From: Hymenobacter norwichensis DSM 15439
Lineage (GTDB): Bacteria > Bacteroidota > Bacteroidia > Cytophagales > Hymenobacteraceae
Direction: 5' to 3'
Assembly (NCBI RefSeq): GCF_000420705.1
Contig: NZ_ATVL01000006.1
Coordinates: 62,001-126,000, forward strand
Length of the DNA stretch: 64,000 bases
The position numbers and the translations under genes were made by a program. The notes under the pieces are model-generated. The model searched no databases, was not told where the DNA came from, and was given only the letters and a program-made list of their open reading frames with translations. Shown in pieces: positions 1 through 64,000 of the stretch; position 1 is the first letter of the stretch, and every line of letters begins with the position of its first letter.

Positions 1-1740
1 ACTTATGCTGAATTCCGGAGCCGTTTCTACGCCGGCAACCTACTGCCTACCACCCAGCGCGCCGCTTGGTCGCAGCAGCTAGCCCCAGCCGATACGGCGG
101 CCTACAACCGAAGCGCCATGTTTGGTACCTGGGACCCGTGCACCGTGGCTACCGGCCTGTGCACCAGCACCACTTCCGCCGATATTGCCGTTTCCAACTT
201 CCGGGCCGCGAAAGGCGCTACGCAAACCACGTTGAACTGGAACATCAGCTGGGCCATGAGCCAAATCAAGTACGAGCTGTTTCGCTCCGCTGATAACACC
301 ACGTTCAGCAAGATTTACGAGGTAACGGCTGCCACCGATTCGCTAATCAACTTCCAAGCTACCGACCCGCTGCCAGCAGCCGGCACGGCGTACTCCTACT
401 ACGTGCGAGCCTCCAAAGCCGGCGCGGCTACGCACATCACCGACACCGTGCGCATATCGAGCGTTGCCACGCTTACGGCCCCGGCCAGCCTGGGTACGTT
501 CGTGCAGTATCAAACCGGCACGTCGGCAGTGCAGACCTACGCTATTTCGGGCGTGAACCTGACGGCTAACGTGACGGTAACGCCACCAACTGGCTATGAG
601 GTATCGGCCAACGGGGGCACCAACTGGTACACTGCTGCCACGCCGCTGGTGCTAACGCCTGCCAACAATGCCTTGGCGGCCACCATCAGCGTACGGCTCA
701 ATGCTACGGCGCTGGGCGCGTATGCCGGCAACATCACGCATGCTAGCACCGGAGCCACGCCCATAACAGTGGCCGTAACGGGGTTGAAAACCAACAACAC
801 CCAAACCATTTCCACCCCGCTGCAATGGTGGTCGATGCGGGTTTCGGCGCAAGACAGTGCGGCGGTTCGTTCCAGCGCCGTAACGGCCAGCACGGCTACC
901 CTGCGGCGGATGGCTGTGTCGGATGCTTCCACGGTAACATTTATCCCCGGCTATTCCAGCCAGTTTGGGCAGGCACTGGCTCCTATTGCGGCCGGTTCCT
1001 GGTCGACGACGGCCACACCGCCGGCCCCGGTGGCGGTAGGTTCCAGCCTCAACCGCCGCTTCTATGAGCAGTTCACCATCACGGCTGCCCCTGGCCGGGT
1101 TATACGCGTCGATTCACTGCTAATGAATACGGCTTTCTACAATACTGCCAACGGCCGCATGGCCATCGTGTACTCGTTGTCGGGCTTCACCACCGCCGAC
1201 TCCACTAACATCCCGGCTGGTGGTACCATAGCCGGTACCACGCTGCCCACCACCGGCAACGGCGCCTACAACACTCCCGTGGCGCTGAACAACCAAACCG
1301 CCGGGCCCGCCAGCGTGTATCGTTTCGCGCTGTCGGGCACGCCTGGCGGCATAACGCTGGTTAGTGGCCGCACCCTTACGGTTCGGCTGTATTTCGGAGC
1401 TGGCTCCAACAACTCGGGCCGCTACGCCTTCCTCAAAGACGTGCTGTTCAAGGGGGAAAGCATAGTGGTAGCCTCCGCGAACCAGCCATTGGCCGGCACT
1501 TTGCTGAACGTATTTCCTAACCCCACACTGGACGGCCAGCTGACCGTGGAGCTAACCGGCTACCGGCACGCGGCCGAGCTGACCGTGCTTAATGCGCTGG
1601 GCCAGGTGGTGCGGCGCCAGCCAGTAGCCGCCGGTCAACGCCAGCAGCCCCTCGACCTTAGCGCCTTGCCATCGGGCATGTACATCCTACGCGCCACCAC
1701 GGAAGGTGGTACCGACACACGCCGTATCGTACGGCCGTAG
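1..1740 (+). CDS. C-terminal part of a secreted pectinesterase-like T9SS protein (5' end outside window)
   Basis: The reading frame is open from base 1, so the start lies upstream; 579 residues are visible. The first ~50 residues (a YAEFRSRF segment, then RAAWSQQL and FGTWDPC) resemble the tail of CE8 pectin methylesterases, where an R-x-x-W-S-x-x-L block is followed by a G-W-D-P end. Next come a fibronectin-III-like segment (~56-145), a Bacteroidota adhesion-type repeat (~150-245, with PPTGYEVSANGG), and a ~220-residue beta-rich region I cannot name. The last ~85 residues are a type A T9SS sorting domain (VFPNPTLDGQLTVEL ... LPSGMYILRA), which directs outer-membrane export and surface attachment. 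The probable role is pectin de-esterification on plant material. The enzymatic assignment rests only on the short N-terminal remnant and could instead be another pectin-active enzyme; the T9SS call is firm. A strong terminator follows. Confidence 0.7.
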   Translation, partial: TYAEFRSRFYAGNLLPTTQRAAWSQQLAPADTAAYNRSAMFGTWDPCTVATGLCTSTTSADIAVSNFRAAKGATQTTLNWNISWAMSQIKYELFRSADNTTFSKIYEVTAATDSLINFQATDPLPAAGTAYSYYVRASKAGAATHITDTVRISSVATLTAPASLGTFVQYQTGTSAVQTYAISGVNLTANVTVTPPTGYEVSANGGTNWYTAATPLVLTPANNALAATISVRLNATALGAYAGNITHASTGATPITVAVTGLKTNNTQTISTPLQWWSMRVSAQDSAAVRSSAVTASTATLRRMAVSDASTVTFIPGYSSQFGQALAPIAAGSWSTTATPPAPVAVGSSLNRRFYEQFTITAAPGRVIRVDSLLMNTAFYNTANGRMAIVYSLSGFTTADSTNIPAGGTIAGTTLPTTGNGAYNTPVALNNQTAGPASVYRFALSGTPGGITLVSGRTLTVRLYFGAGSNNSGRYAFLKDVLFKGESIVVASANQPLAGTLLNVFPNPTLDGQLTVELTGYRHAAELTVLNALGQVVRRQPVAAGQRQQPLDLSALPSGMYILRATTEGGTDTRRIVRP

Positions 1741-1765
1741 TTAGGTGCGCGCTAGCACACATGCG

Positions 1766-1799
1766 AAAATCCCCGCCGGTACTGCCGGCGGGGATTTTT
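1766..1799 (+). terminator. Rho-independent terminator after the T9SS protein
   Basis: A 9-bp GC stem (CCCCGCCGG, 1771-1779, with CCGGCGGGG, 1785-1793) has a 5-nt loop and is flanked by A and T runs. It lies 26 bases after the stop codon. Confidence 0.85.
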
Positions 1800-1865
1800 G
1801 TTTGGACTCTATAGATGTCTCGAGGTAGAGTTCAAGTTTATAAGAACTTGGGCAGTAGCTAAATG

Positions 1866-2675
1866 CTAGGGTCGGCCGTTCAAGGCAGTCTGAGACTTGG
1901 TGCTGGGCGCGTGGAGCAACTCAAGCGTGTGAGCTAGCAACTCGGAGCCGCCCCACTGGCCGTGGCCGGGGACTACCACTGCGGCTTTGGGGTAGCGGGC
2001 CGCCACGGTGCGCACGGCTACGGGCCACTGTTTCAGGTCGGCGTCGTCGATGTTGCCAAGAGTGGTGGCATCGGCCCCTTTCACTAGGCAGCCGCCAAAC
2101 AACACCCGCTGCTGCGGCAGCCAGGCCACCAGGTTGTCGGGGGCGTGGCCGGGGCCAGGAAAGAACAACTCCAGCCGCGTCCGGCCCGCCCGAATTACTG
2201 TGTAAGGCTTGATGGCGGGGGTGGGGGTACCATAAGAAAGACTAGCGGCCCGCTTGGCCGTGAGGGGCGTGCTGTACACCTTGATGTGGTTGGCTTGCAG
2301 CACCGCCACCCCGCCCATTCGGTCTTCGTGCGCGTGCGTGACAACGGCCAGCCGAACGTGCTGGTGCAGGCTGTCGGCCACCCAGCGCAGCAGTTCCATT
2401 GTTTGGGCGGGGTCCCAGGCAGTGTCAATTAGCAGAGCGCCGGTTTTGGTGCTGATGATGAGGCCGTTGGAAGAAACCGGCGTGGGGCTGCCGGGGTAGC
2501 GGTGGTAAGACGTATGCACAAACACCCCCGGCGCTACAGACCGCACTCGTAGGTGCAACGTGTTGAGTTTGGTGCCAGTGGGAGGGGAGGCCAGCAGCCA
2601 GGAGGGCAAGGAAATCAACAAAGCCACCAGACGTAACCGGGGCCATACGGGCAAGCGCAAAGATGAAACGAGCAT
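1866..2675 (-). CDS. Subclass B1 metallo-beta-lactamase-type hydrolase
   Basis: This 269-residue protein starts at ATG 2675; a TTG 18 bases upstream is less likely. An N-terminal hydrophobic signal peptide (~1-30) implies export to the periplasm. All B1 zinc ligands are visible: H114/H116/D118 in THAHEDRMGG, H177 in GPGHAPDN, C196 in FGGCLVKG, and H238 in VVPGHGQWG. The FGGCxVK cysteine separates B1 from B3 enzymes and from the glyoxalase II/RNase Z relatives, and the length fits the B1 family. Expected chemistry is zinc-dependent hydrolysis of beta-lactam rings, possibly carbapenems; actual spectrum is unknown and environmental homologues may have weak activity. It is divergent to the aldehyde dehydrogenase gene across a ~225-bp spacer. 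No mobile-element sign is visible, so it is probably chromosomal and intrinsic. Confidence 0.85.
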   Translation of the reverse strand: MLVSSLRLPVWPRLRLVALLISLPSWLLASPPTGTKLNTLHLRVRSVAPGVFVHTSYHRYPGSPTPVSSNGLIISTKTGALLIDTAWDPAQTMELLRWVADSLHQHVRLAVVTHAHEDRMGGVAVLQANHIKVYSTPLTAKRAASLSYGTPTPAIKPYTVIRAGRTRLELFFPGPGHAPDNLVAWLPQQRVLFGGCLVKGADATTLGNIDDADLKQWPVAVRTVAARYPKAAVVVPGHGQWGGSELLAHTLELLHAPSTKSQTALNGRP

Positions 2676-2901
2676 TCGAAAACTAAAAGACAAGCTGGCC
2701 TAACGCTGTCGAACTCGGAATAGTGCCTACCTTTTTCAACTGCTCACTAGCGCTGCGCTGCTTCAGGGTTAATAATTCGCCTGTCTTCCGTTACTACGCC
2801 AAGATGAACCGTGTTGAAACCCAGCGAAAAGCAGCCGACCTTACGTACTAGGCTTGCGTAATGCGTCCCTGATTTGTCGTCCCTGTTTTCACTTGCTGCC
2901 C

Positions 2902-4341
2902 ATGTCTGCCGTTTCTGCTGCTGCTCCGCTCGATACTACCACGCTAACGCAGCTTTTCCAGCAGCAGAAGGCCCGCTCGGAAGCTTTGCGCCGCGAGGAT
3001 GTTTCGGCGCGTGTGGCCCGCTTGCGTAAGCTGGGGGAATGGATAGACGCCAACCGCAAGGCCATTCAGCAGGCCCTGTATGCTGATTTCCGCAAGCCCG
3101 CCACCGAAACCGACGTTAGTGAAATCTGGCCTTCCCAAACCGAGCTGAAGCACACATTCCGGCACTTAAAGCGCTGGGCCGCGCCACAACCCGTAGATAC
3201 GCCGCTGGCCTTGATGGGTGCGCGCGGCTGGATGCAGGCCGAGCCCAAAGGCGTGTGCCTGATTATTGCGCCCTGGAACTACCCCTTCTATCTCGCCATC
3301 GACCCGCTGATTTCGGCGCTGGCTGCTGGCAACTGCGTCATTATTAAACCCTCCGAAATGACGCCTGCCGTGGCTGCGCTGCTTAGCCGCATGGCCCGCG
3401 AAGTGTTCGACCCGGCTGAAGTATCCGTAGTAGAAGGCGATAAGGAAGTAGCCACCGAACTGCTCAAGCTGCCCTTCGACCATATCTTTTTCACGGGCAG
3501 CCCGCAGGTAGGTAAGGTGGTGATGCGGGCCGCCGCCGAGCACCTCACCAGCGTCACGCTGGAGCTGGGCGGCAAGAGCCCGGCCATTGTAGACGAAACC
3601 GCCGACCTGCGCGACGCCGCCGAGAAAATCGTGTGGGGCAAGGGCATCAACGCCGGCCAAACCTGCGTGGCTCCCGACTACCTGTTGGTGCACGAAGCGG
3701 TGCGCGAGCCGCTACTAGCGGAAATAAAAGCTGTAGTACAGCGCTTCTACAACCCCAACGGGCAAGGCGTGGTGGCTTCCGAGTCGTTTGCGCGCATCGT
3801 CAACCAGCACCACTTCGAGCGGGTAGCGAGTTTGCTGGAAGATGCCCAGCAGCGCGGCGCTACCGTAGCCCTGGGAGGCCACGTAGACGAGCGGCAGCGC
3901 TTCATCGAGCCGACGGTGCTGCTCAACGTGCCCGCCGACAGCCGCGTGATGCAGGAAGAAATCTTCGGGCCGCTGCTGCCGGTGCGCACTTTCCGCACCC
4001 TGATGGAAGCCACCGACGAGGTGAATGCCCGGCCCCGGCCACTGGCGCTGTATGTCTTCACCCAAAGCAAGGAAAACCAGCGCTACCTGCTGCGCAATAT
4101 TCCGGCTGGGGGAGCGGCTGTCAACGAAACTATTTTGCAGCTAGCCCACCCCGAGTTACCGTTCGGCGGGGCTGGCAACAGCGGCATTGGGCGGGCGCAC
4201 GGCCACGCGGGCTTTCTGGCCTTCAGCAACGAAAAAGCGGTGTTCAAACAGCGTATTGGCCGTACCGGCATCAAGAGTTTCTACCCGCCTTACACGCCCA
4301 AAGTGCAGCGCATGGTTGGCTGGCTGCTCAAGTACTTATAA
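2902..4341 (+). CDS. Class 3-type aldehyde dehydrogenase
   Basis: This is a 479-residue NAD(P)-dependent aldehyde dehydrogenase that oxidises aldehydes (often fatty or aromatic) to acids. I chose ATG 2902 because the TTG extension at 2854 adds a non-conserved segment. Visible motifs are the IIAPWNYPF and IIKPSE cofactor-binding segments, FTGSPQVGK, the general base E221 in LELGGKSPAIV and the nucleophile C255 in INAGQTCVAPDY. The C-terminus (FYPPYTPKVQRMVGWLLKYL) is the amphipathic tail typical of ALDH3/YwdH-like enzymes. It is a single gene with no strong terminator visible immediately after it. The exact substrate cannot be told from sequence. Confidence 0.93.
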   Translation: MSAVSAAAPLDTTTLTQLFQQQKARSEALRREDVSARVARLRKLGEWIDANRKAIQQALYADFRKPATETDVSEIWPSQTELKHTFRHLKRWAAPQPVDTPLALMGARGWMQAEPKGVCLIIAPWNYPFYLAIDPLISALAAGNCVIIKPSEMTPAVAALLSRMAREVFDPAEVSVVEGDKEVATELLKLPFDHIFFTGSPQVGKVVMRAAAEHLTSVTLELGGKSPAIVDETADLRDAAEKIVWGKGINAGQTCVAPDYLLVHEAVREPLLAEIKAVVQRFYNPNGQGVVASESFARIVNQHHFERVASLLEDAQQRGATVALGGHVDERQRFIEPTVLLNVPADSRVMQEEIFGPLLPVRTFRTLMEATDEVNARPRPLALYVFTQSKENQRYLLRNIPAGGAAVNETILQLAHPELPFGGAGNSGIGRAHGHAGFLAFSNEKAVFKQRIGRTGIKSFYPPYTPKVQRMVGWLLKYL

Positions 4342-4361
4342 TAGTCAGCCTAAGTAGTGGA

Positions 4362-4499
4362 GCCGGTGCCAGTGCTGTCCTTTCTGCCAGCTGATCGGTC
4401 GTTGCTAGCACCGCATGAATAACTAGCATCGGGCAACAACCGGCCAGTATGCCAAAGACCGGACAGACGAGCGAACTTTCGCGAAGTACTCTGCAACTT
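4362..4499 (+). repeat. Interspersed intergenic repeat, copy A
   Basis: This 138-base segment is homologous to 13056-13211. The core (4385-4404) is identical over 20 bases (TGCCAGCTGATCGGTCGTTG). The next ~49 bases align without gaps at roughly two-thirds identity, and the end (GACGAGCGAAC ... CAACTT) aligns again after a ~16-base gap. No gene is evident in the 311-base spacer 4342-4652, and this element makes up most of its middle. Neither copy shares a conserved reading frame, so I read it as a noncoding repeat or a degraded element. Confidence 0.6.
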
Positions 4500-4652
4500 A
4501 GTGAGTTGTGGATGCTGAATATTGTCTTTAATTGCGTGCCAAGTTGCGGGCACAATAAGTGCAAAAGCCATCCTACTTTGGCTGCGCGGACGCTAGGTCA
4601 AGAATGATGGCCGAAAGGAATATCCAGTGCCTATCACATGATAAACTTACTC

Positions 4653-5249
4653 TTAACTGCCGGCCAGGGCTTTGGCTACCAGCGCCTGTGCATCGGGTGA
4701 TAGGTCGAGCTGCAAGGCTAGTTCGTGGCCATGCGGAGTCATTTTGCGCCAGGTTTTCTGCACGATGTCAATTACTTTTTCTTCGGGGTGTCGGGCGGCG
4801 AAATCCAGAAGGTAATAGCGCAGAAATACCAGGCAGATAACGTCTTCCAGCAGTTGCACTTCGGGGTCGTGCTGGAGTTGCTGTTTCTGCACTAGAGCCT
4901 GTACGCGGACAATCAACTCCGGCTCATAACCAACTTCCTGCAACAGTTGGCCGGCCAGTTCGGCGTGGTATTGCTTGAGGCGGTTGCGCCATTTGTGGTA
5001 GCCGGCGCGGTCCATAGCAAAATCCTGGCGCGGGATAACCCAGCGTTGAATGTGCTGGCACCGCACCGCTAGTTGCAGCGCCTCACTGGCCTGTGGGGCC
5101 ACTTCCTGCAAACAGGCACTCATACGCTGGGCATACAGCACCTCCTTGGGGTAGGAAATGCCATCGACTACTTCCATGTTCGGGTCGGTGCTGTTGGCTG
5201 CATCGAACTTGCGGATGGCCGCTTCAAATCGTTGAGGGTCGGTCGGCAT
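4653..5249 (-). CDS. DUF4202 family protein
   Basis: This 198-residue soluble protein matches what I recall of DUF4202: an N-terminal RFEAAIRKFDAAN segment, a central CQHIQRWVIPRQ with conserved His/Arg, GYHKWRNRLKQYHAEL, and a C-terminal DVICLVFLRYYL helix. Histidines in the middle (QHIQRW and KQYHAEL) suggest an HD-like all-helical fold with metal or nucleotide binding, but no function is established to my knowledge. There is no signal peptide or membrane segment. Its ATG (5249) faces the GMC oxidoreductase across an inverted-repeat spacer. The call is homology by memory; biochemical role unknown. Confidence 0.75.
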   Translation of the reverse strand: MPTDPQRFEAAIRKFDAANSTDPNMEVVDGISYPKEVLYAQRMSACLQEVAPQASEALQLAVRCQHIQRWVIPRQDFAMDRAGYHKWRNRLKQYHAELAGQLLQEVGYEPELIVRVQALVQKQQLQHDPEVQLLEDVICLVFLRYYLLDFAARHPEEKVIDIVQKTWRKMTPHGHELALQLDLSPDAQALVAKALAGS

Positions 5250-5260
5250 CAGTGAATTAA

Positions 5261-5362
5261 TGAAGTGGTGAGATGGTGAGTTCGACGATCAGCTTACGCC
5301 ACTTGCGCAGATCCGCGCAGTTTGGCTTGTAAGAACGGAAAACTCACCATCTCACCACTTCA
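5261..5362. repeat. Perfect 22-bp inverted repeat in a divergent spacer
   Basis: TGAAGTGGTGAGATGGTGAG continues to TT at 5261-5282, and its exact reverse complement lies at 5341-5362, with a 58-base interior that is itself partly self-complementary (CTTACGCCA ... GTAAG). It belongs to a family of GTGAGATGGTGAG-type inverted repeats also seen at 14162-14275 and 16238-16341. Confidence 0.7.
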
Positions 5363-5391
5363 CAATTTCGCCATTTCGTATGCAAGCCGAG

Positions 5392-5399
5392 TAATTTTG
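5392..5399 (+). promoter_or_regulatory. Possible promoter -7 box for the GMC oxidoreductase gene
   Basis: TAATTTTG matches the Bacteroidota -7 consensus TAnnTTTG. There is only a weak TTTC-like -33 match ~22 bases upstream. A start near 5406 would leave a ~70-nt leader before ATG 5477. Confidence 0.35.
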
Positions 5400-5476
5400 C
5401 GGAAAAATCCCGATATTTTCCAGGTGAAGTGGCCTCAGCCGGCCGCGTCGTTCCCACCCGCCTCGTTCAAGCCCGT

Positions 5477-7531
5477 ATGACCTTCACCGAAGTCCAGCGC
5501 GAAACGCTCCGCGCCCTCGCCGATACCTTTATACCCAGCCTGGAGGGCCCCGCCGAACAGGCCGCGTATTGGCGCCGCAGGGGCTCGGATGGGTTGAATA
5601 TCAAGCAGATAGGGGATATTCTGAACGAGCAGCCGGCCGCAGCGCGGGCAGAGTTTATGAAGCTGCTGGGCTTGCTGGACACGCCTACGCTGGGTTTAAC
5701 GTGGTTTGGGCCGCTGCGGCCATTTGCCCGGTTGCAGCCCGCTCAACGCGAGAAGCTGCTGCAAAGCTGGGCCCACAGCAACATACCACAGCTGCGCAAA
5801 GGTTTCCAAGCGCTGCGCAAGCTGTTCACGTTCCTGTACTACGGCGGCTCCACCGCCGAAGCCGGTAACCCGGTGTGGGAAAGTATCGGCTATACGGGCC
5901 CCTTGCCTGCCGATGCGGTGGTGGATGCCCCTAAACCCATCCGAACCCTGCGCCCCAGCCAGGACGTAACCTACCACTGCGACGTGCTAGTGATTGGCAG
6001 CGGCGCGGGCGGCGGGGTAGTAGCCGGCGAATTGGCCGCCGCCGGCTATGATGTGCTGGTGCTGGAAAAAGGGCCCTACTGCCACGGCTGCGACTTCACA
6101 CAGCGCGAAGTGGATATGCTGGGCAAGCTCTACGACGGCAAAGGCACCCTAAGCACCCAAGATGGCAGCATCGGGCTTCTGGCGGGCTCCTGCCTCGGCG
6201 GCGGCACCACCGTCAACTGGGCCGGCGCCTTCCGTACCCCCGACTACGTATTGGCGGAATGGGCTCAGGAACACCAAGCACCGCATTTCACGTCATCAGC
6301 ATTTCAGCAAAGCCTTGACGCTGTAAGCCGAGCCTTGAGCGTAAACACCGACTACCCGCGCCACAACGGCCAGAACCAAGCCCTCTGGGACGGCTCCCGC
6401 AAGCTGGGGCAGGAGGTGAAGCTGATTCCGCGCAACGAAAAAAACCTCACCGACTCCGAAAGCCACTTCCGCGCCCTCGGCTACAGCAGCCTCGGCGACG
6501 CGTACGGCATCAAGCAAGGCACTCTGAACACCTATTTGTTGCAGGCCTTTGAGCACGGTGCCCGTTTGCTAGCCGATACGCAGGTGGAGCGCGTAACCAT
6601 AGCCGCCGGCCGCGCTACCGGAGCCGAAGCCGTGCACACCACTTCCGATGGCCACCAGGTGCGCGTGACGGTGCAGGCCCAGAGGGTAGTAGTGGCAGGC
6701 GGTGCTATCCAGACGCCGGCGCTGCTCTTGCGAAGTGGCCTGCGGCATCCACATTTAGGCCGTCACCTTAATCTGCACCCGACGGTGGTGGTATCAGCAC
6801 TGTACGAGCAGGCCATGAACCCGTGGTTCGGGCCGAGCATGTCGGTGGTCAACGACAGTTTTACCCGCCTCAATGGCACCAACTACGGCGTGAAGCTGGA
6901 AACCCCGCCCGCCCATACCGGCCTGATGAGCATGGTGCTGCCGTGGCTGTCGGGGGCGCAGCACAAGCAGCTGATGCAGCAGGCGGCGCATCTGGGTTCG
7001 TTCATTGTCCTGACGCGGGACAGGGACGGGGGCCGCGTCAGCATCGACCGGCACGGACAAGCCCTGATTGATTATGCGCTGAGCGAACATGACCGCGCCA
7101 ACATGCTGACGGGTGTACGAAAAGCCGCCGAAATCCATGCCGCGGCCGGAGCGCACACCATCTTTCTGCCCCACGGTACGCTGCCCACCTTGCACGCCAA
7201 GCAGGGCCAGCTACAGAACCCCGCCGTGCTCGACCAGCTGCCGCACCTAAGCTGGAAGCCCAACCAGTTCGGCCTTTACAGCGCCCATCAGATGAGTTCC
7301 TGCCGCATGGGTGGCGACCCCGCCACGCACCCCGCCAGCCCCACCGGCGAAACCTATGAGGTGCGTAACCTATTCGTGGCCGATGCCTCGGCGTTTCCGG
7401 CGTGCAGCGGCGCCAACCCCATGCTTACCGTTATGGCGCTGGCCCACCATACCGCGCAGCAACTGAAAACCACTGGGGCTGCCGGAACTGCCGCCGCCGG
7501 TACGGGTCGGGGCCACGTTGTGCATGGGTAG
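5477..7531 (+). CDS. GMC oxidoreductase with N-terminal gluconate-dehydrogenase-subunit-3-like domain
   Basis: This 684-residue FAD-dependent alcohol oxidoreductase starts at ATG 5477; a GTG 48 bases upstream is in frame but unlikely. The first ~130 residues (RETLRALADTFIPSL ...) look like the gluconate 2-dehydrogenase subunit 3/plant long-chain alcohol oxidase N-terminal region. A Rossmann dinucleotide motif (VIGSGAGGGVVAGELAAAG) begins near residue 170, with GGGTTVNWAGAFR and the FAD-binding LLAGSCLGGG before it. The C-terminus carries SAHQMSSCRMGG and FPACSGANPMLTVMALA, the GMC active-site region. Architecture and motifs resemble plant FAO-type long-chain alcohol oxidases more than glucose or choline oxidases. 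There is no Tat or Sec signal, so it is probably cytoplasmic. Substrate is unproven. Confidence 0.88.
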   Translation: MTFTEVQRETLRALADTFIPSLEGPAEQAAYWRRRGSDGLNIKQIGDILNEQPAAARAEFMKLLGLLDTPTLGLTWFGPLRPFARLQPAQREKLLQSWAHSNIPQLRKGFQALRKLFTFLYYGGSTAEAGNPVWESIGYTGPLPADAVVDAPKPIRTLRPSQDVTYHCDVLVIGSGAGGGVVAGELAAAGYDVLVLEKGPYCHGCDFTQREVDMLGKLYDGKGTLSTQDGSIGLLAGSCLGGGTTVNWAGAFRTPDYVLAEWAQEHQAPHFTSSAFQQSLDAVSRALSVNTDYPRHNGQNQALWDGSRKLGQEVKLIPRNEKNLTDSESHFRALGYSSLGDAYGIKQGTLNTYLLQAFEHGARLLADTQVERVTIAAGRATGAEAVHTTSDGHQVRVTVQAQRVVVAGGAIQTPALLLRSGLRHPHLGRHLNLHPTVVVSALYEQAMNPWFGPSMSVVNDSFTRLNGTNYGVKLETPPAHTGLMSMVLPWLSGAQHKQLMQQAAHLGSFIVLTRDRDGGRVSIDRHGQALIDYALSEHDRANMLTGVRKAAEIHAAAGAHTIFLPHGTLPTLHAKQGQLQNPAVLDQLPHLSWKPNQFGLYSAHQMSSCRMGGDPATHPASPTGETYEVRNLFVADASAFPACSGANPMLTVMALAHHTAQQLKTTGAAGTAAAGTGRGHVVHG

Positions 7532-7599
7532 CCGCGGCCGAAATAGCCGGACGGCGCGGTTTTCGCGTATGGGGTTGCACGTTCACCTATTTTTGCCCC

Positions 7600-8016
7600 A
7601 TGCGCCTCTCACACTCCTTACTCGCCCTTTCTCTGCTGACGGCCACCACCTTCAGCTGTGCCCGCCGCAACAAGAATATTCCCGAAGCTAAATCCGTGAC
7701 AGTAGCACCGGCGCCGGCCCCCACTGTAGCCCCCACCGCCGCCCGCGACCTGGCCGATGTAATGACCGATGAGCTGAAGCTACGCCCCGACCAGCAGCAG
7801 AAGGTGCGGGCCATCCTGAGCAGCACCGCAGAGCAGGCTAACACCGCTCAGAAGCAGTATGCTGGTAACCGCCCTGCTCTGATGACCGAGTTGAAGCGCA
7901 TTAACGCCTCGTCTGATAAGCAGATGCAACAGGTGCTGACGCCCACGCAATATCAGCAGCTCAAAGCCAAGCAGCGCCAGATGCAGGCGCAAATGCAAAG
8001 CCGCAAAGGCAACTGA
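7600..8016 (+). CDS. Spy/CpxP-like (LTxxQ) lipoprotein
   Basis: This 138-residue protein starts at ATG 7600; the longer upstream frame overlaps the GMC gene and is not credible. A lipobox-like signal (MRLSHSLLALSLLTATTFSC) points to a lipid-anchored envelope protein. After a Pro/Ala-rich spacer (~30-50), a helical region holds KLRPDQQQKVRAIL and VLTPTQYQQLKAK, the paired L-x-P-x-Q repeats of Spy/CpxP-type periplasmic chaperones and stress sensors. It lies 68 bases after the GMC gene on the same strand and may be co-transcribed. A chaperone or stress role is inferred from the family only. Confidence 0.72.
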   Translation: MRLSHSLLALSLLTATTFSCARRNKNIPEAKSVTVAPAPAPTVAPTAARDLADVMTDELKLRPDQQQKVRAILSSTAEQANTAQKQYAGNRPALMTELKRINASSDKQMQQVLTPTQYQQLKAKQRQMQAQMQSRKGN

Positions 8017-8111
8017 TGCAAAACCGTTCGGGCGCGGGCAACCCTTTTGGTAGCAGCCACATCTGAGGTAGCAACAGCGTGTAGCTGGTATTCACCTCAA
8101 TCCCCTGCGTC

Positions 8112-8615
8112 ATGAAAAAAAGCTTCGTTTTGCTGAGTGTTGCCTTGCTGCTAGGCTACACCGCCCCGGCCCAAACCATGTCTGCCGCTCCCAAGCAACT
8201 GGCGCTGGCCCGGCAGCTCAACCAATTGATGCGCGACCCGGCCAAGCCCAAGCAGGACGTGCTGATTGCCTTGAACAGCTGCCATGTTCAGCAAATTATC
8301 CGCGACCGGGACGCGGACGTGAACTTGGATAACCCATTGGCCATGAGCTTTGCTAGCGGCAAATCGGGGTGGGCGGTAAGTTCTAGTAACGGGTTTTTCG
8401 AACTGAAAATGGACTTTGAGTGGTCGGACGTTACGGCCGTGAGCTATGCCCGCTCCGATGACAAAGACTCGAAAGCGTTGTATGAAATTCAAATCAAGCG
8501 GCAAAAGAAAAACAGCACTACCAACTCTGAGCTGCAACTCTATACCACTGATGAGGCTGTGGTAAAGAACTTGGTAGCGCAACTAAACAAGCTGCGGCAA
8601 GGCTGTAACCAATAA
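8112..8615 (+). CDS. Secreted protein of unknown function
   Basis: This is a 167-residue protein with a clear Sec signal peptide (MKKSFVLLSVALLLGYTAPAQ). The mature part begins with a helical segment (KQLALARQLNQLMRD), then a beta-rich region with two cysteines (NSCHVQQIIRD and the C-terminal RQGCNQ) that could form a disulfide. I do not recognise a family. It lies 95 bases after the LTxxQ lipoprotein on the same strand. A short self-complementary segment (AACGGCCA ... TGGCCGTT, about 8618-8650) follows the stop, without a T run. Confidence 0.75.
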   Translation: MKKSFVLLSVALLLGYTAPAQTMSAAPKQLALARQLNQLMRDPAKPKQDVLIALNSCHVQQIIRDRDADVNLDNPLAMSFASGKSGWAVSSSNGFFELKMDFEWSDVTAVSYARSDDKDSKALYEIQIKRQKKNSTTNSELQLYTTDEAVVKNLVAQLNKLRQGCNQ

Positions 8616-8677
8616 GTAACGGCCATAACATTTCGGGGGGCGTGGCCGTTGGCGTACCCAACAACCGCCTCTTCTGC

Positions 8678-9775
8678 ATGCGCCACCAATCCTATCTGCT
8701 GCATTTCAATCCTAAGCTGAGCGTAAACAAAGCCGGCAAACACGTCCGCGACGGGCTTTCCACCGTGCTGCGTACCGGCAACAATGTGTGGATGAGCTGT
8801 GATGAGCGGACTAGTATTGAGCGGCTGCGCCTGACGGGCGCGCACGAGCTAAGTGCCCATTGCCGCTACGAACTGGCGGAGTTGCTCGACTTGGGTGATG
8901 ATGGCGAAGTGGAAATTGACATCGAAGGCATGGCCGAGGCCGAGCATTATCTGTGGGTGATTGGCTCGCACAGCCGCAAACGCAAGCAGCCCAAGCCCGA
9001 CGACGAGGACGTTGCCCACCAAATTTCCCGGCTAGCAGAAGTGAAAGAAGAACCCAGCCGCTACCTACTGGCTCGGATTCCGATGCTGCTCAACCCTACC
9101 ACCGGCGACTATGAGCTACAGCGCGAGGCCCCGCACCCCACCGACCCCACCAAAACCTTGTGCGCTGCCCAACTCCGTGGCACCGACACCACCAACGACT
9201 TACTGGAACTGCTGGCCGAGGACCCGCACCTGAAACCTTTCATGCAGATTCCGGGCAAAGACAACGGCTTTGATATTGAAGGGCTGGCTATTGCTCCTGA
9301 CGGACGGCTGTTTGTGGGCTTGCGTGGGCCAGTGCTACGCGGTTGGGCGGTGGTGCTGGAGCTACAGCCCTGCGAAGACAAGCACGGCCGATTGCGCCTC
9401 GATAAAGTGCCGGGTGCCACCCAGAAGTACTACAAAAAGCATTTCCTGGATTTGGGCGGTATGGGCGTGCGGGAATTGCGCCAGCGTGGCTCCGACTTGC
9501 TGCTCCTGGCCGGCCCCACCATGGACCTCGACGGCACCATCGCCGTGTATTGCTGGCCCGATGCTCTGCGTTGCGAACAAGATAGCCTCATCGGTTCCGA
9601 TAAGCTACAACGCCTCTTCGACGTGCCGCACGGGTTTGGTGCTACCGCCGGCCAGGACAAGGCCGAAGGCATGGCCCTGCTCGACGACCAGCACGTGCTC
9701 ATCGTGTTCGACAGTCCAACGGATGCCCGCAAACCTGCCCCTCACCAAGTAACTGCCGACGTGTACAAAATCTGA
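8678..9775 (+). CDS. DUF3616 domain protein
   Basis: This 365-residue protein starts at ATG 8678; a GTG at 8642 is in frame but precedes the conserved N-terminus. The segment LSTVLRTGNNVWMSCDERTS and the later FDIEGLAIAPDGRLFVGLRG, FLDLGGMGVRELRQRG and KAEGMALLDDQHVLIVFD are characteristic of DUF3616, whose repeated motifs suggest a beta-propeller. An aspartate-rich pattern suggests metal binding. No signal peptide is seen, so it is probably cytoplasmic. No activity is established for the family to my knowledge. Confidence 0.82.
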   Translation: MRHQSYLLHFNPKLSVNKAGKHVRDGLSTVLRTGNNVWMSCDERTSIERLRLTGAHELSAHCRYELAELLDLGDDGEVEIDIEGMAEAEHYLWVIGSHSRKRKQPKPDDEDVAHQISRLAEVKEEPSRYLLARIPMLLNPTTGDYELQREAPHPTDPTKTLCAAQLRGTDTTNDLLELLAEDPHLKPFMQIPGKDNGFDIEGLAIAPDGRLFVGLRGPVLRGWAVVLELQPCEDKHGRLRLDKVPGATQKYYKKHFLDLGGMGVRELRQRGSDLLLLAGPTMDLDGTIAVYCWPDALRCEQDSLIGSDKLQRLFDVPHGFGATAGQDKAEGMALLDDQHVLIVFDSPTDARKPAPHQVTADVYKI

Positions 9776-9889
9776 CGTCAGTTCATTTTTAGTGGTGCTG
9801 CCTAACCAGCGAATATCACCCGCTGGCTGGGGCTGTAAAACAAACGAGTAAGGTTCGAGGTATGGACCTGTCTGACCATTGCCCCCTTT

Positions 9890-10396
9890 ATGGCGTTACT
9901 ACGCACTCCCGAAACCACTCACCGCGTCCATTTCCAGGATTGCGACATGCTGGGCCACCTCAACAACGCCCGCTACCTCGATTACTTCCTCAACGCTCGT
10001 GAAGAGCACACCACCCAACATTACTCCCTCAACCTCGGCGAGCTGGCTCGTGAGCAGGGCTCGGCCTGGGTGATTACCAAGCACCACCTCAGCTACTTGC
10101 GCCCGGCAGTACACGCCGAGCGGGTGTTAATTCGTACCCAGCTCATTCATTTCGACAACTCCAACCTAGTAGTGGAAATGCAGATGCTTAGCGAAGACGG
10201 ACAGCGCCTCAAGGCGTTGCTGTGGTCGGAAATGGCGTTTGTAAGCGTGAAATCCGCCACCCGCTCCGAGCATTCCGATGCCCTGATGGACATGCTGGAA
10301 GAGTTGGATGTGGAAGAAGTGCAGTATGATGCCGATGGGTTTGATGAGCGGGTGAAGTACCTGCGCAAAACACTCAAGCAGCTGCGCAAAGAATAG
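9890..10396 (+). CDS. Acyl-CoA thioesterase, 4HBT hot-dog fold
   Basis: This 168-residue enzyme has the catalytic motif FQDCDMLGHLNNARYLDYF near the N-terminus (Asp in the D-x-x-G-H-x-N-N signature), as in FadM/YbgC-type thioesterases that hydrolyse acyl-CoA to free acid and CoA. The remaining sequence fits a single hot-dog domain followed by an acidic helical tail (DALMDMLEELDVEEVQYD). ATG 9890 gives the family-like start. It is a stand-alone gene between a 114-base spacer and a terminator. Substrate chain length cannot be told. Confidence 0.85.
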   Translation: MALLRTPETTHRVHFQDCDMLGHLNNARYLDYFLNAREEHTTQHYSLNLGELAREQGSAWVITKHHLSYLRPAVHAERVLIRTQLIHFDNSNLVVEMQMLSEDGQRLKALLWSEMAFVSVKSATRSEHSDALMDMLEELDVEEVQYDADGFDERVKYLRKTLKQLRKE

Positions 10397-10465
10397 CGCC
10401 GCTGGCGTGCATAACTCGGGCCGAAAGCAGTAAAATCAGAACCCACTGCCGAGGCTAGGCGTATT

Positions 10466-10506
10466 GAAAAAGGGGCCGGGATAGACCCGCAGCCCCTTTT
10501 CTTTTT
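10466..10506 (+). terminator. Terminator after the thioesterase gene
   Basis: An AAAAGGGGC stem and GCCCCTTTT partner enclose a CGGGATAGACCCG inner hairpin, followed by CTTTTT. It ends only 14 bases before the next start codon. Confidence 0.75.
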
Positions 10507-10520
10507 ACCTCCCGATCATC

Positions 10521-11093
10521 ATGAGCATCTTCAGCAGCGACAAACTCAAAGGAAAAAAAATAGCCATTGTTGCCACCGACGGTTTCGAGCAGGTGGAACT
10601 CACCGAACCCAAGAAATACCTAGAAAATGAAGGTGCCGAAGTGCACGTCATTTCCCTAAAAAGCGGCTCCATTAAAGGCTGGGATGAAACCGACTGGGGC
10701 GACAAAGTGGACGTAGACAAGGTAATAACCGACGCCCGCGTAGCCGACTACGATGCGCTGGTACTGCCCGGCGGCCAAATCAACCCTGACAAGCTGCGCG
10801 TCGAGCAAGACGTGGTGAACTTTGTAGGTGAGTTTATGCGCTCCGGCAAAGTAGTAGCTGCCATCTGCCACGGCCCCTGGACGCTCATCGAAACTGGCCT
10901 CGTGCATGGCAAGAAAATGACCAGTTACCCCAGCATCAAAACCGACCTCAAAAACGCTGGTGCCCACTGGGAAGACTCGGAAGTGGTAGTGGACAAAGGC
11001 CTTATTACCAGCCGCAACCCCAACGATATTCCAGCCTTCAATAAGAAGATTGTAGAAGAAATTCTGGAAGGCACTCACGCATCCCGCAGCTAA
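10521..11093 (+). CDS. PfpI/DJ-1-family glyoxalase or deglycase-type protein
   Basis: This 190-residue single-domain protein of the type 1 glutamine-amidotransferase-like (DJ-1/PfpI/YhbO) family has the nucleophile elbow ICHGPWTLIETG with C117 and H118, and an early acidic residue (E23 in DGFEQVEL). YhbO-like members protect against oxidative and electrophile stress; protease, deglycase and glyoxalase activities have all been proposed. LPGGQINPDKLR, SYPSIKTDLKNAGAHW and ITSRNPNDIPAF are typical family segments. It is monocistronic, bracketed by terminators on both sides. Confidence 0.9.
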   Translation: MSIFSSDKLKGKKIAIVATDGFEQVELTEPKKYLENEGAEVHVISLKSGSIKGWDETDWGDKVDVDKVITDARVADYDALVLPGGQINPDKLRVEQDVVNFVGEFMRSGKVVAAICHGPWTLIETGLVHGKKMTSYPSIKTDLKNAGAHWEDSEVVVDKGLITSRNPNDIPAFNKKIVEEILEGTHASRS

Positions 11094-11111
11094 GCCGTTG
11101 GGTTCCATAGC

Positions 11112-11144
11112 AAAGGCCCCGCCGGCTCAACGGTGGGGCCTTTT
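11112..11144 (+). terminator. Terminator after the PfpI gene
   Basis: AAAGGCCCCGCCG pairs with CGGTGGGGCCTTTT around a GCTCAA loop, 18 bases after the stop. Confidence 0.8.
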
Positions 11145-11228
11145 GCATTTAATGACTTATTAAAAGTCAAGACTGCGTAGCATAGAGCCGTAGCGGATTC
11201 CTAAACAATGCAGCTCGGTACAGTTGCT

Positions 11229-11328
11229 CCGGTTTGACGGCTTTTCGGCCGTCGGGCTAGTTGTCGTCTGCTACCTAGTAAGGGTAGTATTTCATAACCG
11301 GCCCGACAGCCGAAAAACCGTTAAACCG
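11229..11328. repeat. Imperfect 33-bp inverted repeat between convergent genes
   Basis: The left arm 11229-11261 (CCGGTTTGACGGCTTTTCGG...) and right arm 11296-11328 (...GCCGAAAAACCGTTAAACCGG) pair with about five mismatches. The interior contains CTACCTAGTAAGGGTAG, itself partly palindromic. It lies between the PfpI gene and the membrane-protein gene and differs in sequence from the GTGAGATGG family. Confidence 0.6.
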
Positions 11329-11351
11329 GGTGAGCTAGTTCTAAAACCACT

Positions 11352-11858
11352 TTAGTATAGCAACTCCAGCAGCCGGCTGGCCTGCTGGTGATACACCAAG
11401 TAAAAGCTTACGTCAAATACAAATAGAAATCCGCCTTGCAGCCACAACGAACGGCCGAAACCTAGCAGGCGCTCCGGTAGCTTGTTGGCCGTGGCCGCCC
11501 GCGCCCGCAGCCAACTCCCAATGCACACGTACGCTACATCGAGGCCCGCATTGAAAAGCAGGATTTTCTCGAAGGTAAATTGCGCAGTTAAGCTGTCGGG
11601 TAACGTGAGGCCTTCTACGTGGTTAGGTTGCGCCCGGAGCATGCCCCACACTGCCAGCGCCACATTCACGAGGTTCCAACCCAGGTTCATCCGGTGGAAA
11701 TATACTTCCTCGGTATGTACGCCTGATTGGTTGACTTGGTAGCCACTTACCAGCAGATTGAGCAGTGCCCATGCCCCCAGCACCGCCATGCCCCGCTCGG
11801 CCAGCAGCTCACGGGCCTGATTGATGGTGGGTAATGAATCAAGCAAGAGGAATGTCAT
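11352..11858 (-). CDS. Four-helix membrane protein of unknown function
   Basis: This 168-residue protein starts at ATG 11858, nine bases inside a TTG alternative. Hydrophobic segments near GMAVLGAWALLNLLVSGY, MNLGWNLVNVALAVWGML, NAGLDVAYVCIGSWL and LQGGFLFVFDVSFYLVY suggest four transmembrane helices. Conserved-looking polar residues (N, W, D) sit inside the helices. It resembles small Bacteroidota membrane proteins such as those labelled DUF6992, but I am not certain. It lies downstream of the barrel gene on the same strand, after a terminator. Confidence 0.72.
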   Translation of the reverse strand: MTFLLLDSLPTINQARELLAERGMAVLGAWALLNLLVSGYQVNQSGVHTEEVYFHRMNLGWNLVNVALAVWGMLRAQPNHVEGLTLPDSLTAQFTFEKILLFNAGLDVAYVCIGSWLRARAATANKLPERLLGFGRSLWLQGGFLFVFDVSFYLVYHQQASRLLELLY

Positions 11859-11891
11859 AAGGTACAATAGTTTGCGGAACAGCTAAAAACT

Positions 11892-11922
11892 AAAAAGGGA
11901 AGCCGCATTGGCCTCCCTTTTC
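11892..11922 (-). terminator. Terminator after the outer-membrane barrel gene
   Basis: AAAAGGGAGGCC pairs with GGCTTCCCTTTT (read on the minus strand), just after the stop of the barrel gene at 11951. Confidence 0.7.
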
Positions 11923-11950
11923 TGATAGTAGTAAACCCGCAGAAATAGAT

Positions 11951-12625
11951 TTAGTTGGTGAACCCAACGCCTACATACACCTGAAAAACACCGTTTTTCA
12001 CGTCTTTGTACACTCGGGCAGCAGTAGCAGAATCTTTATAGATGTCGGCCAAGCCCAAATCGTAGCGCGCACCCACGCGGGCGGGTCCTATGCGGGCTTC
12101 CAAGCCACCCACCACACCATAATCGAGACTATGCAGGCCGGCGCTGGAAATGCTTTTCTCGGCTCCAGCATCTTTCACCCGTACCAACAGCGACGCCTGT
12201 GGCCCTACGTGCACGCTCACGTTGTCGAGGAAATTGTACACGAAAAGCACGGGCACCTGAATGTAGTCCAGCCGGGTTTCGCGCGTAGTCGTCGAGCCAC
12301 CACCTAATGGAACTTGCGTGTCGTCGTAGCCTTTGCGGGAAAACAGGATTTCCGGCTGGATGGAAACTTTGTCGTTTAAGCCAAACTGAGCGTACAAACC
12401 GGCGTGGTAAGTTTTCAAATTTGACAGCGCATCTTCGTACGTGTCGCGGTTGCCGCCCCGGATATCAGCCAGGTTGAAGCCACCTTTAATGCCGAAGCCA
12501 TTGTTGCGCGAGTCACTGGTGGAAGGAGCATAATCGGTGGAAGAGCGCACTCCATCAACGCTTTGCTGGGCCGACGCTGTGAAGCCAACGCCGCATGCTG
12601 CAAGTAAGAGAAGTAGTTTTTTCAT
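11951..12625 (-). CDS. Outer-membrane beta-barrel protein (porin/PorT-like)
   Basis: This 224-residue protein starts at ATG 12625, giving a signal peptide (MKKLLLLLAACGVGFTASAQ). The mature part begins with NGFGIKGGFNLADIRGG and continues with alternating beta strands (YHAGLYAQFGLNDKVSIQPEILFSRKGY, VPVLFVYNFLDNVSVHVGPQ, VGARYDLGLADIY) ending in GVFQVYVGVGFTN with a terminal aromatic-rich strand. This fits the small outer-membrane beta-barrel family common in Bacteroidota. The cargo or role is unknown. It is separated from its neighbours by a terminator and a ~200-base spacer. Confidence 0.85.
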   Translation of the reverse strand: MKKLLLLLAACGVGFTASAQQSVDGVRSSTDYAPSTSDSRNNGFGIKGGFNLADIRGGNRDTYEDALSNLKTYHAGLYAQFGLNDKVSIQPEILFSRKGYDDTQVPLGGGSTTTRETRLDYIQVPVLFVYNFLDNVSVHVGPQASLLVRVKDAGAEKSISSAGLHSLDYGVVGGLEARIGPARVGARYDLGLADIYKDSATAARVYKDVKNGVFQVYVGVGFTN

Positions 12626-12788
12626 GGGAATAAGGGGTAAGTAATGGGGCGAAACCCAGGAAGCCACATATGGGCTGGCTAGTTGATGCTAAGCCCCTAT
12701 ACTTTCACCGGGCCGGAAAGTTGCGCCGGCTAAGTATTCGTAACCCATAAATTCTAAAGAATAAGCTAGTATCTCTGCTAATAGTTAC

Positions 12789-12796
12789 TATCTTTG
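12789..12796 (+). promoter_or_regulatory. Possible promoter -7 box of tRNA-Val
   Basis: TATCTTTG matches TAnnTTTG and lies 30 bases before the tRNA 5' end. No clear TTTG -33 box is seen. The same octamer occurs before the gene at 17626. Confidence 0.4.
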
Positions 12797-12826
12797 GCTC
12801 TTTACGGCCGCCGCCAGACGATTTGC

Positions 12827-12901
12827 GGGGCGTTAGCTCAGTTGGTTCAGAGCATTACCTCGACAAGGTAGGGGTCACTGGTTCGAGCCCAGTACGCCCC
12901 A
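12827..12901 (+). tRNA. tRNA-Val(GAC)
   Basis: A full cloverleaf is visible. Acceptor GGGGCGT pairs with ACGCCCC, the D-arm is GCTC...GAGC, the anticodon stem is TTACC/GGTAG with loop TCGACAA, and the T-arm is ACTGG TTCGAGC CCAGT. With a seven-base loop the anticodon is GAC (valine). The base before it, position 33, reads C instead of the near-universal U. The discriminator is A, and CCA is not encoded. Confidence 0.9.
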
Positions 12902-12921
12902 CGCAAATCACCCGAATCCGA

Positions 12922-12956
12922 AATAACCGTCTGTGAAGACGGTTATTATCGTTTTT
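12922..12956 (+). terminator. Terminator after tRNA-Val
   Basis: A perfect 11-bp stem AATAACCGTCT/AGACGGTTATT with a GTGA loop is followed by ATCGTTTTT, 21 bases after the tRNA. Confidence 0.8.
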
Positions 12957-13055
12957 AAGGGTGTAGAAAGTAGAACTGGGAATTCAGGCCTTAGACTTGA
13001 TGATAGCTCTTTCCTGCCAAGCAAAACCAACCGTGTAGCTGATGCAAGTTGTGGC

Positions 13056-13211
13056 GCCGTTGCCAGTTTACTGGCTTTTTTGCCAGCTGATCGGTCGTTG
13101 TCAATACCATATGGCGAACTAGCAGCGGATACCAACGGTGGCATATAGCCGCCCATCATCCCGCTGAAAAACAGGCTGACGGGCGAACCTCCGCCAAGCA
13201 CTCCACAACTT
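13056..13211 (+). repeat. Interspersed intergenic repeat, copy B
   Basis: This copy is homologous to 4362-4499 in the same orientation. It begins GCCGTTGCCAGT, has the identical 20-base core at 13081-13100, and ends GACGGGCGAACCTCCGCC ... CAACTT. Relative to copy A it carries ~16 extra bases around 13150-13166. It fills the gap between tRNA-Val and the deacetylase gene; no supported gene lies in 12957-13256. Confidence 0.6.
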
Positions 13212-13256
13212 GGGGTAGCTAAGCTCTTTTTATCTCAGTTCTAAGCTCTACGTAAG

Positions 13257-14162
13257 ATGCTCTCTATTGCCTGGGCACCCCTCTACGCACACCCCTTGCC
13301 CGACAATCACCGCTTTCCGATGCTGAAGTATGAGCTGTTGCCTGAGCAACTACTGCGCGAAGGCACAGTGCCGGAAAGTGCCTTCTTCATGCCCGTTGCG
13401 CCACCCGCCACCGATATTCTGCGCACCCACGAGGCGGAGTATTACCAGCGGCTCTGCACCGGCGGCCTCACCCGGCAGGAGGAGCGCGCCACCGGCTTTC
13501 CGTGGAGTACGCAGCTTATCGAACGTGAAGTAACTATTCTGGGCGGTACGCTGGAATGTGCCCGTCGCGCCCTGCAAAGCGGTATTGCGCTCAACATTGC
13601 GGGCGGTACGCACCACGCCTTCCGCAACCGGGGCGAAGGGTTCTGCCTGCTCAACGACCAAGCCGCCGCCGCTGATTACCTACTGGCTCACCCGGAATTT
13701 AATGTGCGTAAAGTACTGATTGTAGACCTGGACGTGCACCAGGGCAATGGCACAGCCAGCATTTTCCAGCAGGAGCCGTGCGTGTTCACCTTCTCGATGC
13801 ACGGCGCCCGCAACTACCCGCACCGCAAAGAGCAATCCGACCTTGACCTGCCCCTACCCGACAACACCGATGATGCCGCCTACCTTACGCTGCTCCACAA
13901 TACGCTCCCGCGCCTACTCGACGAAGTGCAGCCCGATTTCGTGTTCTACCTCAGCGGCGTTGATGTGCTGGCCACCGATAAGCTAGGCCACCTCGCCCTC
14001 AGCCGGGAGGGCTGCCGCCAGCGCGACGAGTATGTACTAGGCCTCTGCCACCGCCACAAGCTGCCCGTAGTGGTGTGCATGGGCGGCGGCTACTCCCCGC
14101 GCATCGCCGACATTATAGAAGCCCACGCCAACACCTTCCGCGCCGCGGCGGCTATATGGTGA
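13257..14162 (+). CDS. Histone deacetylase-family (AcuC-like) zinc deacetylase
   Basis: This 301-residue enzyme of the arginase/deacetylase fold shows the class motifs in order: GGTHHAFRNRGEGFCLLND (tandem active-site His), VLIVDLDVHQGNGTASIF (D-x-H zinc ligands), FVFYLSGVDVL (third zinc Asp), and VVVCMGGGYSPRI (Gly-rich loop). Bacterial members (AcuC, HdaH, acetylpolyamine amidohydrolases) remove acetyl groups from lysine, polyamines or acetoin-pathway proteins. Substrate cannot be told here. The start at 13257 gives LSIAWAPLYAHPLPDNHRF, typical of the bacterial family N-terminus. Confidence 0.9.
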   Translation: MLSIAWAPLYAHPLPDNHRFPMLKYELLPEQLLREGTVPESAFFMPVAPPATDILRTHEAEYYQRLCTGGLTRQEERATGFPWSTQLIEREVTILGGTLECARRALQSGIALNIAGGTHHAFRNRGEGFCLLNDQAAAADYLLAHPEFNVRKVLIVDLDVHQGNGTASIFQQEPCVFTFSMHGARNYPHRKEQSDLDLPLPDNTDDAAYLTLLHNTLPRLLDEVQPDFVFYLSGVDVLATDKLGHLALSREGCRQRDEYVLGLCHRHKLPVVVCMGGGYSPRIADIIEAHANTFRAAAAIW

Positions 14163-14275
14163 AGTAGTAAACTTGTGAGATGGTGAGATTGATGTTTCAG
14201 CGGGCCTACTGGCGCAAATAGCGCAGCGGACTCATCATTTCACAAACTCACCGTCTTACCGTATCACAACTTGCC
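14162..14275. repeat. Imperfect inverted repeat of the GTGAGATGGTGAG family
   Basis: The left arm (14162-14193, with CTTGTGAGATGGTGAGATT) pairs with a right arm (14230-14275, with CACAAACTCACCGTCTTACC), allowing mismatches. The element spans the convergent gap between the deacetylase and methyltransferase genes and overlaps the methyltransferase stop. Confidence 0.5.
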
Positions 14276-14960
14276 ACCGGAAGGCCCAGCGCCAGCGTAG
14301 GGTATACTGCCTGATATTGGCTTGTTGGAGCAAGCGTTGCCAGTCTTGGCGGCTGAAGGAGCGGGCTACTGATAGCGGAGCATCATTCTGTACCAGATAC
14401 GAGCCGCGTAACAGGCGCGTCAGCCATTTAATGCTATAATACGCCAGCGGGTGGCGGTGCAAATCGTTGATGATAACGGCAGTGCTAGCTTGGGTTTGGC
14501 ATTGCGCTAATAGCGGCGCCAGAATTTCATCGGGGAAGTGGTGGCAGAACAGGCTGCACGTGATGATATCGAACGGCTGCCGCTGAAATTCCAGCGAGAA
14601 GATGTCATGCTGCTGGAAACTGATTTCCGGGAAGCTTTGGGCTTTAATGGCCGCGTATTCCAGCATGAACGGGCTGGCATCAATACCGATCAACTCCACC
14701 GGAATCTGGTGCTGGCGGGCCCAACGCGCCACTTTCCGAAGCGTGTCGCCACCACCGCTGCCTAAATCGGCGAGGCGCAACGGGCGACCCACCGGAAACT
14801 GTGGCCGCAGACGTTCCAACGCATCCAGCACCGGCGCATATCCTCCCAGCCACGTGTTGATGGTTTCCAACTCATCTAGGTTCTGGCGCAACGCATCATT
14901 GGCCAGCGAGTGGTCGTCCATCAACTCTTCTTCCGTTGCACGGCGCGTAAAATCAGGCAT
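14256..14960 (-). CDS. Class I SAM-dependent methyltransferase (type III PKS cluster)
   Basis: This 234-residue protein has motif I LADLGSGGGDTLRKVA (~66-80), motif II acidic residue in VELIGIDASPFMLEYAA, and FDIITCSLFCHHFPDE with a following loop, all typical of small-molecule methyltransferases of the ubiE/SrsB-like type. It is the third gene of a minus-strand set: FAD oxidoreductase, type III PKS, methyltransferase. In alkylresorcinol loci (Streptomyces srsABC) a methyltransferase O-methylates the ring made by the type III PKS, and the same role is inferred here. ATG 14960 is the only good start. It is separated from the PKS gene by 125 bases holding an inverted repeat. Confidence 0.85.
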   Translation of the reverse strand: MPDFTRRATEEELMDDHSLANDALRQNLDELETINTWLGGYAPVLDALERLRPQFPVGRPLRLADLGSGGGDTLRKVARWARQHQIPVELIGIDASPFMLEYAAIKAQSFPEISFQQHDIFSLEFQRQPFDIITCSLFCHHFPDEILAPLLAQCQTQASTAVIINDLHRHPLAYYSIKWLTRLLRGSYLVQNDAPLSVARSFSRQDWQRLLQQANIRQYTLRWRWAFRWQVVIR

Positions 14961-14969
14961 TGGGTATTA

Positions 14970-15069
14970 ATTGCTGAATTGTTCAATAGTTGATGGCTGC
15001 ATAGTCTGACTGCTGCTGGTATGCTGGTATTCAGCGCAACGTGTTCCAACAATTCAACTATTAAGCAAT
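14970..15069. repeat. Imperfect inverted repeat between PKS and methyltransferase genes
   Basis: ATTGCTGAATTGTTCAATAG continues to 14996, and CCAACAATTCAACTATTAAG runs through 15069. When reverse-complemented they match at about 19 of 24 positions. The sequence is unlike the GTGAGATGG family, but the placement is analogous. Confidence 0.5.
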
Positions 15070-15085
15070 GCCGCAATTCCACCCA

Positions 15086-16195
15086 TCAACACACCACCCG
15101 CAACAGCATGGCTTCCAGCGTGAGGCCGGGACCGAAGGCGAAGCTAAGAACCGGCGCTCCGGCATCAGCAGCCGTAAAGCCACCTAGTAGCTCCCGCAAC
15201 ACGTACAGGACTGTAGCCGACGACATATTGCCGTACTCGCGTAGCACTTTGTACGCTGGCGCGTTGTCGGCACGGGTCAAGTTCAGCTCCTGCTCGATGG
15301 TTTCGAGGATGCGCCGCCCACCGGGGTGAATGGCGAAATGTTTGATATCAGTCAGCTTAACGGGTAGGCGACGCAGCAGGTCGTCGGTGAGTTGGCGGAT
15401 GCCCTTCTGAATCAGCCGCGGCACATACGAAGACAAGGTCATTTCAAACCCGAAGTCGTTGACGTGCCAAGCCATGTCAGCGTGGCCATCGGGCTCCAAG
15501 CCACAATGAAACGCTTCTAAAGCCAGATGGGGCCGTGTGCCCGATGGCCGGCCCAGCACCAAAGCCGCGGCCGAACCATCCCCGAACAAGGCGTTGGAAA
15601 CCAGATGGTCTTCTTCGTGGTGCTTCTGAAAGTGCAGCGTGCACAGCTCGGTACATACCACCAGCACCCGCGCATCGGCATCGGCCCGGCAGATGGCGTC
15701 GGCCAGTTTCAGGGCGTTAAAGGCCGCGTAGCAGCCCATAAAATTCACGCACGTACGCTGCACGTTGGGTTGCAGCCCCAGTCGGTGTACCAGCTCAATG
15801 TCCAGCCCCGGAGCGTACATGCCCGTGCAGCTCACCGAAATCAGGTGGGTGAGCGAACTGGCCGGAATTTCGGGGGCCTGACTCAAACAGCTTTCGGCCG
15901 CCGCCGCCGCCAGCGGCAGCGCCTCGCGACGATACGCCTGCATGCGGGTTCCTACCGACGGAAAAGGCTCTAGATCAGGTGTGTTTGGGAAGAAAGTGAA
16001 GTCGCCGTTGGGGCGTCCGTAATCCGGTAGTACGGTGTATCGATGCTCAATGCCCGACATCCGGTACAGAGCCCGCAGTTTGCGCGTAGCTGCCTCGTCG
16101 AATTGCAAGGCCTGGGCCATGAAATCGCCAATTTGAGCTTGTGGAAGACGGTGGGAGGGGTTGGCCGTGCCAATGGCACTGAGGTAGCTAATCAT
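15086..16195 (-). CDS. Type III polyketide synthase
   Basis: This 369-residue chalcone/stilbene-synthase-fold enzyme retains all three catalytic residues: C155 in VNFMGCYAAFNALKLAD, H290 in FAIHPGGRRILETIE and N323 in YGNMSSATVLYVL. The C-terminal GAPVLSFAFGPGLTLEAMLL loop is also standard. Type III PKSs condense malonyl-CoA onto an acyl-CoA starter to form resorcinols, phloroglucinols or pyrones; the bacterial BpsA/SrsA group uses fatty acyl starters. The gene lies between an FAD oxidoreductase (upstream) and a methyltransferase (downstream) on the same strand, which supports an alkylresorcinol/alkylquinone-type product. The exact product is unknown. The start is ATG 16195. Confidence 0.93.
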   Translation of the reverse strand: MISYLSAIGTANPSHRLPQAQIGDFMAQALQFDEAATRKLRALYRMSGIEHRYTVLPDYGRPNGDFTFFPNTPDLEPFPSVGTRMQAYRREALPLAAAAAESCLSQAPEIPASSLTHLISVSCTGMYAPGLDIELVHRLGLQPNVQRTCVNFMGCYAAFNALKLADAICRADADARVLVVCTELCTLHFQKHHEEDHLVSNALFGDGSAAALVLGRPSGTRPHLALEAFHCGLEPDGHADMAWHVNDFGFEMTLSSYVPRLIQKGIRQLTDDLLRRLPVKLTDIKHFAIHPGGRRILETIEQELNLTRADNAPAYKVLREYGNMSSATVLYVLRELLGGFTAADAGAPVLSFAFGPGLTLEAMLLRVVC

Positions 16196-16237
16196 TAAAG
16201 GCAGTATACGGAAATAGTGACGCGGTGAGATGGTGGA

Positions 16238-16341
16238 GCGGTGAAATAGTGAGGCGTGAGATTAGAATCTAACAGGCGAATCTGCATGAGTAGCGCCGGT
16301 CGAACGGCAAACACACTAGTTCGCTACCTCACTAGTTCACC
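16238..16341. repeat. Inverted repeat between the oxidoreductase and PKS genes
   Basis: GCGGTGAAATAGTGAGGCG (near 16238-16257) pairs with CGCTACCTCACTAGTTCACC (16322-16341). The right arm includes the oxidoreductase stop codon at 16337. It shares the GTGAGATGGTG motif with 5261-5362 and 14162-14275. Confidence 0.5.
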
Positions 16342-17449
16342 AATTCGCCTCGCCATGGGTGCGGCGCATGAGGGCCCGCACGCCGCCGGGCCAGTGGCGC
16401 AGGCCACCCACCACGGCTTCGCTCATCAGCGGCCGGCCAAACAAGCCCTGAATCAGGCGGCCTACTTGTAGCCGCCGCCCAAACTGCGCGTGCCAACTGT
16501 GGCGGTAGCGGGCTTCCAGGGTGGCGCGATTGGTGCGGTGTTGCAGAAAATCGTGGAGGTGGGCGCTGGCTAGCTGGGCTCCGTGCAGTGCCATGGCCAT
16601 GCCATTACCACACAACGGCGTGATAAGGCCGGCCGCGTCGCCGCACAGCAGCACGTGGTCTTCCACGCAGCTTTTGGGGGCGAAGGATATTTCGTTGATG
16701 ACTTCGGGCTGCGGATACAATACTTCGGCTTCGGTAAGGATGCGGCGCAGCAGCGGGTTGGTTGCTAGTACGTTCTGCTCCATGGCCGCAATAGTGCCGT
16801 GCTGTTTCAGGTTGTGGCGGGTGGTGAGGTAGCAGAAGCAGTAGCGCCCATCTTCCACCGCCGAAATTCCTGCGTAGCCATCCGGGAAGTTGTGCAGCGC
16901 AATCAGGTTGGTTGGGAAATCGAGGCGCAAATGATATTTCACCCCCAGGTAAGGCGAGCGGGCCTGGAAAAACGGCCGCTGCCGGTCGAGGGCGCTCCGC
17001 TTGCCATAAGCACCGAGCACGGCCCGCGTGGTGAAAGTGCGGCCGTCAGCTAGGGTGGTGGTGTGCGTATCGGTGGCGGCGTTGTATGCTAGAGCAGCTA
17101 CGGTGGCTAACTGAAGCACCGTTACGCCCCGCGCTTCGGCCAACTGAAACAGGTGCTGGTCGAGGGTAAAGCGGCTCACCCCAAAACCGCCCATATCCAG
17201 CGGCACCGACAACGTGCGCCCCGCCGGCGACGACACCATGAACTGCGTAATCCGGGCCGGGTTCAGCACCTCCGGGTCGGCGTGCAGGCGGCGCAGATAC
17301 GGTAGCACCTCGTTGGATATATACTCGCCGCACACCCGATGGAAGGGGTACTGCTTTTTCTCGACCACCACTACGCGGTAGCCGCGGGCCGTCAAATCGA
17401 GGGCTGCCGTGAGGCCCCCTAGTCCACCACCAATAACGAGAACGTCCAA
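16337..17449 (-). CDS. FAD-dependent oxidoreductase, geranylgeranyl-reductase/hydroxylase type (PKS cluster)
   Basis: This 370-residue flavoprotein has an N-terminal Rossmann motif (VLVIGGGLGGLTAALDL) and the second FAD signature CGDAAGLITPLCGNGMAMAL near residue 280, as in group A aromatic hydroxylases and geranylgeranyl reductases. It is the first gene of the minus-strand trio with the type III PKS and methyltransferase. By analogy with SrsC it would hydroxylate the resorcinol ring toward a quinone; this is inference. No ATG is available near the conserved N-terminus: TTG at 17449 immediately precedes DVLVIGGG and is the likely start. There is no membrane segment. Confidence 0.85.
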   Translation of the reverse strand: MDVLVIGGGLGGLTAALDLTARGYRVVVVEKKQYPFHRVCGEYISNEVLPYLRRLHADPEVLNPARITQFMVSSPAGRTLSVPLDMGGFGVSRFTLDQHLFQLAEARGVTVLQLATVAALAYNAATDTHTTTLADGRTFTTRAVLGAYGKRSALDRQRPFFQARSPYLGVKYHLRLDFPTNLIALHNFPDGYAGISAVEDGRYCFCYLTTRHNLKQHGTIAAMEQNVLATNPLLRRILTEAEVLYPQPEVINEISFAPKSCVEDHVLLCGDAAGLITPLCGNGMAMALHGAQLASAHLHDFLQHRTNRATLEARYRHSWHAQFGRRLQVGRLIQGLFGRPLMSEAVVGGLRHWPGGVRALMRRTHGEANW

Positions 17450-17545
17450 CTTATTTTGTCCAGTAAAACAATGAAAATTAAGCCAGCAATAGCAGTTTAT
17501 TACCAGAAGTATTATATTTTAACTTCCTAATTAAGATTCATCCGG

Positions 17546-17553
17546 TATCTTTG
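17546..17553 (+). promoter_or_regulatory. Possible promoter -7 box for the small T9SS-tail gene
   Basis: TATCTTTG matches TAnnTTTG and is followed 73 bases later by ATG 17626. The -33 region is AT-rich without a clear TTTG. Confidence 0.4.
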
Positions 17554-17625
17554 CAAACCAAATTGGACAGCTAACGTTTTATAGAACTGTCTGAGCGCCC
17601 TGCTATTTCTGCTCTAATTCCCCCT

Positions 17626-18003
17626 ATGATGAAACGCGTACTCTCTTCTTTATCAACACTATTGCTGGCTTTGGGTCTACTTTGCGGTAGTCTGACGGCC
17701 GACGCAGCTAAGCCAGGCGTACGTTCCCAGGCGGTAGCTAAGCCCGTCGAAGAGCGCAGTTTGGTAGTTTATCCAAACCCTAGCACTGGGGTTGTTCATA
17801 TTTCTATCAATGGTTTCGAAGGCCGCAAAGTAGAGCTGCGTGTGCTAAACATAATTGGCTCCGTGGTCTACCGCGAAGCCATTACTGAACTCAACGACCG
17901 GTTTACAAAAACGCTGGATTTAAGCAAATTTGCCAGTGGGCTTTATTACGTGAAGCTTGAAGGCGACAACGCCAGCCAGATGCGCAAGCTTGTAATTCGC
18001 TAG
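17626..18003 (+). CDS. Small secreted protein consisting mainly of a T9SS sorting domain
   Basis: This 125-residue protein has a Sec signal peptide (MKRVLSSLSTLLLALGLLCG...ADA), about 20 linker residues, and then the whole remainder as a type A T9SS C-terminal domain: SLVVYPNPSTGVVHISI, KVELRVLNIIGSVVYRE, FTKTLDLSKFASGLYYVKLE and a basic end MRKLVIR. In known T9SS proteins this domain is a tag that is cleaved during attachment. Here it has almost no passenger, so the function is unclear: a peptide carrier, a decoy, or a surface protein in its own right. ATGs at 17626 and 17629 are both possible. A promoter-like box and a strong terminator suggest a monocistronic gene. Confidence 0.85.
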   Translation: MMKRVLSSLSTLLLALGLLCGSLTADAAKPGVRSQAVAKPVEERSLVVYPNPSTGVVHISINGFEGRKVELRVLNIIGSVVYREAITELNDRFTKTLDLSKFASGLYYVKLEGDNASQMRKLVIR

Positions 18004-18032
18004 CAAGTAACGTAACCCGAGTATATCAACCA

Positions 18033-18071
18033 TCAAAAAGCCCCGTCTGCATGCAGGCGGGGCTTTTTGAT
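18033..18071 (+). terminator. Terminator after the T9SS-tail gene
   Basis: ATCAAAAAGCCCCG pairs with CGGGGCTTTTTGAT around a TCTGCATGCAGG inner hairpin. It could also serve the opposing small ORF on the minus strand. Confidence 0.85.
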
Positions 18072-18102
18072 GGTTGCCGTTTTAAACGGTTAACCGGTGC
18101 AC

Positions 18103-18222
18103 TTAACGGCCGTTGTTGGCGCGTACGGGTACTGGCTTCAAAGAAGCTTTCAACTGGTCGAATGTATTGAGAGCAAGAAGGGCAGTAGCCAATGCAATAC
18201 CTAAGAAAATTAGAAGAGACAT
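18103..18222 (-). CDS. Small single-pass membrane peptide (39 aa)
   Basis: An ATG at 18222 opens a 39-codon frame ending in TAA at 18103. The sequence starts MSLLIFLGIALATALLALNT, a single hydrophobic helix, and ends in a short polar tail with basic residues. A T-rich, CTCC-containing stretch lies just before the ATG and the bidirectional hairpin at 18033-18071 follows the stop. I do not recognise a family. Support is the helix, the clean stop, and the placement between a terminator and an upstream spacer; a chance frame cannot be excluded. Confidence 0.5.
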   Translation of the reverse strand: MSLLIFLGIALATALLALNTFDQLKASLKPVPVRANNGR

Positions 18223-18344
18223 GAGAATTGAATTAAGGAGATACAAAAGAAACGCAACAGCCAGCCCTATTGGTATACCCGGCAGTACTTGGTGTTGGTA
18301 TGTGTAAAGCTAACCCCAAAAGCAGCTAACTAGTTGCAGTATAA

Positions 18345-19403
18345 TTATGTGCTTTTCAGCAAGTGCTCCACCACATAGCGGGCATCGGGTCCGGCACCGC
18401 CCATTAGGGCCGAACTGCGGTTGTTCAGCCAAGGCAGGCCCAGAAAAGCTACGCCCGGCGCTGCCGTAAGGCCCCGCTGGTGGCGGGGCGTACCGTCGGG
18501 CTCGAAAATGGGCAGATTTACCCATTGAAAACCAGGGCCGAAACCGGTGGCCCACACCACTGCTTCTAGAGGTGGGGTATTCTGGCGCTGGGCCTCTAGT
18601 GCGCCCTCAGCAGTAGCCCTGGTGGCCCGGCCTACGAAGTGCGCATTCGGGAATTGCTTGAGGCGCTGTAAGTCGCCACGTACCACGGGCTCGGGCTGGT
18701 GCATGATGTGGCGGCCTAGTAGGGTGGCGCGCGGGATGCTTAGAAAGCCGCTTTTTTTGAGGACCACCCACGTCAGCTGGTTGTTGGGAAAAGCTCCCAC
18801 GGCCTCATCAAACGCCACGAATACAGGACGGCCGGTGGTAGCCAAGTCGGCGGCAATCTGCAATGCCGAGTTGCCGCTGCCTACCACGGCCACCGGGCCG
18901 GTACCAGAAATCTGGTGAGGTTGGTGATACTGGCTGCTGTGGAGCTGCTGCACGTGTGGCGGCAGGCCGGTGGCAAACTCCGGTTGCTTGGGAGCTGAAT
19001 ACGCACCCGTACTAATAATAACTCGTTGGGCCTGATAAGTGGTGCCGGCTGCTGTTTCAACGCGGTAGCCAGTGGCATCATTGGCGAAGCTGAGCTGTAT
19101 GGCGCGCTGGCCTAGCTGCACTGGCAACCGGAAATGGTTGGCGTAGGCTTGCAGATAGGCCGCCGCTTCGTCTTTGGTAGGGTAACGTAGCGCCGATCCC
19201 GGCCAGGAAAAGCCTGGTAACCCGCTGGCCCAAGCTGGTGAAAACAGTCGCAAGGCCTCGAAGCGGGTGGCCCAGACGTCGCCCACAGCCGGCCGCTCGT
19301 CCAGCACTACAAACTCCACGCCGTGCTGTTGCAGGTAATACGCGGCTGCCAGTCCTGCTTGCCCTGCCCCGATTACGAGGGTGTCAACCTGCTTGGTAAG
19401 CAT
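18345..19403 (-). CDS. Flavin-containing monooxygenase / NAD(P)-binding oxidoreductase
   Basis: This 352-residue protein has two dinucleotide-binding motifs: LVIGAGQAGLAAAYYLQQHG (FAD, residue ~10) and VAVVGSGNSALQIAADLA (NADPH, ~170), with GDVWATRFEALRLFSPAWAS between them. This arrangement is typical of FMO/CzcO-like flavoprotein monooxygenases that oxidise N or S atoms, or of related dehydrogenases. C-terminal VVWATGFGPGFQWV is the FMO ATG motif. Its ATG (19403) lies 14 bases after the stop of the hybrid histidine kinase on the same strand, so the two are likely co-transcribed. The substrate is unknown. Confidence 0.85.
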   Translation of the reverse strand: MLTKQVDTLVIGAGQAGLAAAYYLQQHGVEFVVLDERPAVGDVWATRFEALRLFSPAWASGLPGFSWPGSALRYPTKDEAAAYLQAYANHFRLPVQLGQRAIQLSFANDATGYRVETAAGTTYQAQRVIISTGAYSAPKQPEFATGLPPHVQQLHSSQYHQPHQISGTGPVAVVGSGNSALQIAADLATTGRPVFVAFDEAVGAFPNNQLTWVVLKKSGFLSIPRATLLGRHIMHQPEPVVRGDLQRLKQFPNAHFVGRATRATAEGALEAQRQNTPPLEAVVWATGFGPGFQWVNLPIFEPDGTPRHQRGLTAAPGVAFLGLPWLNNRSSALMGGAGPDARYVVEHLLKST

Positions 19404-19417
19404 AATTTGTCGTTAAG

Positions 19418-22400
19418 TTACAAGCCCGGAAAGTCCTGCCGCAGCCCGGCCATCACCTGTGCCGTTACTTCCTTCACCAAACCAACCAGCTGCTCCATTT
19501 CAGCGGCGGGAAGGGGCGTATCACGGCAGGCTTCGAGGTGGCGGATTGGGTTGTGTAGCTGCTGAATGTGCAGACCATCGAGGGCGCTTTTCAGGCTGTG
19601 CGCCACTGCTCCCAACTGCTGGTAGTTGCCGGTAGCGGCGTGCTGCTCCAGTTCTCGCACAGCGGGTGGGGTAGTTTGGATAAACAACTGCGCTAGCCGC
19701 CGCACAAACTCTTCATTGCCGTGAGCTAGCCGCCGGATGCCGCTTAGGTTGTAGAGTAGCATGCTGTCTTCCGGCTGCGGAACTGGAGTGCTAGTGCCAG
19801 CCTGCAGCGTTGGGCGCCGCCCCAGTAATTTGCCAATAGCCTGGAATAAATCTTCCTCCCGAAATGGCTTTGATAAGTAGCCCGAAAAACCAGCTGCTAA
19901 ATATTGCTCTTCTTCGCCGCGCAGTGCATGGGCGGTAAGGGCCAGAATAGGGGTGGCAGCTCGGGCAGGATCTGGGTGTTGGCGTAAAAGTTGGGTGGCT
20001 GTTATACCATCCATGCCGGGCATCTGAATGTCCATAAGCACCACATCATAGTTCTGCTGGCTGAACAGCGCCACGGCTTTAGGACCTGTGCCAGCCGTAT
20101 CAACGGTCCATCCCCAGTTGCGTACCAACGATTCAACTAGAAATTGGTTGATGGCGTTGTCTTCAGCCAGCAGTACCCGGCGTGGCCCCAAGGACCGATA
20201 GTCAATGGGCTGGGCGGGCAGCTCAGCACGGTTAGCCGGCGTAGCCAGTTTGAATGGTAAGGTGAAACTGAATGTGCTGCCTACATCAAGCTGACTTTCA
20301 ACGCTCATAGTGCCACCCATCAACTCCACTAAGTTGCGGGAAATACTTAAACCCAGCCCCGAACCGCCATATTCACGTGCCGTGCTGGCCGAGGCCTGCG
20401 TGAATGGCTCAAACATGTCCTGAATCTGGTGCGCTGGAATGCCCGTGCCGGTATCCTGCACCATAAACCGGAACAGCGCCTGCCCGTCGGGTGCGGTGCC
20501 TAGCGGCTGGCAGACCAACTGTACGCTCCCGAGCCCCGTGAACTTAACGGCGTTGGAAAGCAGATTCAGCAGCACCTGGCGCAGCCGGTACGGGTCGCCG
20601 TACACAGTAGTGGGTACTTCTGGCGCGGGCAGGGTAAGCATGAGGCCAATGCCCTTCTCCTGAGCGCGCGGCAGCAACGACTCCTGGCTGGCTTGCAACA
20701 CGTCGCGCAGGTCGAAGGCAATGGTTTCGGTGCGCACTTTGCCGGCACTCAGCTGCGCCATAGCCAGTACGTCGTTGATGACAACCAATAGGTGGTCGGC
20801 GGAGTGGCGAATGTGACCTAGGTACTGGTTCTGCTGGTCGTCGAGTGATGTTTTAGCTAGCAAGCCAGCAATGCCTAATATGCCGTTGAGCGGCGTCCGG
20901 ATTTCGTGGCTCATGTTGGCCAGAAAGTTCTGTTTGGCCAGGGCATTTTCTTCGGCTGCCTCTTTAGCGGCCCGCAGATCCAACTGGGTGCGCTTTAGCT
21001 CAGTGATGTTGCTATCGATGCCCAGCACCTGCACGCTGCCGTCGGCCAATACAAAGGGGCGCTTAATGCTGTGGAACCACAGTACCGTGCCGTCGGGGCG
21101 GGTGAAGGTTTCTTCCTGCGCCATCTCCTGCCCGGTCCGGATAACCTGCTCATCTTGAAGGCGGTAACGCTGACTGTCAGCTAGGCTAACCGGCCGCTGC
21201 CCCAACTGGGTGTTCACTATCTGGGCCGGTGTCATGCCATACAGCTCGGCGGTAGCTCGGTTGGCCAGCAGGTAATGGTCCTGGCTGTCTTTGAGGTAGA
21301 TAAGGTGCGGGGTGGTATCAATTACCTGCCGGAACAGGCGGTTCTGTTCGGCCAACCGGCGGTTGGCAGTGCGACGCTGCTCGTCGGCTACTTTCCAGCG
21401 GGTAATATCTTCAGCAGTGCCTACTATTTGGCGTACCCGCCCCTCAGCGTCCCGCTCGAAAGGAGTGGTGGTAATGCGTAGCCACCGTACCGAGCCGTTG
21501 ACGTGGGTGAGGTGATATTCCATGGTAATAACCTCGCCGTCAGCTGCTTCCTTTATCTCTATGACGTGTTGCCGCAACTTCTCGGCTTCTGCTGCTGGCA
21601 TCAACGAAAGGAGCATTTCGGCACCCATAGCCAGAATTTCGGTTCGGCTGTAGCCCGTAATAGTTTCGATGTAGCGGTTGCAGTACACATTGCGCTGCTT
21701 TTCGTAATCGTAGATGTAGATGAGGTTAGGCACTGTGTTCGCCACCCGATCCTGCAACAACCGAATCTGGCGCAGCGAGTCTTCGGTGGCTTTACGGTCG
21801 GTGATATCCTCGGCGCTGCCTACCATCTGCCGAATGGTGCCGTTGGCGTCGCGCATAAATACACAGCCCTGAATCTTCAGCCACTGCCAGCTGCCTCGTT
21901 GGTGCCGGACCCGTAATTCGTAGGTTACATTCTGCTCGTCGGTGAGTGGAGCTATCTGCTCGTGCAGGTTCGCCAGTACGAGTAGCCCATTAGTATCTAG
22001 CAGTTGCGGACCTACTTCACTGCCCATAGCCAGCAGTTGCTGCTCGGTGTAGCCCATAATACGCTCTACCTGCTGGTTGGCGTACAAAATCCGCATTTCG
22101 TGTACATCAAACAGAAATACGATGGCTGGAATAGTATCGTTAATGCGGGCCGCAAACAACTGGCTATGGCGCAGTTCTTTTTCTGCTTGGCGCCGAGCTG
22201 TAATATCGGTTAGATACACATTGGCGGCGCCTTCTTCCGGTAGCGGCACCACTGTCCAGAGGTAGTGAGCACCATTAAGGCTACGCTCAACAGTGCTGGT
22301 AGCAGTGCTAGCCAAGGTGCTAGCTACTTCTCGTTGCAGAAATTCTTGTTCAGCCTGCCACTGAGGCTGCGCCAGAGTGTGCAATACCGGCTCGGCAGCT

Positions 22401-22978
22401 GGATTGGCGTACCGGGCTTGTCCGTCTTGCCCAAAGCAAAAAATAGGGGCTGGGCTGAATTCGGCTAGTTGAGAAAGCTCTCGCACACGAGACAACATGC
22501 GTTGCTGCTGCGTTACGTCTTCGTAGCTCCACAAGTGCAGGACGGTGCGCCCATCCTGCATAAGCGGCAGATATTCGCGTTGCAGAATAGTGTTGTTGGT
22601 TAGCGTAACCAAATCTGTCTGACGCGCTTGCGCTGCCATAGCCTCTGTGGCTTGCTGTTGGGCTTCATCAGGGCGAGCAAACGGAACGACTTGCGTGAGG
22701 AGCTCAGTCTGGTCGGTGCCCACATACGTTGCAGCCGGCGCAGGTAAGCCCAGTAACTCACAAAAGCGCTGATTCACGAGCACCGTACGCAGGTGTTCAT
22801 CCTGAGCCAGCATGCCGGCGCTCATGGTTTGGAGTAGGGCATTGAGCTGGCCCGCTGCCGCCTCTTGTTGCTGCTGGAGCTGTTCACGCAGTTCCTGAAG
22901 CTGTAATTGAGCGGTGCGGTGGGCACTACGCGCCTGTCGCAGCTGGCGTTGCTGCTGGCGGTACGCAATAGAGGTCAT
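19418..22978 (-). CDS. Multi-PAS hybrid histidine kinase with receiver and HPt domains
   Basis: This protein of about 1186 residues starts at ATG 22978; a GTG at 22987 is also in frame. An N-terminal Gln-rich coiled coil (~1-45) is followed by about five PAS segments (~45-660); several are joined by [12 protein letters not shown] / [12 protein letters not shown] linkers. Then come HisKA with [16 protein letters not shown] (H near residue 690), HATPase with [14 protein letters not shown] and [13 protein letters not shown], a receiver with [13 protein letters not shown] (Asp near 985), and a C-terminal HPt with [11 protein letters not shown] (His near 1125). No transmembrane segment is evident, so it senses cytoplasmic signals. 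All phosphorelay residues are present. The adjacent NtrC-type regulator is a plausible partner and the downstream flavin monooxygenase lies 14 bases away. Confidence 0.93.
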
Positions 22979-23093
22979 AGCATGCACTAAAAAGAAAGCA
23001 TATTATCTACAACTACGATATAGAGGCGGGTTTGGAGTAAGAGCTAACAAGATGGCTGAAAATAGAGGCAAGGCCCGAAATACGCTAAAATAA

Positions 23094-23150
23094 AACCGCT
23101 TTTCCGCGCACCAGACTAATGTTACTGGGTGACGCACGAAAAAGCGGTTT
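23094..23150 (-). terminator. Long hairpin terminator after the NtrC-type regulator
   Basis: AAACCGCTTTTTCG and CGGAAAAGCGGTTTTATTTT pair around an inner CCAG/CTGG loop. It lies just after the regulator stop at 23173 and before the histidine kinase gene. Confidence 0.65.
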
Positions 23151-23172
23151 GCTTTAAAGCAACTAGTTTCAA

Positions 23173-24549
23173 CTACCGTAGGCGTACCTCATTATTCTGA
23201 GCCATGCGGTAAATAGTTGATTTGCCGATTTGCAGCTTCGCGGCTACTTGCAGAATGTTGCCTTGGTAAGCGTCGAGGTAACGCTGCACGATGTTAGCTA
23301 CCTGTATCCGTAATGGCTCGTTGCCAATAGGGGCTGTGGCGTTTAAGGTGTTGGAGCTGGCGCCTTGCACCCGCAACGATAGGTCTTGGGGACGAATCGT
23401 ATCGTCTTCAGCCAATACTGCGGCTAGCTCCACTACTGCTTTCAACTCACGTACGTTGCCCGGGAAGGGATACTGCATCATCATTGCCTGCGCTTCTGCC
23501 GAGAGAGAATAATGCGCCATTTTATTCTGGCTACAGAAGTCTCGCAGAAAGGCATCAGCCAGCAGCAGAATATCCTCGCCCCGCTCACGAAGTGGCGGGA
23601 GCATAATAGGCAACCCCAGAAGGCGGTAATACAGGTCTTCGCGGAAACGGCCCTGCTTCACCTCCTCGGCAATGTCGCGGTGCGTGGCCACCATCAGGCG
23701 AGCATCAAACGGAATCGGCTGGCCACCTCCCACTCGCTGCACTTCCCGCTCTTGCAAAACACGCAGCAATTTGGCCTGTAGGTCTAATGACAATTCCCCA
23801 ATTTCATCGAGAAATAGGGTGCCCTGGTGGGCTTCCTCGAATCGGCCGATACGGCGGCTGATAGCTCCTGTGAAAGCGCCTTTTTCGTGCCCAAATAGTT
23901 CGCTCTCCAGCAACTCGTGCGGAATAGCAGCTACGTTTACGGCCACAAAAGCCCGATTGCGCCGGGCCGACTTATAATGGATAGCCTTCGCTACCAGTTC
24001 CTTACCAGTGCCCGTTTCACCACTAACTGATACGGTGATGTTGGTGCGGGCTGCCTTGTCTATTAGAGAAGCCAAATGCTGCATTTGGGAGCTTTCACCC
24101 AAAATGGCGCGTCCAGGGTCGTATTTCTGCCCAATTTGCTCGCGGAGCCGGTCGTTTTCACGGCGCAGTTGCAACTGCTTACGCACATTGCCCACCATGT
24201 TCCAGAGTCGGTCGGCCGTTTCCTCATCCTTCAGCAGATAGTCGTAGGCACCTTGTCGGAGCAGGCCAATAGCGGTGCGTACGTCTTCCTGCCCCGAAAT
24301 AACGATGACGGCCACTTCCGGCAGACGTTCTTTTATCTGGCGCAGTACTTCATCACCTTTGCCGTCGGGTAAGTTGTAATCCAGCGTAATAAGGTCGGGC
24401 TGCTCGTGTAAGTGCGCAAGGCACGCCTGCGCGGTAGTGAAGCGCTGAATCTGGTTGTCAGGATTCTGGGCAAGTTTATATTCAAGCAACTCGCCATACC
24501 AGGCGTTGTCTTCGACTACGAAGATGTTGAGTGGAGATGAAACCGACAT
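23173..24549 (-). CDS. NtrC-family sigma-54-dependent response regulator
   Basis: Starting from ATG 24549 this is a 458-residue protein; an in-frame ATG at 24591 would add 14 residues. Domain order is a receiver with phospho-acceptor D57 in LITLDYNLPDG, a sigma-54 AAA+ domain with Walker A GETGTGKE, the sigma-54 contact loop GAFTGA, Walker B GTLFLDEIGEL, and arginine-finger region FREDLYYRL, and a Fis-type helix-turn-helix at the C-terminus (VAAKLQIGKSTIYRMAQNN). It activates transcription from sigma-54 promoters upon phosphorylation. Its position next to the multi-PAS kinase suggests a cognate pair; a terminator-like hairpin separates the two genes. Confidence 0.93.
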   Translation of the reverse strand: MSVSSPLNIFVVEDNAWYGELLEYKLAQNPDNQIQRFTTAQACLAHLHEQPDLITLDYNLPDGKGDEVLRQIKERLPEVAVIVISGQEDVRTAIGLLRQGAYDYLLKDEETADRLWNMVGNVRKQLQLRRENDRLREQIGQKYDPGRAILGESSQMQHLASLIDKAARTNITVSVSGETGTGKELVAKAIHYKSARRNRAFVAVNVAAIPHELLESELFGHEKGAFTGAISRRIGRFEEAHQGTLFLDEIGELSLDLQAKLLRVLQEREVQRVGGGQPIPFDARLMVATHRDIAEEVKQGRFREDLYYRLLGLPIMLPPLRERGEDILLLADAFLRDFCSQNKMAHYSLSAEAQAMMMQYPFPGNVRELKAVVELAAVLAEDDTIRPQDLSLRVQGASSNTLNATAPIGNEPLRIQVANIVQRYLDAYQGNILQVAAKLQIGKSTIYRMAQNNEVRLR

Positions 24550-24881
24550 AGGTGGATAAGATGCTGGGCTGGCTATAGCAGGAATAATCATAAAGGCATT
24601 GGCAGTTGGGGGTGGGAGAAATGCCTTTTAGATGGTGTTGAGTCTATATAGCGCAGAATAGATGGGAAAGAGCGAGGATGCGAGTATAATAGGGAAATGT
24701 GGGCTTTGCCATCTTTTCCCGAATTAGGAATGGGAATCTAATATAAGGACAGTATATAGATTTCACAATGAATTTAAACAATTGATTATCAATGCACTTT
24801 GTTTTGAAATGTAATTTGGCAACTTGATTGCACTTATGGAAGATATACCCAACATTTTCCCACCAATAAGAGCTCGTTCCT

Positions 24882-27068
24882 ATGAAACGCATGTTCTATC
24901 CCCAGATTTTCAGTGTTTTGGCTTTGTGCTTGTCAGTTCTGTTCCCAAGTTGGGCTCAGAGCCAAACAGGTCCCGCTTACTATTCCACTAGCGGCCGTTC
25001 TTCCTTCAGCCGTGCTTGCTCGCTCAGCTTAGCTTGTGGGAATATTACAAATGAAGCTAGAGCAGTGGATGCCGATTTTACTAGCTATGCCACCCTGCGC
25101 CCATCCATTCTGGCGCTTAATCTTTTTCCAGTATCGTTGCGGATGCAGATGGATGCGCCAGTACCCAAAAACCACCGGGCTGGGGTGGTAATTGGAGCGG
25201 CAACTGGCTTGTCTGCAATCGGAACCATTACACTTCGCACCTACTTAACTGGCGACCCAAATCCTAAGCAAACCCTTAACGTAACCGCATTGGCTTTGGC
25301 CGCGCTAGGCAGTACTATCCCCGGTCGAGTGGAATTCTTAGCCACTCAAACCTTCGACCAACTAGAAATAGAAGTGAATTCGGTGCTCAATTTGAGCTAC
25401 GATGTGCGCGTGTACTATGCCTATGGGGTAGACGCCAACGTAGTAGAAACGGCCCGTGGAGTGGTATCACGTTTTGCCACGGCAACAGCCGGCGTAAGCT
25501 ATAGCACGGCTGTTGTTGATAACAACAATGTGCAGGTATGTGTCAACTCCAACGTGCTTAATCCTGAGCGGGCCGTCGACCAAGACTTAAGCAACTACGC
25601 TACATTCAGCACGTTGGTGGGAGTGAGCTGCCCGAATACGCTACGAGTGAAGCTGGAAACGGCCGCACCTGCTGGCTATCAGGCCGGATTTGTGGTAGGG
25701 CAGCAAGGCGTGCTGGATGTGAATGCCTTGGCGGGGTTGCAGCTTACTACTTACAAGAATGGTGTGCGCCAAGAAACTGCCACCGGCGGCCAACTGCTGA
25801 ACGTAACCGTACTGCCTGATGGTAAGCAACATATCAGCTTTCCTACCACTCTGGGCTTTGATGAAGTGCAACTCACACGGTCTAGCGCAGTTGGTGCCCT
25901 CGATAACCTCGCCGTGTATTATGGATTTGGCCTAGAACCTAGTGTATTCCGCGACCAGACCCCGGTGCTGTCGAATTTCTCCAGTGGAGCTAACCAGTTT
26001 GATGTCGTGTCGAATGGCGTGCTGTGTGTACTGTGTGCCAACGTAAATGTATTGAACCCCGAGCGTGCTGCCGACAACAATTTAAACTCCAACGACTATG
26101 CCGTGATTAGAACTGGCTTGGCCGGGGTTCTCACATCGTCGGCGCTACGCCTAAACCTCAACGGTACGGGAGTTGCTGGCAATGCTGCGGGCGTAGTGCT
26201 CAACCAAGGTGCTGGCTTACTGAATACGCAACTACTGAATGGCATCACTCTCCGGACCTACGGTGGGCCTAATGGTGACCAGCTGTTGGAAACGGCCGCC
26301 GCCGGCAGCCTGCTTCAGCAGGGCCTGCTATCTGATGGCCGGGTGGAAGTGTTTTTCCGAACTACTCAAAATTTTCAGCGGGTGGAAGTAGAAGTAAGTA
26401 ATGCGGTTGCTGCCCTCGACCAAACCCGCATTTATTATGCCTTCGCCCAAGACCGCCCAATGGGCTTTCCAACAACGATTGTCCCATTGGCAGCGCCGTT
26501 GCCAGTGGAGTTGCGGGCTTTCCGGGCACAGGCAAGTGGCAATGATGTAGTGCTAAGCTGGCAGACGGCTTCTGAGCGAGGAAACAGCCATTTTGTAGTG
26601 GAGCGGGCAGTGCAGGCTACCAGCGGCTTCGAGGCAATTGGAACCGTAAAAGGGGCTGGTACCAATGCCAGCACCCAAGCGTACAGTTTCCAAGATGAAA
26701 GCGTTGCGACGGTAGGAAAGACGACGCTCTACTATCGTTTGCGGCAAGTAGACATCAACGGCCATGAAAGCTTTTCGCCGGTAGCTGCTGTATCCATCAG
26801 TAAGCAGTCAAAAGCACTGGAAATGTACCCGAATCCAACAGCTGGGATGGCGCAGGTGCAAGTACACATTACTGCTTCAGAAGCAGCTAACGCCAGCATA
26901 GTACAGGTTTACAACAGTCACGGGGCCTTGATTCAAAAAAATACTAACTTAACCAACGGTTTGGTCATCAATGTCTTGGGCTTGCCATCTGGCATTTACA
27001 CTGTTATGTTGCTTGATGCTAGAGGGAAACGCTTAGAATCCCAACGCTTACTTATTTCAGGAAACTAG
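24882..27068 (+). CDS. Large secreted T9SS protein with three tandem repeats
   Basis: This 728-residue protein has a signal peptide (RMFYPQIFSVLALCLSVLF...AQ) and three ~150-residue repeats. Each begins with a Cys-containing segment then NEARAVDADFTSYATL, LNPERAVDQDLSNYATF or LNPERAADNNLNSNDYAV, continues with an alternating beta pattern and LRTY/LTTY strands, and ends near YYAYG, YYGFG or YYAFA. A fibronectin-like segment follows (ELRAFRAQASGNDVVLSW ... YYRLRQVDINGHES), then a T9SS type A sorting domain (LEMYPNPTAGMAQVQV ... LPSGIYTVMLL). The repeats resemble discoidin-like sugar or cell-surface binding units, but I cannot name the family. It is probably surface-exposed. Confidence 0.8.
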   Translation: MKRMFYPQIFSVLALCLSVLFPSWAQSQTGPAYYSTSGRSSFSRACSLSLACGNITNEARAVDADFTSYATLRPSILALNLFPVSLRMQMDAPVPKNHRAGVVIGAATGLSAIGTITLRTYLTGDPNPKQTLNVTALALAALGSTIPGRVEFLATQTFDQLEIEVNSVLNLSYDVRVYYAYGVDANVVETARGVVSRFATATAGVSYSTAVVDNNNVQVCVNSNVLNPERAVDQDLSNYATFSTLVGVSCPNTLRVKLETAAPAGYQAGFVVGQQGVLDVNALAGLQLTTYKNGVRQETATGGQLLNVTVLPDGKQHISFPTTLGFDEVQLTRSSAVGALDNLAVYYGFGLEPSVFRDQTPVLSNFSSGANQFDVVSNGVLCVLCANVNVLNPERAADNNLNSNDYAVIRTGLAGVLTSSALRLNLNGTGVAGNAAGVVLNQGAGLLNTQLLNGITLRTYGGPNGDQLLETAAAGSLLQQGLLSDGRVEVFFRTTQNFQRVEVEVSNAVAALDQTRIYYAFAQDRPMGFPTTIVPLAAPLPVELRAFRAQASGNDVVLSWQTASERGNSHFVVERAVQATSGFEAIGTVKGAGTNASTQAYSFQDESVATVGKTTLYYRLRQVDINGHESFSPVAAVSISKQSKALEMYPNPTAGMAQVQVHITASEAANASIVQVYNSHGALIQKNTNLTNGLVINVLGLPSGIYTVMLLDARGKRLESQRLLISGN

Positions 27069-27203
27069 TAACCTGTTTAGATAGGAATACGTTGATGGCC
27101 AAACTAGCACTCACTTGCTATTGCCAATTGGCCGCCCTGATTACTTCACCTACTGCTACACCGTTATCAACTTAAAAGCCACTGGAAACAGTACGCCAAG
27201 ATT

Positions 27204-27437
27204 ATGGAAGTAGAAGAAGAATTCTTGCACAACGCAACCAGCATGGCCCGTTTTGCTGAGGAAGAAATCAAGCAGTTCATAACCTGGACTGGCAAGCGCA
27301 GCCCTTATAACCGTACCGCGGAGGAAATAAAGGCCAAGCTCCAGACTATAGTAGACGACATTAAACTGCTCAAAAAGGAATACGTAGATATAGCCACAAC
27401 CAATTCTGTGTTACGGCATCCGAGTACTTCTTCTTAA
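27204..27437 (+). CDS. Small acidic helical protein, unknown function
   Basis: This 77-residue cytoplasmic protein is rich in Glu and Lys (MEVEEEFLHNATSMARFAEE ... KAKLQTIVDDIKLLKKEY). It has two predicted amphipathic helices and no signal peptide or membrane segment. ATG 27204 follows a 135-base spacer after the T9SS gene, and a terminator follows 34 bases after the stop. The family is not recognised. Confidence 0.6.
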   Translation: MEVEEEFLHNATSMARFAEEEIKQFITWTGKRSPYNRTAEEIKAKLQTIVDDIKLLKKEYVDIATTNSVLRHPSTSS

Positions 27438-27470
27438 ATAAGCCTAGGCTCTTTCCTAAGAATATATAGT

Positions 27471-27509
27471 AAAAAGGCCCCGCCAGTACGTACTGACGGA
27501 GCCTTTTTG
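27471..27509 (+). terminator. Bidirectional terminator between convergent genes
   Basis: AAAAAGGCCCCGCCAGTACG pairs with CGTACTGACGGAGCCTTTTT, allowing one bulge. The upstream gene ends at 27437 and the opposing gene ends at 27535. Confidence 0.8.
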
Positions 27510-27534
27510 CCTGTTCGTTATGCAGTGTAGTCAC

Positions 27535-29166
27535 TCATTCCGCGTCGGTGCGCAGCAGGCGTGCTACTTGTCGGCCATCAACTGAGCGGGCTAGATATAG
27601 GCCAGCTGCTACGCCCGTGCCGGGCTGCCACACTACCTCGCCGGTTGGCCGGCTTTTCAGTTCGGCGACTTGGCGGCCAAGGTGGTCGAACACGAGCACA
27701 GTTTGTACACCAGGCTTCGCCAGCGTGAAGCTGACCTGACCCCGGAACGGCGTGGGTACTGCCGCCAACGAAGTAGTATTGTGGGGCGCTTTAGTAGCTA
27801 ACGTGGTATTGGTTACACGGAAGGTGAGCGTCTGCTGAGTGACTCCTTTGATGGGGCAGGCGTTGTCGGTGGTAGTAACTGTGCAATAATATAAGCCTGA
27901 GCGCAGATTGGTAGGTGGCAGCCAGTTGAGGGAGGCTGTAGGCTGAGTGCTAGGAACAGAAGCTACGAAATCTGCATTAGGTAGCACTTGCTCGGCATTG
28001 CTGCTCATTGTCACTATCTGGGTGTTGTTAGGATCGGTGCCAGTTAGCTGCAGGCTTACCAGTTGCCCCGCTATTACCGGAATAACAGTATTGATAGGTA
28101 GCGCAGTAGCGCTACTATTAATGCGCAACTGAGCAAGCGACGGATTTTGGTTAGCCCCGCAATCCACCACAATAAACATCATATCGCGCCGGGTACTGCC
28201 TATTAGCGTGTAGGCGTTGTTCAAACGGCGGTATTCATCTACCTGCACTACCACCACATACTTGTTCTCCGGAGAATTAACTGCTGGGTTATAGATCAAA
28301 GGTCGGAATGACACCGAGCCGGTTGCAGGGTCGAAAACGAAGTACGGAGTGGCTGTTTTCACCGGACAGTTGCCCGTGATGTTATAAGAGGCCAACGGGA
28401 ACGTGGGAGTATAAACGGTACCACCCATTATAGTCGCCAAGCAAGACACTCCGCCTGCCGACAGGTCGATGTATGGGCCGAGCAAGCTAATGTTTCGGTA
28501 GGCAACCGGGTCGCCACAGTTAGCAAGTGGCTGCACCAGTGAGTAAACCAACGAGTCTCCGTCAGCATCACTGGCCAGATGGCTGAAGGTAGTGTTTAGG
28601 TTCCAGCCCACAAATTGCGTTTGGATAGTAGCGAAAGAGGCAGAGTTATTCAGGATAGTTTGTCCGCCTACAGCATTGCGAAGAGTAGCTTCGTAAAGGA
28701 TATTATCCTGGCCTACTAGGTTAGCTGTTGCGGGCCTAGCACTATCATTTACACTAATGCGCCACTCGGCTTTCGGGGGCAAGGTTACCTCCACCTCGTA
28801 GCGGCCAGTTTCGTAGTTGGTAGGCAAGCCGGATCCGCAGGGGCTACTTCCCCCCGTAGCCGTAGCACAATAGTCGCTACCGATGGTAGATCCACCGAGC
28901 AGAGGTGCTACGATATCGGCTGGGTCGCCGGGGGCACCAGTGGAGCTACAGCCGTTGCTTCGGAACCGGAAGGTAGCCGTTGTGTACAGACTGGCTCCGC
29001 CACAGTCGCGGTACACCCGTAGCGTGAATTTGTAGCGGTTGGGTGTGCCTACAACAGCAGTATACGTGAGCTGACCGCCCAAGAAATGCGAAGCGTAGCT
29101 GGTTTGTATGCCTAATAGCAAAGCAAACAGCAGCAGGAAGTGAGGAAGGCGTAACGGTGTAAGCAT
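27535..29166 (-). CDS. Large secreted beta-rich protein with T9SS-type C-terminus
   Basis: This 543-residue protein starts at ATG 29166, giving a signal peptide (MLTPLRLPHFLLLFALLLG...YA). The mature start SHFLGGQLTYTAVVG and YKFTLRVYRDCGG match the N-terminal domain of many large Bacteroidota secreted adhesins (S-H-x-G-G-x-x-T/x-Y-x-D-C). A central region has Cys-rich strands and DADGDSLVYSLVQPL, PYFVFDPATGSVSFRP. The last ~85 residues (TSLAAVPTPFRGQVSFTLA ... VAAGLYLARSVDGRQVARLL) form a T9SS-like sorting domain. It is probably a surface adhesin; the ligand is unknown. Confidence 0.8.
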   Translation of the reverse strand: MLTPLRLPHFLLLFALLLGIQTSYASHFLGGQLTYTAVVGTPNRYKFTLRVYRDCGGASLYTTATFRFRSNGCSSTGAPGDPADIVAPLLGGSTIGSDYCATATGGSSPCGSGLPTNYETGRYEVEVTLPPKAEWRISVNDSARPATANLVGQDNILYEATLRNAVGGQTILNNSASFATIQTQFVGWNLNTTFSHLASDADGDSLVYSLVQPLANCGDPVAYRNISLLGPYIDLSAGGVSCLATIMGGTVYTPTFPLASYNITGNCPVKTATPYFVFDPATGSVSFRPLIYNPAVNSPENKYVVVVQVDEYRRLNNAYTLIGSTRRDMMFIVVDCGANQNPSLAQLRINSSATALPINTVIPVIAGQLVSLQLTGTDPNNTQIVTMSSNAEQVLPNADFVASVPSTQPTASLNWLPPTNLRSGLYYCTVTTTDNACPIKGVTQQTLTFRVTNTTLATKAPHNTTSLAAVPTPFRGQVSFTLAKPGVQTVLVFDHLGRQVAELKSRPTGEVVWQPGTGVAAGLYLARSVDGRQVARLLRTDAE

Positions 29167-29569
29167 AAGTAAGTAATTGATTGGAAGTGGATGATGAGAA
29201 TGAGCGAACAATAATTGTGCTGTTTATTCAGATAAGTCTATATAAGGCCGAATTTTATTTGCAAAAAGCCTGACATGCAGGCCTCTATATCAGATAATTA
29301 ACCCTCGTATTGCAGAAGCCAAGTGCACAAAAACTACGCTTCATAGTAGTATCGTATATAAAATGTATGCTATAATCATGCTATGCCCATCAAAGGCTTT
29401 AAGTGGCTGAGGTATTGATGAATAGTTACTATAAAAAGGGCTTTGCTGTCTTTGTCATTGGCTTTATGGCCTAAAAATTATGGTTTAAAAGGACCGAAGT
29501 AATGAATCAAGGGAATATTAACGTTTTGTTATTCAAAATTTTATCCTACCTTATGGTTCCTCTATTCTG

Positions 29570-29577
29570 TACCTTTG
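29570..29577 (+). promoter_or_regulatory. Promoter -7 box of a structured noncoding transcript
   Basis: TACCTTTG matches TAnnTTTG in the 612-base gap 29167-29778. A weak AT-rich -33 region precedes it. Transcription would begin near 29584, ~25 bases before the first hairpin. Confidence 0.45.
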
Positions 29578-29608
29578 TGTCGTGAGTGAAGTGCACAGAG
29601 GAAAGAAA

Positions 29609-29649
29609 GCAAAGAGCCGCGCTGCAACGCGGCTCTTTGCGCGTTGCAG
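29609..29649 (+). ncRNA. Overlapping, mutually exclusive perfect hairpins (attenuator-like)
   Basis: Hairpin 1 pairs 29609-29621 with 29628-29640: 13 bp perfect, loop CTGCAA. Hairpin 2 pairs 29622-29631 with 29640-29649: 10 bp perfect, loop GCTCTTTG. The two share 29628-29631 and the CTGCAA loop, so only one can form at a time. A promoter box lies 32 bases upstream and the OlsF-like gene begins 130 bases downstream. No T run follows, so the role as a terminator is uncertain. Confidence 0.5.
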
Positions 29650-29778
29650 CCACTCGTAATACCTCCACACGAAGCTTAATGGTTAAGTAATCAGCTCATA
29701 ACAAGCCGCTAATCTTGATTTCCGAAGTTTGGTAACTATCCGCGTTGCTAGATATTCGGCATATGTTAGTTGGCTTGT

Positions 29779-31506
29779 ATGGAATTACACTCATCTCAGG
29801 GTTCTTCGTTAACTCATGTACTGCGCGGGCCACGTACACTGCTGCGCTCAGTATGGGAGCAGTTCGTGCATATGCGTGATTTGCAGCGGCTGTACGAGAA
29901 ATGCCAGCATCAGCAAGGGCTTGTTTTCGTGGAGCAGTTACTGATACATCTGCGTATCACTGTCCGTTATGATGCCGCCGAGCTACGACGGTTGCCCAAG
30001 GGGGCTTTTGTAGCGGTAGCTAATCACCCGTGTGGGTTGCTCGACGGAGTGGTGTTACTACACGTACTAGGCAAAGCTCGTCCCGATTTGCGAGCTGTAG
30101 CCAACGAGTTACTGGCCCCACTACTGCCGCAACTGGCCGCGCAACTAATTTTAGTTAGCCCGGAGCGAGAGGCGGCCGGCCGCAACGTGCCAGGAGTGCG
30201 GCGGCTATTGCGGCACCTGCACAATGACGTGCCGTTGCTGCTTTTTCCGGCTGGTGAGGTAGCACATAGAGCCAACCCTTTCCAAGCAGCTACCGACTCG
30301 GAATGGAACCCGACGGCTGGCCGGCTGTTGCAAACGGCGCGAGTACCAGTAGTACCTGTGTGGTTAAGCGGCCAGAATAGCTCCGGTTTCAGCTGGCTAG
30401 GGTTTATACATCCGTTACTACGTACGGCCCGTTTGCCGGCCGAGCTACTCAACAAACAGGGCCAGACGATTCAAGTACGAATCGGACAGCCCATTGGACC
30501 GGCCGTGTTAGACCGTCTGCCCACCGCCGACCAACTAGCGTATCTTCGGGCCCAGGTGTATGCTCTGGGAACTGCCGCCGAGCGTAGCGTTGCTGCCTTG
30601 CTGCCGGCGCTGCCCACCCCGCCTATTATTACCGAAACTGCCCCGGCGCTTATCGAGCAGGATATTGCGGGGCTGCGGGCCAGCCGCCGCCTGCTGGTAA
30701 GTGGTCGTTGGGAAGTATATGTCGCCAAATGCTCTGAAATCCCACATGTACTGCGTGAAATTGGGCGTCTGCGCGAGCTAACTTTTCGGCTGGTAGGCGA
30801 AGGCACTCAGCAACCCACCGACCTTGATAAATACGATACCTATTACCGACATCTGTTTCTCTACGACCGAGAAAATCAACGCTTGGTAGGAGCCTACCGA
30901 TTAGGAAAGGGCCGTGCCATTTTGCGTCAGTATGGGCGGCGTGGTTTTTATCTGCACTCTCTATTCAAGCTCAGCCGTGAACTGACACCTGTATTACGAC
31001 AATCGTTGGAACTAGGGCGCTCCTTTATCCGGCCCGAGTACCAGCGGCAGCCGCTACCATTAGCCCTACTATGGGAAGGAGTGGCCGCCTATATGCTGGT
31101 ACATCCGGAGTACCGCTACCTCATCGGCCCCGTGAGTATCAGCAACCGCTTCTCATCGGTGTCGAAAGCGGTAATGGTGGAATATCTTACGCGGCATTTT
31201 TTCAACGCAGAGTTAGCTGCTTATGTGCGTCCGCGCGAGCAGTTTCGATACAAGCCGCTCGATGGCCAAAACGCTGCAGCTCTTCTTCAAGCTGGCCTGA
31301 CCAATCTACAAGAACTGCAACAACTCATCTGTGGCTTAGAGCCGGGTGGTACTGGCGTGCCAGTGCTGTTGCGCCAATACCTCAAGCAGAATGCCCGCCT
31401 ATTGGGTTTCAACTTAGATCCTAGTTTTAGTAATTGCCTAGATGGTTTCCTGTTGTTAGATGCCCGCACCTTGCCGGACCGGATACAGCGTGTTGGCCGG
31501 GAGTAG
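29779..31506 (+). CDS. Bifunctional OlsF-like ornithine-lipid acyltransferase
   Basis: This 575-residue fusion protein starts at ATG 29779; a TTG nine bases earlier is in frame. The N-terminal half is a PlsC-type lysophospholipid acyltransferase with H83/D89 in NHPCGLLDG and the FPAGEVAHR substrate segment. The C-terminal half (~residues 295-575) resembles the OlsB/hemolysin-like N-acyltransferase, with IGRLRELTFR, DKYDTYYRHLFLYD and LGRSFIRPEYQ as typical markers. The same order occurs in OlsF, which makes ornithine lipids from ornithine and acyl donors. These phosphorus-free membrane lipids are common in Bacteroidota. Symbol not assigned because confirmation needs biochemistry or phylogeny. 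Confidence 0.85.
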   Translation: MELHSSQGSSLTHVLRGPRTLLRSVWEQFVHMRDLQRLYEKCQHQQGLVFVEQLLIHLRITVRYDAAELRRLPKGAFVAVANHPCGLLDGVVLLHVLGKARPDLRAVANELLAPLLPQLAAQLILVSPEREAAGRNVPGVRRLLRHLHNDVPLLLFPAGEVAHRANPFQAATDSEWNPTAGRLLQTARVPVVPVWLSGQNSSGFSWLGFIHPLLRTARLPAELLNKQGQTIQVRIGQPIGPAVLDRLPTADQLAYLRAQVYALGTAAERSVAALLPALPTPPIITETAPALIEQDIAGLRASRRLLVSGRWEVYVAKCSEIPHVLREIGRLRELTFRLVGEGTQQPTDLDKYDTYYRHLFLYDRENQRLVGAYRLGKGRAILRQYGRRGFYLHSLFKLSRELTPVLRQSLELGRSFIRPEYQRQPLPLALLWEGVAAYMLVHPEYRYLIGPVSISNRFSSVSKAVMVEYLTRHFFNAELAAYVRPREQFRYKPLDGQNAAALLQAGLTNLQELQQLICGLEPGGTGVPVLLRQYLKQNARLLGFNLDPSFSNCLDGFLLLDARTLPDRIQRVGRE

Positions 31507-31567
31507 TTTGAATGGTGCTTAGGCTATTAAATTTTATAATCCTGAATAACTCAGGCCAGAAGAAGGC

Positions 31568-32122
31568 TTACTGTTCTATTCCTCCAGCAGCTGGCCGGCT
31601 GTTCATATAGGAACGAAAGGACATGGCTATTTCACTAGCTAGAGAAGTAGCCTGTGCTGTTACGCGCCGGTCATTGTGAGTCCGGTCGTTGTGGCGCTCT
31701 TGGGCCAGTTGCTCCACAAAGTCCTCAAAAGGCACCGTATTAGTGGGGTTTTTGATGTCTGGAACAACGCGGAAATAACCTACACTGTACTCGTAGCCTG
31801 TAGGCAGGGCCCGGAAAACGAATTCAAACAGAACGGGCCGCTCTTGTAGCTGCCCTGACGAGGAGGCCGTTTTCACCTGCACCGTGCCCGAAACCCGGAT
31901 TTCCCCCTTCGCCGCATCGGTGCGCACAACTTGCTTGGGTTTGTAAGTGAACCGATTCTCGGTCCAGTCGAGAGTGCGCTGATAGAGGGTGCTGGCATCA
32001 GCATTTTCATCCGGCACCCGCTCACTATATTCGATAGGGGCCGCCACAAAGTCCTGGGCATAGGCCACTGACGTAAACGACAGAAAACCAGCTAACAACA
32101 ACCCGCGGAATAGATATTTCAT
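31568..32122 (-). CDS. DUF4468 domain secreted protein
   Basis: This 184-residue protein starts at ATG 32122, giving a signal peptide (MKYLFRGLLLAGFLSFTSVAYA). The mature part (IEYSERVPDENADASTLYQR ... RFTYKPKQVV ... GEIRVSGTVQVKT ... LFEFVFRAL) fits DUF4468, a TBP-like-fold domain common in Bacteroidota periplasmic proteins. An extra C-terminal helix (TSLASEIAMSFRSYMNSR) follows. It is convergent with the OlsF-like gene. No function is known to me. Confidence 0.8.
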   Translation of the reverse strand: MKYLFRGLLLAGFLSFTSVAYAQDFVAAPIEYSERVPDENADASTLYQRTLDWTENRFTYKPKQVVRTDAAKGEIRVSGTVQVKTASSSGQLQERPVLFEFVFRALPTGYEYSVGYFRVVPDIKNPTNTVPFEDFVEQLAQERHNDRTHNDRRVTAQATSLASEIAMSFRSYMNSRPAAGGIEQ

Positions 32123-32545
32123 AGCAAAAGACAGAAGCTGATTTAGATAGGGTAAAGATACCACGCGCTACTCTTATTGTACTTATAATAGTTTGATATA
32201 ATTTTATTAATACAAATAAAGCAAGTGATAATGCTACCCGCTATTGTGGAGTTGTATCCTAGCTATCTATCTTTGCCTCTCAGTACTATATATATTATCG
32301 GTAACCTCCTTGATTTGTATTATTTCAATGCAATGGATTTGAGTGTTATACAGCTTGTGAACCTTTCTGCTTTGGCAACCGTGAAGTTAAGTGAACTTCG
32401 TGGATTCGTTGGTTTACAGCCTGCTGTTGTGTAAGGCGTTGAATGCCAGAATAATAAAACGTGCAATATTTTGTCAGACAGTTTTTAGTTATTAAAACTG
32501 GCACGAGAAAAAACTTTCTCTAACAGCAGGGTTTTTCGGCGCTTG

Positions 32546-32577
32546 TTTGGTGGCAGTAAAATCATTTTGTACTTTTG
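32546..32577 (+). promoter_or_regulatory. Full Bacteroidota promoter upstream of a noncoding RNA
   Basis: TTTG (32546-32549), a 20-base spacer and TACTTTTG (32570-32577) match TTTG-N19-21-TAnnTTTG exactly. Predicted start is near 32583. It is the best promoter match I found in the window. Confidence 0.65.
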
Positions 32578-32583
32578 CTTCGT

Positions 32584-32733
32584 GCTTCACCCCAATCAAA
32601 ATTCTTTGATGAAGTGCGGGACTGGTTTCGAATCCGTCCTGCGAGACAACCGGAAGGTCGTTTCTACCATTGACTCCTTTGCTTTCCTGGTTTTCAGCCC
32701 GTTCGCCGCTCCGGTTTCCGAAGCGGTTTTTTT
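32584..32733 (+). ncRNA. Predicted structured ~150-nt RNA upstream of the pyrimidine genes
   Basis: Downstream of a perfect promoter match lie three hairpins in series. I: CTTC ... ATCAAA ATTC TTTGAT ... GAAG (32585-32614). II: GCGGGAC ... GTCCTGC (32616-32642) with TGG/TCC inside. III: CCGCT-CGG/CCG-AGCGG followed by TTTTTTT (32706-32733), an intrinsic terminator. No good reading frame or start codon is seen. A GGAA tetraloop (ACC GGAA GGT) lies at ~32649-32658. The RNA could be a trans-acting sRNA or a regulatory leader ending before the pyr genes; the family is not recognised. Confidence 0.5.
32706..32733 (+). terminator. Intrinsic terminator at the end of the noncoding RNA
   Basis: CCGCTCCGG and CCGAAGCGG pair with one mismatch around a TTT loop, then seven Ts. 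It lies 179 bases before the DHODH-like start. Confidence 0.75.
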
Positions 32734-32882
32734 GTGTTCGTTCAGTTTCAATAGGTTGGTGCCAGACACCTATCCCCGCTTTCACTGACTGCTCACTTTC
32801 ATTTGCGCCGTTGTATCACCCCAGGTTAAGTCGAATCCTGGTAGACTTTCACTCCGACAATATTTGAAATAAAGTCCTTCGC

Positions 32883-32899
32883 AGCCCGACGGGCTTTTT
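32883..32899 (+). terminator. Second terminator-like hairpin, 13 bases before the DHODH-like gene
   Basis: AGCCC GAC GGGCT followed by TTTT ends at 32899 and the ATG is at 32912. The 167-base stretch before it also has CCAGG...CCTGG (about 32820-32840) and ATAGGT...ACCTAT (about 32749-32771) stems. Confidence 0.5.
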
Positions 32900-32911
32900 A
32901 GTTTCTACGCT

Positions 32912-33772
32912 ATGCAACTCGGTTCCCTCACTTTGCAGAATCCCGTTTGTCTGGCCGCGGCCAGCTGGCAGTTGCCCGACGGACTTGGTTACGAGCAACT
33001 AGGCGGCATCTTCACCCGAACCGTCACCATGGAGCCCAAGCCCGGGCTGTATGAGGAAGGTATCTGGCAGGTAGCCGAACAAACCCTGCTTAACGCCACC
33101 AATATGCGCACCGAAAGCGCAGAAATACTGGCCAACGAACACCTACCTCATCTGCGCCGGTTTGGCGTGCCCGTGTTCGTGAGCATTACGGCACCGGGCG
33201 TACCGGGCTTCCGCAAGATTGCCCGCTATCTGGCCCGCGAAGTAGCTGACCAGATAGCTGGAGTAGAAGTATATATAGCCGCACCCGACACCGCAAACGG
33301 ACAAGACCTGACCGCCAAGTTTGTGCGTGAAGCCACCCAAGCCGTGCGCGACGAACTAGGCCCGGAATCTGCCGTGGTGGTGAAGCTACCTCCGTGGCCC
33401 GAGCATATTCGGAGTCTCGCGGTGGGAGCACAGGAGGGCGGCGCTACCGCGCTGGCCGCTACCAACGTTTTGAAAGGCTTGCACTTACCTGATGATGCTA
33501 CGGCCGAACCCTTGGTAGGTGGGTTGTCGGGTGAGGCATTGCGGGCCGTAGCTTTGCGGTGCGTGTGGGAACTGGCCCACGATGAGCGAATTACGCTGCC
33601 CATCTTCGGAACGGGCGGGGTGTTTACCGCCGCGCACGTCACGGATTATCTGCGGTGCGGCGCTTCGGCCGTGCAGATAGCCAGCGGCGAGTGGCTGGAA
33701 CCCGGCCTATCGGCGCGCTTGGCGCACGAGTGTGCTCATGTAGTTCCCAACTCGAATATGATAAACCGCTAA
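32912..33772 (+). CDS. Dihydroorotate dehydrogenase-like protein with altered active site
   Basis: This 286-residue TIM-barrel flavoprotein is homologous to class 1 PyrD: NPVCLAAASWQLPDGLGYEQ at the start, VVVKLPPW (lysine conserved) and the FMN phosphate loop FGTGGVFTAAHVTDYLRCGASAVQIASGEW. The canonical catalytic block N-x-S-C-P-N is replaced by VEVYIAAPDTANG, so the nucleophilic Cys/Ser and its partner Asn residues are missing. It heads the pyrF-pyrE-pur block, which supports a pyrimidine role, but the enzyme may be inactive or catalyse another FMN reaction; a second PyrD elsewhere is then expected. No gene symbol is assigned for this reason. Confidence 0.8.
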   Translation: MQLGSLTLQNPVCLAAASWQLPDGLGYEQLGGIFTRTVTMEPKPGLYEEGIWQVAEQTLLNATNMRTESAEILANEHLPHLRRFGVPVFVSITAPGVPGFRKIARYLAREVADQIAGVEVYIAAPDTANGQDLTAKFVREATQAVRDELGPESAVVVKLPPWPEHIRSLAVGAQEGGATALAATNVLKGLHLPDDATAEPLVGGLSGEALRAVALRCVWELAHDERITLPIFGTGGVFTAAHVTDYLRCGASAVQIASGEWLEPGLSARLAHECAHVVPNSNMINR

Positions 33773-33809
33773 GCTTTATTCAGAGCAGCCACTTTTCATT
33801 TACCACCCA

Positions 33810-34571
33810 ATGAACAAACTCACTGCCCGCGTTCAGCAAGTCAACTCCCTGCTTTGTGTGGGGCTCGACCCTATCGGTAACGATGCGCAAGTGGAAAGCC
33901 GCTTGGCCGAAGTCATCGAGCAGACAGCGGAGTACGCGGCGGCCTTCAAACCTAACCTAGCCTTCTTCCTGAGCCGGCCGGGCGGGGTAGAGCTGTTGCA
34001 GCGCACAGTACGCCGGATTCCGACGGAGGCGCTGGTGATTCTGGACGGTAAGTTCGGCGACATTGCCAACACCGCTGACCATTACGCCCGCTTCGCCTAC
34101 AACGTAATCGGGGCCGATTCGGTGACGGTGAACCCCTATATGGGCGACGATTCCATTGTGCCCTTTGCCCGCGAAGGCAAGATGGTGTTCGTATTGGCTA
34201 AAACGTCCAATAAGCCTGCGCACTCCCTGCAAGACGTAGCCCTCACCCAGGGCGGCACCCTCGCCGACTATACCACCGGCGTAGCACAGGAGCTCAACGA
34301 GCAGCACCACAACATCGGACTGGTAGTAGGCGCCACCAACGCCGAAGCCGTGGCCCGTATCCGGAGCATCAGCGCCCAGCAGTGGTTCTTGGTACCCGGC
34401 ATCGGCGCGCAAGGCGGCGACTTGGAAGCAACGCTAAATGCTGGCTTGCGACCTGATGGGCAAGGACTTCTGATTAACGCCTCGCGCGCTATTTGGCAAG
34501 CCTCGGATGCCGCGGCAGCAGCCAAAGAACTGACTGCTCAAATCAACCAGTTGCGGCCGGTAGGCGTGTAG
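33810..34571 (+). CDS. pyrF: Orotidine 5'-phosphate decarboxylase (type 2)
   Basis: This 253-residue enzyme converts OMP to UMP. Visible motifs are the substrate-binding LCVGLDPIGND, AAFKPNLAFF, and the catalytic LDGKFGDIANTADHYARFAY (Lys and Asp of the D-x-K-x-x-D network), then VNPYMGDDS. The DGKxGDI form and length mark the longer type 2 PyrF. It starts at ATG 33810, 37 bases after the DHODH-like gene, and is followed by pyrE. Confidence 0.95.
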   Translation: MNKLTARVQQVNSLLCVGLDPIGNDAQVESRLAEVIEQTAEYAAAFKPNLAFFLSRPGGVELLQRTVRRIPTEALVILDGKFGDIANTADHYARFAYNVIGADSVTVNPYMGDDSIVPFAREGKMVFVLAKTSNKPAHSLQDVALTQGGTLADYTTGVAQELNEQHHNIGLVVGATNAEAVARIRSISAQQWFLVPGIGAQGGDLEATLNAGLRPDGQGLLINASRAIWQASDAAAAAKELTAQINQLRPVGV

Positions 34572-34608
34572 CCTCAGCTGAAACGCTGAGACCTCGCCAC
34601 TCTATTTT

Positions 34609-35238
34609 TTGAATCCCACATACAATCACCTCTTGACTACCCCCCTTACCCCCGAAACGCTGGAGCAACAACTGGTGCAGGAAGACGCCCTTTTGCGCGG
34701 CCACTTCCGGCTTTCCTCCGGCTTGCATTCCGATACCTACGTGCAGTGCGCCCGTTTCCTGCGGCGCCCCGATTTGGCTGGACCAGCCGCAGCTGAGCTA
34801 GCTGAACAGTTGCGGGCTGCTGGCTTGCAGCCCGACCTGGTAGTAGGCCCGGCCATGGGCGGCGTGGTGATTGGCTACGAAATGGCCCGCCAGTTGGGGG
34901 TGCCGGGCATCTTCACGGAGCGCGACGATTCCGGACAGATGACCTTGCGCCGGGGCTTCACGGTGGAGCCCGGCCAGACAATTGTTATTGCCGAAGACGT
35001 AGTAACTACCGGCAAGAGCACCAACGAAGTAGCGCGCGTGCTGGAAGGCTTGGGCGCGAAAGTTTTGGCCGTGGTAAGTTTAATTGACCGGACGGGTGGG
35101 AAAGCTGAGCTAACTTTTCCGAACTTTGCACTGCTGTCGGTAACGGCGGCCACCTACGCACCCGATGATTGCCCGCTGTGTCGGGCAGGTATTCCGGTGG
35201 TGAAGCCCGGCAGTCGGCCGGAAAAAGCGTTTTCTTAA
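34609..35238 (+). CDS. pyrE: Orotate phosphoribosyltransferase
   Basis: This ~209-residue enzyme makes OMP from orotate and PRPP. The PRPP-binding motif is VIAEDVVTTGKSTNE, and SSGLHSDTYVQC and VVGPAMGGVVIGYEMARQ are orotate-PRT signatures. There is no ATG between the upstream in-frame stop (34579) and the conserved region, so TTG at 34609, or TTG at 34633, is the start. The gene follows pyrF by 37 bases. Confidence 0.94.
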   Translation: MNPTYNHLLTTPLTPETLEQQLVQEDALLRGHFRLSSGLHSDTYVQCARFLRRPDLAGPAAAELAEQLRAAGLQPDLVVGPAMGGVVIGYEMARQLGVPGIFTERDDSGQMTLRRGFTVEPGQTIVIAEDVVTTGKSTNEVARVLEGLGAKVLAVVSLIDRTGGKAELTFPNFALLSVTAATYAPDDCPLCRAGIPVVKPGSRPEKAFS

Positions 35239-35361
35239 ACCTACTTCCGCGCAACCGGCGCAGGAGCAAGGCATTTTCGGCGTACTCTGCGCGGGTATGC
35301 TTCCTCACGGCTGCCAGTTGCGGCGCGTGGGAAACCGAAAAATAGATAACCCACTTCCCTT

Positions 35362-38300
35362 TTGGAATCTACCCAAAGAACCATTCAGCTTCTGCTCAAG
35401 CCCGGCCAACATGATGGCGAGGGCCAACGTGTGGCAGAAGTTGCCCAACGCCACCTTGGCCTCACCACTGGCCGGGTGCAAAGCACCGCCCTCTACACGG
35501 TGCGCTACCCCGTAACCGACGAGCAGCTGCGCGACTTCGCGACCCACTGCCTGCAAGACCCGGTGCTGCACGATGTCGCCCTCGACGAGTTCCGCCACGA
35601 GCCTACCTACAAGAGTTACATCCTAGTAGCCAAGCTCCCCGGCGTAACCGACGACGAAGGCATATCGGCGCAGAACGCCCTCGGCGACTTCCTGAACCAG
35701 CCCCTCGATACGCACACGCAGCACATCTTCAGCAAGCGGCTCTACTTCCTGGAGCACGAACTGCCCGAGAGTAGTTTGCGCTGCCTGGCCGAAGAACTGC
35801 TCGGTAACAAGCTCATCAACCGCTTCGAAACCGGCCCCATAACCGACATCCGCGACTACACGCCGCGGCCCGGTGGTGGGGCCGAATCCATTACCAACCT
35901 CGTGCCGCTCACCAATCTGGCGGACAGCGAGTTGGTGCAGCTCTCGAAGGAAAATCTCTACGCTCTCAACCTAGAGGAAATGCGGGCTGTGCGCGACCAT
36001 TACGTGGCCATTGCCCCCGAGCGCCAAGCCGCCGGCCTGCCCATTGACCCCACTGACTGCGAGCTGGAAATCATTGCCCAAACCTGGTCGGAGCACTGCA
36101 AGCACAAGGAGTTCAGCGCCGTTATCAAGTACAAGGACGCGGACACCGGTGAGGAGCACGAAATCGACGGCCTGTTCAAGACCTATATCAAGAACGCCAC
36201 GTCCGAAGTGGACCGCCAACTGCGCGCTAACGGCAACGACTGGCTGATTAAGGTGTTCTCCGACAACGCTGGCGCGGTGCGTATCAACCCCGAATCGTTG
36301 TTTGTGTGGAAGGTGGAAACCCACAACTCGCCTTCGGCCATCGACCCGTACGGCGGAGCCATTACCGGCATCTTGGGCAACAACCGCGACCCGCTAGCTA
36401 CCGGCATCGGGGGCGCGCGGCTGCTGTTCAATACCAACGTGCTGTGCTTCGGCAACCCCGAGTTCAACGGCACGCTGCTCAGCAACCAACTGCACCCGCG
36501 CCGCATTTTTGAAGGCGTGCGCAAGGGCATCGAAGACGGCGGCAACAAGTCGGGCGTACCGACGGTGAACGGCGCCATCGTGTTCGACGACCGGTACGCG
36601 GGTAAGCCGCTGGTGTACTGTGGCACCGGTGCCGTGATGCCAATGCAGCTGGCCGGGTTGGACTCGTGGGAGAAGAACATCGACGCGCAGGACCGCATCA
36701 TCATGGCCGGTGGCCGGGTGGGTAAAGACGGCATCCACGGCGCGACGTTCTCTTCTATTGAGCTAGACGAAACCTCGCCGGCTACGGCCGTGCAAATTGG
36801 CTCGCCGATTACGCAGAAGCTGGCCATGGATTTCCTGGTGCTGGCTACGCGCCGCGGCCTAATCAAGTGCAGCACCGACAACGGCGCGGGCGGCTTGTCG
36901 TCCAGCATTGGCGAGCTGGCAACCATCAGCGGCGGAGCCGTGGTAGAGCTGGAGAAAGTACCGCTGAAATATCCGGGGCTGCGGCCGTGGGAGATTTTCG
37001 TGAGTGAGTCGCAGGAGCGTTTCTCGCTGGCCGTGGAGCCCGCCAAGATCAACGAACTGCTGGCCTTGGGCCGCGAAATGGAAGTGGAGCTAACCGATAT
37101 CGGGTACTTCACCGCCGATGGCTACCTCGATGTGCGCTTCGATGGCGACTCGGTGGCCCGCCTGAACATGGAATTCTTGCACAACGGCGTGCCGCGTAAA
37201 GTGCTGGAAGCCGAGTGGACCAAGCCCCAAGTCGCGGAGCCAACCTTACCCGCTACTTCCGATTACACGGATGTTCTCACCCGCCTGCTCGGCAGCCTCA
37301 ACATCTGCTCCCGCGAGTCGGTGATTCGGCAGTATGACCATGAGGTGAAGGGCCGCACCATCATCAAGCCGTTGATGGGGGCCACGGGCCAAGCGCCGCA
37401 GGATGCCGCCGTGGTGCGCTTCAACTTCGAGAGTTGGGAAGGCGTGGCCGTGAGCAACGGCATCTTGCCCCGCTTCGGTGATTTAGACGCCTACCATATG
37501 TCGGCCGGTGCTTTCGATGAAGCGGTGCGCCAGATTGTGGCGGTAGGCGGCAAACTGCCCAACCTGAGCTACGGCGACGGCAACTTCTGGTCGGTCAACG
37601 ACAACTTCTGCGTACCCGATTCAGTCTACGACGCCACCACCAACCCTGATGGTAAGCTCAAGCTAGCCAAGCTGGTCCGGATGTGCGAAGCCCTGCGCGA
37701 CGCCACGGCCGCCTACTGCATTCCGCTCACCAGCGGCAAAGATTCGATGAAGAACGACTTCAAGGCCGACGGTGTGAAAATCTCCGTGCCGCCAACTGTT
37801 CTGTATTCGATGACAGCCAAGATTGAAGACGTCCGCCACACCATCACCTCCGACTTCAAGCAGGCCGACGACGTCATTTATCTGTTAGGAGAAACCTACG
37901 ACGAACTCGGCGGCTCGGAGTTTTACCAGCTGTTCGGTGAGCTAGGCGCCAACGTGCCCCAAGTGCGCTTCGATAAGGCCAAGGAACTCTACACCCTAAT
38001 GGGCCAGGCCAACGACCAGCACCTCATCCAGTCCTGCCACGACCTCTCGGATGGCGGCTTGGCGGTGGCGCTGGCGGAAGCCACGTTCGGCCACGGCTAC
38101 GGCGCCACGGTTGATTTATCTGAAGGTTTGCCGGTGCATGTACAGCTGTTCTCGGAGTCGCACTCCCGGTTTGTGGCCACGGTAGCACCCGAAGATGTGG
38201 TGGCTTTCGAGCAGCACTTCGGCGCCCGCGCCACTCGGCTTGGGGTAGTTACGCCGGATAGCCAACTGACGGTGCGCCACGCGGGGCAACCAATTATTGC

Positions 38301-38397
38301 CGCTAGCACGGCCGTGCTGCGCCACGAGTGGACCAACGGCCCGGTGAACCGCATCATTGGCTTCGGCCAGCCAGCAGGAGAGGAGGCCGCCCGATGA
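35362..38397 (+). CDS. purL: Phosphoribosylformylglycinamidine synthase, PurS-like plus PurL
   Basis: This 1011-residue FGAM synthase catalyses ATP-dependent amidation of FGAR (purine step 4). The N-terminal ~120 residues form a PurS-like domain (TIQLLLKPGQHDGEGQRVAE); a linker holds LTPREDSEL-type segments and the catalytic PurL core follows with AQTWSEHCKHKEFSAV, VETHNSPSAIDPYGGA and NLSYGDGNFWSVND. The glutaminase domain found at the C-terminus of full-length PurL is missing here and is supplied by the overlapping purQ. Only TTG (35362) is available after an in-frame stop (TAA at 35347). The ATGA overlap with purQ (38394-38397) suggests translational coupling. Confidence 0.95.
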   Translation: MESTQRTIQLLLKPGQHDGEGQRVAEVAQRHLGLTTGRVQSTALYTVRYPVTDEQLRDFATHCLQDPVLHDVALDEFRHEPTYKSYILVAKLPGVTDDEGISAQNALGDFLNQPLDTHTQHIFSKRLYFLEHELPESSLRCLAEELLGNKLINRFETGPITDIRDYTPRPGGGAESITNLVPLTNLADSELVQLSKENLYALNLEEMRAVRDHYVAIAPERQAAGLPIDPTDCELEIIAQTWSEHCKHKEFSAVIKYKDADTGEEHEIDGLFKTYIKNATSEVDRQLRANGNDWLIKVFSDNAGAVRINPESLFVWKVETHNSPSAIDPYGGAITGILGNNRDPLATGIGGARLLFNTNVLCFGNPEFNGTLLSNQLHPRRIFEGVRKGIEDGGNKSGVPTVNGAIVFDDRYAGKPLVYCGTGAVMPMQLAGLDSWEKNIDAQDRIIMAGGRVGKDGIHGATFSSIELDETSPATAVQIGSPITQKLAMDFLVLATRRGLIKCSTDNGAGGLSSSIGELATISGGAVVELEKVPLKYPGLRPWEIFVSESQERFSLAVEPAKINELLALGREMEVELTDIGYFTADGYLDVRFDGDSVARLNMEFLHNGVPRKVLEAEWTKPQVAEPTLPATSDYTDVLTRLLGSLNICSRESVIRQYDHEVKGRTIIKPLMGATGQAPQDAAVVRFNFESWEGVAVSNGILPRFGDLDAYHMSAGAFDEAVRQIVAVGGKLPNLSYGDGNFWSVNDNFCVPDSVYDATTNPDGKLKLAKLVRMCEALRDATAAYCIPLTSGKDSMKNDFKADGVKISVPPTVLYSMTAKIEDVRHTITSDFKQADDVIYLLGETYDELGGSEFYQLFGELGANVPQVRFDKAKELYTLMGQANDQHLIQSCHDLSDGGLAVALAEATFGHGYGATVDLSEGLPVHVQLFSESHSRFVATVAPEDVVAFEQHFGARATRLGVVTPDSQLTVRHAGQPIIAASTAVLRHEWTNGPVNRIIGFGQPAGEEAAR

Positions 38398-39287
38398 ACG
38401 ACCAACACATGAACGATACCAGCCAGAAAGTCCAAGCCCTGATTCTCACGGGTTTCGGCATCAACTGCGAAGAAGAATACGCCGCGGCCTACCGCTTGGC
38501 GGGTGCCGAAGCAACCATCGTGCACCTCAACCAAGTGCTGCACGGCCACGTCAGCATCCACGACTACGACATCCTGAACTTCCCCGGCGGCTTTTCCTTC
38601 GGTGATGATTTGGGGTCCGGCGTGGTACTGGCTAACAAACTCCGCTACCGCAAAAACGCCGAGGGCCGCACGCTGCTCGATGACATCAAGCAGTTCGTGG
38701 CCAACGGTAAGTTCGTGATGGGCATCTGCAACGGCTTCCAGGTGCTCGTGAAGCTCGGGCTGCTCCCCAACCTGAGCGGCACCGTAACGCCCGAAGTAAC
38801 GCTCACGCACAACGCTTCGGGCCGCTACGAAGACCGGTGGGTTCGCCTGAAAGTCAACCCGAAGTCGAACTCACCTTTCCTGAAGGGCCTCGACACCATG
38901 GAAGTGCCCGTGCGCCACGGCGAAGGTCGCCTCATCATCTCGGGCACCGACACGCTGGCCCACATCGAAGAGCAGGCGCTCAACTGCCTGTCCTACACCG
39001 ATTACGATGGTTCGCCGACTGACGTGTACCCGCACAACCCCAACGGCGCCGACCTCAACTGCGCCGGCCTGACCGATACCACCGGCCAAGTGTTCGGGTT
39101 GATGCCGCACCCGGAGGCGTTCCTCTCCTTGTATAACCACCCCGATTGGGCCCGCCGCAAGCGCCTCAACCCCGGTTTGAGTGAGGAAGGTGACGGGTTG
39201 CGCTTGTTCCGCAACATTGTGGAGCACGTGCAGAACCAGCGCCAAGCCGCCGTTTCGCCGCAGGAAGCCAGCCAGTTTTCATCTTAA
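38394..39287 (+). CDS. purQ: FGAM synthase glutaminase subunit
   Basis: This 297-residue class I glutamine amidotransferase has FGINCEEEYAAAYRLAGA at the start, LNFPGGFSFGDDLGSG, the nucleophile elbow VMGICNGFQVLVKLGL (Cys), and FGLMPHPEAFLSLYN (His-x-Glu of the triad). It supplies ammonia to PurL. ATG 38394 overlaps the purL stop by four bases and sits behind GGAGAGGAGG, one of the few Shine-Dalgarno-like sequences in the window. Longer than typical PurQ (~225-265) because of an insert around residues 150-220. Confidence 0.94.
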   Translation: MNDQHMNDTSQKVQALILTGFGINCEEEYAAAYRLAGAEATIVHLNQVLHGHVSIHDYDILNFPGGFSFGDDLGSGVVLANKLRYRKNAEGRTLLDDIKQFVANGKFVMGICNGFQVLVKLGLLPNLSGTVTPEVTLTHNASGRYEDRWVRLKVNPKSNSPFLKGLDTMEVPVRHGEGRLIISGTDTLAHIEEQALNCLSYTDYDGSPTDVYPHNPNGADLNCAGLTDTTGQVFGLMPHPEAFLSLYNHPDWARRKRLNPGLSEEGDGLRLFRNIVEHVQNQRQAAVSPQEASQFSS

Positions 39288-39335
39288 GACACCCTCGCAG
39301 TTCATCGGCCTTCCGGACCGGCTGACACTTTACCT

Positions 39336-40268
39336 ATGGACACCCTCAACCACTTCGATACTCCTCAGCTCGAGCTCCTGCACCGCGGCAAAGTCCGTGA
39401 TTCGTACCGGGCCCCCTCGGGTGAGCGGCTCATCGTCGTTACCGACCGTTTGTCGGCCTTCGATTCGGTGCTGGAAACGCCGATTGCGCATAAAGGCGCG
39501 GTGCTGAATGGGCTGGCGGCTTTCTGGTTCGAAAAGACGCAGCACATCATCCCCAACCACGTTATCAGCCTGCTCGACCCCAACGTCACGTTGGCCAAGG
39601 AAGCCGAGCCGATTCGGGTGGAGATGGTGGTGCGCAACTACCTCACGGGTTCCATGTTGCGCGGCTACCTGCAAGGCCAGCGCACGTTTTCGGGCGTGAC
39701 CGTGCCTGACGGCCTGACCAAGCACCAGCAGTTCCCCGAGCCGATTGTAACGCCCACTACTAAGGAGGAGTCGGACCGCGAAATCACGCCTGAGAATTTG
39801 GTTTCGGAAGGGTGGGTATCGGCTGAGCTGTACGAGAAGATGCGCGTGAAAGCGCTGGAGCTGTTCAACTTCGCTTCACAGTGGATGGCAGAGCGCGGCA
39901 TCATTCTGGTGGACACCAAGTACGAGTTCGGTTTGCTGAATGGTGAGCTGATTCTGATCGACGAAATCCACACGCCGGATTCGTCGCGGTTCTGGAGCGC
40001 CGAGGACTACGCCAAGAATCCGGAAACGGCCGAGCAGATGGACAAGGAGTACGTGCGCCAGTGGCTGATTGCCAACAAGGTAGACGGTCAGTATCCCCGC
40101 GGCCTCACGCCCGAAGTATCTGCCGAAGCCAGCCGCCGCTACCTCGATATCTATGAGCGTATCACCGGCGCCCCACTGTCAACCGGCAATGAAACCACCG
40201 GCGGCGGCGACGTCCGGGCCCGCCTCGTGGGCAACCTGGTGCGCGCTGGCATTATGAAAGATGCCTGA
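39336..40268 (+). CDS. purC: SAICAR synthase
   Basis: This 310-residue enzyme condenses CAIR with aspartate (purine step 7/8). Conserved segments are LLHRGKVRDSY (ATP site), VVRNYLTGSMLRGYLQGQ, ELFNFASQWMAERGIILVDTK (SAICAR synthase signature), and EIHTPDSSRFWSAEDY. The start is ATG 39336. It follows purQ by 48 bases. Confidence 0.95.
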   Translation: MDTLNHFDTPQLELLHRGKVRDSYRAPSGERLIVVTDRLSAFDSVLETPIAHKGAVLNGLAAFWFEKTQHIIPNHVISLLDPNVTLAKEAEPIRVEMVVRNYLTGSMLRGYLQGQRTFSGVTVPDGLTKHQQFPEPIVTPTTKEESDREITPENLVSEGWVSAELYEKMRVKALELFNFASQWMAERGIILVDTKYEFGLLNGELILIDEIHTPDSSRFWSAEDYAKNPETAEQMDKEYVRQWLIANKVDGQYPRGLTPEVSAEASRRYLDIYERITGAPLSTGNETTGGGDVRARLVGNLVRAGIMKDA

Positions 40269-40333
40269 ACTCGTCAATGCTAATGCCCTCGGACGCTGAA
40301 CTGCGGGTGCACTAGTCCACTTCTTTAGCCGTC

Positions 40334-40720
40334 ATGGAAACCGCCGCCACTCCAAAGCAACTCGTGCTAGCCTACATCGAAGCGTACAACCGCTTCGATG
40401 TAGACGGTATGGTGGCCAACCTGCACGACGAGGTAGTGTTCAGGAACATTGCCAACGGCGAAGTGAACCTGACGACAACCGGCAAGGAAAGCTTCCGGCA
40501 GCAGGCCGAACGAGCTAAGCAGTATTTCTCTCAGCGGGAGCAGCGCGTCACTAATTGGCAAGTAGCCGGCAACCGGGTGGAAGTTCTGATTGACTACACC
40601 GGCTTGGCGGCCATAGGATTCCCAAACGGCTTGAAACCCGGCGACACCTTGCAGATGCAGGGGAAGTCGGTTTTCCAGTTGGAAGGCGGCAAGATTCTTT
40701 CCATCGAAGATATCAGCTAA
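40334..40720 (+). CDS. NTF2-like (SnoaL-type) protein
   Basis: This 128-residue protein has the cone-shaped NTF2-like fold: an N-terminal helix (PKQLVLAYIEAYNRFDVDGM), the HDEVVFRNIANG strand, and later strands VEVLIDYTGLAAIG, TLQMQGKSVFQLEGGKI. Family members include ketosteroid isomerase-like and carrier proteins; no catalytic residues are diagnostic here. It starts 66 bases after purC and ends 5 bases before the next gene, inside the purine run, but no purine role is known. Confidence 0.8.
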   Translation: METAATPKQLVLAYIEAYNRFDVDGMVANLHDEVVFRNIANGEVNLTTTGKESFRQQAERAKQYFSQREQRVTNWQVAGNRVEVLIDYTGLAAIGFPNGLKPGDTLQMQGKSVFQLEGGKILSIEDIS

Positions 40721-40725
40721 CCGAT

Positions 40726-41187
40726 ATGAGCGACTGGAAAGACACGTTGCATATTGAGCACGAAGATTTAATGGCAGAAGTGTCAGTAGATCTTTTTGAG
40801 AAGCATGCCTTAGTGCCTGTGCTTTTTGAAGGTGTAACAGAACTAACGCCTCTAGCTGAAGCCGCTTTAGAGTCGTTGTTGCAACGGCTATCAAGTTTGG
40901 AGGGGATTATTACAGATACTGCTTTCGAACACTACCAGCGTGTTGCTGAAGGATTCAAAACTATCTACGGACGTCCACTTGATATGCCCGTGGTGACAAA
41001 CGCCGCTGCATTGCTTCCATACTACCATCCTTACACGATTTACCTACCAGAGGAGCCTGAAGTAGGAAGATTTGGAATAGGGTTCGGATGTGAGTGGGAA
41101 GAAGAACATGGCTTCGGTATACAATTTCGCAACTGGCAGATAGTGGAAATAGGTGGAGACGCTGAGGCCTTTTCCTTTTACCATTAA
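40726..41187 (+). CDS. Small acidic protein, possible DUF6985 family
   Basis: This 153-residue soluble, acidic protein (DWKDTLHIEHEDLMAEVSVD ... GCEWEEEHGFGIQFRNWQIV) resembles DUF6985, a family often seen near toxin or immunity loci; the match is from memory and weak. Its base composition is visibly more AT-rich than the purine genes around it, which suggests later insertion. ATG 40726 follows the NTF2-like gene by five bases, and purD begins 39 bases after the stop. Confidence 0.65.
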   Translation: MSDWKDTLHIEHEDLMAEVSVDLFEKHALVPVLFEGVTELTPLAEAALESLLQRLSSLEGIITDTAFEHYQRVAEGFKTIYGRPLDMPVVTNAAALLPYYHPYTIYLPEEPEVGRFGIGFGCEWEEEHGFGIQFRNWQIVEIGGDAEAFSFYH

Positions 41188-41225
41188 CACCGCTTGCCAC
41201 CCCCTGACTTATCAACCACACAACA

Positions 41226-42509
41226 TTGAGCACCAGCAATAAAACCATAGTTCTCCTCGGTGGCGGGGCCCGTGAACACGCCATGGCGTGGAAGCTGACC
41301 CGCGACGGTGCCACGGTGCACGTGCTGCCCGGCAACGGCGGCATCCCGAACAGCCACCCCGAAATCAGCGCCACGGATTTTCCTGCGGTGCAAAGCTTCT
41401 GCGAAGCCAATGGCGTGAACCTGATTGTGGTGGGTCCCGAGGCGCCACTGGCGGCAGGCGTCGTCGATTACTTTGCTGGCTCTGATATCCGCGTGTTCGG
41501 GCCGAGCCGGGCCGGGGCGGTGCTGGAAAGCTCCAAGGTGTGGAGCAAGGACTTCATGCGGCGGCACGGCGTGGCTACGGCCATGTCGTGGCAGTACCGC
41601 AGCGACCAGCTAGATGAGGCTCGCGCCAAAGCCACCGAGCTGGACGGGCAGGTGGTAGTGAAATACGACGGCCTAGCCGCCGGCAAAGGCGTGTATGTGT
41701 GCTCTTCCATAGAAGAAGCCGAACAGGCCCTCACCGATTTGCAAGCCGAGCACACCGGCTGGTTCAGCTTCCTGCTGGAAGAAAAACTGACCGGTCCGGA
41801 AATCAGTATCATCGGTATTACCGATGGTAACCGCATCCGGCTGTTGGCGCCTTCCCAAGACCACAAGCAGTTGCTGGCCGGCGACAAAGGCCCTAACACC
41901 GGCGGCATGGGTGCCTATTGCCCCGTGCCCTTCGCCGACGACAACGTGCTAGCCGCCATCCGGACCGACATTGTGGACCCCACGCTGTTGGGCCTCCAAA
42001 ACGAGCAGTTCGATTTCAACGGCTTCTTGTATTTCGGAGTGATGCTCACGCCGCAAGGGCCGAAGCTGCTGGAATACAACGTCCGCCTCGGCGACCCGGA
42101 AGCGGAAGTGCTGCTGCCCGCTATGGAAAGCAGCTTGCTGGAACTCATTGAAGCCACGCTCGACGGCAACTTGGCCCAAACCACCGTTTGGCAGCGGCCC
42201 GGTTACTATGTGGGTGTGGTGCTGGCTTCAGGTGGCTATCCGGCTGCCAAGTTTCCTACCGGTTTTCCTATCACTGGTCTCAATGAACTGCCGGATACCA
42301 TTCATGCGTTTCACGGGGCTACTCGCCAGCAAGGCGGCGAGTTGGTAACCAGTGGCGGCCGGGTGATGGTGCTAGTGGCGCAGGGCGTAGAGCTGGAAGA
42401 TGCTGTAGCTCATGTGTATCGGGAAATAGAAAAGGTTAAATTTCAGGATGCGTACATCCGCACAGACATCGGCCAACGGCCAACTCCCGTTCTTGAAGGC
42501 ACTTGGTAA
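41226..42509 (+). CDS. purD: Phosphoribosylamine-glycine ligase (GAR synthetase)
   Basis: This 427-residue ATP-grasp enzyme forms GAR from 5-phosphoribosylamine and glycine. Motifs are VLLGGGAREHAMAWKL, VVGPEAPLAAGVVDYF, VVKYDGLAAGKGVYV, DHKQLLAGDKGPNTGGMGAY and YNVRLGDPEAEVLLP. An in-frame stop lies 18 bases upstream (TGA, 41205-41207) and the conserved glycine loop begins eight codons after the TTG at 41226, so TTG is the start. purN overlaps its end. Confidence 0.95.
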   Translation: MSTSNKTIVLLGGGAREHAMAWKLTRDGATVHVLPGNGGIPNSHPEISATDFPAVQSFCEANGVNLIVVGPEAPLAAGVVDYFAGSDIRVFGPSRAGAVLESSKVWSKDFMRRHGVATAMSWQYRSDQLDEARAKATELDGQVVVKYDGLAAGKGVYVCSSIEEAEQALTDLQAEHTGWFSFLLEEKLTGPEISIIGITDGNRIRLLAPSQDHKQLLAGDKGPNTGGMGAYCPVPFADDNVLAAIRTDIVDPTLLGLQNEQFDFNGFLYFGVMLTPQGPKLLEYNVRLGDPEAEVLLPAMESSLLELIEATLDGNLAQTTVWQRPGYYVGVVLASGGYPAAKFPTGFPITGLNELPDTIHAFHGATRQQGGELVTSGGRVMVLVAQGVELEDAVAHVYREIEKVKFQDAYIRTDIGQRPTPVLEGTW

Positions 42510-43209
42510 GCATAGCGCCCACAAGCAGCGCCTGGCTGTTTTGCTGTCGGGCCGGGGCTCCAACATGGTGGCCCTGGTAAACGCCGTGCAAGGCGGCGTG
42601 CTGAACGGTTTGGCCGAAGTAGCGGTGGTGTTCAGCAACAAGCCTGATGCGCCCGGCCTGGAAACGGCTGCCGCGCTGGGTTGCACTACGGCCAGCCTCA
42701 GCAGCCAAGGCCGCAAGCGGGTGGAGTTTGACGCCGAAGTGGTAGAAGTGCTCAACCAGTATCAGCCCGACTATGTGGTGTTGGCCGGCTACATGCGCAT
42801 TCTGTCGCCCACGTTCATTCGGGCGTTTGCGGGGCGCATCCTCAACATTCACCCCGCCGATACCCACCAGCACCAAGGGTTGCACGCCTACGAATGGGCC
42901 TTTGAAAATCAATTGCAGGAAACCAAAATCACGGTTCATGTGGTTGATGAGGGTCTGGACACCGGACCTATTCTGGCCCAGGCGCCCGTGGATTTGCGCG
43001 GCGCCGAAACCTTAGCTGAAGTAGAGCGTCGCGGCTTGGCCGTGGAGCACTTTTTATATGCCGACACCTTGGCCCGCCTCATTCAGGGCGAGCTACCTGC
43101 CACAACGCTTGAAACTACGGCTGCGGCCTCGGTTTCAGCTTCCACCCCCGACCCTCTGCTGCCTAACGCAACTGGTGCTTCTCCGCTCGGAGAAACCGCT
43201 GGGAGCTAG
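42493..43209 (+). CDS. purN: Phosphoribosylglycinamide formyltransferase
   Basis: This 238-residue (from TTG 42493) GAR transformylase transfers the formyl group of 10-formyl-THF to GAR. Motifs are LAVLLSGRGSNMVALV, YVVLAGYMRILSPTFI, ILNIHPADTHQHQGLHAY (catalytic His and Asn region; H-x-G) and ITVHVVDEGLDTGPILAQ. An ATG at 42448 gives a longer overlap with purD; the TTG start gives a 17-base overlap and a more typical N-terminus. A low-complexity Thr/Ala/Ser-rich tail (~30 residues) extends the C-terminus. Confidence 0.92.
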   Translation: MKALGKHSAHKQRLAVLLSGRGSNMVALVNAVQGGVLNGLAEVAVVFSNKPDAPGLETAAALGCTTASLSSQGRKRVEFDAEVVEVLNQYQPDYVVLAGYMRILSPTFIRAFAGRILNIHPADTHQHQGLHAYEWAFENQLQETKITVHVVDEGLDTGPILAQAPVDLRGAETLAEVERRGLAVEHFLYADTLARLIQGELPATTLETTAAASVSASTPDPLLPNATGASPLGETAGS

Positions 43210-43314
43210 GTCTATTGCTCTCGACACCCCACACACCAATGCCTGCCGGGTTGGTGTCACACTTATCACTCCGGTAACAAGCTTTGCGGTTTGTTGCCAC
43301 TTCAGATACTTCCC

Positions 43315-44817
43315 ATGTGCGGAATTGTAGGTTTTTACGGCCCCGATGATGTTGTGCAGGACATCGTAATTGGTCTCACCGCCCTCCAGCACCGGGGGCA
43401 GGATGCCGCGGGCATTGCCACCTTCGACGACAACTTTCATTTACATAAAGGCAACGGCCTGATCAATGACGTGTTCAAGCCCAAGCAGCTCAAGAAGCTG
43501 AAGGGCAATATCGGCATTGGGCACGCGCGCTATACCACCCAGGGCTCCAACGACACCGAGTTGGCCCAGCCGTTTACCACCAGCTACCCCTTCGGGCTGA
43601 GCATGGTGCACAATGGCAATGTCATCAACTTCCGGCAGGTAGCCAAGCTGATGCACGAGAAGTACCACGTGTTGCCCAAAACCAGCAACGACCTGGAGCT
43701 GATCATGTACACCTTCGCGTCGGAACTGCGGTTGAAAAACCTCGACGCCCTGTCGGTGGTGGATATTTTCGATGCGGTGGAAACCACCCAGGAACTGGTG
43801 AAAGGTGCCTACGCTACTATCACCATCATTGCCGGACACGGCCTGCTGGCCTTCAACGACCCGTTGGGTATTCGGCCGCTGGTAATGGGCCGCCGCGACA
43901 CGCCACGCGGCCCGGTTTACGCCTTTACTTCCGAGAGCACCTGCTTCGACTACCTGGGTTTCGAATTCATCGAGAACGTGGGGCCGGGGCAGGCGGTATT
44001 TATTGACAGTGACTTCAAGGTTCACTACAAGAACCCGTACCAGCAGCCCAAGAACTTCTGCGTTTTCGAGCACATCTACTTCGCCCGCGAAGACTCCACG
44101 ATTCATGGCCGCCTGGTGGCCCGGGAGCGGGTGCGGTTAGGTAAAATACTGGCCCGTAAGGTAATCGAGTCGGGCATTCAGCCGGATATGGTGATTGATG
44201 TGCCGTCGTCGGGGTACTTTGCGGCGTCGGGTTTGGCGGAGGCTATTGGCGTGCCGTATCGGCGGGCTTTGGTGAAGAACAACCACATGGGGCGTTCCTT
44301 CATTGTGAGCAGCCAAGCCGGCCGCGAGGATGTGGTGAAGAAGAAGCTGAACCCCATCCGTGAGTTTGTAGAAGGTAAAAAAGTGGCCGTAGTCGATGAC
44401 AGCATCGTGCGTGGCACTACCTCCCGACGTATCGTGCGGATTCTGCGCGAGGCAGGGGCCAAGGAAGTGTACTTCATTTCCAGTGCGCCGCCCATCGTGT
44501 CGCCGTGCATCTACGGTATTGATATGGCCATGAGCACCGAGCTGATTGCCGCCAACTACACCGAGGAAGAAATCTGCCGCTACATCGAGGCCGATAAGGT
44601 GATTTACCAGTCGCTGGAGGATTTGCAGGAGTTGTTTTCCGAAGACAAAGGCCACGGCGGCAGCTGCTTCGCCTGCTTCACCGGCAAGTACCCCACTGGC
44701 GACGTGACCAAGTACCTGCGACACATTCAGGAGGAACGCCAGAGCCATCGCAAAAAAGAGCCCGCCGAAGCGCTTACCTCGGTAAGCGCCAAAGCCCCGG
44801 AACCAACCGAGCATTAA
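43315..44817 (+). CDS. purF: Amidophosphoribosyltransferase
   Basis: This 500-residue enzyme catalyses the first purine step, PRPP plus glutamine to 5-phosphoribosylamine. The start is ATG 43315, giving MCGIVGFYG with the N-terminal Cys nucleophile exposed after Met removal, so the upstream TTG frame must be wrong. It has ALQHRGQDAAGI and the PRPP motif VAVVDDSIVRGTTSRRI. DVPSSGYFAASGLAEAIG and SCFACFTGKYPTGDV are typical of the long bacterial form. It is feedback-inhibited by purine nucleotides in relatives. Confidence 0.96.
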   Translation: MCGIVGFYGPDDVVQDIVIGLTALQHRGQDAAGIATFDDNFHLHKGNGLINDVFKPKQLKKLKGNIGIGHARYTTQGSNDTELAQPFTTSYPFGLSMVHNGNVINFRQVAKLMHEKYHVLPKTSNDLELIMYTFASELRLKNLDALSVVDIFDAVETTQELVKGAYATITIIAGHGLLAFNDPLGIRPLVMGRRDTPRGPVYAFTSESTCFDYLGFEFIENVGPGQAVFIDSDFKVHYKNPYQQPKNFCVFEHIYFAREDSTIHGRLVARERVRLGKILARKVIESGIQPDMVIDVPSSGYFAASGLAEAIGVPYRRALVKNNHMGRSFIVSSQAGREDVVKKKLNPIREFVEGKKVAVVDDSIVRGTTSRRIVRILREAGAKEVYFISSAPPIVSPCIYGIDMAMSTELIAANYTEEEICRYIEADKVIYQSLEDLQELFSEDKGHGGSCFACFTGKYPTGDVTKYLRHIQEERQSHRKKEPAEALTSVSAKAPEPTEH

Positions 44818-44850
44818 AGGTGAACGAAACTATAGTTGTAGGCTAGCAAG

Positions 44851-44985
44851 CTAGTTCCCCTCCTCAGATGAGGAGGGGTTAGGGGTGGTTGAACACGTCC
44901 GAACAGTTTTTAGCTTATTCTCTAGAGTCGTTCAACGCTCCGGTCAACCACCCCTAGCCCCTCCTCATCTGAGGAGGGGAACTAG
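44851..44985. repeat. 42-bp near-perfect inverted repeat between purF and purM
   Basis: The left arm 44851-44892 (CTAGTTCCCCTCCTCAGATG...) and right arm 44944-44985 are reverse complements at 41 of 42 positions. Each arm also contains its own palindrome CCCCTCCTCA-GA-TGAGGAGGGG, so either two local hairpins or one long stem can form. It fills most of the 195-base purF-purM gap. Confidence 0.85.
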
Positions 44986-45012
44986 TTTTCTAGCTTTAAC
45001 ATAGCTCTCCAT

Positions 45013-46113
45013 ATGTCCTCCACCATCAAAGAAACCGCCGGCTATTCCATTGAAGAAGGCAACGCCGCTTCCAAAAACGCATATAATTGGGCGCAGAAAA
45101 CCTTCAGTACCCGTGCTGGCAAGCCTGGTGAACCGGCTCAGGATTTGGCTGGGGGCTTCTCCAATGAAATCCGGTTTGGCAGTGAGCGGCTTGGTATCGG
45201 CTCCGATGGCATCGGGACCAAGATTGAAGTAGCCGAGCGCACCGACCGTTACGACACGCTGGGCTACGACCTGATTGCCATGGTGGCCGACGACTTGGTG
45301 GTGGCCGGTTTTATCCCCACCAACCTGTCGAACATCATCGACGTGAACACGCTCAATTACGAGGTGGTAGATGAGTTGATGCGCGGCCTGCACGACGCGG
45401 CGCGGTTCAGTCAGATTGCCGTAACGGGCGGCGAAATTGCCGAGCTGGGCAACCGCATCGGTGGCTACCCCGGCGCCCGCATGAACTTCAACTGGTGCTC
45501 GACAGCTGTAGGCGTGTTGCACCCCAGCCTGGAGCGCCCCCTGAGCGGAGCCAACGTGCGCGCCGGACAGGCTGTAGTAGCGCTTCGTTCGCCTTCGTTC
45601 CGCTCCAACGGCTACTCGCTAGCCCGCCGCGCCCTCACCAAAGCTTTTGGTGAAGCGTGGCACACGGCGCCTTACACTGGCTCTGACGCCGCTGAAATGG
45701 GTACTACCTGGGGTGACGTGATGCTGGCGCCTTCGCTGATTTTCTCTCCCGGCGTGGGAGCGGTACTGGATGCGGGCCTGCCCCTCCACGCTGCCGCGCA
45801 CATCACCGGCGGTGGCATTGCCGACAACTTCAAGCGCGTACTCAAGAACGGTGTCGGGGCCGAACTGACCAACTTGTTCGAGCCGCTGCCTGCTATGCAG
45901 CAGCTGGCCGAGCTGGCCGGCATCACGCCCACGGAGGCCTACCTCTACTGGAACATGGGCAACGGCATGCTGCTCGTGACGGAGGAAGCGCAGGCTGAAG
46001 CTGTAGCGGCCGAGTTGCAAGCCAAAGGCTACCAAGCCCAAGTAGCCGGCCGTATCACCGCCGAGCCGGGCGTCCGGCTGAAGGTAGGTGCCGGTGAGTT
46101 GAGCTATGAATAA
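45013..46113 (+). CDS. purM: Phosphoribosylformylglycinamidine cyclo-ligase (AIR synthetase)
   Basis: This 366-residue enzyme makes AIR from FGAM (step 5). Typical segments are LGIGSDGIGTKIEVAERTDRY, YDLIAMVADDLVVAGF, QIAVTGGEIAELGNRIGG, AALHITGGG-type HITGGGIADNFKRVL and WNMGNGMLLV. ATG 45013 lies after the large inverted repeat. A terminator follows, ending the purine run. Confidence 0.95.
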   Translation: MSSTIKETAGYSIEEGNAASKNAYNWAQKTFSTRAGKPGEPAQDLAGGFSNEIRFGSERLGIGSDGIGTKIEVAERTDRYDTLGYDLIAMVADDLVVAGFIPTNLSNIIDVNTLNYEVVDELMRGLHDAARFSQIAVTGGEIAELGNRIGGYPGARMNFNWCSTAVGVLHPSLERPLSGANVRAGQAVVALRSPSFRSNGYSLARRALTKAFGEAWHTAPYTGSDAAEMGTTWGDVMLAPSLIFSPGVGAVLDAGLPLHAAAHITGGGIADNFKRVLKNGVGAELTNLFEPLPAMQQLAELAGITPTEAYLYWNMGNGMLLVTEEAQAEAVAAELQAKGYQAQVAGRITAEPGVRLKVGAGELSYE

Positions 46114-46146
46114 GCAATAAAGTGGTTCTGCCACTCACTATTAACT

Positions 46147-46182
46147 AAAAAGCCCGGTCTCTGCGAAGAGGCTGGGCTTTTT
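46147..46182 (+). terminator. Terminator after purM
   Basis: AAAAAGCCCGGTCTCT pairs with AGAGGCTGGGCTTTTT around GCGA. Confidence 0.85.
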
Positions 46183-46432
46183 ACTGCGCATAAGCGTAGG
46201 GCGAGCTAAAAATATCAGCGCTGCCATCTCCTGCTGTAGGTAAAGCGGAAAGAGAGAGGTTGAAAAAGGATAGTGGGTATAATATTTAGGGTGCTTTTTA
46301 TATTTTATTTCAATAATTGGGCTATAAGGCATAAAATATCATACCCATATTCTGTTTTTTATAACACATCTGTATATATTGGCCTTACAATAACAAGGCA
46401 AAATCAGAAAGCCTATTCTAATTACTGGTTTG

Positions 46433-46464
46433 TTTGCTACTTGATCAAACTCAACTATAGTTTG
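46433..46464 (+). promoter_or_regulatory. Possible promoter in the AT-rich leader of the porin-amt pair
   Basis: TTTG at 46433-46436 and TATAGTTTG at 46456-46464 are 19 bases apart, close to TTTG-N19-TAnnTTTG but with one extra base in the -7 box. The 500-base gap before the porin is AT-rich and also holds a direct repeat TCAAGGAGAGTA (46557-46568 and 46646-46657). Confidence 0.35.
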
Positions 46465-46701
46465 CGAGAGTAAGCACAACCCACTTGGCTGGCCACTCGG
46501 ACTGGCAGCCACCAACCGACATACCACCCCCCGGTAGGTCAGCTACAAAAGCATTTTCAAGGAGAGTAGAAGTGTGCTTCCTGATGGAGGCAGGAGGGGA
46601 GCAGTATATCCATTACCTGCGCTTCGTGCTGTTTTCGGGGAGTAATCAAGGAGAGTAACTCGCACGCATGAGTGGCCTATGCCGGTATGCCCATTTGCGC
46701 G

Positions 46702-47790
46702 ATGCTTTACCAGTCATCACTCATAACCCTAACCAGTATGCTGCTTTTTACCGCTGCCATTGCCTTGAGCCTGCCGCTTGCCTCAGAACCCGGTGATTCC
46801 ATCAAAACCTCGCCTTTCAAGATTTCTGGCTACGCCGACGGCTACTACCGCTACAACTTCAACAACCCCGGCGACGCGCCCTACAACAACCTGACGAGCT
46901 TCACCAACAGCCACCAATCCTTTGAACTGGGCATGGTGTCGGTGAAGGCCGAGCACACGGTTGGGAAGGTAGGCTTGGTGGCCGATTTGGGCTATGGCCG
47001 GCGGGCCGAGGAGTTTTCCTACAACGACGCCAATACCCGTTTTGCCATCAAGCAGCTGTACGTAACCTATTCACCGTCAGCTAAAATTAAGCTCACGGCC
47101 GGTAGCTGGGCCACCCACATTGGGTACGAGTCGGTGGACCCGTATTTGAACCGGAATTACAGCATGAGCTACATGTTCTCGTATGGTCCGTTCTTCCATA
47201 CCGGCGTGAAAGCCGAGTATGTGCTGAGTGAAAAAACCACGCTGATGGCTGGCGTTGCCAACCCTACCGACCTGAAAAGCGCCAGCGGCATGCCCAAAAC
47301 GTTCGTTGCGCAAGTGGCTACCGGCTCGGCCGACGGTAAGGTGAAAGCCTACTTCAACTACCAGGGCGGTGCCCAGCACGATTCGTTGCGGGTGCAGCAG
47401 GGGGATGTGGTGCTGACCTTCGCGCCATCGAGCCTACTGAGCTTTTCCTACAACGGCACCGCGCAATACCGGCAAAACCGCGGCGAAACCGGCTGGGGCG
47501 ACTACCAGGCGTGGTGGGGCAGTGCCCTGTACGCCAACCTCGACCCCGCCCCGTGGTTCGGTTTGACGTTGCGCGGTGAGTACCTGGGCGACAAAAATTC
47601 GGTGCTCGGCTTCAGCGGGTCGGTTATCGAAACCACGCTGTCCGGCAACTTCCGCATCGACAACCTCACCATCATCCCGGAAATGCGCCTGGACAGCGGC
47701 GACACTGATTTCTCGCTGTTCGCCAACAAGTCGGGAGCCGCTAAGAACACCACGGTAAGCGCCTTACTGGCCGCTGTGTACAAGTTCTAG
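46702..47790 (+). CDS. Outer-membrane porin (OmpL/BBP2-like) paired with amt
   Basis: Starting at ATG 46702 this is a 362-residue protein; GTG 46672 and ATG 46687 are also in frame. A signal peptide (LITLTSMLLFTAAIALSLPLA) is followed by the barrel start GYADGYYRYNFNNPGD and many amphipathic strands ending in SALLAAVYKF. It matches the putative beta-barrel porin-2 family, which often accompanies ammonium transporters in Bacteroidota; here the amt gene follows by 87 bases. A role in letting ammonium or other small solutes across the outer membrane is inferred from that context. Confidence 0.8.
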   Translation: MLYQSSLITLTSMLLFTAAIALSLPLASEPGDSIKTSPFKISGYADGYYRYNFNNPGDAPYNNLTSFTNSHQSFELGMVSVKAEHTVGKVGLVADLGYGRRAEEFSYNDANTRFAIKQLYVTYSPSAKIKLTAGSWATHIGYESVDPYLNRNYSMSYMFSYGPFFHTGVKAEYVLSEKTTLMAGVANPTDLKSASGMPKTFVAQVATGSADGKVKAYFNYQGGAQHDSLRVQQGDVVLTFAPSSLLSFSYNGTAQYRQNRGETGWGDYQAWWGSALYANLDPAPWFGLTLRGEYLGDKNSVLGFSGSVIETTLSGNFRIDNLTIIPEMRLDSGDTDFSLFANKSGAAKNTTVSALLAAVYKF

Positions 47791-47877
47791 CACGAGCTTG
47801 AGCGACAAGAATGCGCCAAGCCGCGGCTACAACCCGGAAGCTGATAAACCACAACGTATATACCAATTAACTGCCTC

Positions 47878-49248
47878 ATGGACCAGACAGTACATTCAAA
47901 ATCTAAATTGAACTACGGCACGCTGGCGCTGCTCGTGCTCTTCGTGCTGAGCGCGGTAGCCGGATTCGTGAAAGTGAACCACCCCGCCGCCGCGCCCAAT
48001 ACCATCAACGGGGCCGATGTAGCCTGGATGCTAACGGCCTCGGCTTTTGTGCTGCTGATGACGCCGGGCTTGTCGTTCTTCTACGGCGGCATGGTTCGCC
48101 CTAAAAACCTGATTTCCACTATGCTGCAAAGCTTCGTGGCCCTGGGCGTGATTTCACTGGTGTGGTACTTCGTGGGCTTCTCGCTGGCTTATGGCGACTC
48201 GTTTGGGGGTTTCATCGGCGACCCGCGCACTTTCTTTCTGCTGAAAGATGTAGGTACCGCCACTCACCCCACGTTGTCGCCGACTATTCCGCTGGTGCTG
48301 TTCTTTGCCTTCCAGCTGAAGTTCGCCATCATCACGCCGGCCCTAATTACGGGTTCGTTTGCTGAGCGGGTGCGCTTCAAAGGCTACCTGGCGTTCATCA
48401 TCTTGTTCTGCCTGTTCATTTATTGCCCGCTGGCCCACTGGACTTGGCACCCTGAGGGTTTCCTGCGCAAGTGGGGCGTGCTGGACTTTGCTGGTGGCAC
48501 GGTGGTGCACATTTCGGCGGGTGTAGCGGCGCTGGTAGGTGCCTTGGTACTGGGTCCGCGCAAAACGCACCGCGGCCAGTCGTTCTCGACGCCGAACGTG
48601 CCGTTTGTATTGCTGGGTACGGGTTTATTGTGGTTTGGCTGGTTCGGGTTCAACGCCGGCTCGGCATTGGGTGCCAATGAAATGGCTTCGTTGTCTTTCG
48701 TGAACACCAACCTGGCTTCGGCGGCCGCGCTGGTAGCCTGGATGCTGATTGAAGTGGCCCGCGGCGGCAAGCCTACGGCTATGGGGGCTTGCATTGGGGC
48801 AGTAGTTGGGCTGGTGGCCATTACGCCCGCCGCTGGCTACGTCGATTATGGCCAAAGCGTGCTGATTGGGGTAGTGGCCTCCAGCATCAGCTTCATGGGC
48901 GTGCATTGGAAAAACAGCCGCACCGGCATTGACGATACGCTGGACGTGTTTCCATGCCACGGCTTGGGCGGCATCGTGGGCATGCTGCTCACCGGCGTGT
49001 TTGCGGCTAACGTAGGCTTAGTGAATGGCACAGCTACCGTATTCGGCTACCACTTACTCGGCTTGGTCATCGTTGTTGGTTACACTGCCATTGTATCGTG
49101 GGTGCTGCTGAAGGTGACGGATGCCCTGTTTGGCCTGCGGGTGAAAGAAGCCGACGAAGAGCTGGGCCTCGACCTGAGCCAGCACGAAGAGTCCATCTAC
49201 CACGTGGACGAGGAGTTCGAAAAGACTTACCGCAAAGAACTGGTATAG
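47878..49248 (+). CDS. amt: Ammonium transporter
   Basis: This 456-residue membrane protein has the Amt signature DFAGGTVVHISAGVAALVGA with a pore His, a second pore His in FPCHGLGGIVGMLLTGV, and about eleven transmembrane helices starting at GADVAWMLTASAFVLLM. SFFYGGMVRPKNLISTMLQS is the external vestibule segment. The C-terminal ~35 residues form an acidic tail. No glnK/glnB regulator follows, unlike most amtB loci. ATG 47878 is the natural start. Confidence 0.95.
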   Translation: MDQTVHSKSKLNYGTLALLVLFVLSAVAGFVKVNHPAAAPNTINGADVAWMLTASAFVLLMTPGLSFFYGGMVRPKNLISTMLQSFVALGVISLVWYFVGFSLAYGDSFGGFIGDPRTFFLLKDVGTATHPTLSPTIPLVLFFAFQLKFAIITPALITGSFAERVRFKGYLAFIILFCLFIYCPLAHWTWHPEGFLRKWGVLDFAGGTVVHISAGVAALVGALVLGPRKTHRGQSFSTPNVPFVLLGTGLLWFGWFGFNAGSALGANEMASLSFVNTNLASAAALVAWMLIEVARGGKPTAMGACIGAVVGLVAITPAAGYVDYGQSVLIGVVASSISFMGVHWKNSRTGIDDTLDVFPCHGLGGIVGMLLTGVFAANVGLVNGTATVFGYHLLGLVIVVGYTAIVSWVLLKVTDALFGLRVKEADEELGLDLSQHEESIYHVDEEFEKTYRKELV

Positions 49249-49367
49249 CTTGGGGTACGGTGACTAATGAATACAACGGTGTTTCCAGTGAAACGAGGGG
49301 TCTTGCTCACAGCGAACCATTAAGTTGGATTCCTCGCTTCACTCGAAATGACCATACATAAGTTCAG

Positions 49368-49913
49368 TTACTGTGTGGCTACTTCTGCCGACTCGCGCAG
49401 TAGCGTATCATTCAAAACGCTGATGAAGCGCCGCATGTGAGTGTCAACCTGAGCTAGCTTCTTCGCGCGGTACTTGCTGGGACGGGTGTACACCACGGTT
49501 TCGATGCCGGTAGTGAAAGGACCAGTACTGTATTTACCGGCGCGGGCGTTATCGGAGCGGGTGTAGGTAAGGTTATGGAGCTGATAGGTGTAGGCACCCT
49601 CGGCTACATTCAGAGAAAGCAGGAAATTGTAGGCTTCTTGCCCATCCTTCACGGCCACCTGCGCGCTGGCAGTTCCGGCGGCAGTGTTAGTGCGGTAGTT
49701 GGTGGCACGGTAGCCCTTAGGCAGCCGCTCCGACAGTTCCTGCACGCGCGTGAGCAACTCCTGTTCCGACAAGCCTGCCGCAGCTACTTTATCCGTGTAC
49801 ACCACCCGGTTAGTGGCTGCATCAAGCGGGAGCAAGGAGAAGGCATACGGCGTGTGCTGGGCGCTACTAGGCGTTTCGAACAGCAAAAACAACGAAAACA
49901 GGAGCGTTTTCAT
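49368..49913 (-). CDS. Secreted DUF4468-like protein
   Basis: This 181-residue protein starts at ATG 49913, giving a signal peptide (MKTLLFSLFLLFETPSSAQ). The mature region (PLDAATNRVVYTDKVAAAGL ... ELLTRVQELSERL ... YQLHNLTYTRSDN) has the outline of DUF4468 (an N-terminal helix-strand pattern plus a later LxNLTYT strand), but similarity is weaker than for the protein at 31568-32122. An alternative is an unrelated periplasmic family. It faces the CopZ-like gene upstream on the same strand. Confidence 0.7.
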   Translation of the reverse strand: MKTLLFSLFLLFETPSSAQHTPYAFSLLPLDAATNRVVYTDKVAAAGLSEQELLTRVQELSERLPKGYRATNYRTNTAAGTASAQVAVKDGQEAYNFLLSLNVAEGAYTYQLHNLTYTRSDNARAGKYSTGPFTTGIETVVYTRPSKYRAKKLAQVDTHMRRFISVLNDTLLRESAEVATQ

Positions 49914-50031
49914 AAGCGGATGGGGTAGTGTGCTGGGTGGCACCGATGGGGAGAATGTAGGATATACGTCTTCCGGCGGCGCAAAGGTGCTAAAGCTCTT
50001 GCATTATGCAGCACCCGCTACAATATGCCCC

Positions 50032-50080
50032 AGCATAACACGGGCCGGCAGCTATAGTAGCTGCCGGCCCGTGTTATGCT
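50032..50080. terminator. Perfect 22-bp hairpin after the metal-binding gene
   Basis: AGCATAACACGGGCCGGCAG... (50032-50053) pairs perfectly with 50059-50080 around a 5-base loop. No T run follows on either strand, so its action as a terminator is probable but not certain. Confidence 0.65.
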
Positions 50081-50093
50081 AGAATGTAAGTAG

Positions 50094-50306
50094 TTACGCT
50101 GCCGGCTCGATGTCGAACCCAGCCTGCGCAACAGCTTTCATAATAAGCTCAGGAATGGGGTTCGGGCCTTCTACTGTTAGCGTTTTGGCGGGGTCGTTGG
50201 TGTCTACTTGCCACTTTTCGATGCTGGCTTCGGCATCGAGGAAGGGTGTAACGGCGCGCAGGCAGTTGGCGCAGTTGATGCTGGTTTTGAACTTTAGCGT
50301 TGACAT
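50094..50306 (-). CDS. CopZ-like heavy-metal-associated (HMA) protein
   Basis: This 70-residue protein starts at ATG 50306; longer frames upstream are unlikely. It has the HMA metal motif INCANCLRAV (C-x-x-C) near residue 11 and the beta-alpha-beta-beta-alpha-beta pattern (KTLTVEGPNPIPELIMKAVAQAGF) of copper chaperones and mercury-binding domains. No P-type ATPase gene is adjacent. Its function in copper or other soft-metal transfer is inferred from the fold. Confidence 0.85.
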   Translation of the reverse strand: MSTLKFKTSINCANCLRAVTPFLDAEASIEKWQVDTNDPAKTLTVEGPNPIPELIMKAVAQAGFDIEPAA

Positions 50307-50494
50307 GAAGTGCAAATGGTTAGGTTGCGGTGGCCGCCGAAATGCGGCTAGCAACGAGTGTGCTGGTATGGTATTCAATACGCAGCAAAAATAGCAGCGT
50401 TGGTGGGGGCTAGGAGTATAGGCTGCGGTTGCTGAAGTACAGAGTTTTGGTGTACTTCGCCGCTCGTGCATACTGCATCATACCCACCCTAGAA

Positions 50495-51034
50495 ATGGAT
50501 AAAAAGGAATTCTGGCAACTGATTGAGGCAGCCAAAGAAATATCGAAAGGCAACCAGGCACTACAAGAACAAGCCTTAATCAACAGCTTAGCACAACTCA
50601 GCCCCGAGAAGATTATCGAATTCGAGTGTATTCTGCGTGAGTACCTGATTGAGGCCGACCACTTCAACGTCATGGCCGCCCAAAAAATCCTCAACGGCTA
50701 CGTAACCGACGATTCCTACTTGTACTTCCGCTGCTGGCTGGTTGGGCAGGGGGAGGTGGTATTCACTAGTGCGCTCCGCAACCCTGACGCCCTGGCAACC
50801 GTCGTGCAAGAGCCTTACCTTGATTTCGAGGAGTTATTATATGTAGCTACTCAGGCATACGAAAAGCGCACGGGCACCAAGGAAGAAGACAACGAGGCAA
50901 CGTTCCCACGGGACATAGCGCACAGCCGCGGACTGGACTACGATTACGGCTCGGTAACCAAAGGTGAAGACTGGACCGAAAACCAACTCCCCAAGATGCT
51001 GCCGAAGCTCTGGAAGAAGTTTGGAGCAACCTAA
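50495..51034 (+). CDS. DUF4240 domain protein
   Basis: This 179-residue soluble protein starts at ATG 50495. Characteristic DUF4240 features are the N-terminal DKKEFWQLIEAAKEISKG, central YLYFRCWLVGQGEVVF, and a C-terminal DYDYGSVTKGEDWTENQLPK. DUF4240 proteins often sit in toxin-immunity or SUKH-like contexts, but no partner gene is visible here. The gene ends in a perfect bidirectional terminator shared with pncB. Confidence 0.8.
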   Translation: MDKKEFWQLIEAAKEISKGNQALQEQALINSLAQLSPEKIIEFECILREYLIEADHFNVMAAQKILNGYVTDDSYLYFRCWLVGQGEVVFTSALRNPDALATVVQEPYLDFEELLYVATQAYEKRTGTKEEDNEATFPRDIAHSRGLDYDYGSVTKGEDWTENQLPKMLPKLWKKFGAT

Positions 51035-51081
51035 ACAGCAAAGAGCCCCGAGTGAGATACGCTCGGGGCTCTTTGCTGTTT
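51033..51081. terminator. Perfect 20-bp bidirectional terminator overlapping two stop codons
   Basis: Arms 51033-51052 (AAACAGCAAAGAGCCCCGAG) and 51062-51081 pair without mismatch, with a 9-base loop. The left edge lies inside the DUF4240 stop and the right edge inside the pncB stop. Confidence 0.85.
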
Positions 51082-52570
51082 ACGCCGGCCGTTGCGGGCG
51101 TTTCTCCAGAATCAGATTGGTGCGGAAGGTGTTGAGGCTTTCTTCTAAGCCCACCGGGTACACGTGCGGGTTCAGGAAACGGCGGATACTAGGGTCGAGG
51201 CTCTGTACTTCGCGCTGGGCGTAGGCGCGGCTTTCAGTTAAAGTAGGTAAATCCATCACCCGCTGGCCGTTGCGGAACACCGGCTCCAGCAACTCTTTGA
51301 AGCTAGCCTCCGGGCGTACGGGGCGGCGCCGCGTGGGGTCAAATGGGTCAATCAGGTTGAGCTTTTCGGGTAGGGGCTCGGCGGTGTTATAGAGCATGTC
51401 GGCGCGGGGCTGGCCTTTCTCACTGGTATAGCGCCGCACCTGCAAAATACCGGGAATGCTGGTTTTGATGAGCTGCTCGGAAAGCTTCAAGGTGAAGTCC
51501 CAGCCCGAATCATCGGCTTTGCGCAGGGCCGCCAGCTTGTACACTCCACCCAGCGCCGCCTGGTTGTAGGCCGTCACGAGCTGGGTGCCAATGCCCCAGG
51601 TATCAATGCGGGCTCCCTGGCTTTTCAGGCTGGTAATGAGGTTTTCTTCGAGGTCGTTGCTGGCTACGATGCGAGTTTTCGGGAAACCTGCCTCATCTAG
51701 CAAAGCGCGGGCTTCACGGCTGAGGTAGGCCAAGTCGCCCGAATCGAGGCGGATGCCACCCAACTCGTGGCCGTTGGCGCGCATCTCACGGGCTACTTTA
51801 ATGGCGTGGCGCACTCCTTCCAGCGTGTCGTAAGTGTCCACCAGAAACACCGAATCATCAGGAAAAGCCTTGGCGTAGGCGGCAAAGGCAGTCGGCTCAT
51901 CCTCGAAGGCCATCACCCAACTGTGGGCGTGGGTACCCTTCACCGGAATGCCGTAGCGCTGCCCGGCTAGTACGTTGGACGTAGCATCAACTCCGCCCAG
52001 ATAAGCCGCCCGACTGGCACCCAAGCCCCCATCGAAGCCCTGCGCCCGCCGCAAGCCAAACTCCAGAATCTGGTCCTGGGGGCCGGCTGCTTCCCGGATG
52101 CGGGCTGCTTTGGTGGCAATTAGGGTCTGGAAATTCATGACGGTCAACAGCGCCGTTTCTAGTAGCTGCGCCTGCAAAAGTGGCCCCTGCACCCGCAGCA
52201 GTGGCTCGTTGCCGAACACCACCGTGCCTTCGGGTATGGCTTCCACGTCGCAGGTGAATTTCAGCTCGCGCAGGTAGCGCAGAAACTCCGCCGGAAACAG
52301 CGCCGTGCCTTTACTGCCGCGCAGGCTGCCAAGATATTCCAGGTCGTCGTCTGAAAAGCTGAAATTCTCCATCCAATCCACAGCCAGTGCCAGCCCGGCA
52401 GCCACCGCGTAGCCGCCCTGAAATGGTGCTTTGCGGAAATAAAGGTGAAACACCGCCTCCCGGTCCTGCATGCCTTGCTGCCAGTAGCCGTAGGCCATAG
52501 TCAGCTGATACAAATCGGTGACGAGACTGAGCGAGGGCGCGTAGAGGCCAGACAGCGGGGCAGAGTTCAT
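51080..52570 (-). CDS. pncB: Nicotinate phosphoribosyltransferase
   Basis: This 496-residue enzyme salvages nicotinate to NaMN with PRPP. It starts at ATG 52570. Visible family blocks are LVTDLYQLTMAYGYWQQGM, VFHLYFRKAPFQGGYAVAAG, ILEFGLRRAQGFDGGLGASR, GTHAHSWVMAFEDEPTAF and IRLDSGDLAYLSREARALLD. Strong terminator after the stop; divergent spacer to the DUF1345 gene. Confidence 0.94.
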   Translation of the reverse strand: MNSAPLSGLYAPSLSLVTDLYQLTMAYGYWQQGMQDREAVFHLYFRKAPFQGGYAVAAGLALAVDWMENFSFSDDDLEYLGSLRGSKGTALFPAEFLRYLRELKFTCDVEAIPEGTVVFGNEPLLRVQGPLLQAQLLETALLTVMNFQTLIATKAARIREAAGPQDQILEFGLRRAQGFDGGLGASRAAYLGGVDATSNVLAGQRYGIPVKGTHAHSWVMAFEDEPTAFAAYAKAFPDDSVFLVDTYDTLEGVRHAIKVAREMRANGHELGGIRLDSGDLAYLSREARALLDEAGFPKTRIVASNDLEENLITSLKSQGARIDTWGIGTQLVTAYNQAALGGVYKLAALRKADDSGWDFTLKLSEQLIKTSIPGILQVRRYTSEKGQPRADMLYNTAEPLPEKLNLIDPFDPTRRRPVRPEASFKELLEPVFRNGQRVMDLPTLTESRAYAQREVQSLDPSIRRFLNPHVYPVGLEESLNTFRTNLILEKRPQRPA

Positions 52571-52717
52571 AAAGTGGGCATATCGTAAGGAACGCCCCAA
52601 GGTACGGTGCCGCCGCAACTTGCGCCGCCGAACCGCCACCTAGGCTCCCGCCCTATACTGTTGGTACCTGCGAAATCCTGTAGCTTACAACACCATTTTC
52701 ACTTGTTGCCCTGCCCG

Positions 52718-53398
52718 ATGTCGCCATTGCCTGCCCCCAGTTTGATGCACCGGATTAGCTTGCTGCCCAGTTGGCTGCGGCTGTCGTTGGGGTTGGTACC
52801 GGCGGCGTTGCTGTATGGGGCAGCTCCGGCAGCTTGGCAACTGCTCACTCGCCTCATGGCCGCCTGGGACGCCTTTGCACTAACCACGCTGGCCCTGACC
52901 TGGAGCATAATCATTACGGCCGAAGTCAACCACATCCGGCGCGTAGCCACCCGCAACGACCCTGGCCGGCACATATCGTTTGGGCTGGCGCTGCTGGCGG
53001 CCAGTGCCAGCTTACTGGCGGTGGGGTTTCTGCTATCGTCGGTGCATAGCGTGGGCGGGCACCTGCGCAATCTGCACGTGGGGCTGGCTATAGCTGGCGT
53101 GGCTTCCAGCTGGCTGCTGGTACACACGCTGTTCACGCTACGGTATGCGCACCTGTTCTACAACCCTGCTACCGGTCGGGCAGAAGGCGGGCTAGACTTT
53201 CCGGGCGGTGAGCATGCCCCTGATTACCTAGATTTCGCCTATTTCTCGTTCGTGATTGGCATGACCGCCCAAACCGCCGATGTCAGCATTTCCGGCCGCC
53301 AGCTCCGGCGGCAGGCCTTGCTGCACGGCCTGCTTTCGTTTGGCTTCAATACGGTGGTGCTGGCCCTTACTATTGGCGGCCTGGCTGGGGTACTGTAG
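52718..53398 (+). CDS. DUF1345 integral membrane protein
   Basis: This 226-residue protein starts at ATG 52718. About five hydrophobic helices are visible: LSLGLVPAALLYGAAPAAW, LTWSIIITAEVNHI, LLAASASLLAVGFLLSSV, VGLAIAGVASSWLLVHTLF and a C-terminal FNTVVLALTIGGLAGVL. The block DYLDFAYFSFVIGMTAQTAD is the DUF1345 signature. Function unknown. It diverges from pncB across ~150 bases. Confidence 0.85.
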   Translation: MSPLPAPSLMHRISLLPSWLRLSLGLVPAALLYGAAPAAWQLLTRLMAAWDAFALTTLALTWSIIITAEVNHIRRVATRNDPGRHISFGLALLAASASLLAVGFLLSSVHSVGGHLRNLHVGLAIAGVASSWLLVHTLFTLRYAHLFYNPATGRAEGGLDFPGGEHAPDYLDFAYFSFVIGMTAQTADVSISGRQLRRQALLHGLLSFGFNTVVLALTIGGLAGVL

Positions 53399-53460
53399 CA
53401 GTTAGGGTGGGCACAAAATCACCTAGCATATCGGGATGCTAGATACTTGAATACAGTTCG

Positions 53461-53826
53461 TTATGCTACCGAAGGCAATGTGCTAAAATGTAGGTTGCGG
53501 CAGTACAAAGAAGCATCGAGTAGGGTAGCCAGAACGAGGGGTTGCGCAGCCGTAGGGAGCTGTTGCACAGCATGCTGGCACTCTTCTTCAAGATGACACA
53601 AGATTAGTTCGATGCCGCGGCTGCGCACTTGTTTGCAAAACTGCCCCAGCAGCTCTACAACGGCCGTCGTCGGGTGAGACATCTCACTGCAATCTATCCA
53701 GATGTTGGCCTTGCCACTGCCGCCGGCTCGGTGTAGTGCACGCTGCAACGTGTGCGCATCAGTGAAATGGCTACCCGTTAAAATCAGCAGATAACTCTCC
53801 GGTAGAATTTCGCGGTACACGTGCAT
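53461..53826 (-). CDS. STAS-like small protein
   Basis: This 121-residue cytoplasmic protein (LILTGSHFTDAHTLQRALHR, then IWIDCSEMSHPTTAVVELLG and KQVRSRGIELILCHLEE) has the beta-alpha pattern of STAS (anti-sigma-antagonist) domains. The usual phosphoserine position reads as the DCSEMS segment, where Ser64-type residues can be seen but are not diagnostic. Possible role in regulation or nucleotide sensing; uncertain. ATG 53826. Confidence 0.6.
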   Translation of the reverse strand: MHVYREILPESYLLILTGSHFTDAHTLQRALHRAGGSGKANIWIDCSEMSHPTTAVVELLGQFCKQVRSRGIELILCHLEEECQHAVQQLPTAAQPLVLATLLDASLYCRNLHFSTLPSVA

Positions 53827-54339
53827 GGAGGCAGAACTGAGAAGCCGAGGTATTACTGTAAAAGCAAGTAGAAGAACTCGAAATAGTGAGGTAAAGCTTG
53901 ATGAGGTAAAATACTGATATAAAATACGTTAATTGGTTTTTTGGGTTGGGTGCCGTGTTGTCCGATAGACTTCACTTTGCTGGTGATAATACTGCAAATA
54001 TTATATATGAAAAGTACTAAATACTAGTGATAAATACCTAGTACTGGTGCGGAAAAACACTGATTTTCAGGTCCATCAGTTAAAATATGCTGCTGTCACG
54101 TCACTAAAAAGCAGGCGGCTCTGTTGGCTCTAAATGCAGTTATGCTTCTAAACTGTAGCACTAGAAGGAAAATTTACCTGATTTTTCATTCGTGCTAGCT
54201 TCGCGTTACCAAAGCGGCGGCACAAATAGTGGCTTGCAAGCGGCTAATCCACCTGACGCTGTTGTACGTACTGCTTTTAGCTGGCTGCTTCCGCGGTAAG
54301 GCTGCTGCCGGCGTTCCATTTCTTCTCTTCCTTTCTGCT
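53827..54339 (+). other. 513-base AT-rich intergenic region with a candidate operator
   Basis: No supported gene lies between the STAS-like gene (start 53826) and the NarL-type regulator (start 54340). Within it, AAATACTAGT (54019-54028) and AAATACCTAGT (54032-54042) form a direct repeat, and AGTACT is mirrored at 54013-54018 and 54040-54045. This may be a binding site. No clear TTTG/TAnnTTTG promoter was seen. Confidence 0.4.
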
Positions 54340-54993
54340 ATGATTCGAGTACTGCTGACCGACGACCACACTATTCTGCGCGACGGTATTCGGGCCTTGC
54401 TTAGCCAACAGCCAGACCTAGAAGTAGTAGGAGAAGCCAGCAACGGCCAGGAATTGCTAGACCTGATACCCACCACACCCACTGATGTAGTGCTCATGGA
54501 CATTAATATGCCTGTGATGGATGGTTTTGCCACCATAGAGCACCTGCGGGAGCAGTACCCTGATGTGCGGGTGCTGGTATTGTCGATGCTCAACCACGAA
54601 AACTACGTGCACCGTATGCTGGAGGCTGGCGCCACCGGCTACGTGCTTAAGAATGCTGACATCACCGAAATAACACATGCTATCCGGACAGTAGCGGCGG
54701 GCCGGCCGTTCCTGTGCACCGAAATCGGGCTGGATATGCTCTACAAAATAGTGCGCACCACGGCGCAGCCCACCGATGCAACCCGCCCTAAAACGGGCGA
54801 GTTGTCGAAGCGGGAACTAGAGGTGCTGCGGCTGATTTCCGAGGGTATGACCAACGCCGAAATAGCCGACAAGCTATTTACCAGCAAGCGGACCATTGAA
54901 ACACACCGGCAGAACATAATTGAGAAGACGCAAGCCAAGAATACGGCTGCGCTTATCAAATATGCCGTTTCTAACGGCTTGCTCAATGAATAA
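54340..54993 (+). CDS. NarL/LuxR-family response regulator
   Basis: This 217-residue protein starts at ATG 54340; the upstream frame is not conserved. It has an N-terminal receiver with D54 in VVLMDINMPVMDG and the acidic pair in LTDDHTILRDG, conserved T/K in LVLSML and YVLKNAD, and a C-terminal LuxR-type helix-turn-helix (LSKRELEVLRLISEGMTNAE, then RTIETHRQNI). No histidine kinase is adjacent; it is an orphan regulator in this window. A 513-base upstream region may hold its control sites. Confidence 0.93.
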   Translation: MIRVLLTDDHTILRDGIRALLSQQPDLEVVGEASNGQELLDLIPTTPTDVVLMDINMPVMDGFATIEHLREQYPDVRVLVLSMLNHENYVHRMLEAGATGYVLKNADITEITHAIRTVAAGRPFLCTEIGLDMLYKIVRTTAQPTDATRPKTGELSKRELEVLRLISEGMTNAEIADKLFTSKRTIETHRQNIIEKTQAKNTAALIKYAVSNGLLNE

Positions 54994-55003
54994 GAAATGC
55001 TTA

Positions 55004-55366
55004 TTAGCCAGGTACTTCGCCTACCAGCACTTCAGTGGGGTAGGTACCCTCGGCGTATTCTAGTTGCCGGGCTAGCCGTTCCACCGCCGACTGAAACGAC
55101 TCTTTGGCCGTAGTAAAGCCTTTGTCGTTTTCGCTGGGCGGAAGGTGGTAATTACGGTAAGTAGCAGCATTACCGGAAGTTAGCTGAGCGGTTAGCGCGG
55201 CGGCTTCCTGTTCCTGAATGGAATCAGGGTTGCCACGCCAGAGCGTTTGGTAGCCGGGTTGCGGGGTTAGCTCGCTGTGCTTGAAGTAGAGTGGTACACC
55301 ATCGGGTACAGCATACAAGTACACCCGACGGCCTTGCGGCGCCGGGGAAAGGAACAGGGACTCCAT
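55004..55366 (-). CDS. Hypothetical small cytoplasmic protein
   Basis: This 120-residue protein (MESLFLSPAPQGRRVYLYAV ... FTTAKESFQSAVERLARQLE) has no signal peptide or membrane segment. A C-terminal helix with Glu/Arg pairs (KESFQSAVERLARQLEYAEG) is the clearest feature. I do not recognise a family. It is convergent with the response regulator (10-base gap). Confidence 0.6.
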   Translation of the reverse strand: MESLFLSPAPQGRRVYLYAVPDGVPLYFKHSELTPQPGYQTLWRGNPDSIQEQEAAALTAQLTSGNAATYRNYHLPPSENDKGFTTAKESFQSAVERLARQLEYAEGTYPTEVLVGEVPG

Positions 55367-55575
55367 TAAAATAAACTAAAATTGCAAGAGGTATGGTAGT
55401 GCGGGTACTCAGGGCGTGCGGCCATCTACGGAATGCGTAAAAGACCGGATTTCAAGAATACCAAAATCGATATAATATTTATAATATTCAAAAATTTGAT
55501 GATTTATTTAAAATAATATCAAAGAAGAGCCGAATTCCGGCTGTTTTAATATAGCCTACACGTAGGTCCGACAAA

Positions 55576-55615
55576 ACAACGCCGCCTGCCCAGTATACCA
55601 GGCAGGCGGCGTTGT
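55576..55615 (-). terminator. Terminator after tRNA-Arg
   Basis: ACAACGCCGCCTGCC pairs perfectly with GGCAGGCGGCGTTGT (15 bp), followed by T residues on the minus strand. It lies 16 bases after the tRNA 3' end. The remainder of 55367-55631 holds AT-rich sequence and no gene that I can support. Confidence 0.85.
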
Positions 55616-55631
55616 TGTAAATAGTATCATG

Positions 55632-55703
55632 TGGCCCCGGCGAGAATCGAACTCACATCTAAAGTTTAGGAAACCCTTGTTCTATCCGTTGAACTACGGG
55701 GCC
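55632..55703 (-). tRNA. tRNA-Arg(CCT)
   Basis: Read on the minus strand, acceptor GGCCCCG pairs with CGGGGCC. The D-arm is GTTC...GAAC, and the anticodon loop TTCCTAA gives anticodon CCT with a normal U33. The T-arm is GTGAG TTCGAAT CTCGC. Discriminator base A; CCA not encoded. It decodes AGG codons. Confidence 0.93.
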
Positions 55704-55744
55704 GGTAACGGAGCGCACAAAGGTAGGGGATTGTAGCTGAGGGA

Positions 55745-55804
55745 TAAAAGCAGCCAGGAGGCAAGAACCATACATAACGGTCTTTGCCTCCTGGTTGCTT
55801 TTAT
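55745..55804 (-). terminator. Terminator after the HD-PycTM gene
   Basis: AAAGCAACCAGGAGGCAAAG and its partner CTTGCCTCCTGGCTGCTTTT pair with minor mismatches, near the gene stop at 55817. Confidence 0.75.
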
Positions 55805-55816
55805 TCCTCAGCTACT

Positions 55817-57064
55817 TTACATCTTGTATAGCAGCGCAATACCAAACGACAACGAGGTCAGAATCAGGCCGACCATGAAGATGGTGTAACTGATGCGGAG
55901 CAGCCGGTATTTACGGGTCAGCACGTCGCCAAGGTAGTAGATGTCCGTTACCATGTTGGTGTAGAGCGCCTCTTTCTCACCCATAATCTGGTTCATGCCC
56001 GCGTGGAAGTCATCGAGGCTCAGTTTGCTGAAGTTACCGAAAAACAGCAGGTTCACGCGGCGGTTGGTGGCAATCTGGGGGCTCTTTTTCAGCCACTTAA
56101 AGCTGGTTACGTCGGGTTGGGCACACAAAATGGCCGTTACCACCGAGCCCAGCGCCGTAGCCAGCAGCAGCCCAATTGGTATAGTAAGCACCGGGTTGTT
56201 CATGATAGTGGGGCTAAGCACGCCCGATTTGGTGCCGGCCTTGGCCCCCAAGTAGGTGATGATAACTGAGAGCAGCACCGCATTAAGGCTAATCATCATG
56301 TTGGCCTTTTTATCGGCCATGTCTGAAAGCTTCATGTGGTTGCTATACATGGTTCGAAACATAGTTTCGATACCGCGCTTGGGCTCGGCGAAGGTGCCGG
56401 TAGCTTCCTCTTCTTTCTTCTTTTTCTTTTTCTCGGTTTTCTTCAGCAGGTCGCGCTGCTCTTTCAGGTTGGCTTTGAACTGCTCCCCGTAGCGGGCTTT
56501 GGCTTCCCGGGTATGAAACTTAGCCGATAGCAAAAAATCCAGCTGCGACTCGGCCCATTCCACGTTGGAGTAAGTTTTGCCCAAAGTGGTTTCCCACTCG
56601 GCACGCAGCAACTCGGCATTGGCAAAAAAATCCTCGCGGCCCATGCCGCTCATGTCGGCATCTTGGAGCAACTCTTGCAGCTCGGTTTCGGAGGGCTCGT
56701 CGCGGTGTGTGCACCGGATGGTATCGGTTACCACCTGAATACGGGGCTCGGGGTAGCCTTGCTGGCGCAGCCATTGCTCGGCAATGGCCATGCTGCGGTA
56801 CTCGTGCCCGTCGTTTACTTCAATGTAGCCCGTGTCGTGAAACCAGGCGGCCAGCAGCAGCGCCTCCTGGTCGGGAGCTTCTAGGCCGGCATCTTCACCG
56901 AGGGTGCGGGCCTCTTTCACTACCGTAACGGTATGCTTCAGCGAATGATAAACCAGCTGCGGTGGAAGCTTCTCTTCCAGCAACTGCGTGACGTAGGCTT
57001 TAGCCTGTTTCAAGATTTCTGATTTGCCGGCCTTGGCCGGTTCGAGCGTTTCCGTGGGTTCCAT
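55817..57064 (-). CDS. HD-domain protein fused to a Pycsar-effector-like transmembrane module
   Basis: This 415-residue protein starts at ATG 57064; a TTG 66 bases upstream is in frame. N-terminal HD phosphohydrolase domain: H40/H44 region in YHSLKHTVTVV, H76-D77 in AAWFHDTGYIEV, H87 in DGHEYRSMA, and D135/D137 in LLQDADMSGMG. A Lys-rich linker (~210-222) precedes the C-terminal PycTM-like region MYSNHMKLSDMADKKANMMI followed by TM helices at about 257-275, 291-314 and 391-412. PycTM is the effector of Pycsar antiphage systems, where a cyclic pyrimidine nucleotide triggers membrane damage. Here the HD part could degrade such a signal, or act as its sensor; no cyclase gene is adjacent. The role in defence is inference. 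Confidence 0.8.
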   Translation of the reverse strand: MEPTETLEPAKAGKSEILKQAKAYVTQLLEEKLPPQLVYHSLKHTVTVVKEARTLGEDAGLEAPDQEALLLAAWFHDTGYIEVNDGHEYRSMAIAEQWLRQQGYPEPRIQVVTDTIRCTHRDEPSETELQELLQDADMSGMGREDFFANAELLRAEWETTLGKTYSNVEWAESQLDFLLSAKFHTREAKARYGEQFKANLKEQRDLLKKTEKKKKKKEEEATGTFAEPKRGIETMFRTMYSNHMKLSDMADKKANMMISLNAVLLSVIITYLGAKAGTKSGVLSPTIMNNPVLTIPIGLLLATALGSVVTAILCAQPDVTSFKWLKKSPQIATNRRVNLLFFGNFSKLSLDDFHAGMNQIMGEKEALYTNMVTDIYYLGDVLTRKYRLLRISYTIFMVGLILTSLSFGIALLYKM

Positions 57065-57315
57065 TCGAATTACTGGGGATGAGCGACGGGAGCGGGGCGG
57101 CGTCCCCAACCAACTTTGAACGCGAATCAAACGCTGAGGTTTTTTACCTTTTGCCTGAACCGTGAATGGTAGCTTTGCGTACGGCAGGCACTATGGCCTG
57201 CCAAAGCTCGGGGCACCCGTTTCAGGAAGTTACTCGTATTTCCCAATAACTACGGCCTAGCCTCAACGGTTCAGATACCATTAACCTGCTTGCACTTTTT
57301 TACTACTGCCTCTTT

Positions 57316-60300
57316 ATGAAGCGTATTTCCTTGTTTTGTGGTTTGCTTTGGACGCTAGGCGCTGCCCCAGCATGGGCACAAAAAACCACACAGACTCCGC
57401 ACCCCATCCGCCCAAACTACAACCACGGCGGAGAAAACTGGGAGTCGAAAACACCGCCCGACACTTCCCACATTCGCTATACCGTATTTTTGATTGGCGA
57501 CGTGGGCAAGCCCATTGCGGCCGATAAAGGCGGGGAACCATCGTTGAATTTCCTGCGCAAGCAGATTATGGCGACTGGCTCCAAGAGCACTACCATCTAC
57601 CTCGGCGACAATATATACGAGTACGGTATGCCCGAAGAGGGCGCCCTTGACCGTAAGGAGTCGGAGCGCCGCATTGTTGACCAGCTGGATATCCTGCGCA
57701 ACTACGCCGGCGAGAAATATATGATTCCGGGCAACCACGACTGGAAACAGGGCCGCAATGGTGCCGTGGAGCAGGTGAACCGGCAGCAGCGGTTCGTGGA
57801 AAACTACATGACCAACGATTCGGCGGCGTTTTCCTACACTGGCGACTTTTTTATTCCGCGGGATGCCTGCCCTGGCCCATTTGAGGTGCGTTTGCAGGAC
57901 AACCTAGTGATGATTGCCATCAACTCGCAGTGGTTTTTGCAAGGCGAAGCCGAGCGGCCGTACGGGGCCAACAGTGGTTGCGGGGTAGCCAACGAAACCG
58001 ACTTCTTTACACAGCTCGAGGACATTATTGAGCGCAACAAAGACAAGAACATCATGGTGGTGGCGCACCACCCAATCCAGTCCGATGGCATTCACGGGGG
58101 CTACTTCACGCTAGGCGACCATATTTTCCCGCTCTCCATCGTGTACAAGTACGCCTTCCTGCCGCTGCCGGTGATTGGGTCGGTGTACCCGTTTGCGCGC
58201 AAATACGGCGGCATCTCGCAAGACATTCCGCATCCGCTGTACCAGGCGTATAAAAAGGGGCTGGAAGACATCTTTGCCAAGCACCCGAACATTGTGTACG
58301 CCTCGGGCCACGAGCACAATTTACAATACTTCAAAACGCCCACTTACCACCAGATTGTGAGCGGCTCGGGCTGTAAAACCCAGCACACCCGCTCGGGCAG
58401 CGGTGCCGATGCCATGTTCTCCGACAAAGAGAAAGGCATTGCCCGGGTGAACTACTACGACGACGGCGAGGCCTGGGTGGAGTACTACATTCCGAACGAC
58501 CAAGGCGAAACAGCCCGCTTGGTGTTCCGCACGCCACTGTACGCCCAGCCCCTAGTGACTGATGCCCAAGCGGCACCAGTACCCACAGGGCCGCGGCCCA
58601 ACTTCAAAGACAGCACCGTAACGCTAGCCGTAAACCAGCGCTACGCCGACCGGAGTGGTATTCATAAGGCGTTTTTCGGTAAACACTACCGCCAAGAGTG
58701 GGCCACGCCGGTGAAGTTTCCGGTGCTGGACTTGGCCACCGAGAAAGGTGGTCTGACGCCGTATAAAATTGGCGGTGGCAAGCAAACAGCTTCTCTGAAA
58801 GTACGCAATGAAGAAGGGCGTCTCTTCACCATCCGTAGCCTCAACAAAGATCCGTCGGCCGTGTTGCCCGAAGCTCTTCGCTCCGGCGCCGCCGCCGACA
58901 TTCTGCAAGACCAGATTTCGGCGCAGCACCCGTATGCCTCGCTAGCTATTCCGCCGCTGGCTACGGCAGCAGGTATTCTGCACACCAACCCCGAGCTACG
59001 CTTTGTACCGCAGGACCCGTTGTTGGGCCAGTACCTCAATCGATTCTCGAACACACCCGCTGCTCTTGAGGAAGACGCCAACGAAAACCAAAGCAACGTA
59101 GCTTCCCTTGGCAACGCCAAAAATCTGGTGGGCACCGACAAAGTGTTTGAGCGCCTAGTGCAAGACAACGATAACCGCGTAGATGAAAAAGCCTTTGCCC
59201 GCTCGCGCCTCTTCGATATGTGGATTGGCGACTGGGACCGGCACGAAGACCAGTGGCGCTGGGCCGAGAAAAAAGACAAAGACGGTGACCGGAAATTCAC
59301 GGCCGTGCCCGAAGACCGGGACGTAGCTTTCTTTAAGGGCGACGGTATCTTCCCGTATTTGGCGTCGCGCAAGTGGGCCATCCGCAATTTCCAGAATTTC
59401 GGGGCGGATTATGCCGACTGGAAAGGCCTCAACCTGACCGCCCTCAGCAACGACCGGGTGTACTTGGCTTCCGTGACCAAAGAGCAGTGGGTGAAGCAGG
59501 CCGAAGACATGAAAGCGTCGCTCACCGACGACGTAATTGAAAAGGCGTTCAAGCAGCGCTGGCCCAAGCAGATTTACGACCAGCACGGCCCCGAAATCAT
59601 AGCCAAGCTGAAAAGCCGCCGCGACTTGCTGCCCCAATTGGCCGCCGACTACTATGAAGTGGTGAGCAAGGTGACCGAGGTGAAAGGATCTAGCAAGCGC
59701 GAAAAGTTTGTGGTAGAGCGCTTGCCCGACGATAAAACCCGCGTGACGGTGCGCAAAATCACCAAGGAAGGCGCGCTAGGCAAAACGCTCTTCGACCGTA
59801 CCTTCGACAACAAAGTAACCAAGGAACTGCGCCTCTACGGTTTCGAGGGCAACGACGTGTACGATGTGAAAGGCGACGTGAAGCGAGGCACCAAAGTTCG
59901 CATCATTGCCGGCACCGACAAAGACTCCATTACTGACCGCTCCAACGTAGCGGGCTTCCGCCACTACACGCATATTTATGATGCCGACACTGGCAATGTG
60001 ATAACGCCGGGCCGCGACACGCGCCTGCGTACCGAGCCGGGCATTGATGTGAGCCGCTATGACGTGCACAACCGCTCCGACCGCAAAGACTATACTCTGA
60101 ACTACTTCGGCCCCACGGCCTACTTCGGCTACAACATTGATGACCGGGTATTTGTAGGCGGGGGCGCGGTGTACCGTACCTACGGCTTCCGCAAAGAGCC
60201 CTACGCCACCGAGCAAAGCTTGGCCGCCAACTACTCACCTTCGCAAAGTGCTTACAACGTGCGCTACCTGGGGCACTTTGTGGATGTGTTTGGCAAAACT

Positions 60301-61206
60301 GATTTACGCGTGACGGCTCAGCTTTATGGTCCGCAGCTACTCTACAACTACTTCGGCTCCGGCAACGACACGCGTAATATTCTGGCCGACGACACCGATG
60401 CCCGCAACCGTGACATCAACGACACTTACCGGGTGCGTTTCTCGCGCCTGTATATTTCCCCGGTGCTGGAACGTGATGTGTTTAGCTTCCTGAAAGTGGG
60501 TATCGGCCCGCAGTACGACCAGTTTCGGGTGGATGCTAACCAAATCGGTAGCGAGATTCGCAACGGGCTCGACGCCAGTGGTAACGGGGTGAGCGGTGCC
60601 GGTTTAGGTATTCGTTCCTCTGACTTTCAACTGAACCGCTACCTTGGGGCGCGGGGTTACCTGAACATCGACGCGGCTTCGTCGCCGAAGAACCCACGGA
60701 TTGGATTACGTTGGTATAACTCGGTGGAGTACAACCACCAGCTCAATGCCGAGAAGCTGCAGTACGGCCGGTTAGCCTCCGAATTTCGCTTCTATTTAAG
60801 CCCCAACTTCCCATTCCAACTCACCTGGGCTGGCCGCATTGGAGCCGCTCGCAACCTTGGCGACTACCGTTTCTACCAGGCCAACACGCTGGGCGGTACC
60901 ACCAATCTGCGCGGCTACCGCCGCACGCGCTATGCGGGCCGCTCCAGCGCCTTCGCCAACGCCGAGGTACGGATTCAGCTCTTCGAGTTCAACGCCTATT
61001 TGCTGCCCGGCAAGTTCGGTATCATGGGTCTGGCCGATGCCGCCCGTGTGTTCTCGCAGTACGACGTGAAAACCGGCCTTAAGGCCTACCATACCGCCTA
61101 TGGTGGAGGTGTGTGGGTGGATATTCTCAAGCAGGCCGTTGTCAATGTCACCTACTCACAGGGCGAAGAAAACTTGGTGTTCCTAGGTTTCGACTTCCTG
61201 TTTTAA
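57316..61206 (+). CDS. Metallophosphatase, kinase-like region and beta-barrel fusion
   Basis: This 1296-residue protein has a signal peptide (ISLFCGLLWTLGAAPAWA). A calcineurin-like metallophosphoesterase domain (~52-370) follows with IYLGDNIYEYG, IPGNHDWKQGR, MVVAHHP and YASGHEHNLQYF. A middle region (~430-800) holds IGDWDRHEDQW (D639-W-D641-R-H643) and then VPEDRDVAFF (D667/D669), a spacing like the catalytic D-x-x-x-x-N/DFG pair of atypical kinases (Fam20/HipA-like). The last ~400 residues form a barrel with alternating strands ending in NLVFLGFDFLF, typical of BamA-like outer-membrane domains. A cell-envelope phosphate hydrolase or signal-processing role is inferred. The kinase-like reading is mine and needs fold comparison. 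Confidence 0.8.
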   Translation: MKRISLFCGLLWTLGAAPAWAQKTTQTPHPIRPNYNHGGENWESKTPPDTSHIRYTVFLIGDVGKPIAADKGGEPSLNFLRKQIMATGSKSTTIYLGDNIYEYGMPEEGALDRKESERRIVDQLDILRNYAGEKYMIPGNHDWKQGRNGAVEQVNRQQRFVENYMTNDSAAFSYTGDFFIPRDACPGPFEVRLQDNLVMIAINSQWFLQGEAERPYGANSGCGVANETDFFTQLEDIIERNKDKNIMVVAHHPIQSDGIHGGYFTLGDHIFPLSIVYKYAFLPLPVIGSVYPFARKYGGISQDIPHPLYQAYKKGLEDIFAKHPNIVYASGHEHNLQYFKTPTYHQIVSGSGCKTQHTRSGSGADAMFSDKEKGIARVNYYDDGEAWVEYYIPNDQGETARLVFRTPLYAQPLVTDAQAAPVPTGPRPNFKDSTVTLAVNQRYADRSGIHKAFFGKHYRQEWATPVKFPVLDLATEKGGLTPYKIGGGKQTASLKVRNEEGRLFTIRSLNKDPSAVLPEALRSGAAADILQDQISAQHPYASLAIPPLATAAGILHTNPELRFVPQDPLLGQYLNRFSNTPAALEEDANENQSNVASLGNAKNLVGTDKVFERLVQDNDNRVDEKAFARSRLFDMWIGDWDRHEDQWRWAEKKDKDGDRKFTAVPEDRDVAFFKGDGIFPYLASRKWAIRNFQNFGADYADWKGLNLTALSNDRVYLASVTKEQWVKQAEDMKASLTDDVIEKAFKQRWPKQIYDQHGPEIIAKLKSRRDLLPQLAADYYEVVSKVTEVKGSSKREKFVVERLPDDKTRVTVRKITKEGALGKTLFDRTFDNKVTKELRLYGFEGNDVYDVKGDVKRGTKVRIIAGTDKDSITDRSNVAGFRHYTHIYDADTGNVITPGRDTRLRTEPGIDVSRYDVHNRSDRKDYTLNYFGPTAYFGYNIDDRVFVGGGAVYRTYGFRKEPYATEQSLAANYSPSQSAYNVRYLGHFVDVFGKTDLRVTAQLYGPQLLYNYFGSGNDTRNILADDTDARNRDINDTYRVRFSRLYISPVLERDVFSFLKVGIGPQYDQFRVDANQIGSEIRNGLDASGNGVSGAGLGIRSSDFQLNRYLGARGYLNIDAASSPKNPRIGLRWYNSVEYNHQLNAEKLQYGRLASEFRFYLSPNFPFQLTWAGRIGAARNLGDYRFYQANTLGGTTNLRGYRRTRYAGRSSAFANAEVRIQLFEFNAYLLPGKFGIMGLADAARVFSQYDVKTGLKAYHTAYGGGVWVDILKQAVVNVTYSQGEENLVFLGFDFLF

Positions 61207-61275
61207 GGGCCTATGCGGCATCTGATTTCTGCCGCCGGATAAACTTAATAGACCTCGATACTCGTCCCAAGCAGG

Positions 61276-61304
61276 GAGCTGACCATCCTAGGTCAGCTCT
61301 TTGT
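61276..61304 (+). terminator. Terminator after the metallophosphatase gene
   Basis: GAGCTGACC pairs with GGTCAGCTC around ATCCTA, followed by TTTGTGT; about 70 bases after the stop. Confidence 0.75.
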
Positions 61305-61427
61305 GTGAGGAGGTAATCCGCAGGTGAGAACATGCATAAAAAACCGGGCGTGCGGCTCAGCCTTTTTAGCAACGCACCCGTTAAGACCAAACAGTTCAAC
61401 GATTACCAAATTTTGACTTTGAAGCGT

Positions 61428-62588
61428 ATGCTGGTTTTTAGTTGTATGTGGGCGCGTGCGGTGCGCAAATCGGTGTTGGGCGTAGGGGGCTTGCTACTGG
61501 CCGTGTCTGCTGTGGCACAGGTAACACCGGCCTCGCCAACACCGGTATTTCCGGCCCCGGCTCCGCCCCGTGGCGACACCCTCGCTACCGACCAAGTAGG
61601 CCAAGACCAGGAGTTTGCTACACCTTCCGTTGTAAACCAAGGACCCACCAAGGGCATCGTTTTTCACTACGAGCGAATGCCCACGTTTGGAGTTACCTCT
61701 AAAGCGCAGGTTGCCAACCTACCCAACTACTCCGCCGACGCCGAGAAAAACGCCCGGCTCATCATCAAGGGCTATATCCCGATGCTCAATCACCCTCACC
61801 TGAAGCTGATTTTAGGGGTGAACTACGAGCGGGAAGAGTTTGAATTCAAGAACACGCCTACCCGCTACGAGTTGTACGACAACATCGAGAACAAGGGCTT
61901 GAAGACGTTGGGTGCGCAGCTGGCGGTTATCCGGCCGGTGAATACCGTGAACTGGTATATCTTCCGTATCAAGGGGGAGCTAAGCGGCGACTATACCTCC
62001 AACGAGTTGAACGTGAGCGACTATCTCCGGGTATCGTCGGAGTTCATCTATGGTTGGAAGCGCAGCCCCACGTTCTCATGGGGGGTAGGGGCACAGCTGG
62101 GCTACACCTTCGGCCGACAGAGTATTTATCCGGCGGTGCTCTACAACCGCACCTTCAACTCGCGCTGGGGCCTGGAAGCTCTGTTTCCGGCCCGCGTATC
62201 AGCCCGCTACAACGTGTCGCCGAAGTCCATCTTCACGGCTGGCTATACGGTTGATGGCTTCAACTACATCGTGAAGCTGAACACGCCGCTGGTGCGCCGT
62301 ACCGCCGATGGTACGCCCGAGCCCAATATTAAGCCGTTGCGCACCTTAGAGCTACGCGAAACTGAAGTAAAACTCCGGGGCCGCTGGGAGCGGGAACTGT
62401 ACGACTTTATTTGGCTGGGCGTAGAAGGCGGCTACCGCTACAACTATGCCTTCGATGCCTTCGATAAAACCAACAGCGACCGGCAGAAAATCATTGATAG
62501 CCAGTTCGATTGGGCCCCCTACGCCAGCTTGGAAATATTCATTGTGCCCACTAAAGGCCTGTTGGGCATGTTTGGGGTGGGGCGCTAA
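61428..62588 (+). CDS. DUF6268-like outer-membrane beta-barrel protein
   Basis: This ~386-residue protein starts at ATG 61428; an ATG at 61446 would also give a good signal peptide (WARAVRKSVLGVGGLLLAVS). A Pro-rich segment follows, and the barrel begins near GIVFHYERMPTFGV. Strands such as LKLILGVNYEREEFEF, TFSWGVGAQLGYTFGRQ and SRWGLEALFPARVSARYNV and the end GLLGMFGVGR fit the DUF6268/outer-membrane barrel class. Function unknown. Confidence 0.8.
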   Translation: MLVFSCMWARAVRKSVLGVGGLLLAVSAVAQVTPASPTPVFPAPAPPRGDTLATDQVGQDQEFATPSVVNQGPTKGIVFHYERMPTFGVTSKAQVANLPNYSADAEKNARLIIKGYIPMLNHPHLKLILGVNYEREEFEFKNTPTRYELYDNIENKGLKTLGAQLAVIRPVNTVNWYIFRIKGELSGDYTSNELNVSDYLRVSSEFIYGWKRSPTFSWGVGAQLGYTFGRQSIYPAVLYNRTFNSRWGLEALFPARVSARYNVSPKSIFTAGYTVDGFNYIVKLNTPLVRRTADGTPEPNIKPLRTLELRETEVKLRGRWERELYDFIWLGVEGGYRYNYAFDAFDKTNSDRQKIIDSQFDWAPYASLEIFIVPTKGLLGMFGVGR

Positions 62589-62620
62589 ACTGGCCTGCTG
62601 AAAGCCAACCCTTATAAAAT

Positions 62621-62660
62621 AATAGCGCCCACCCTGGTAACAACCGGGGCGGGCGCTATT
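62621..62660. terminator. Bidirectional terminator between the barrel gene and ppk1
   Basis: AATAGCGCCC (62621-62630) pairs with GGGCGCTATT (62651-62660), with inner ACC/GG pairing. Confidence 0.8.
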
Positions 62661-62677
62661 CTTATGCAGAAACTACG

Positions 62678-64000
62678 CTACTCCTTTTCTGCCAGCTTTT
62701 TGGAACGCTTACGACCAAGCTTTTTCAGGTAAGCATAGGTGTCGGACTGGGCCCGGACTTGCGGCGCGTTGGGCGAGTCGGCTGACAAGAAGTTGTTCTG
62801 CCAATCGCGGGACTTTACGTTGTCTTGGCGTTGCAGGTCGAGCAGATGGCGGACTTCCTTGCGTAGGTCGTCTTGCAGAATCGGGAAAGCCACTTCCACC
62901 CGGCGGTCCAAGTTGCGCGCCATCCAGTCCGACGACGCCACGTAGATTTTCTCTTCGCCGCCGTTGCCGAACACGTACACGCGGGCGTGTTCCAGGTACC
63001 TATCCACGATGCCGCGCTGGCTGATGTTGCTGCTCTGGCCCGGAACGCCCGGTATTAGGCACGAAATGCCCCGAATCAGTAGTTCCACCCGCACGCCGGC
63101 CTCACTGGCTTCGTAGAGCTTCAGAATCATCCGGTCATCTTGCAAAGCATTCAGCTTCAGGATAATGTAAGCATCCTGCCCTTGTGCGGCCAGCTTTATT
63201 TCGTGGTCGATGAGGGCGTTGAGTTTCTCGCGCAACTCGAACGGCGCCACCAGCAGGTGCTGGAAGCTGCCGGTTTTGTCTTGCCGGTCGGAGAAGTAGC
63301 GGAACACTTCGGCCACTTCGCTGGTCAGGCGCGGGTCGGCAGTGAATAGGCCGTGGTCGGCGTAAATCTTGCTGGTATTCTCGTTGAAGTTGCCAGTGCT
63401 TAGGTAGGCGTAGAGATGGTTGTGGCCTTCTTCGGCCCGCGTAACCAAGGCCAGCTTGCTGTGCACTTTCAGTTCTGGAATACCATAAATGACGTTGGCG
63501 CCGGCCTTTTGCAGCTTCTCGGCCCAATACATATTGCTTTCCTCATCGAAGCGGGCCTTCAACTCCACCACCACCGTTACCTGCTTGCCGTGCTTCACAG
63601 CTTTCAGCAGCGCCTTAGCCACTTCACTCTTACTGGAAACCCGGTACAGCGTGATGCTGATGGCGCTAACCAGCGGGTCGTTGGCGGCTTCCAGCAGAAA
63701 GCGCGTCACGTAATCGAAGGGCTGGTAAGGCAGGTTCAGCAGATGGTCGCGCTCGGCAATGGCAGGCAGCATGGCGCCAGTGCGGGGCAGCGTGGGATGG
63801 GGCAGGGGCGTGTGTGCTTCGTACACCAAGTTGGTTAGTCCGAAGGTTGGGAAACCGAAAAAGTCGCGGAAGTTGTGGTAGCGGCTGCCTTCTACCAGTT
63901 CATCCTTGCCAATGCCGGTTTTGTGCATCAGGGCTTTCATGGCCTCTTTGGGCATGGTAGGGTCGTAGAGCAGGCGAGCGGGGTAGCCGGTTTCGCGCTT
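62678..64000 (-). CDS. ppk1: Polyphosphate kinase 1, C-terminal part (N-terminus outside window)
   Basis: The frame stays open to the window edge at 64000, so the N-terminal part is missing; about 440 residues are present. Motifs include the PLD-like catalytic segment LKVHSKLALV (autophosphorylated His region), YLSTGNFNENTSKIYADHGLF, LIRGISCLIPGVPGQSSN and IYVASSDWMARNLDRRVEV. The enzyme reversibly makes polyphosphate from ATP in the membrane or cytoplasm. A Lys/Arg-rich C-terminus (KLGRKRSKKLAEKE) ends the protein. Confidence 0.95.
   Translation of the reverse strand, partial: KRETGYPARLLYDPTMPKEAMKALMHKTGIGKDELVEGSRYHNFRDFFGFPTFGLTNLVYEAHTPLPHPTLPRTGAMLPAIAERDHLLNLPYQPFDYVTRFLLEAANDPLVSAISITLYRVSSKSEVAKALLKAVKHGKQVTVVVELKARFDEESNMYWAEKLQKAGANVIYGIPELKVHSKLALVTRAEEGHNHLYAYLSTGNFNENTSKIYADHGLFTADPRLTSEVAEVFRYFSDRQDKTGSFQHLLVAPFELREKLNALIDHEIKLAAQGQDAYIILKLNALQDDRMILKLYEASEAGVRVELLIRGISCLIPGVPGQSSNISQRGIVDRYLEHARVYVFGNGGEEKIYVASSDWMARNLDRRVEVAFPILQDDLRKEVRHLLDLQRQDNVKSRDWQNNFLSADSPNAPQVRAQSDTYAYLKKLGRKRSKKLAEKE

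Follow-up and report, generated by a model that had tools for sequence, protein, structure and literature searches.

A Protein of Hymenobacter norwichensis that Appears to Join a Metallophosphatase, a Kinase-Shaped Domain, and an Omp85-Type Barrel in One Chain

Introduction

Among described proteins, those most similar in structure to the middle domain reported here are the CotH spore-coat protein kinases (PF08757; B. cereus structures 5jd9 and 5jda) and the type II phosphatidylinositol 4-kinases (PI4-kinases), the latter being eukaryotic lipid kinases. CtkA, HipA/HipT, and the Fam20C-type kinases, which are animal Golgi kinases, also show similarity. For the chain as a whole, the parallel is with PlpD-type (type Vd) proteins, in which an enzyme domain precedes a 16-stranded Omp85 barrel. 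In the prototype PlpD, the patatin passenger stays in the periplasm, according to the available part of PMC11116518.

Here, we describe a gene of Hymenobacter norwichensis DSM 15439, located in a DNA stretch of 64,000 nucleotides (the window), whose product appears to be a single chain made up of a phosphatase, a kinase-shaped domain, and an outer-membrane barrel (Table 1). Its organisation resembles that of PlpD, i.e., enzyme domains followed by a barrel. However, a phosphatase and a kinase-like domain take the place of patatin (no patatin match was found in the fusion protein at E ≤ 1), and an all-beta linker takes the place of POTRA. Compared with CotH, it has Gln instead of Asn in the catalytic motif, is fused to an outer-membrane part, and lacks a match to the Pfam CotH model. 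We read the kinase-like domain as a new family of known fold, in a new architecture. No description of this fusion or of the kinase-like family was found in the available portions of the open-licence PMC literature, and a term search of the accessible part of an Omp85 survey (PMC4104836) returned no words beginning with metallophosph, calcineurin, phosphatase, or kinase. OMP76 of Riemerella was set aside as unrelated, being likened, in the available part of PMC10281475, to TonB-dependent receptors.

Table 1. Features of the fusion gene and its neighbours (coordinates within the window).
Feature	Residues	Position	Strand	Basis or remark
HD domain and PycTM transmembrane domain protein		55817–57130	−	divergent neighbour of the fusion gene
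Fusion gene, single ORF with ATG start	1,296 aa	57316–61206	+	signal peptide, metallophosphatase, kinase-like domain, beta linker domain, Omp85-type barrel
Signal peptide	1–21	57316–57378	+	charged start, hydrophobic core, A-W-A followed by Q; by eye from sequence
Calcineurin-like metallophosphatase domain	about 53–412	57472–58551	+	PF00149 match, motif conservation, standalone homologue in the same genome
Protein-kinase-like fold (predicted)	about 467–781	58714–59658	+	AlphaFold model, structural and Foldseek matches, profile comparison with controls
Glycine-rich loop, GGLTPYKIGGGKQTASL	478–494	58747–58797	+	candidate nucleotide-binding loop
K511	511	58846–58848	+	candidate ATP-phosphate lysine; 70/74
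E585	585	59068–59070	+	candidate helix-C-type glutamate; 73/74
D-W-D-R-H-x-x-Q-W-x-W	639–649	59230–59262	+	candidate catalytic-loop motif; sequence alignment
P-x-D-R-D	665–669	59308–59322	+	candidate metal-binding motif; aligns with IPWDYD of CotH
All-beta domain	about 786–910	59671–60045	+	separates the kinase-like domain from the barrel; read from the secondary structure of the two models
16-stranded Omp85-superfamily barrel (predicted)	930–1296	60103–61203	+	structure model and structural matches
L-R-G-Y	1198–1201	60907–60918	+	loop 6, between strands 11 and 12; loop modelled at low confidence
DUF6268 protein		61332–62588	+	between fusion gene and PPK1; PF19783 above cut-off
Polyphosphate kinase 1 (PPK1)		62678–64000	−	opposite-strand neighbour; runs off the window

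Metallophosphatase Domain

An earlier note on this DNA had drawn attention to metallophosphatase motifs, to D-W-D-R-H at residues 639–643, and to E-D-R-D at residue 666, all of which were confirmed (GDWDRH begins at residue 638). The PF00149 model (Metallophos) matches residues 56–264 above its cut-off (27.4 vs. 21.5 bits), and five motifs, beginning at residues 61 (GDVG), 97 (GDNIY), 139 (GNHDW), 248 (VVAHHP), and 330 (SGHEHN), are each conserved in 48–54 of the 55 domains compared, which places the domain in this family. The motif pattern resembles that of purple acid phosphatases; this identity was rejected, as the PDB sequence match (E 0.32) was not significant.

Predicted Fold of the Middle Domain

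The AlphaFold model of the middle domain, built on 81 close sequences (66–98% identity), reached a pLDDT of 82.3 and a pTM of 0.83. Its best structural match was CotH 5jd9 (Z 14.7, 249 residues at 3.9 Å, covering model residues 52–366), tied with type II PI4-kinases (Z 13.1–14.2). CtkA reached up to 13.2, and weaker matches were obtained for HipA and PI3K (up to Z 10.7) and for a Golgi casein kinase (Z 10.4, below CotH), a structure that we take to be of the Fam20 type. For comparison, models without a clear match typically reach a best Z of 7–8. The alignments with CotH, PI4-kinase II, CtkA, and HipA span about 205–270 residues, and on these alignments the predicted model is assigned a two-lobed kinase fold. 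In a Foldseek search, HipT and HipA were on top (E 6.1e-4 to 8.5e-4), with low TM-scores (at best 0.28 of the query) and rmsd values of at least 9.5 Å among the top six matches, which include JAK2 pseudokinases.

Sequence profiles point in the same direction as the structural matches to CotH. The middle profile scored 35.8 against the CotH profile (p 5.4e-4), with both Asp motifs (D-x4-N/Q and P-x-D-x-D) in register. By the same measure, the accepted pair CotH–HipA scored 41.3, and 17 profiles of other families together with two reversed ones scored at most 24.3. In the PDB profile search, the best match was CtkA, in register at LLGNFDRHNGNW and with GNFDRHNGNW shared in register; its E-value of 0.16 is level with that of an unrelated chain (0.17). 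No type II PI4-kinase was present among nine sequence-profile matches of the middle domain. HipA was considered as the nearest relative and rejected: it comes first in Foldseek, but the structure aligner ranks CotH, PI4-kinase II, and CtkA above it, and the score of the HipA profile (19.9, p 0.09) is at background level.

No model in the Pfam and NCBIfam copies used covers the kinase-like domain. Matches to PF08757 (CotH) were absent from the fusion protein at E ≤ 1 and found in one of 74 family members (E 0.015); PF07804 (HipA) likewise did not match the fusion protein and matched two of the 74 (best E 0.2), and PF06702 (Fam20C) matched one of the 74 (E 0.00069) and not the fusion protein. 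Filing the domain under HipA, CotH, or Fam20C was rejected. Because the model is confident, the fold matches exceed background, the motifs are conserved, and the profile comparison is calibrated, the central guess of the earlier note, i.e., a distant kinase fold whose two Asp motifs belong to the active site, is supported, for the fold by the predicted structure and for the Asp motifs by sequence alignment. Indeed, the structure prediction and fold search that it had proposed returned kinase-type matches rather than merely a periplasmic beta domain. However, HipA and Fam20C, whose motifs it had cited, gave way to CotH and PI4-kinase II as the nearest by structure.

Conservation of the Kinase-Type Motifs

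Conservation was scored in 74 members, non-redundant at 70% identity and including that of the window. These derive from 179 ORFs; 182 had matched, of which three were dropped beforehand for covering only part of the domain. Judged from these alignments, conservation of the middle motifs goes far beyond what chance would give. Within the first motif, D639 is kept in 72, W640 in 69, D641 in 66, R642 in 71, and H643 in 62 members, and the conservation continues through Q646 (68), W647 (73), and W649 (72). The second motif is kept similarly (P665, D667, and R668 in 67 each, D669 in 65), with the exception of the variable E666, which is R in 52 of 74 and E in two. D641-x4-Q646 is the counterpart of D-x4-N in CotH and CtkA, with Gln for Asn in 68 of 74 members. 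Thus, candidates for the Gly loop, Lys, Glu, Asp of D-x4-N, and metal-binding Asp are all present and conserved, except for this Gln, and the sequence alignment places both Asp motifs in a putative active site.

All nine scored kinase-type sites are kept in 61 of 74 members, as would be expected for an enzyme that uses a nucleotide and a metal. The remaining 13 miss at least one site, and ten miss two or more, all ten being middle-barrel ORFs that keep the barrel. The losses are clustered in few members (variance 2.93, against 0.60 on average under permutation; none of 10,000 permutations was as high), as in pseudokinases. Apart from these evidently altered members, D-W-D-R-H is conserved across homologues, as the kinase interpretation had anticipated.

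Linker and Omp85-Type Barrel

No POTRA-like helices were found in residues 786–910 of either model. Omp85 members without an N-terminal extension exist, as described in the available part of PMC4104836. Among the matches listed, the barrel is closest to TamA (Z 21.9) and BamA, with FhaC (Z 20.7) and CdiB (Z 19.8) also present, and the best 50 are all Omp85-type proteins or mitochondrial relatives. The NF047779 model (Omp85_fam) matches the fusion protein at E 9.8e-24 with 84.6 bits, which is under its cut-off of 200. The L-R-G-Y in loop 6 presumably occupies the Omp85 signature position, the signature being (V/L)-R-G-(F/Y). Thus, by strand count and loop 6 motif, the barrel is predicted to be of the Omp85 type, in a model whose pTM is only 0.60. 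The barrel-type C-terminus perceived earlier is real, whereas its identification as a porin is disfavoured because all 50 matches listed are Omp85-type.

Distribution and Modularity

The kinase-like domain was found in 112 of 296 Bacteroidota genomes, either fused, standalone, or as part of three adjacent genes. The last arrangement occurs in two loci (L157 and L158), in which the kinase-like protein and the phosphatase bear lipobox-type signals according to a simple pattern. Standalone ORFs of the kinase-like domain without a barrel number 18, or 14 distinct genes once overlaps between loci are removed. The H. norwichensis genome also holds standalone kinase-like and standalone phosphatase ORFs; one standalone copy has Ser at the position of D641, and in a paralogue (L002) none of the five phosphatase motifs is present and F-G-K-H replaces W-D-R-H. 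Among 13 pattern matches in viral contigs, none was confirmed as a relative. Two divergent ORFs keep the barrel and match the middle profile in part, i.e., its last part only (L166) or about two thirds of it (L167).

Proposed Function and Alternatives

We think it somewhat probable that the protein is a secreted, outer-membrane-anchored, periplasm-facing phosphotransferase/phosphatase. The 16-stranded barrel would fix the chain to the outer membrane, whereas the linker, the kinase-like domain, and the metallophosphatase, all of which precede it, would most likely lie in the periplasm. The Gly loop, K511, E585, and the putative metal-binding D667 and D669 would bind a phosphate donor, be it a nucleoside triphosphate or another compound, and D641 in D-R-H-x-x-Q would pass phosphate, or else a nucleotidyl group, on to a protein, lipid, or glycan of the envelope. 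The phosphatase in the same chain might dephosphorylate the same substrate or process the product or the donor. We infer that the kinase-like domain may be catalytic. Against this reading, the periplasm is not known to contain ATP, nor is an ATP supply known at the outer membrane.

The earlier note had envisaged a phosphatase-kinase-porin fusion on the cell surface, of which the three-part chain with a kinase-like fold is supported and the porin is not favoured. For surface display, the barrel would have to act as a type Vd-like secretion pore that places the phosphatase and the kinase-like domain outside the cell, where ATP or polyphosphate could come from the surroundings. Two-partner-type Omp85 relatives translocate proteins, and two of them, FhaC and CdiB, are among the barrel matches; however, the N-terminus of an Omp85 barrel begins on the periplasmic side. 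A PlpD-like protein of Bacteroides fragilis was protease-sensitive on intact cells (available part of PMC4319957), whereas the patatin domain of PlpD was shown to be periplasmic (available part of PMC11116518). By analogy with PlpD, it is thus more likely that the enzymatic domains face the periplasm, and we consider surface display unlikely.

It is also conceivable, albeit rather improbable, that the kinase fold does not perform phosphotransfer at all and instead serves as an AMPylating, glutamylating, or purely ligand-sensing domain with a regulatory effect on the phosphatase or the barrel. Kinase folds also host non-kinase chemistry, as in SelO and SidJ, and such a role would agree with the Gln that replaces the catalytic-loop Asn and with the ten barrel-keeping members that have lost two or more sites; however, the joint retention of the Gly, Lys, Glu, and Asp motifs in most members argues against it. 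We regard as very improbable a further reading, in which the protein is an Omp85 assembly or translocation factor and the kinase and phosphatase folds are mainly a periplasmic scaffold that replaces POTRA. The similarity of the barrel to TamA and BamA among the matches listed, the linker occupying the POTRA position, and the two divergent ORFs that keep the barrel would fit such a factor, but in most members strong constraint acts on the catalytic-type residues of the phosphatase and the kinase-like domain alike, and the standalone genes without a barrel also speak against it.

If the proposed phosphotransferase/phosphatase is active, kinase-type chemistry and its reversal would take place at the Gram-negative outer membrane in the sampled genomes that carry the domain, which suggests that many Bacteroidota may run phosphate-transfer chemistry there. 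The family, with its conserved catalytic-type residues, is unrecognised by the Pfam and NCBIfam copies used and offers defined residues to mutate; it also widens the enzyme types carried by Omp85 barrels beyond patatin.

Gene Neighbourhood

An HD-family gene lies near the kinase-like-domain gene in 40 of 60 loci, across the phylum, and phytase-like propeller genes in 29 of 60. PPK1 is nearby in 13 of 60 loci (9 of 23 sampled family codes) and out of range in 47. Tblastn with DUF6268 gave matches in 47 of 80 loci of one set and, in the other 95 loci, only that of the window. With its HD, phytase-like propeller, and occasional PPK1 genes, the neighbourhood points to phosphate or polyphosphate, and we infer that the fusion protein may be linked to the metabolism of either. 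A presence/absence link with PPK1 is uninformative because 267 of 296 genomes have PP_kinase; at least four genomes bear the kinase-like domain without a PP_kinase match. An anti-phage role, suggested by the PycTM neighbour, was rejected: the fusion protein has no PADLOC match at E ≤ 0.01, and the spread of HD-family genes was judged too wide for a typical defence island.

A bolder version seems to us quite improbable: a phylum-wide periplasmic phosphotransfer machine that couples an Omp85 protein bearing a kinase and an opposing phosphatase with polyphosphate made by the linked PPK1, which would take the place of ATP as the donor or substrate. If true, the outer membrane itself would carry a kinase, and phosphorylation could proceed where ATP is absent.

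As a separate observation, genes for a DAGK-type kinase and for APP1, a phosphatidate phosphatase, lie near the standalone kinase-like cluster. APP1 was seen again at one of two further loci examined in the same genus, and a lipid-kinase reading is only a lead.

A predicted kinase fold in the middle domain

The fusion gene encodes a protein of 1,296 residues whose N-terminus, read from the sequence, is signal-peptide-like, and a motif check of the ORF located each motif listed in the earlier note at the position claimed. The sole Pfam match of this protein (E ≤ 1) is Metallophos, at residues 56–264 (27.4 bits vs. a cut-off of 21.5), while NCBIfam gave an Omp85 match at residues 1126–1296, under its own cut-off, and two weaker matches besides. 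The middle region matched no family in the window protein (Pfam at E ≤ 1, NCBIfam), and separate scans of 74 members, non-redundant at 70% identity, gave nothing consistent for it; the scattered weak Pfam matches among these members were to Fam20C (one, E 0.00069), CotH (one, E 0.015), and HipA_C (two, best E 0.2), but also to unrelated families, e.g., EnY2 (two members, best E 0.014). From a search that confirmed 175 relatives, 80 loci were retained, 79 named Hymenobacter and one Solirubrum, the nearest being 98% identical across the middle region. Five relatives lie on plasmids, four annotated as 'hypothetical protein' and one carrying no annotation.

Searched against the PDB, the family profile matched CtkA best, aligned at LLGNFDRHNGNW with E 0.16, and an unrelated chain came next at 0.17. 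Profile-profile comparison with CotH scored 35.8 (p 5.4e-4), in register at the D-x4-N/Q and P-x-D-x-D loops, and 34.7 (p 8.2e-4) once the ten most altered loci were removed (64 rows). For calibration, CotH vs. HipA, both accepted families of the kinase fold, gave 41.3, and control profiles (the phosphatase, the barrel, 15 neighbour families, and two reversed alignments) reached at most 24.3; direct comparison of our profile with HipA remained at background level (19.9, p 0.09). The aligned stretches are NFDGFVHN and IPWDYD in B. cereus CotH vs. GDWDRHEDQ and VPEDRD in the window protein. As stated in a passage of PMC7821199, B. subtilis CotH becomes inactive when either Asp228 or Asp251 is substituted; judging from motif and spacing, these residues would be equivalent to D641 and D667.

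The earlier proposal that the middle region is a distant kinase fold was supported by structure prediction and fold search, as far as a model can tell. The model of residues 416–916, built from 81 sequences (80 from the retained loci plus the window's own), has a pLDDT of 82.3 and a pTM of 0.83. Its top structural match is B. cereus CotH (Z 14.7 over 249 residues, 3.9 Å, model residues 52–366), with which PI4-kinase II (Z 13.1–14.2) is tied by the aligner's rule; CtkA (up to 13.2), HipA, PI3K, and LepB (up to 10.7), and a Golgi casein kinase of the Fam20 type (10.4) follow. By the aligner's yardstick, the best Z is typically 7–8 for a model without a clear match, and higher for mostly helical models. 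These matches span mainly the kinase region, not the all-beta part after it. HipT and HipA (E 6.1e-4 to 8.5e-4) were ranked first by Foldseek, whose top six also included JAK2 pseudokinases, although TM-scores were low (0.21–0.28 of the query) and rmsd values large (9.5–15.4 Å); CotH was absent among the best 50 Foldseek matches listed. The predicted kinase fold is well supported and very probably correct, the putative activity of the domain is plausible, and the domain is a new family of this fold, set in a new outer-membrane architecture.

Conservation and altered members

The earlier note had named variability of DWDRH across homologues as evidence against a kinase. Of the 74 members, 61 retain every one of the nine scored sites, with Gln or Asn accepted at 646 and either Arg or Lys at 642, whereas ten have lost at least two sites and three have lost one. 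The losses co-occur in the same members (variance 2.93 vs. 0.60 permuted, 0/10,000 as high, in a permutation that ignores shared ancestry). From its sequences, the family looks like an enzyme family plus derived pseudoenzymes, which answers the question that the earlier note raised about variable DWDRH residues. Among the four kinase-like copies in the window's genome, residue 641 is Asp in two, Gly in the paralogue L002, and Ser in one standalone copy. Each of the five phosphatase motifs is retained in 48–54 of 55 domains (domains spanning fewer than 250 residues excluded); L002 is without all five.

Distribution and domain architectures

The middle domain is present in 112 of 296 Bacteroidota genomes (E ≤ 1e-5). 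A further full-length copy, 33% identical, lies in the window's genome, where the middle domain also occurs alone in two ORFs of divergent orientation and the phosphatase alone in one. In the 95 loci outside the retained set of 80, which include the window's own and a few from the same genus and in which overlapping loci are counted repeatedly, phosphatase-middle-barrel ORFs (51) outnumber middle-barrel (33) and middle-alone ORFs (18, or 14 distinct genes); phosphatase (4) or barrel (3) alone is rarer. Middle-barrel ORFs at contig starts, e.g., in locus L089, may be truncated. At two loci the three domains are separate genes side by side, and a simple pattern search picks out lipobox-type signals in the middle and phosphatase genes. 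A quick tree of the 74 kinase-like domains gave 10 architecture changes vs. a shuffled mean of 31.8, a count that is approximate because of long branches and the unsure L089 label.

ABC-2 exporter genes lie ahead of the three-gene cluster of L158 and an MgtE magnesium transporter gene comes after it; the neighbours in L157 are homologous. Loci L161–L164 (family f7) encode short standalone kinase-like proteins (426–433 aa) with an N-terminal transmembrane-like stretch; catalytic-type motifs are retained, and the profile match stops ahead of the all-beta linker. In the window's genome, a cluster of about 15 kb contains a standalone phosphatase along with two standalone kinase-like ORFs, of which one has a lipobox-type signal. 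A DAGK-type lipid kinase and an APP1 phosphatidate phosphatase are encoded there as well.

Coordinates of the fusion gene and related features
Feature	Location	Remark
Fusion gene	window 57316-61206 (+)	
HD + PycTM (Pycsar effector) transmembrane domain fusion	window 55817-57130	only PycTM match in the window's genome
Class III nucleotidyl cyclase + TPR repeats	L265:5984-7939, similar f23 loci	weak matches to the Pycsar cyclase PycC
Three-gene form	L157:1541-5529; L158:3749-7894	adjacent genes, one domain each
Standalone cluster	L175:1578-17555	window's genome
CotH-family match	G000:C6:556484-557497	window's genome; inside a 575-aa open frame

Barrel and cellular location

The barrel model (residues 770–1296, 77 sequences; pLDDT 74.6, pTM 0.60) has 16 strands, with LRGY in a low-confidence loop between strands 11 and 12, and its best structural matches are TamA (Z 21.9), BamA, and FhaC. 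POTRA helices are absent from the linker in this model. The closest architectural parallel is the patatin-Omp85 protein PlpD, whose enzyme domain has been demonstrated to reside in the periplasm, according to a portion of PMC11116518. An extract of PMC4319957 describes a PlpD relative from B. fragilis as protease-sensitive in intact cells. Despite this relative, the periplasmic enzyme domain of PlpD makes the periplasm the favoured location for the enzymatic domains of the fusion protein, by analogy.

Gene neighbourhood

Neighbourhoods were sampled at 60 chosen loci of up to 19.6 kb (roughly one per genus, 23 family codes, some shortened by contig ends), with neighbour families named from one representative per cluster. 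An HD-family ORF occurs at 40 loci (18 family codes); 10 of the 40 are short and may lack PycTM. SdiA-regulated/phytase-like propellers form clusters present at 22 and 7 loci, and 20 of the 22 ORFs in the larger cluster lie upstream on the same strand as the fusion gene; 20 of the 22 are within 500 bp of it. A SixA-like phosphatase was found at nine loci and PAP2 at seven.

Polyphosphate kinase 1 (PPK1) occurs at 13 of the 60 loci, in nine family codes; at an assumed chance of 0.5–1% per locus, the nominal binomial probability, which ignores shared ancestry, is 5e-18 to 3e-14. Against a link, however, PPK1 is not in range at the other 47 and is missing from every locus of family f7, which is well sampled, and PP_kinase is wholly absent from at least four domain-bearing genomes. 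In 20 genomes picked by eye, PPK1 lies 12–15 kb away in 12 (family f23) and 7 kb away in one, while the typed copy is 0.3–2.1 Mb off in four and on a different contig in three. In seven of eight f23 loci among the 60, the class III cyclase-TPR gene adjoins the fusion gene. Two genomes carry a CotH-family gene (PF08757) a few kb from a middle-barrel gene (L119/L260 in G019 and L269 in G070), and the window's genome has one CotH-family match.
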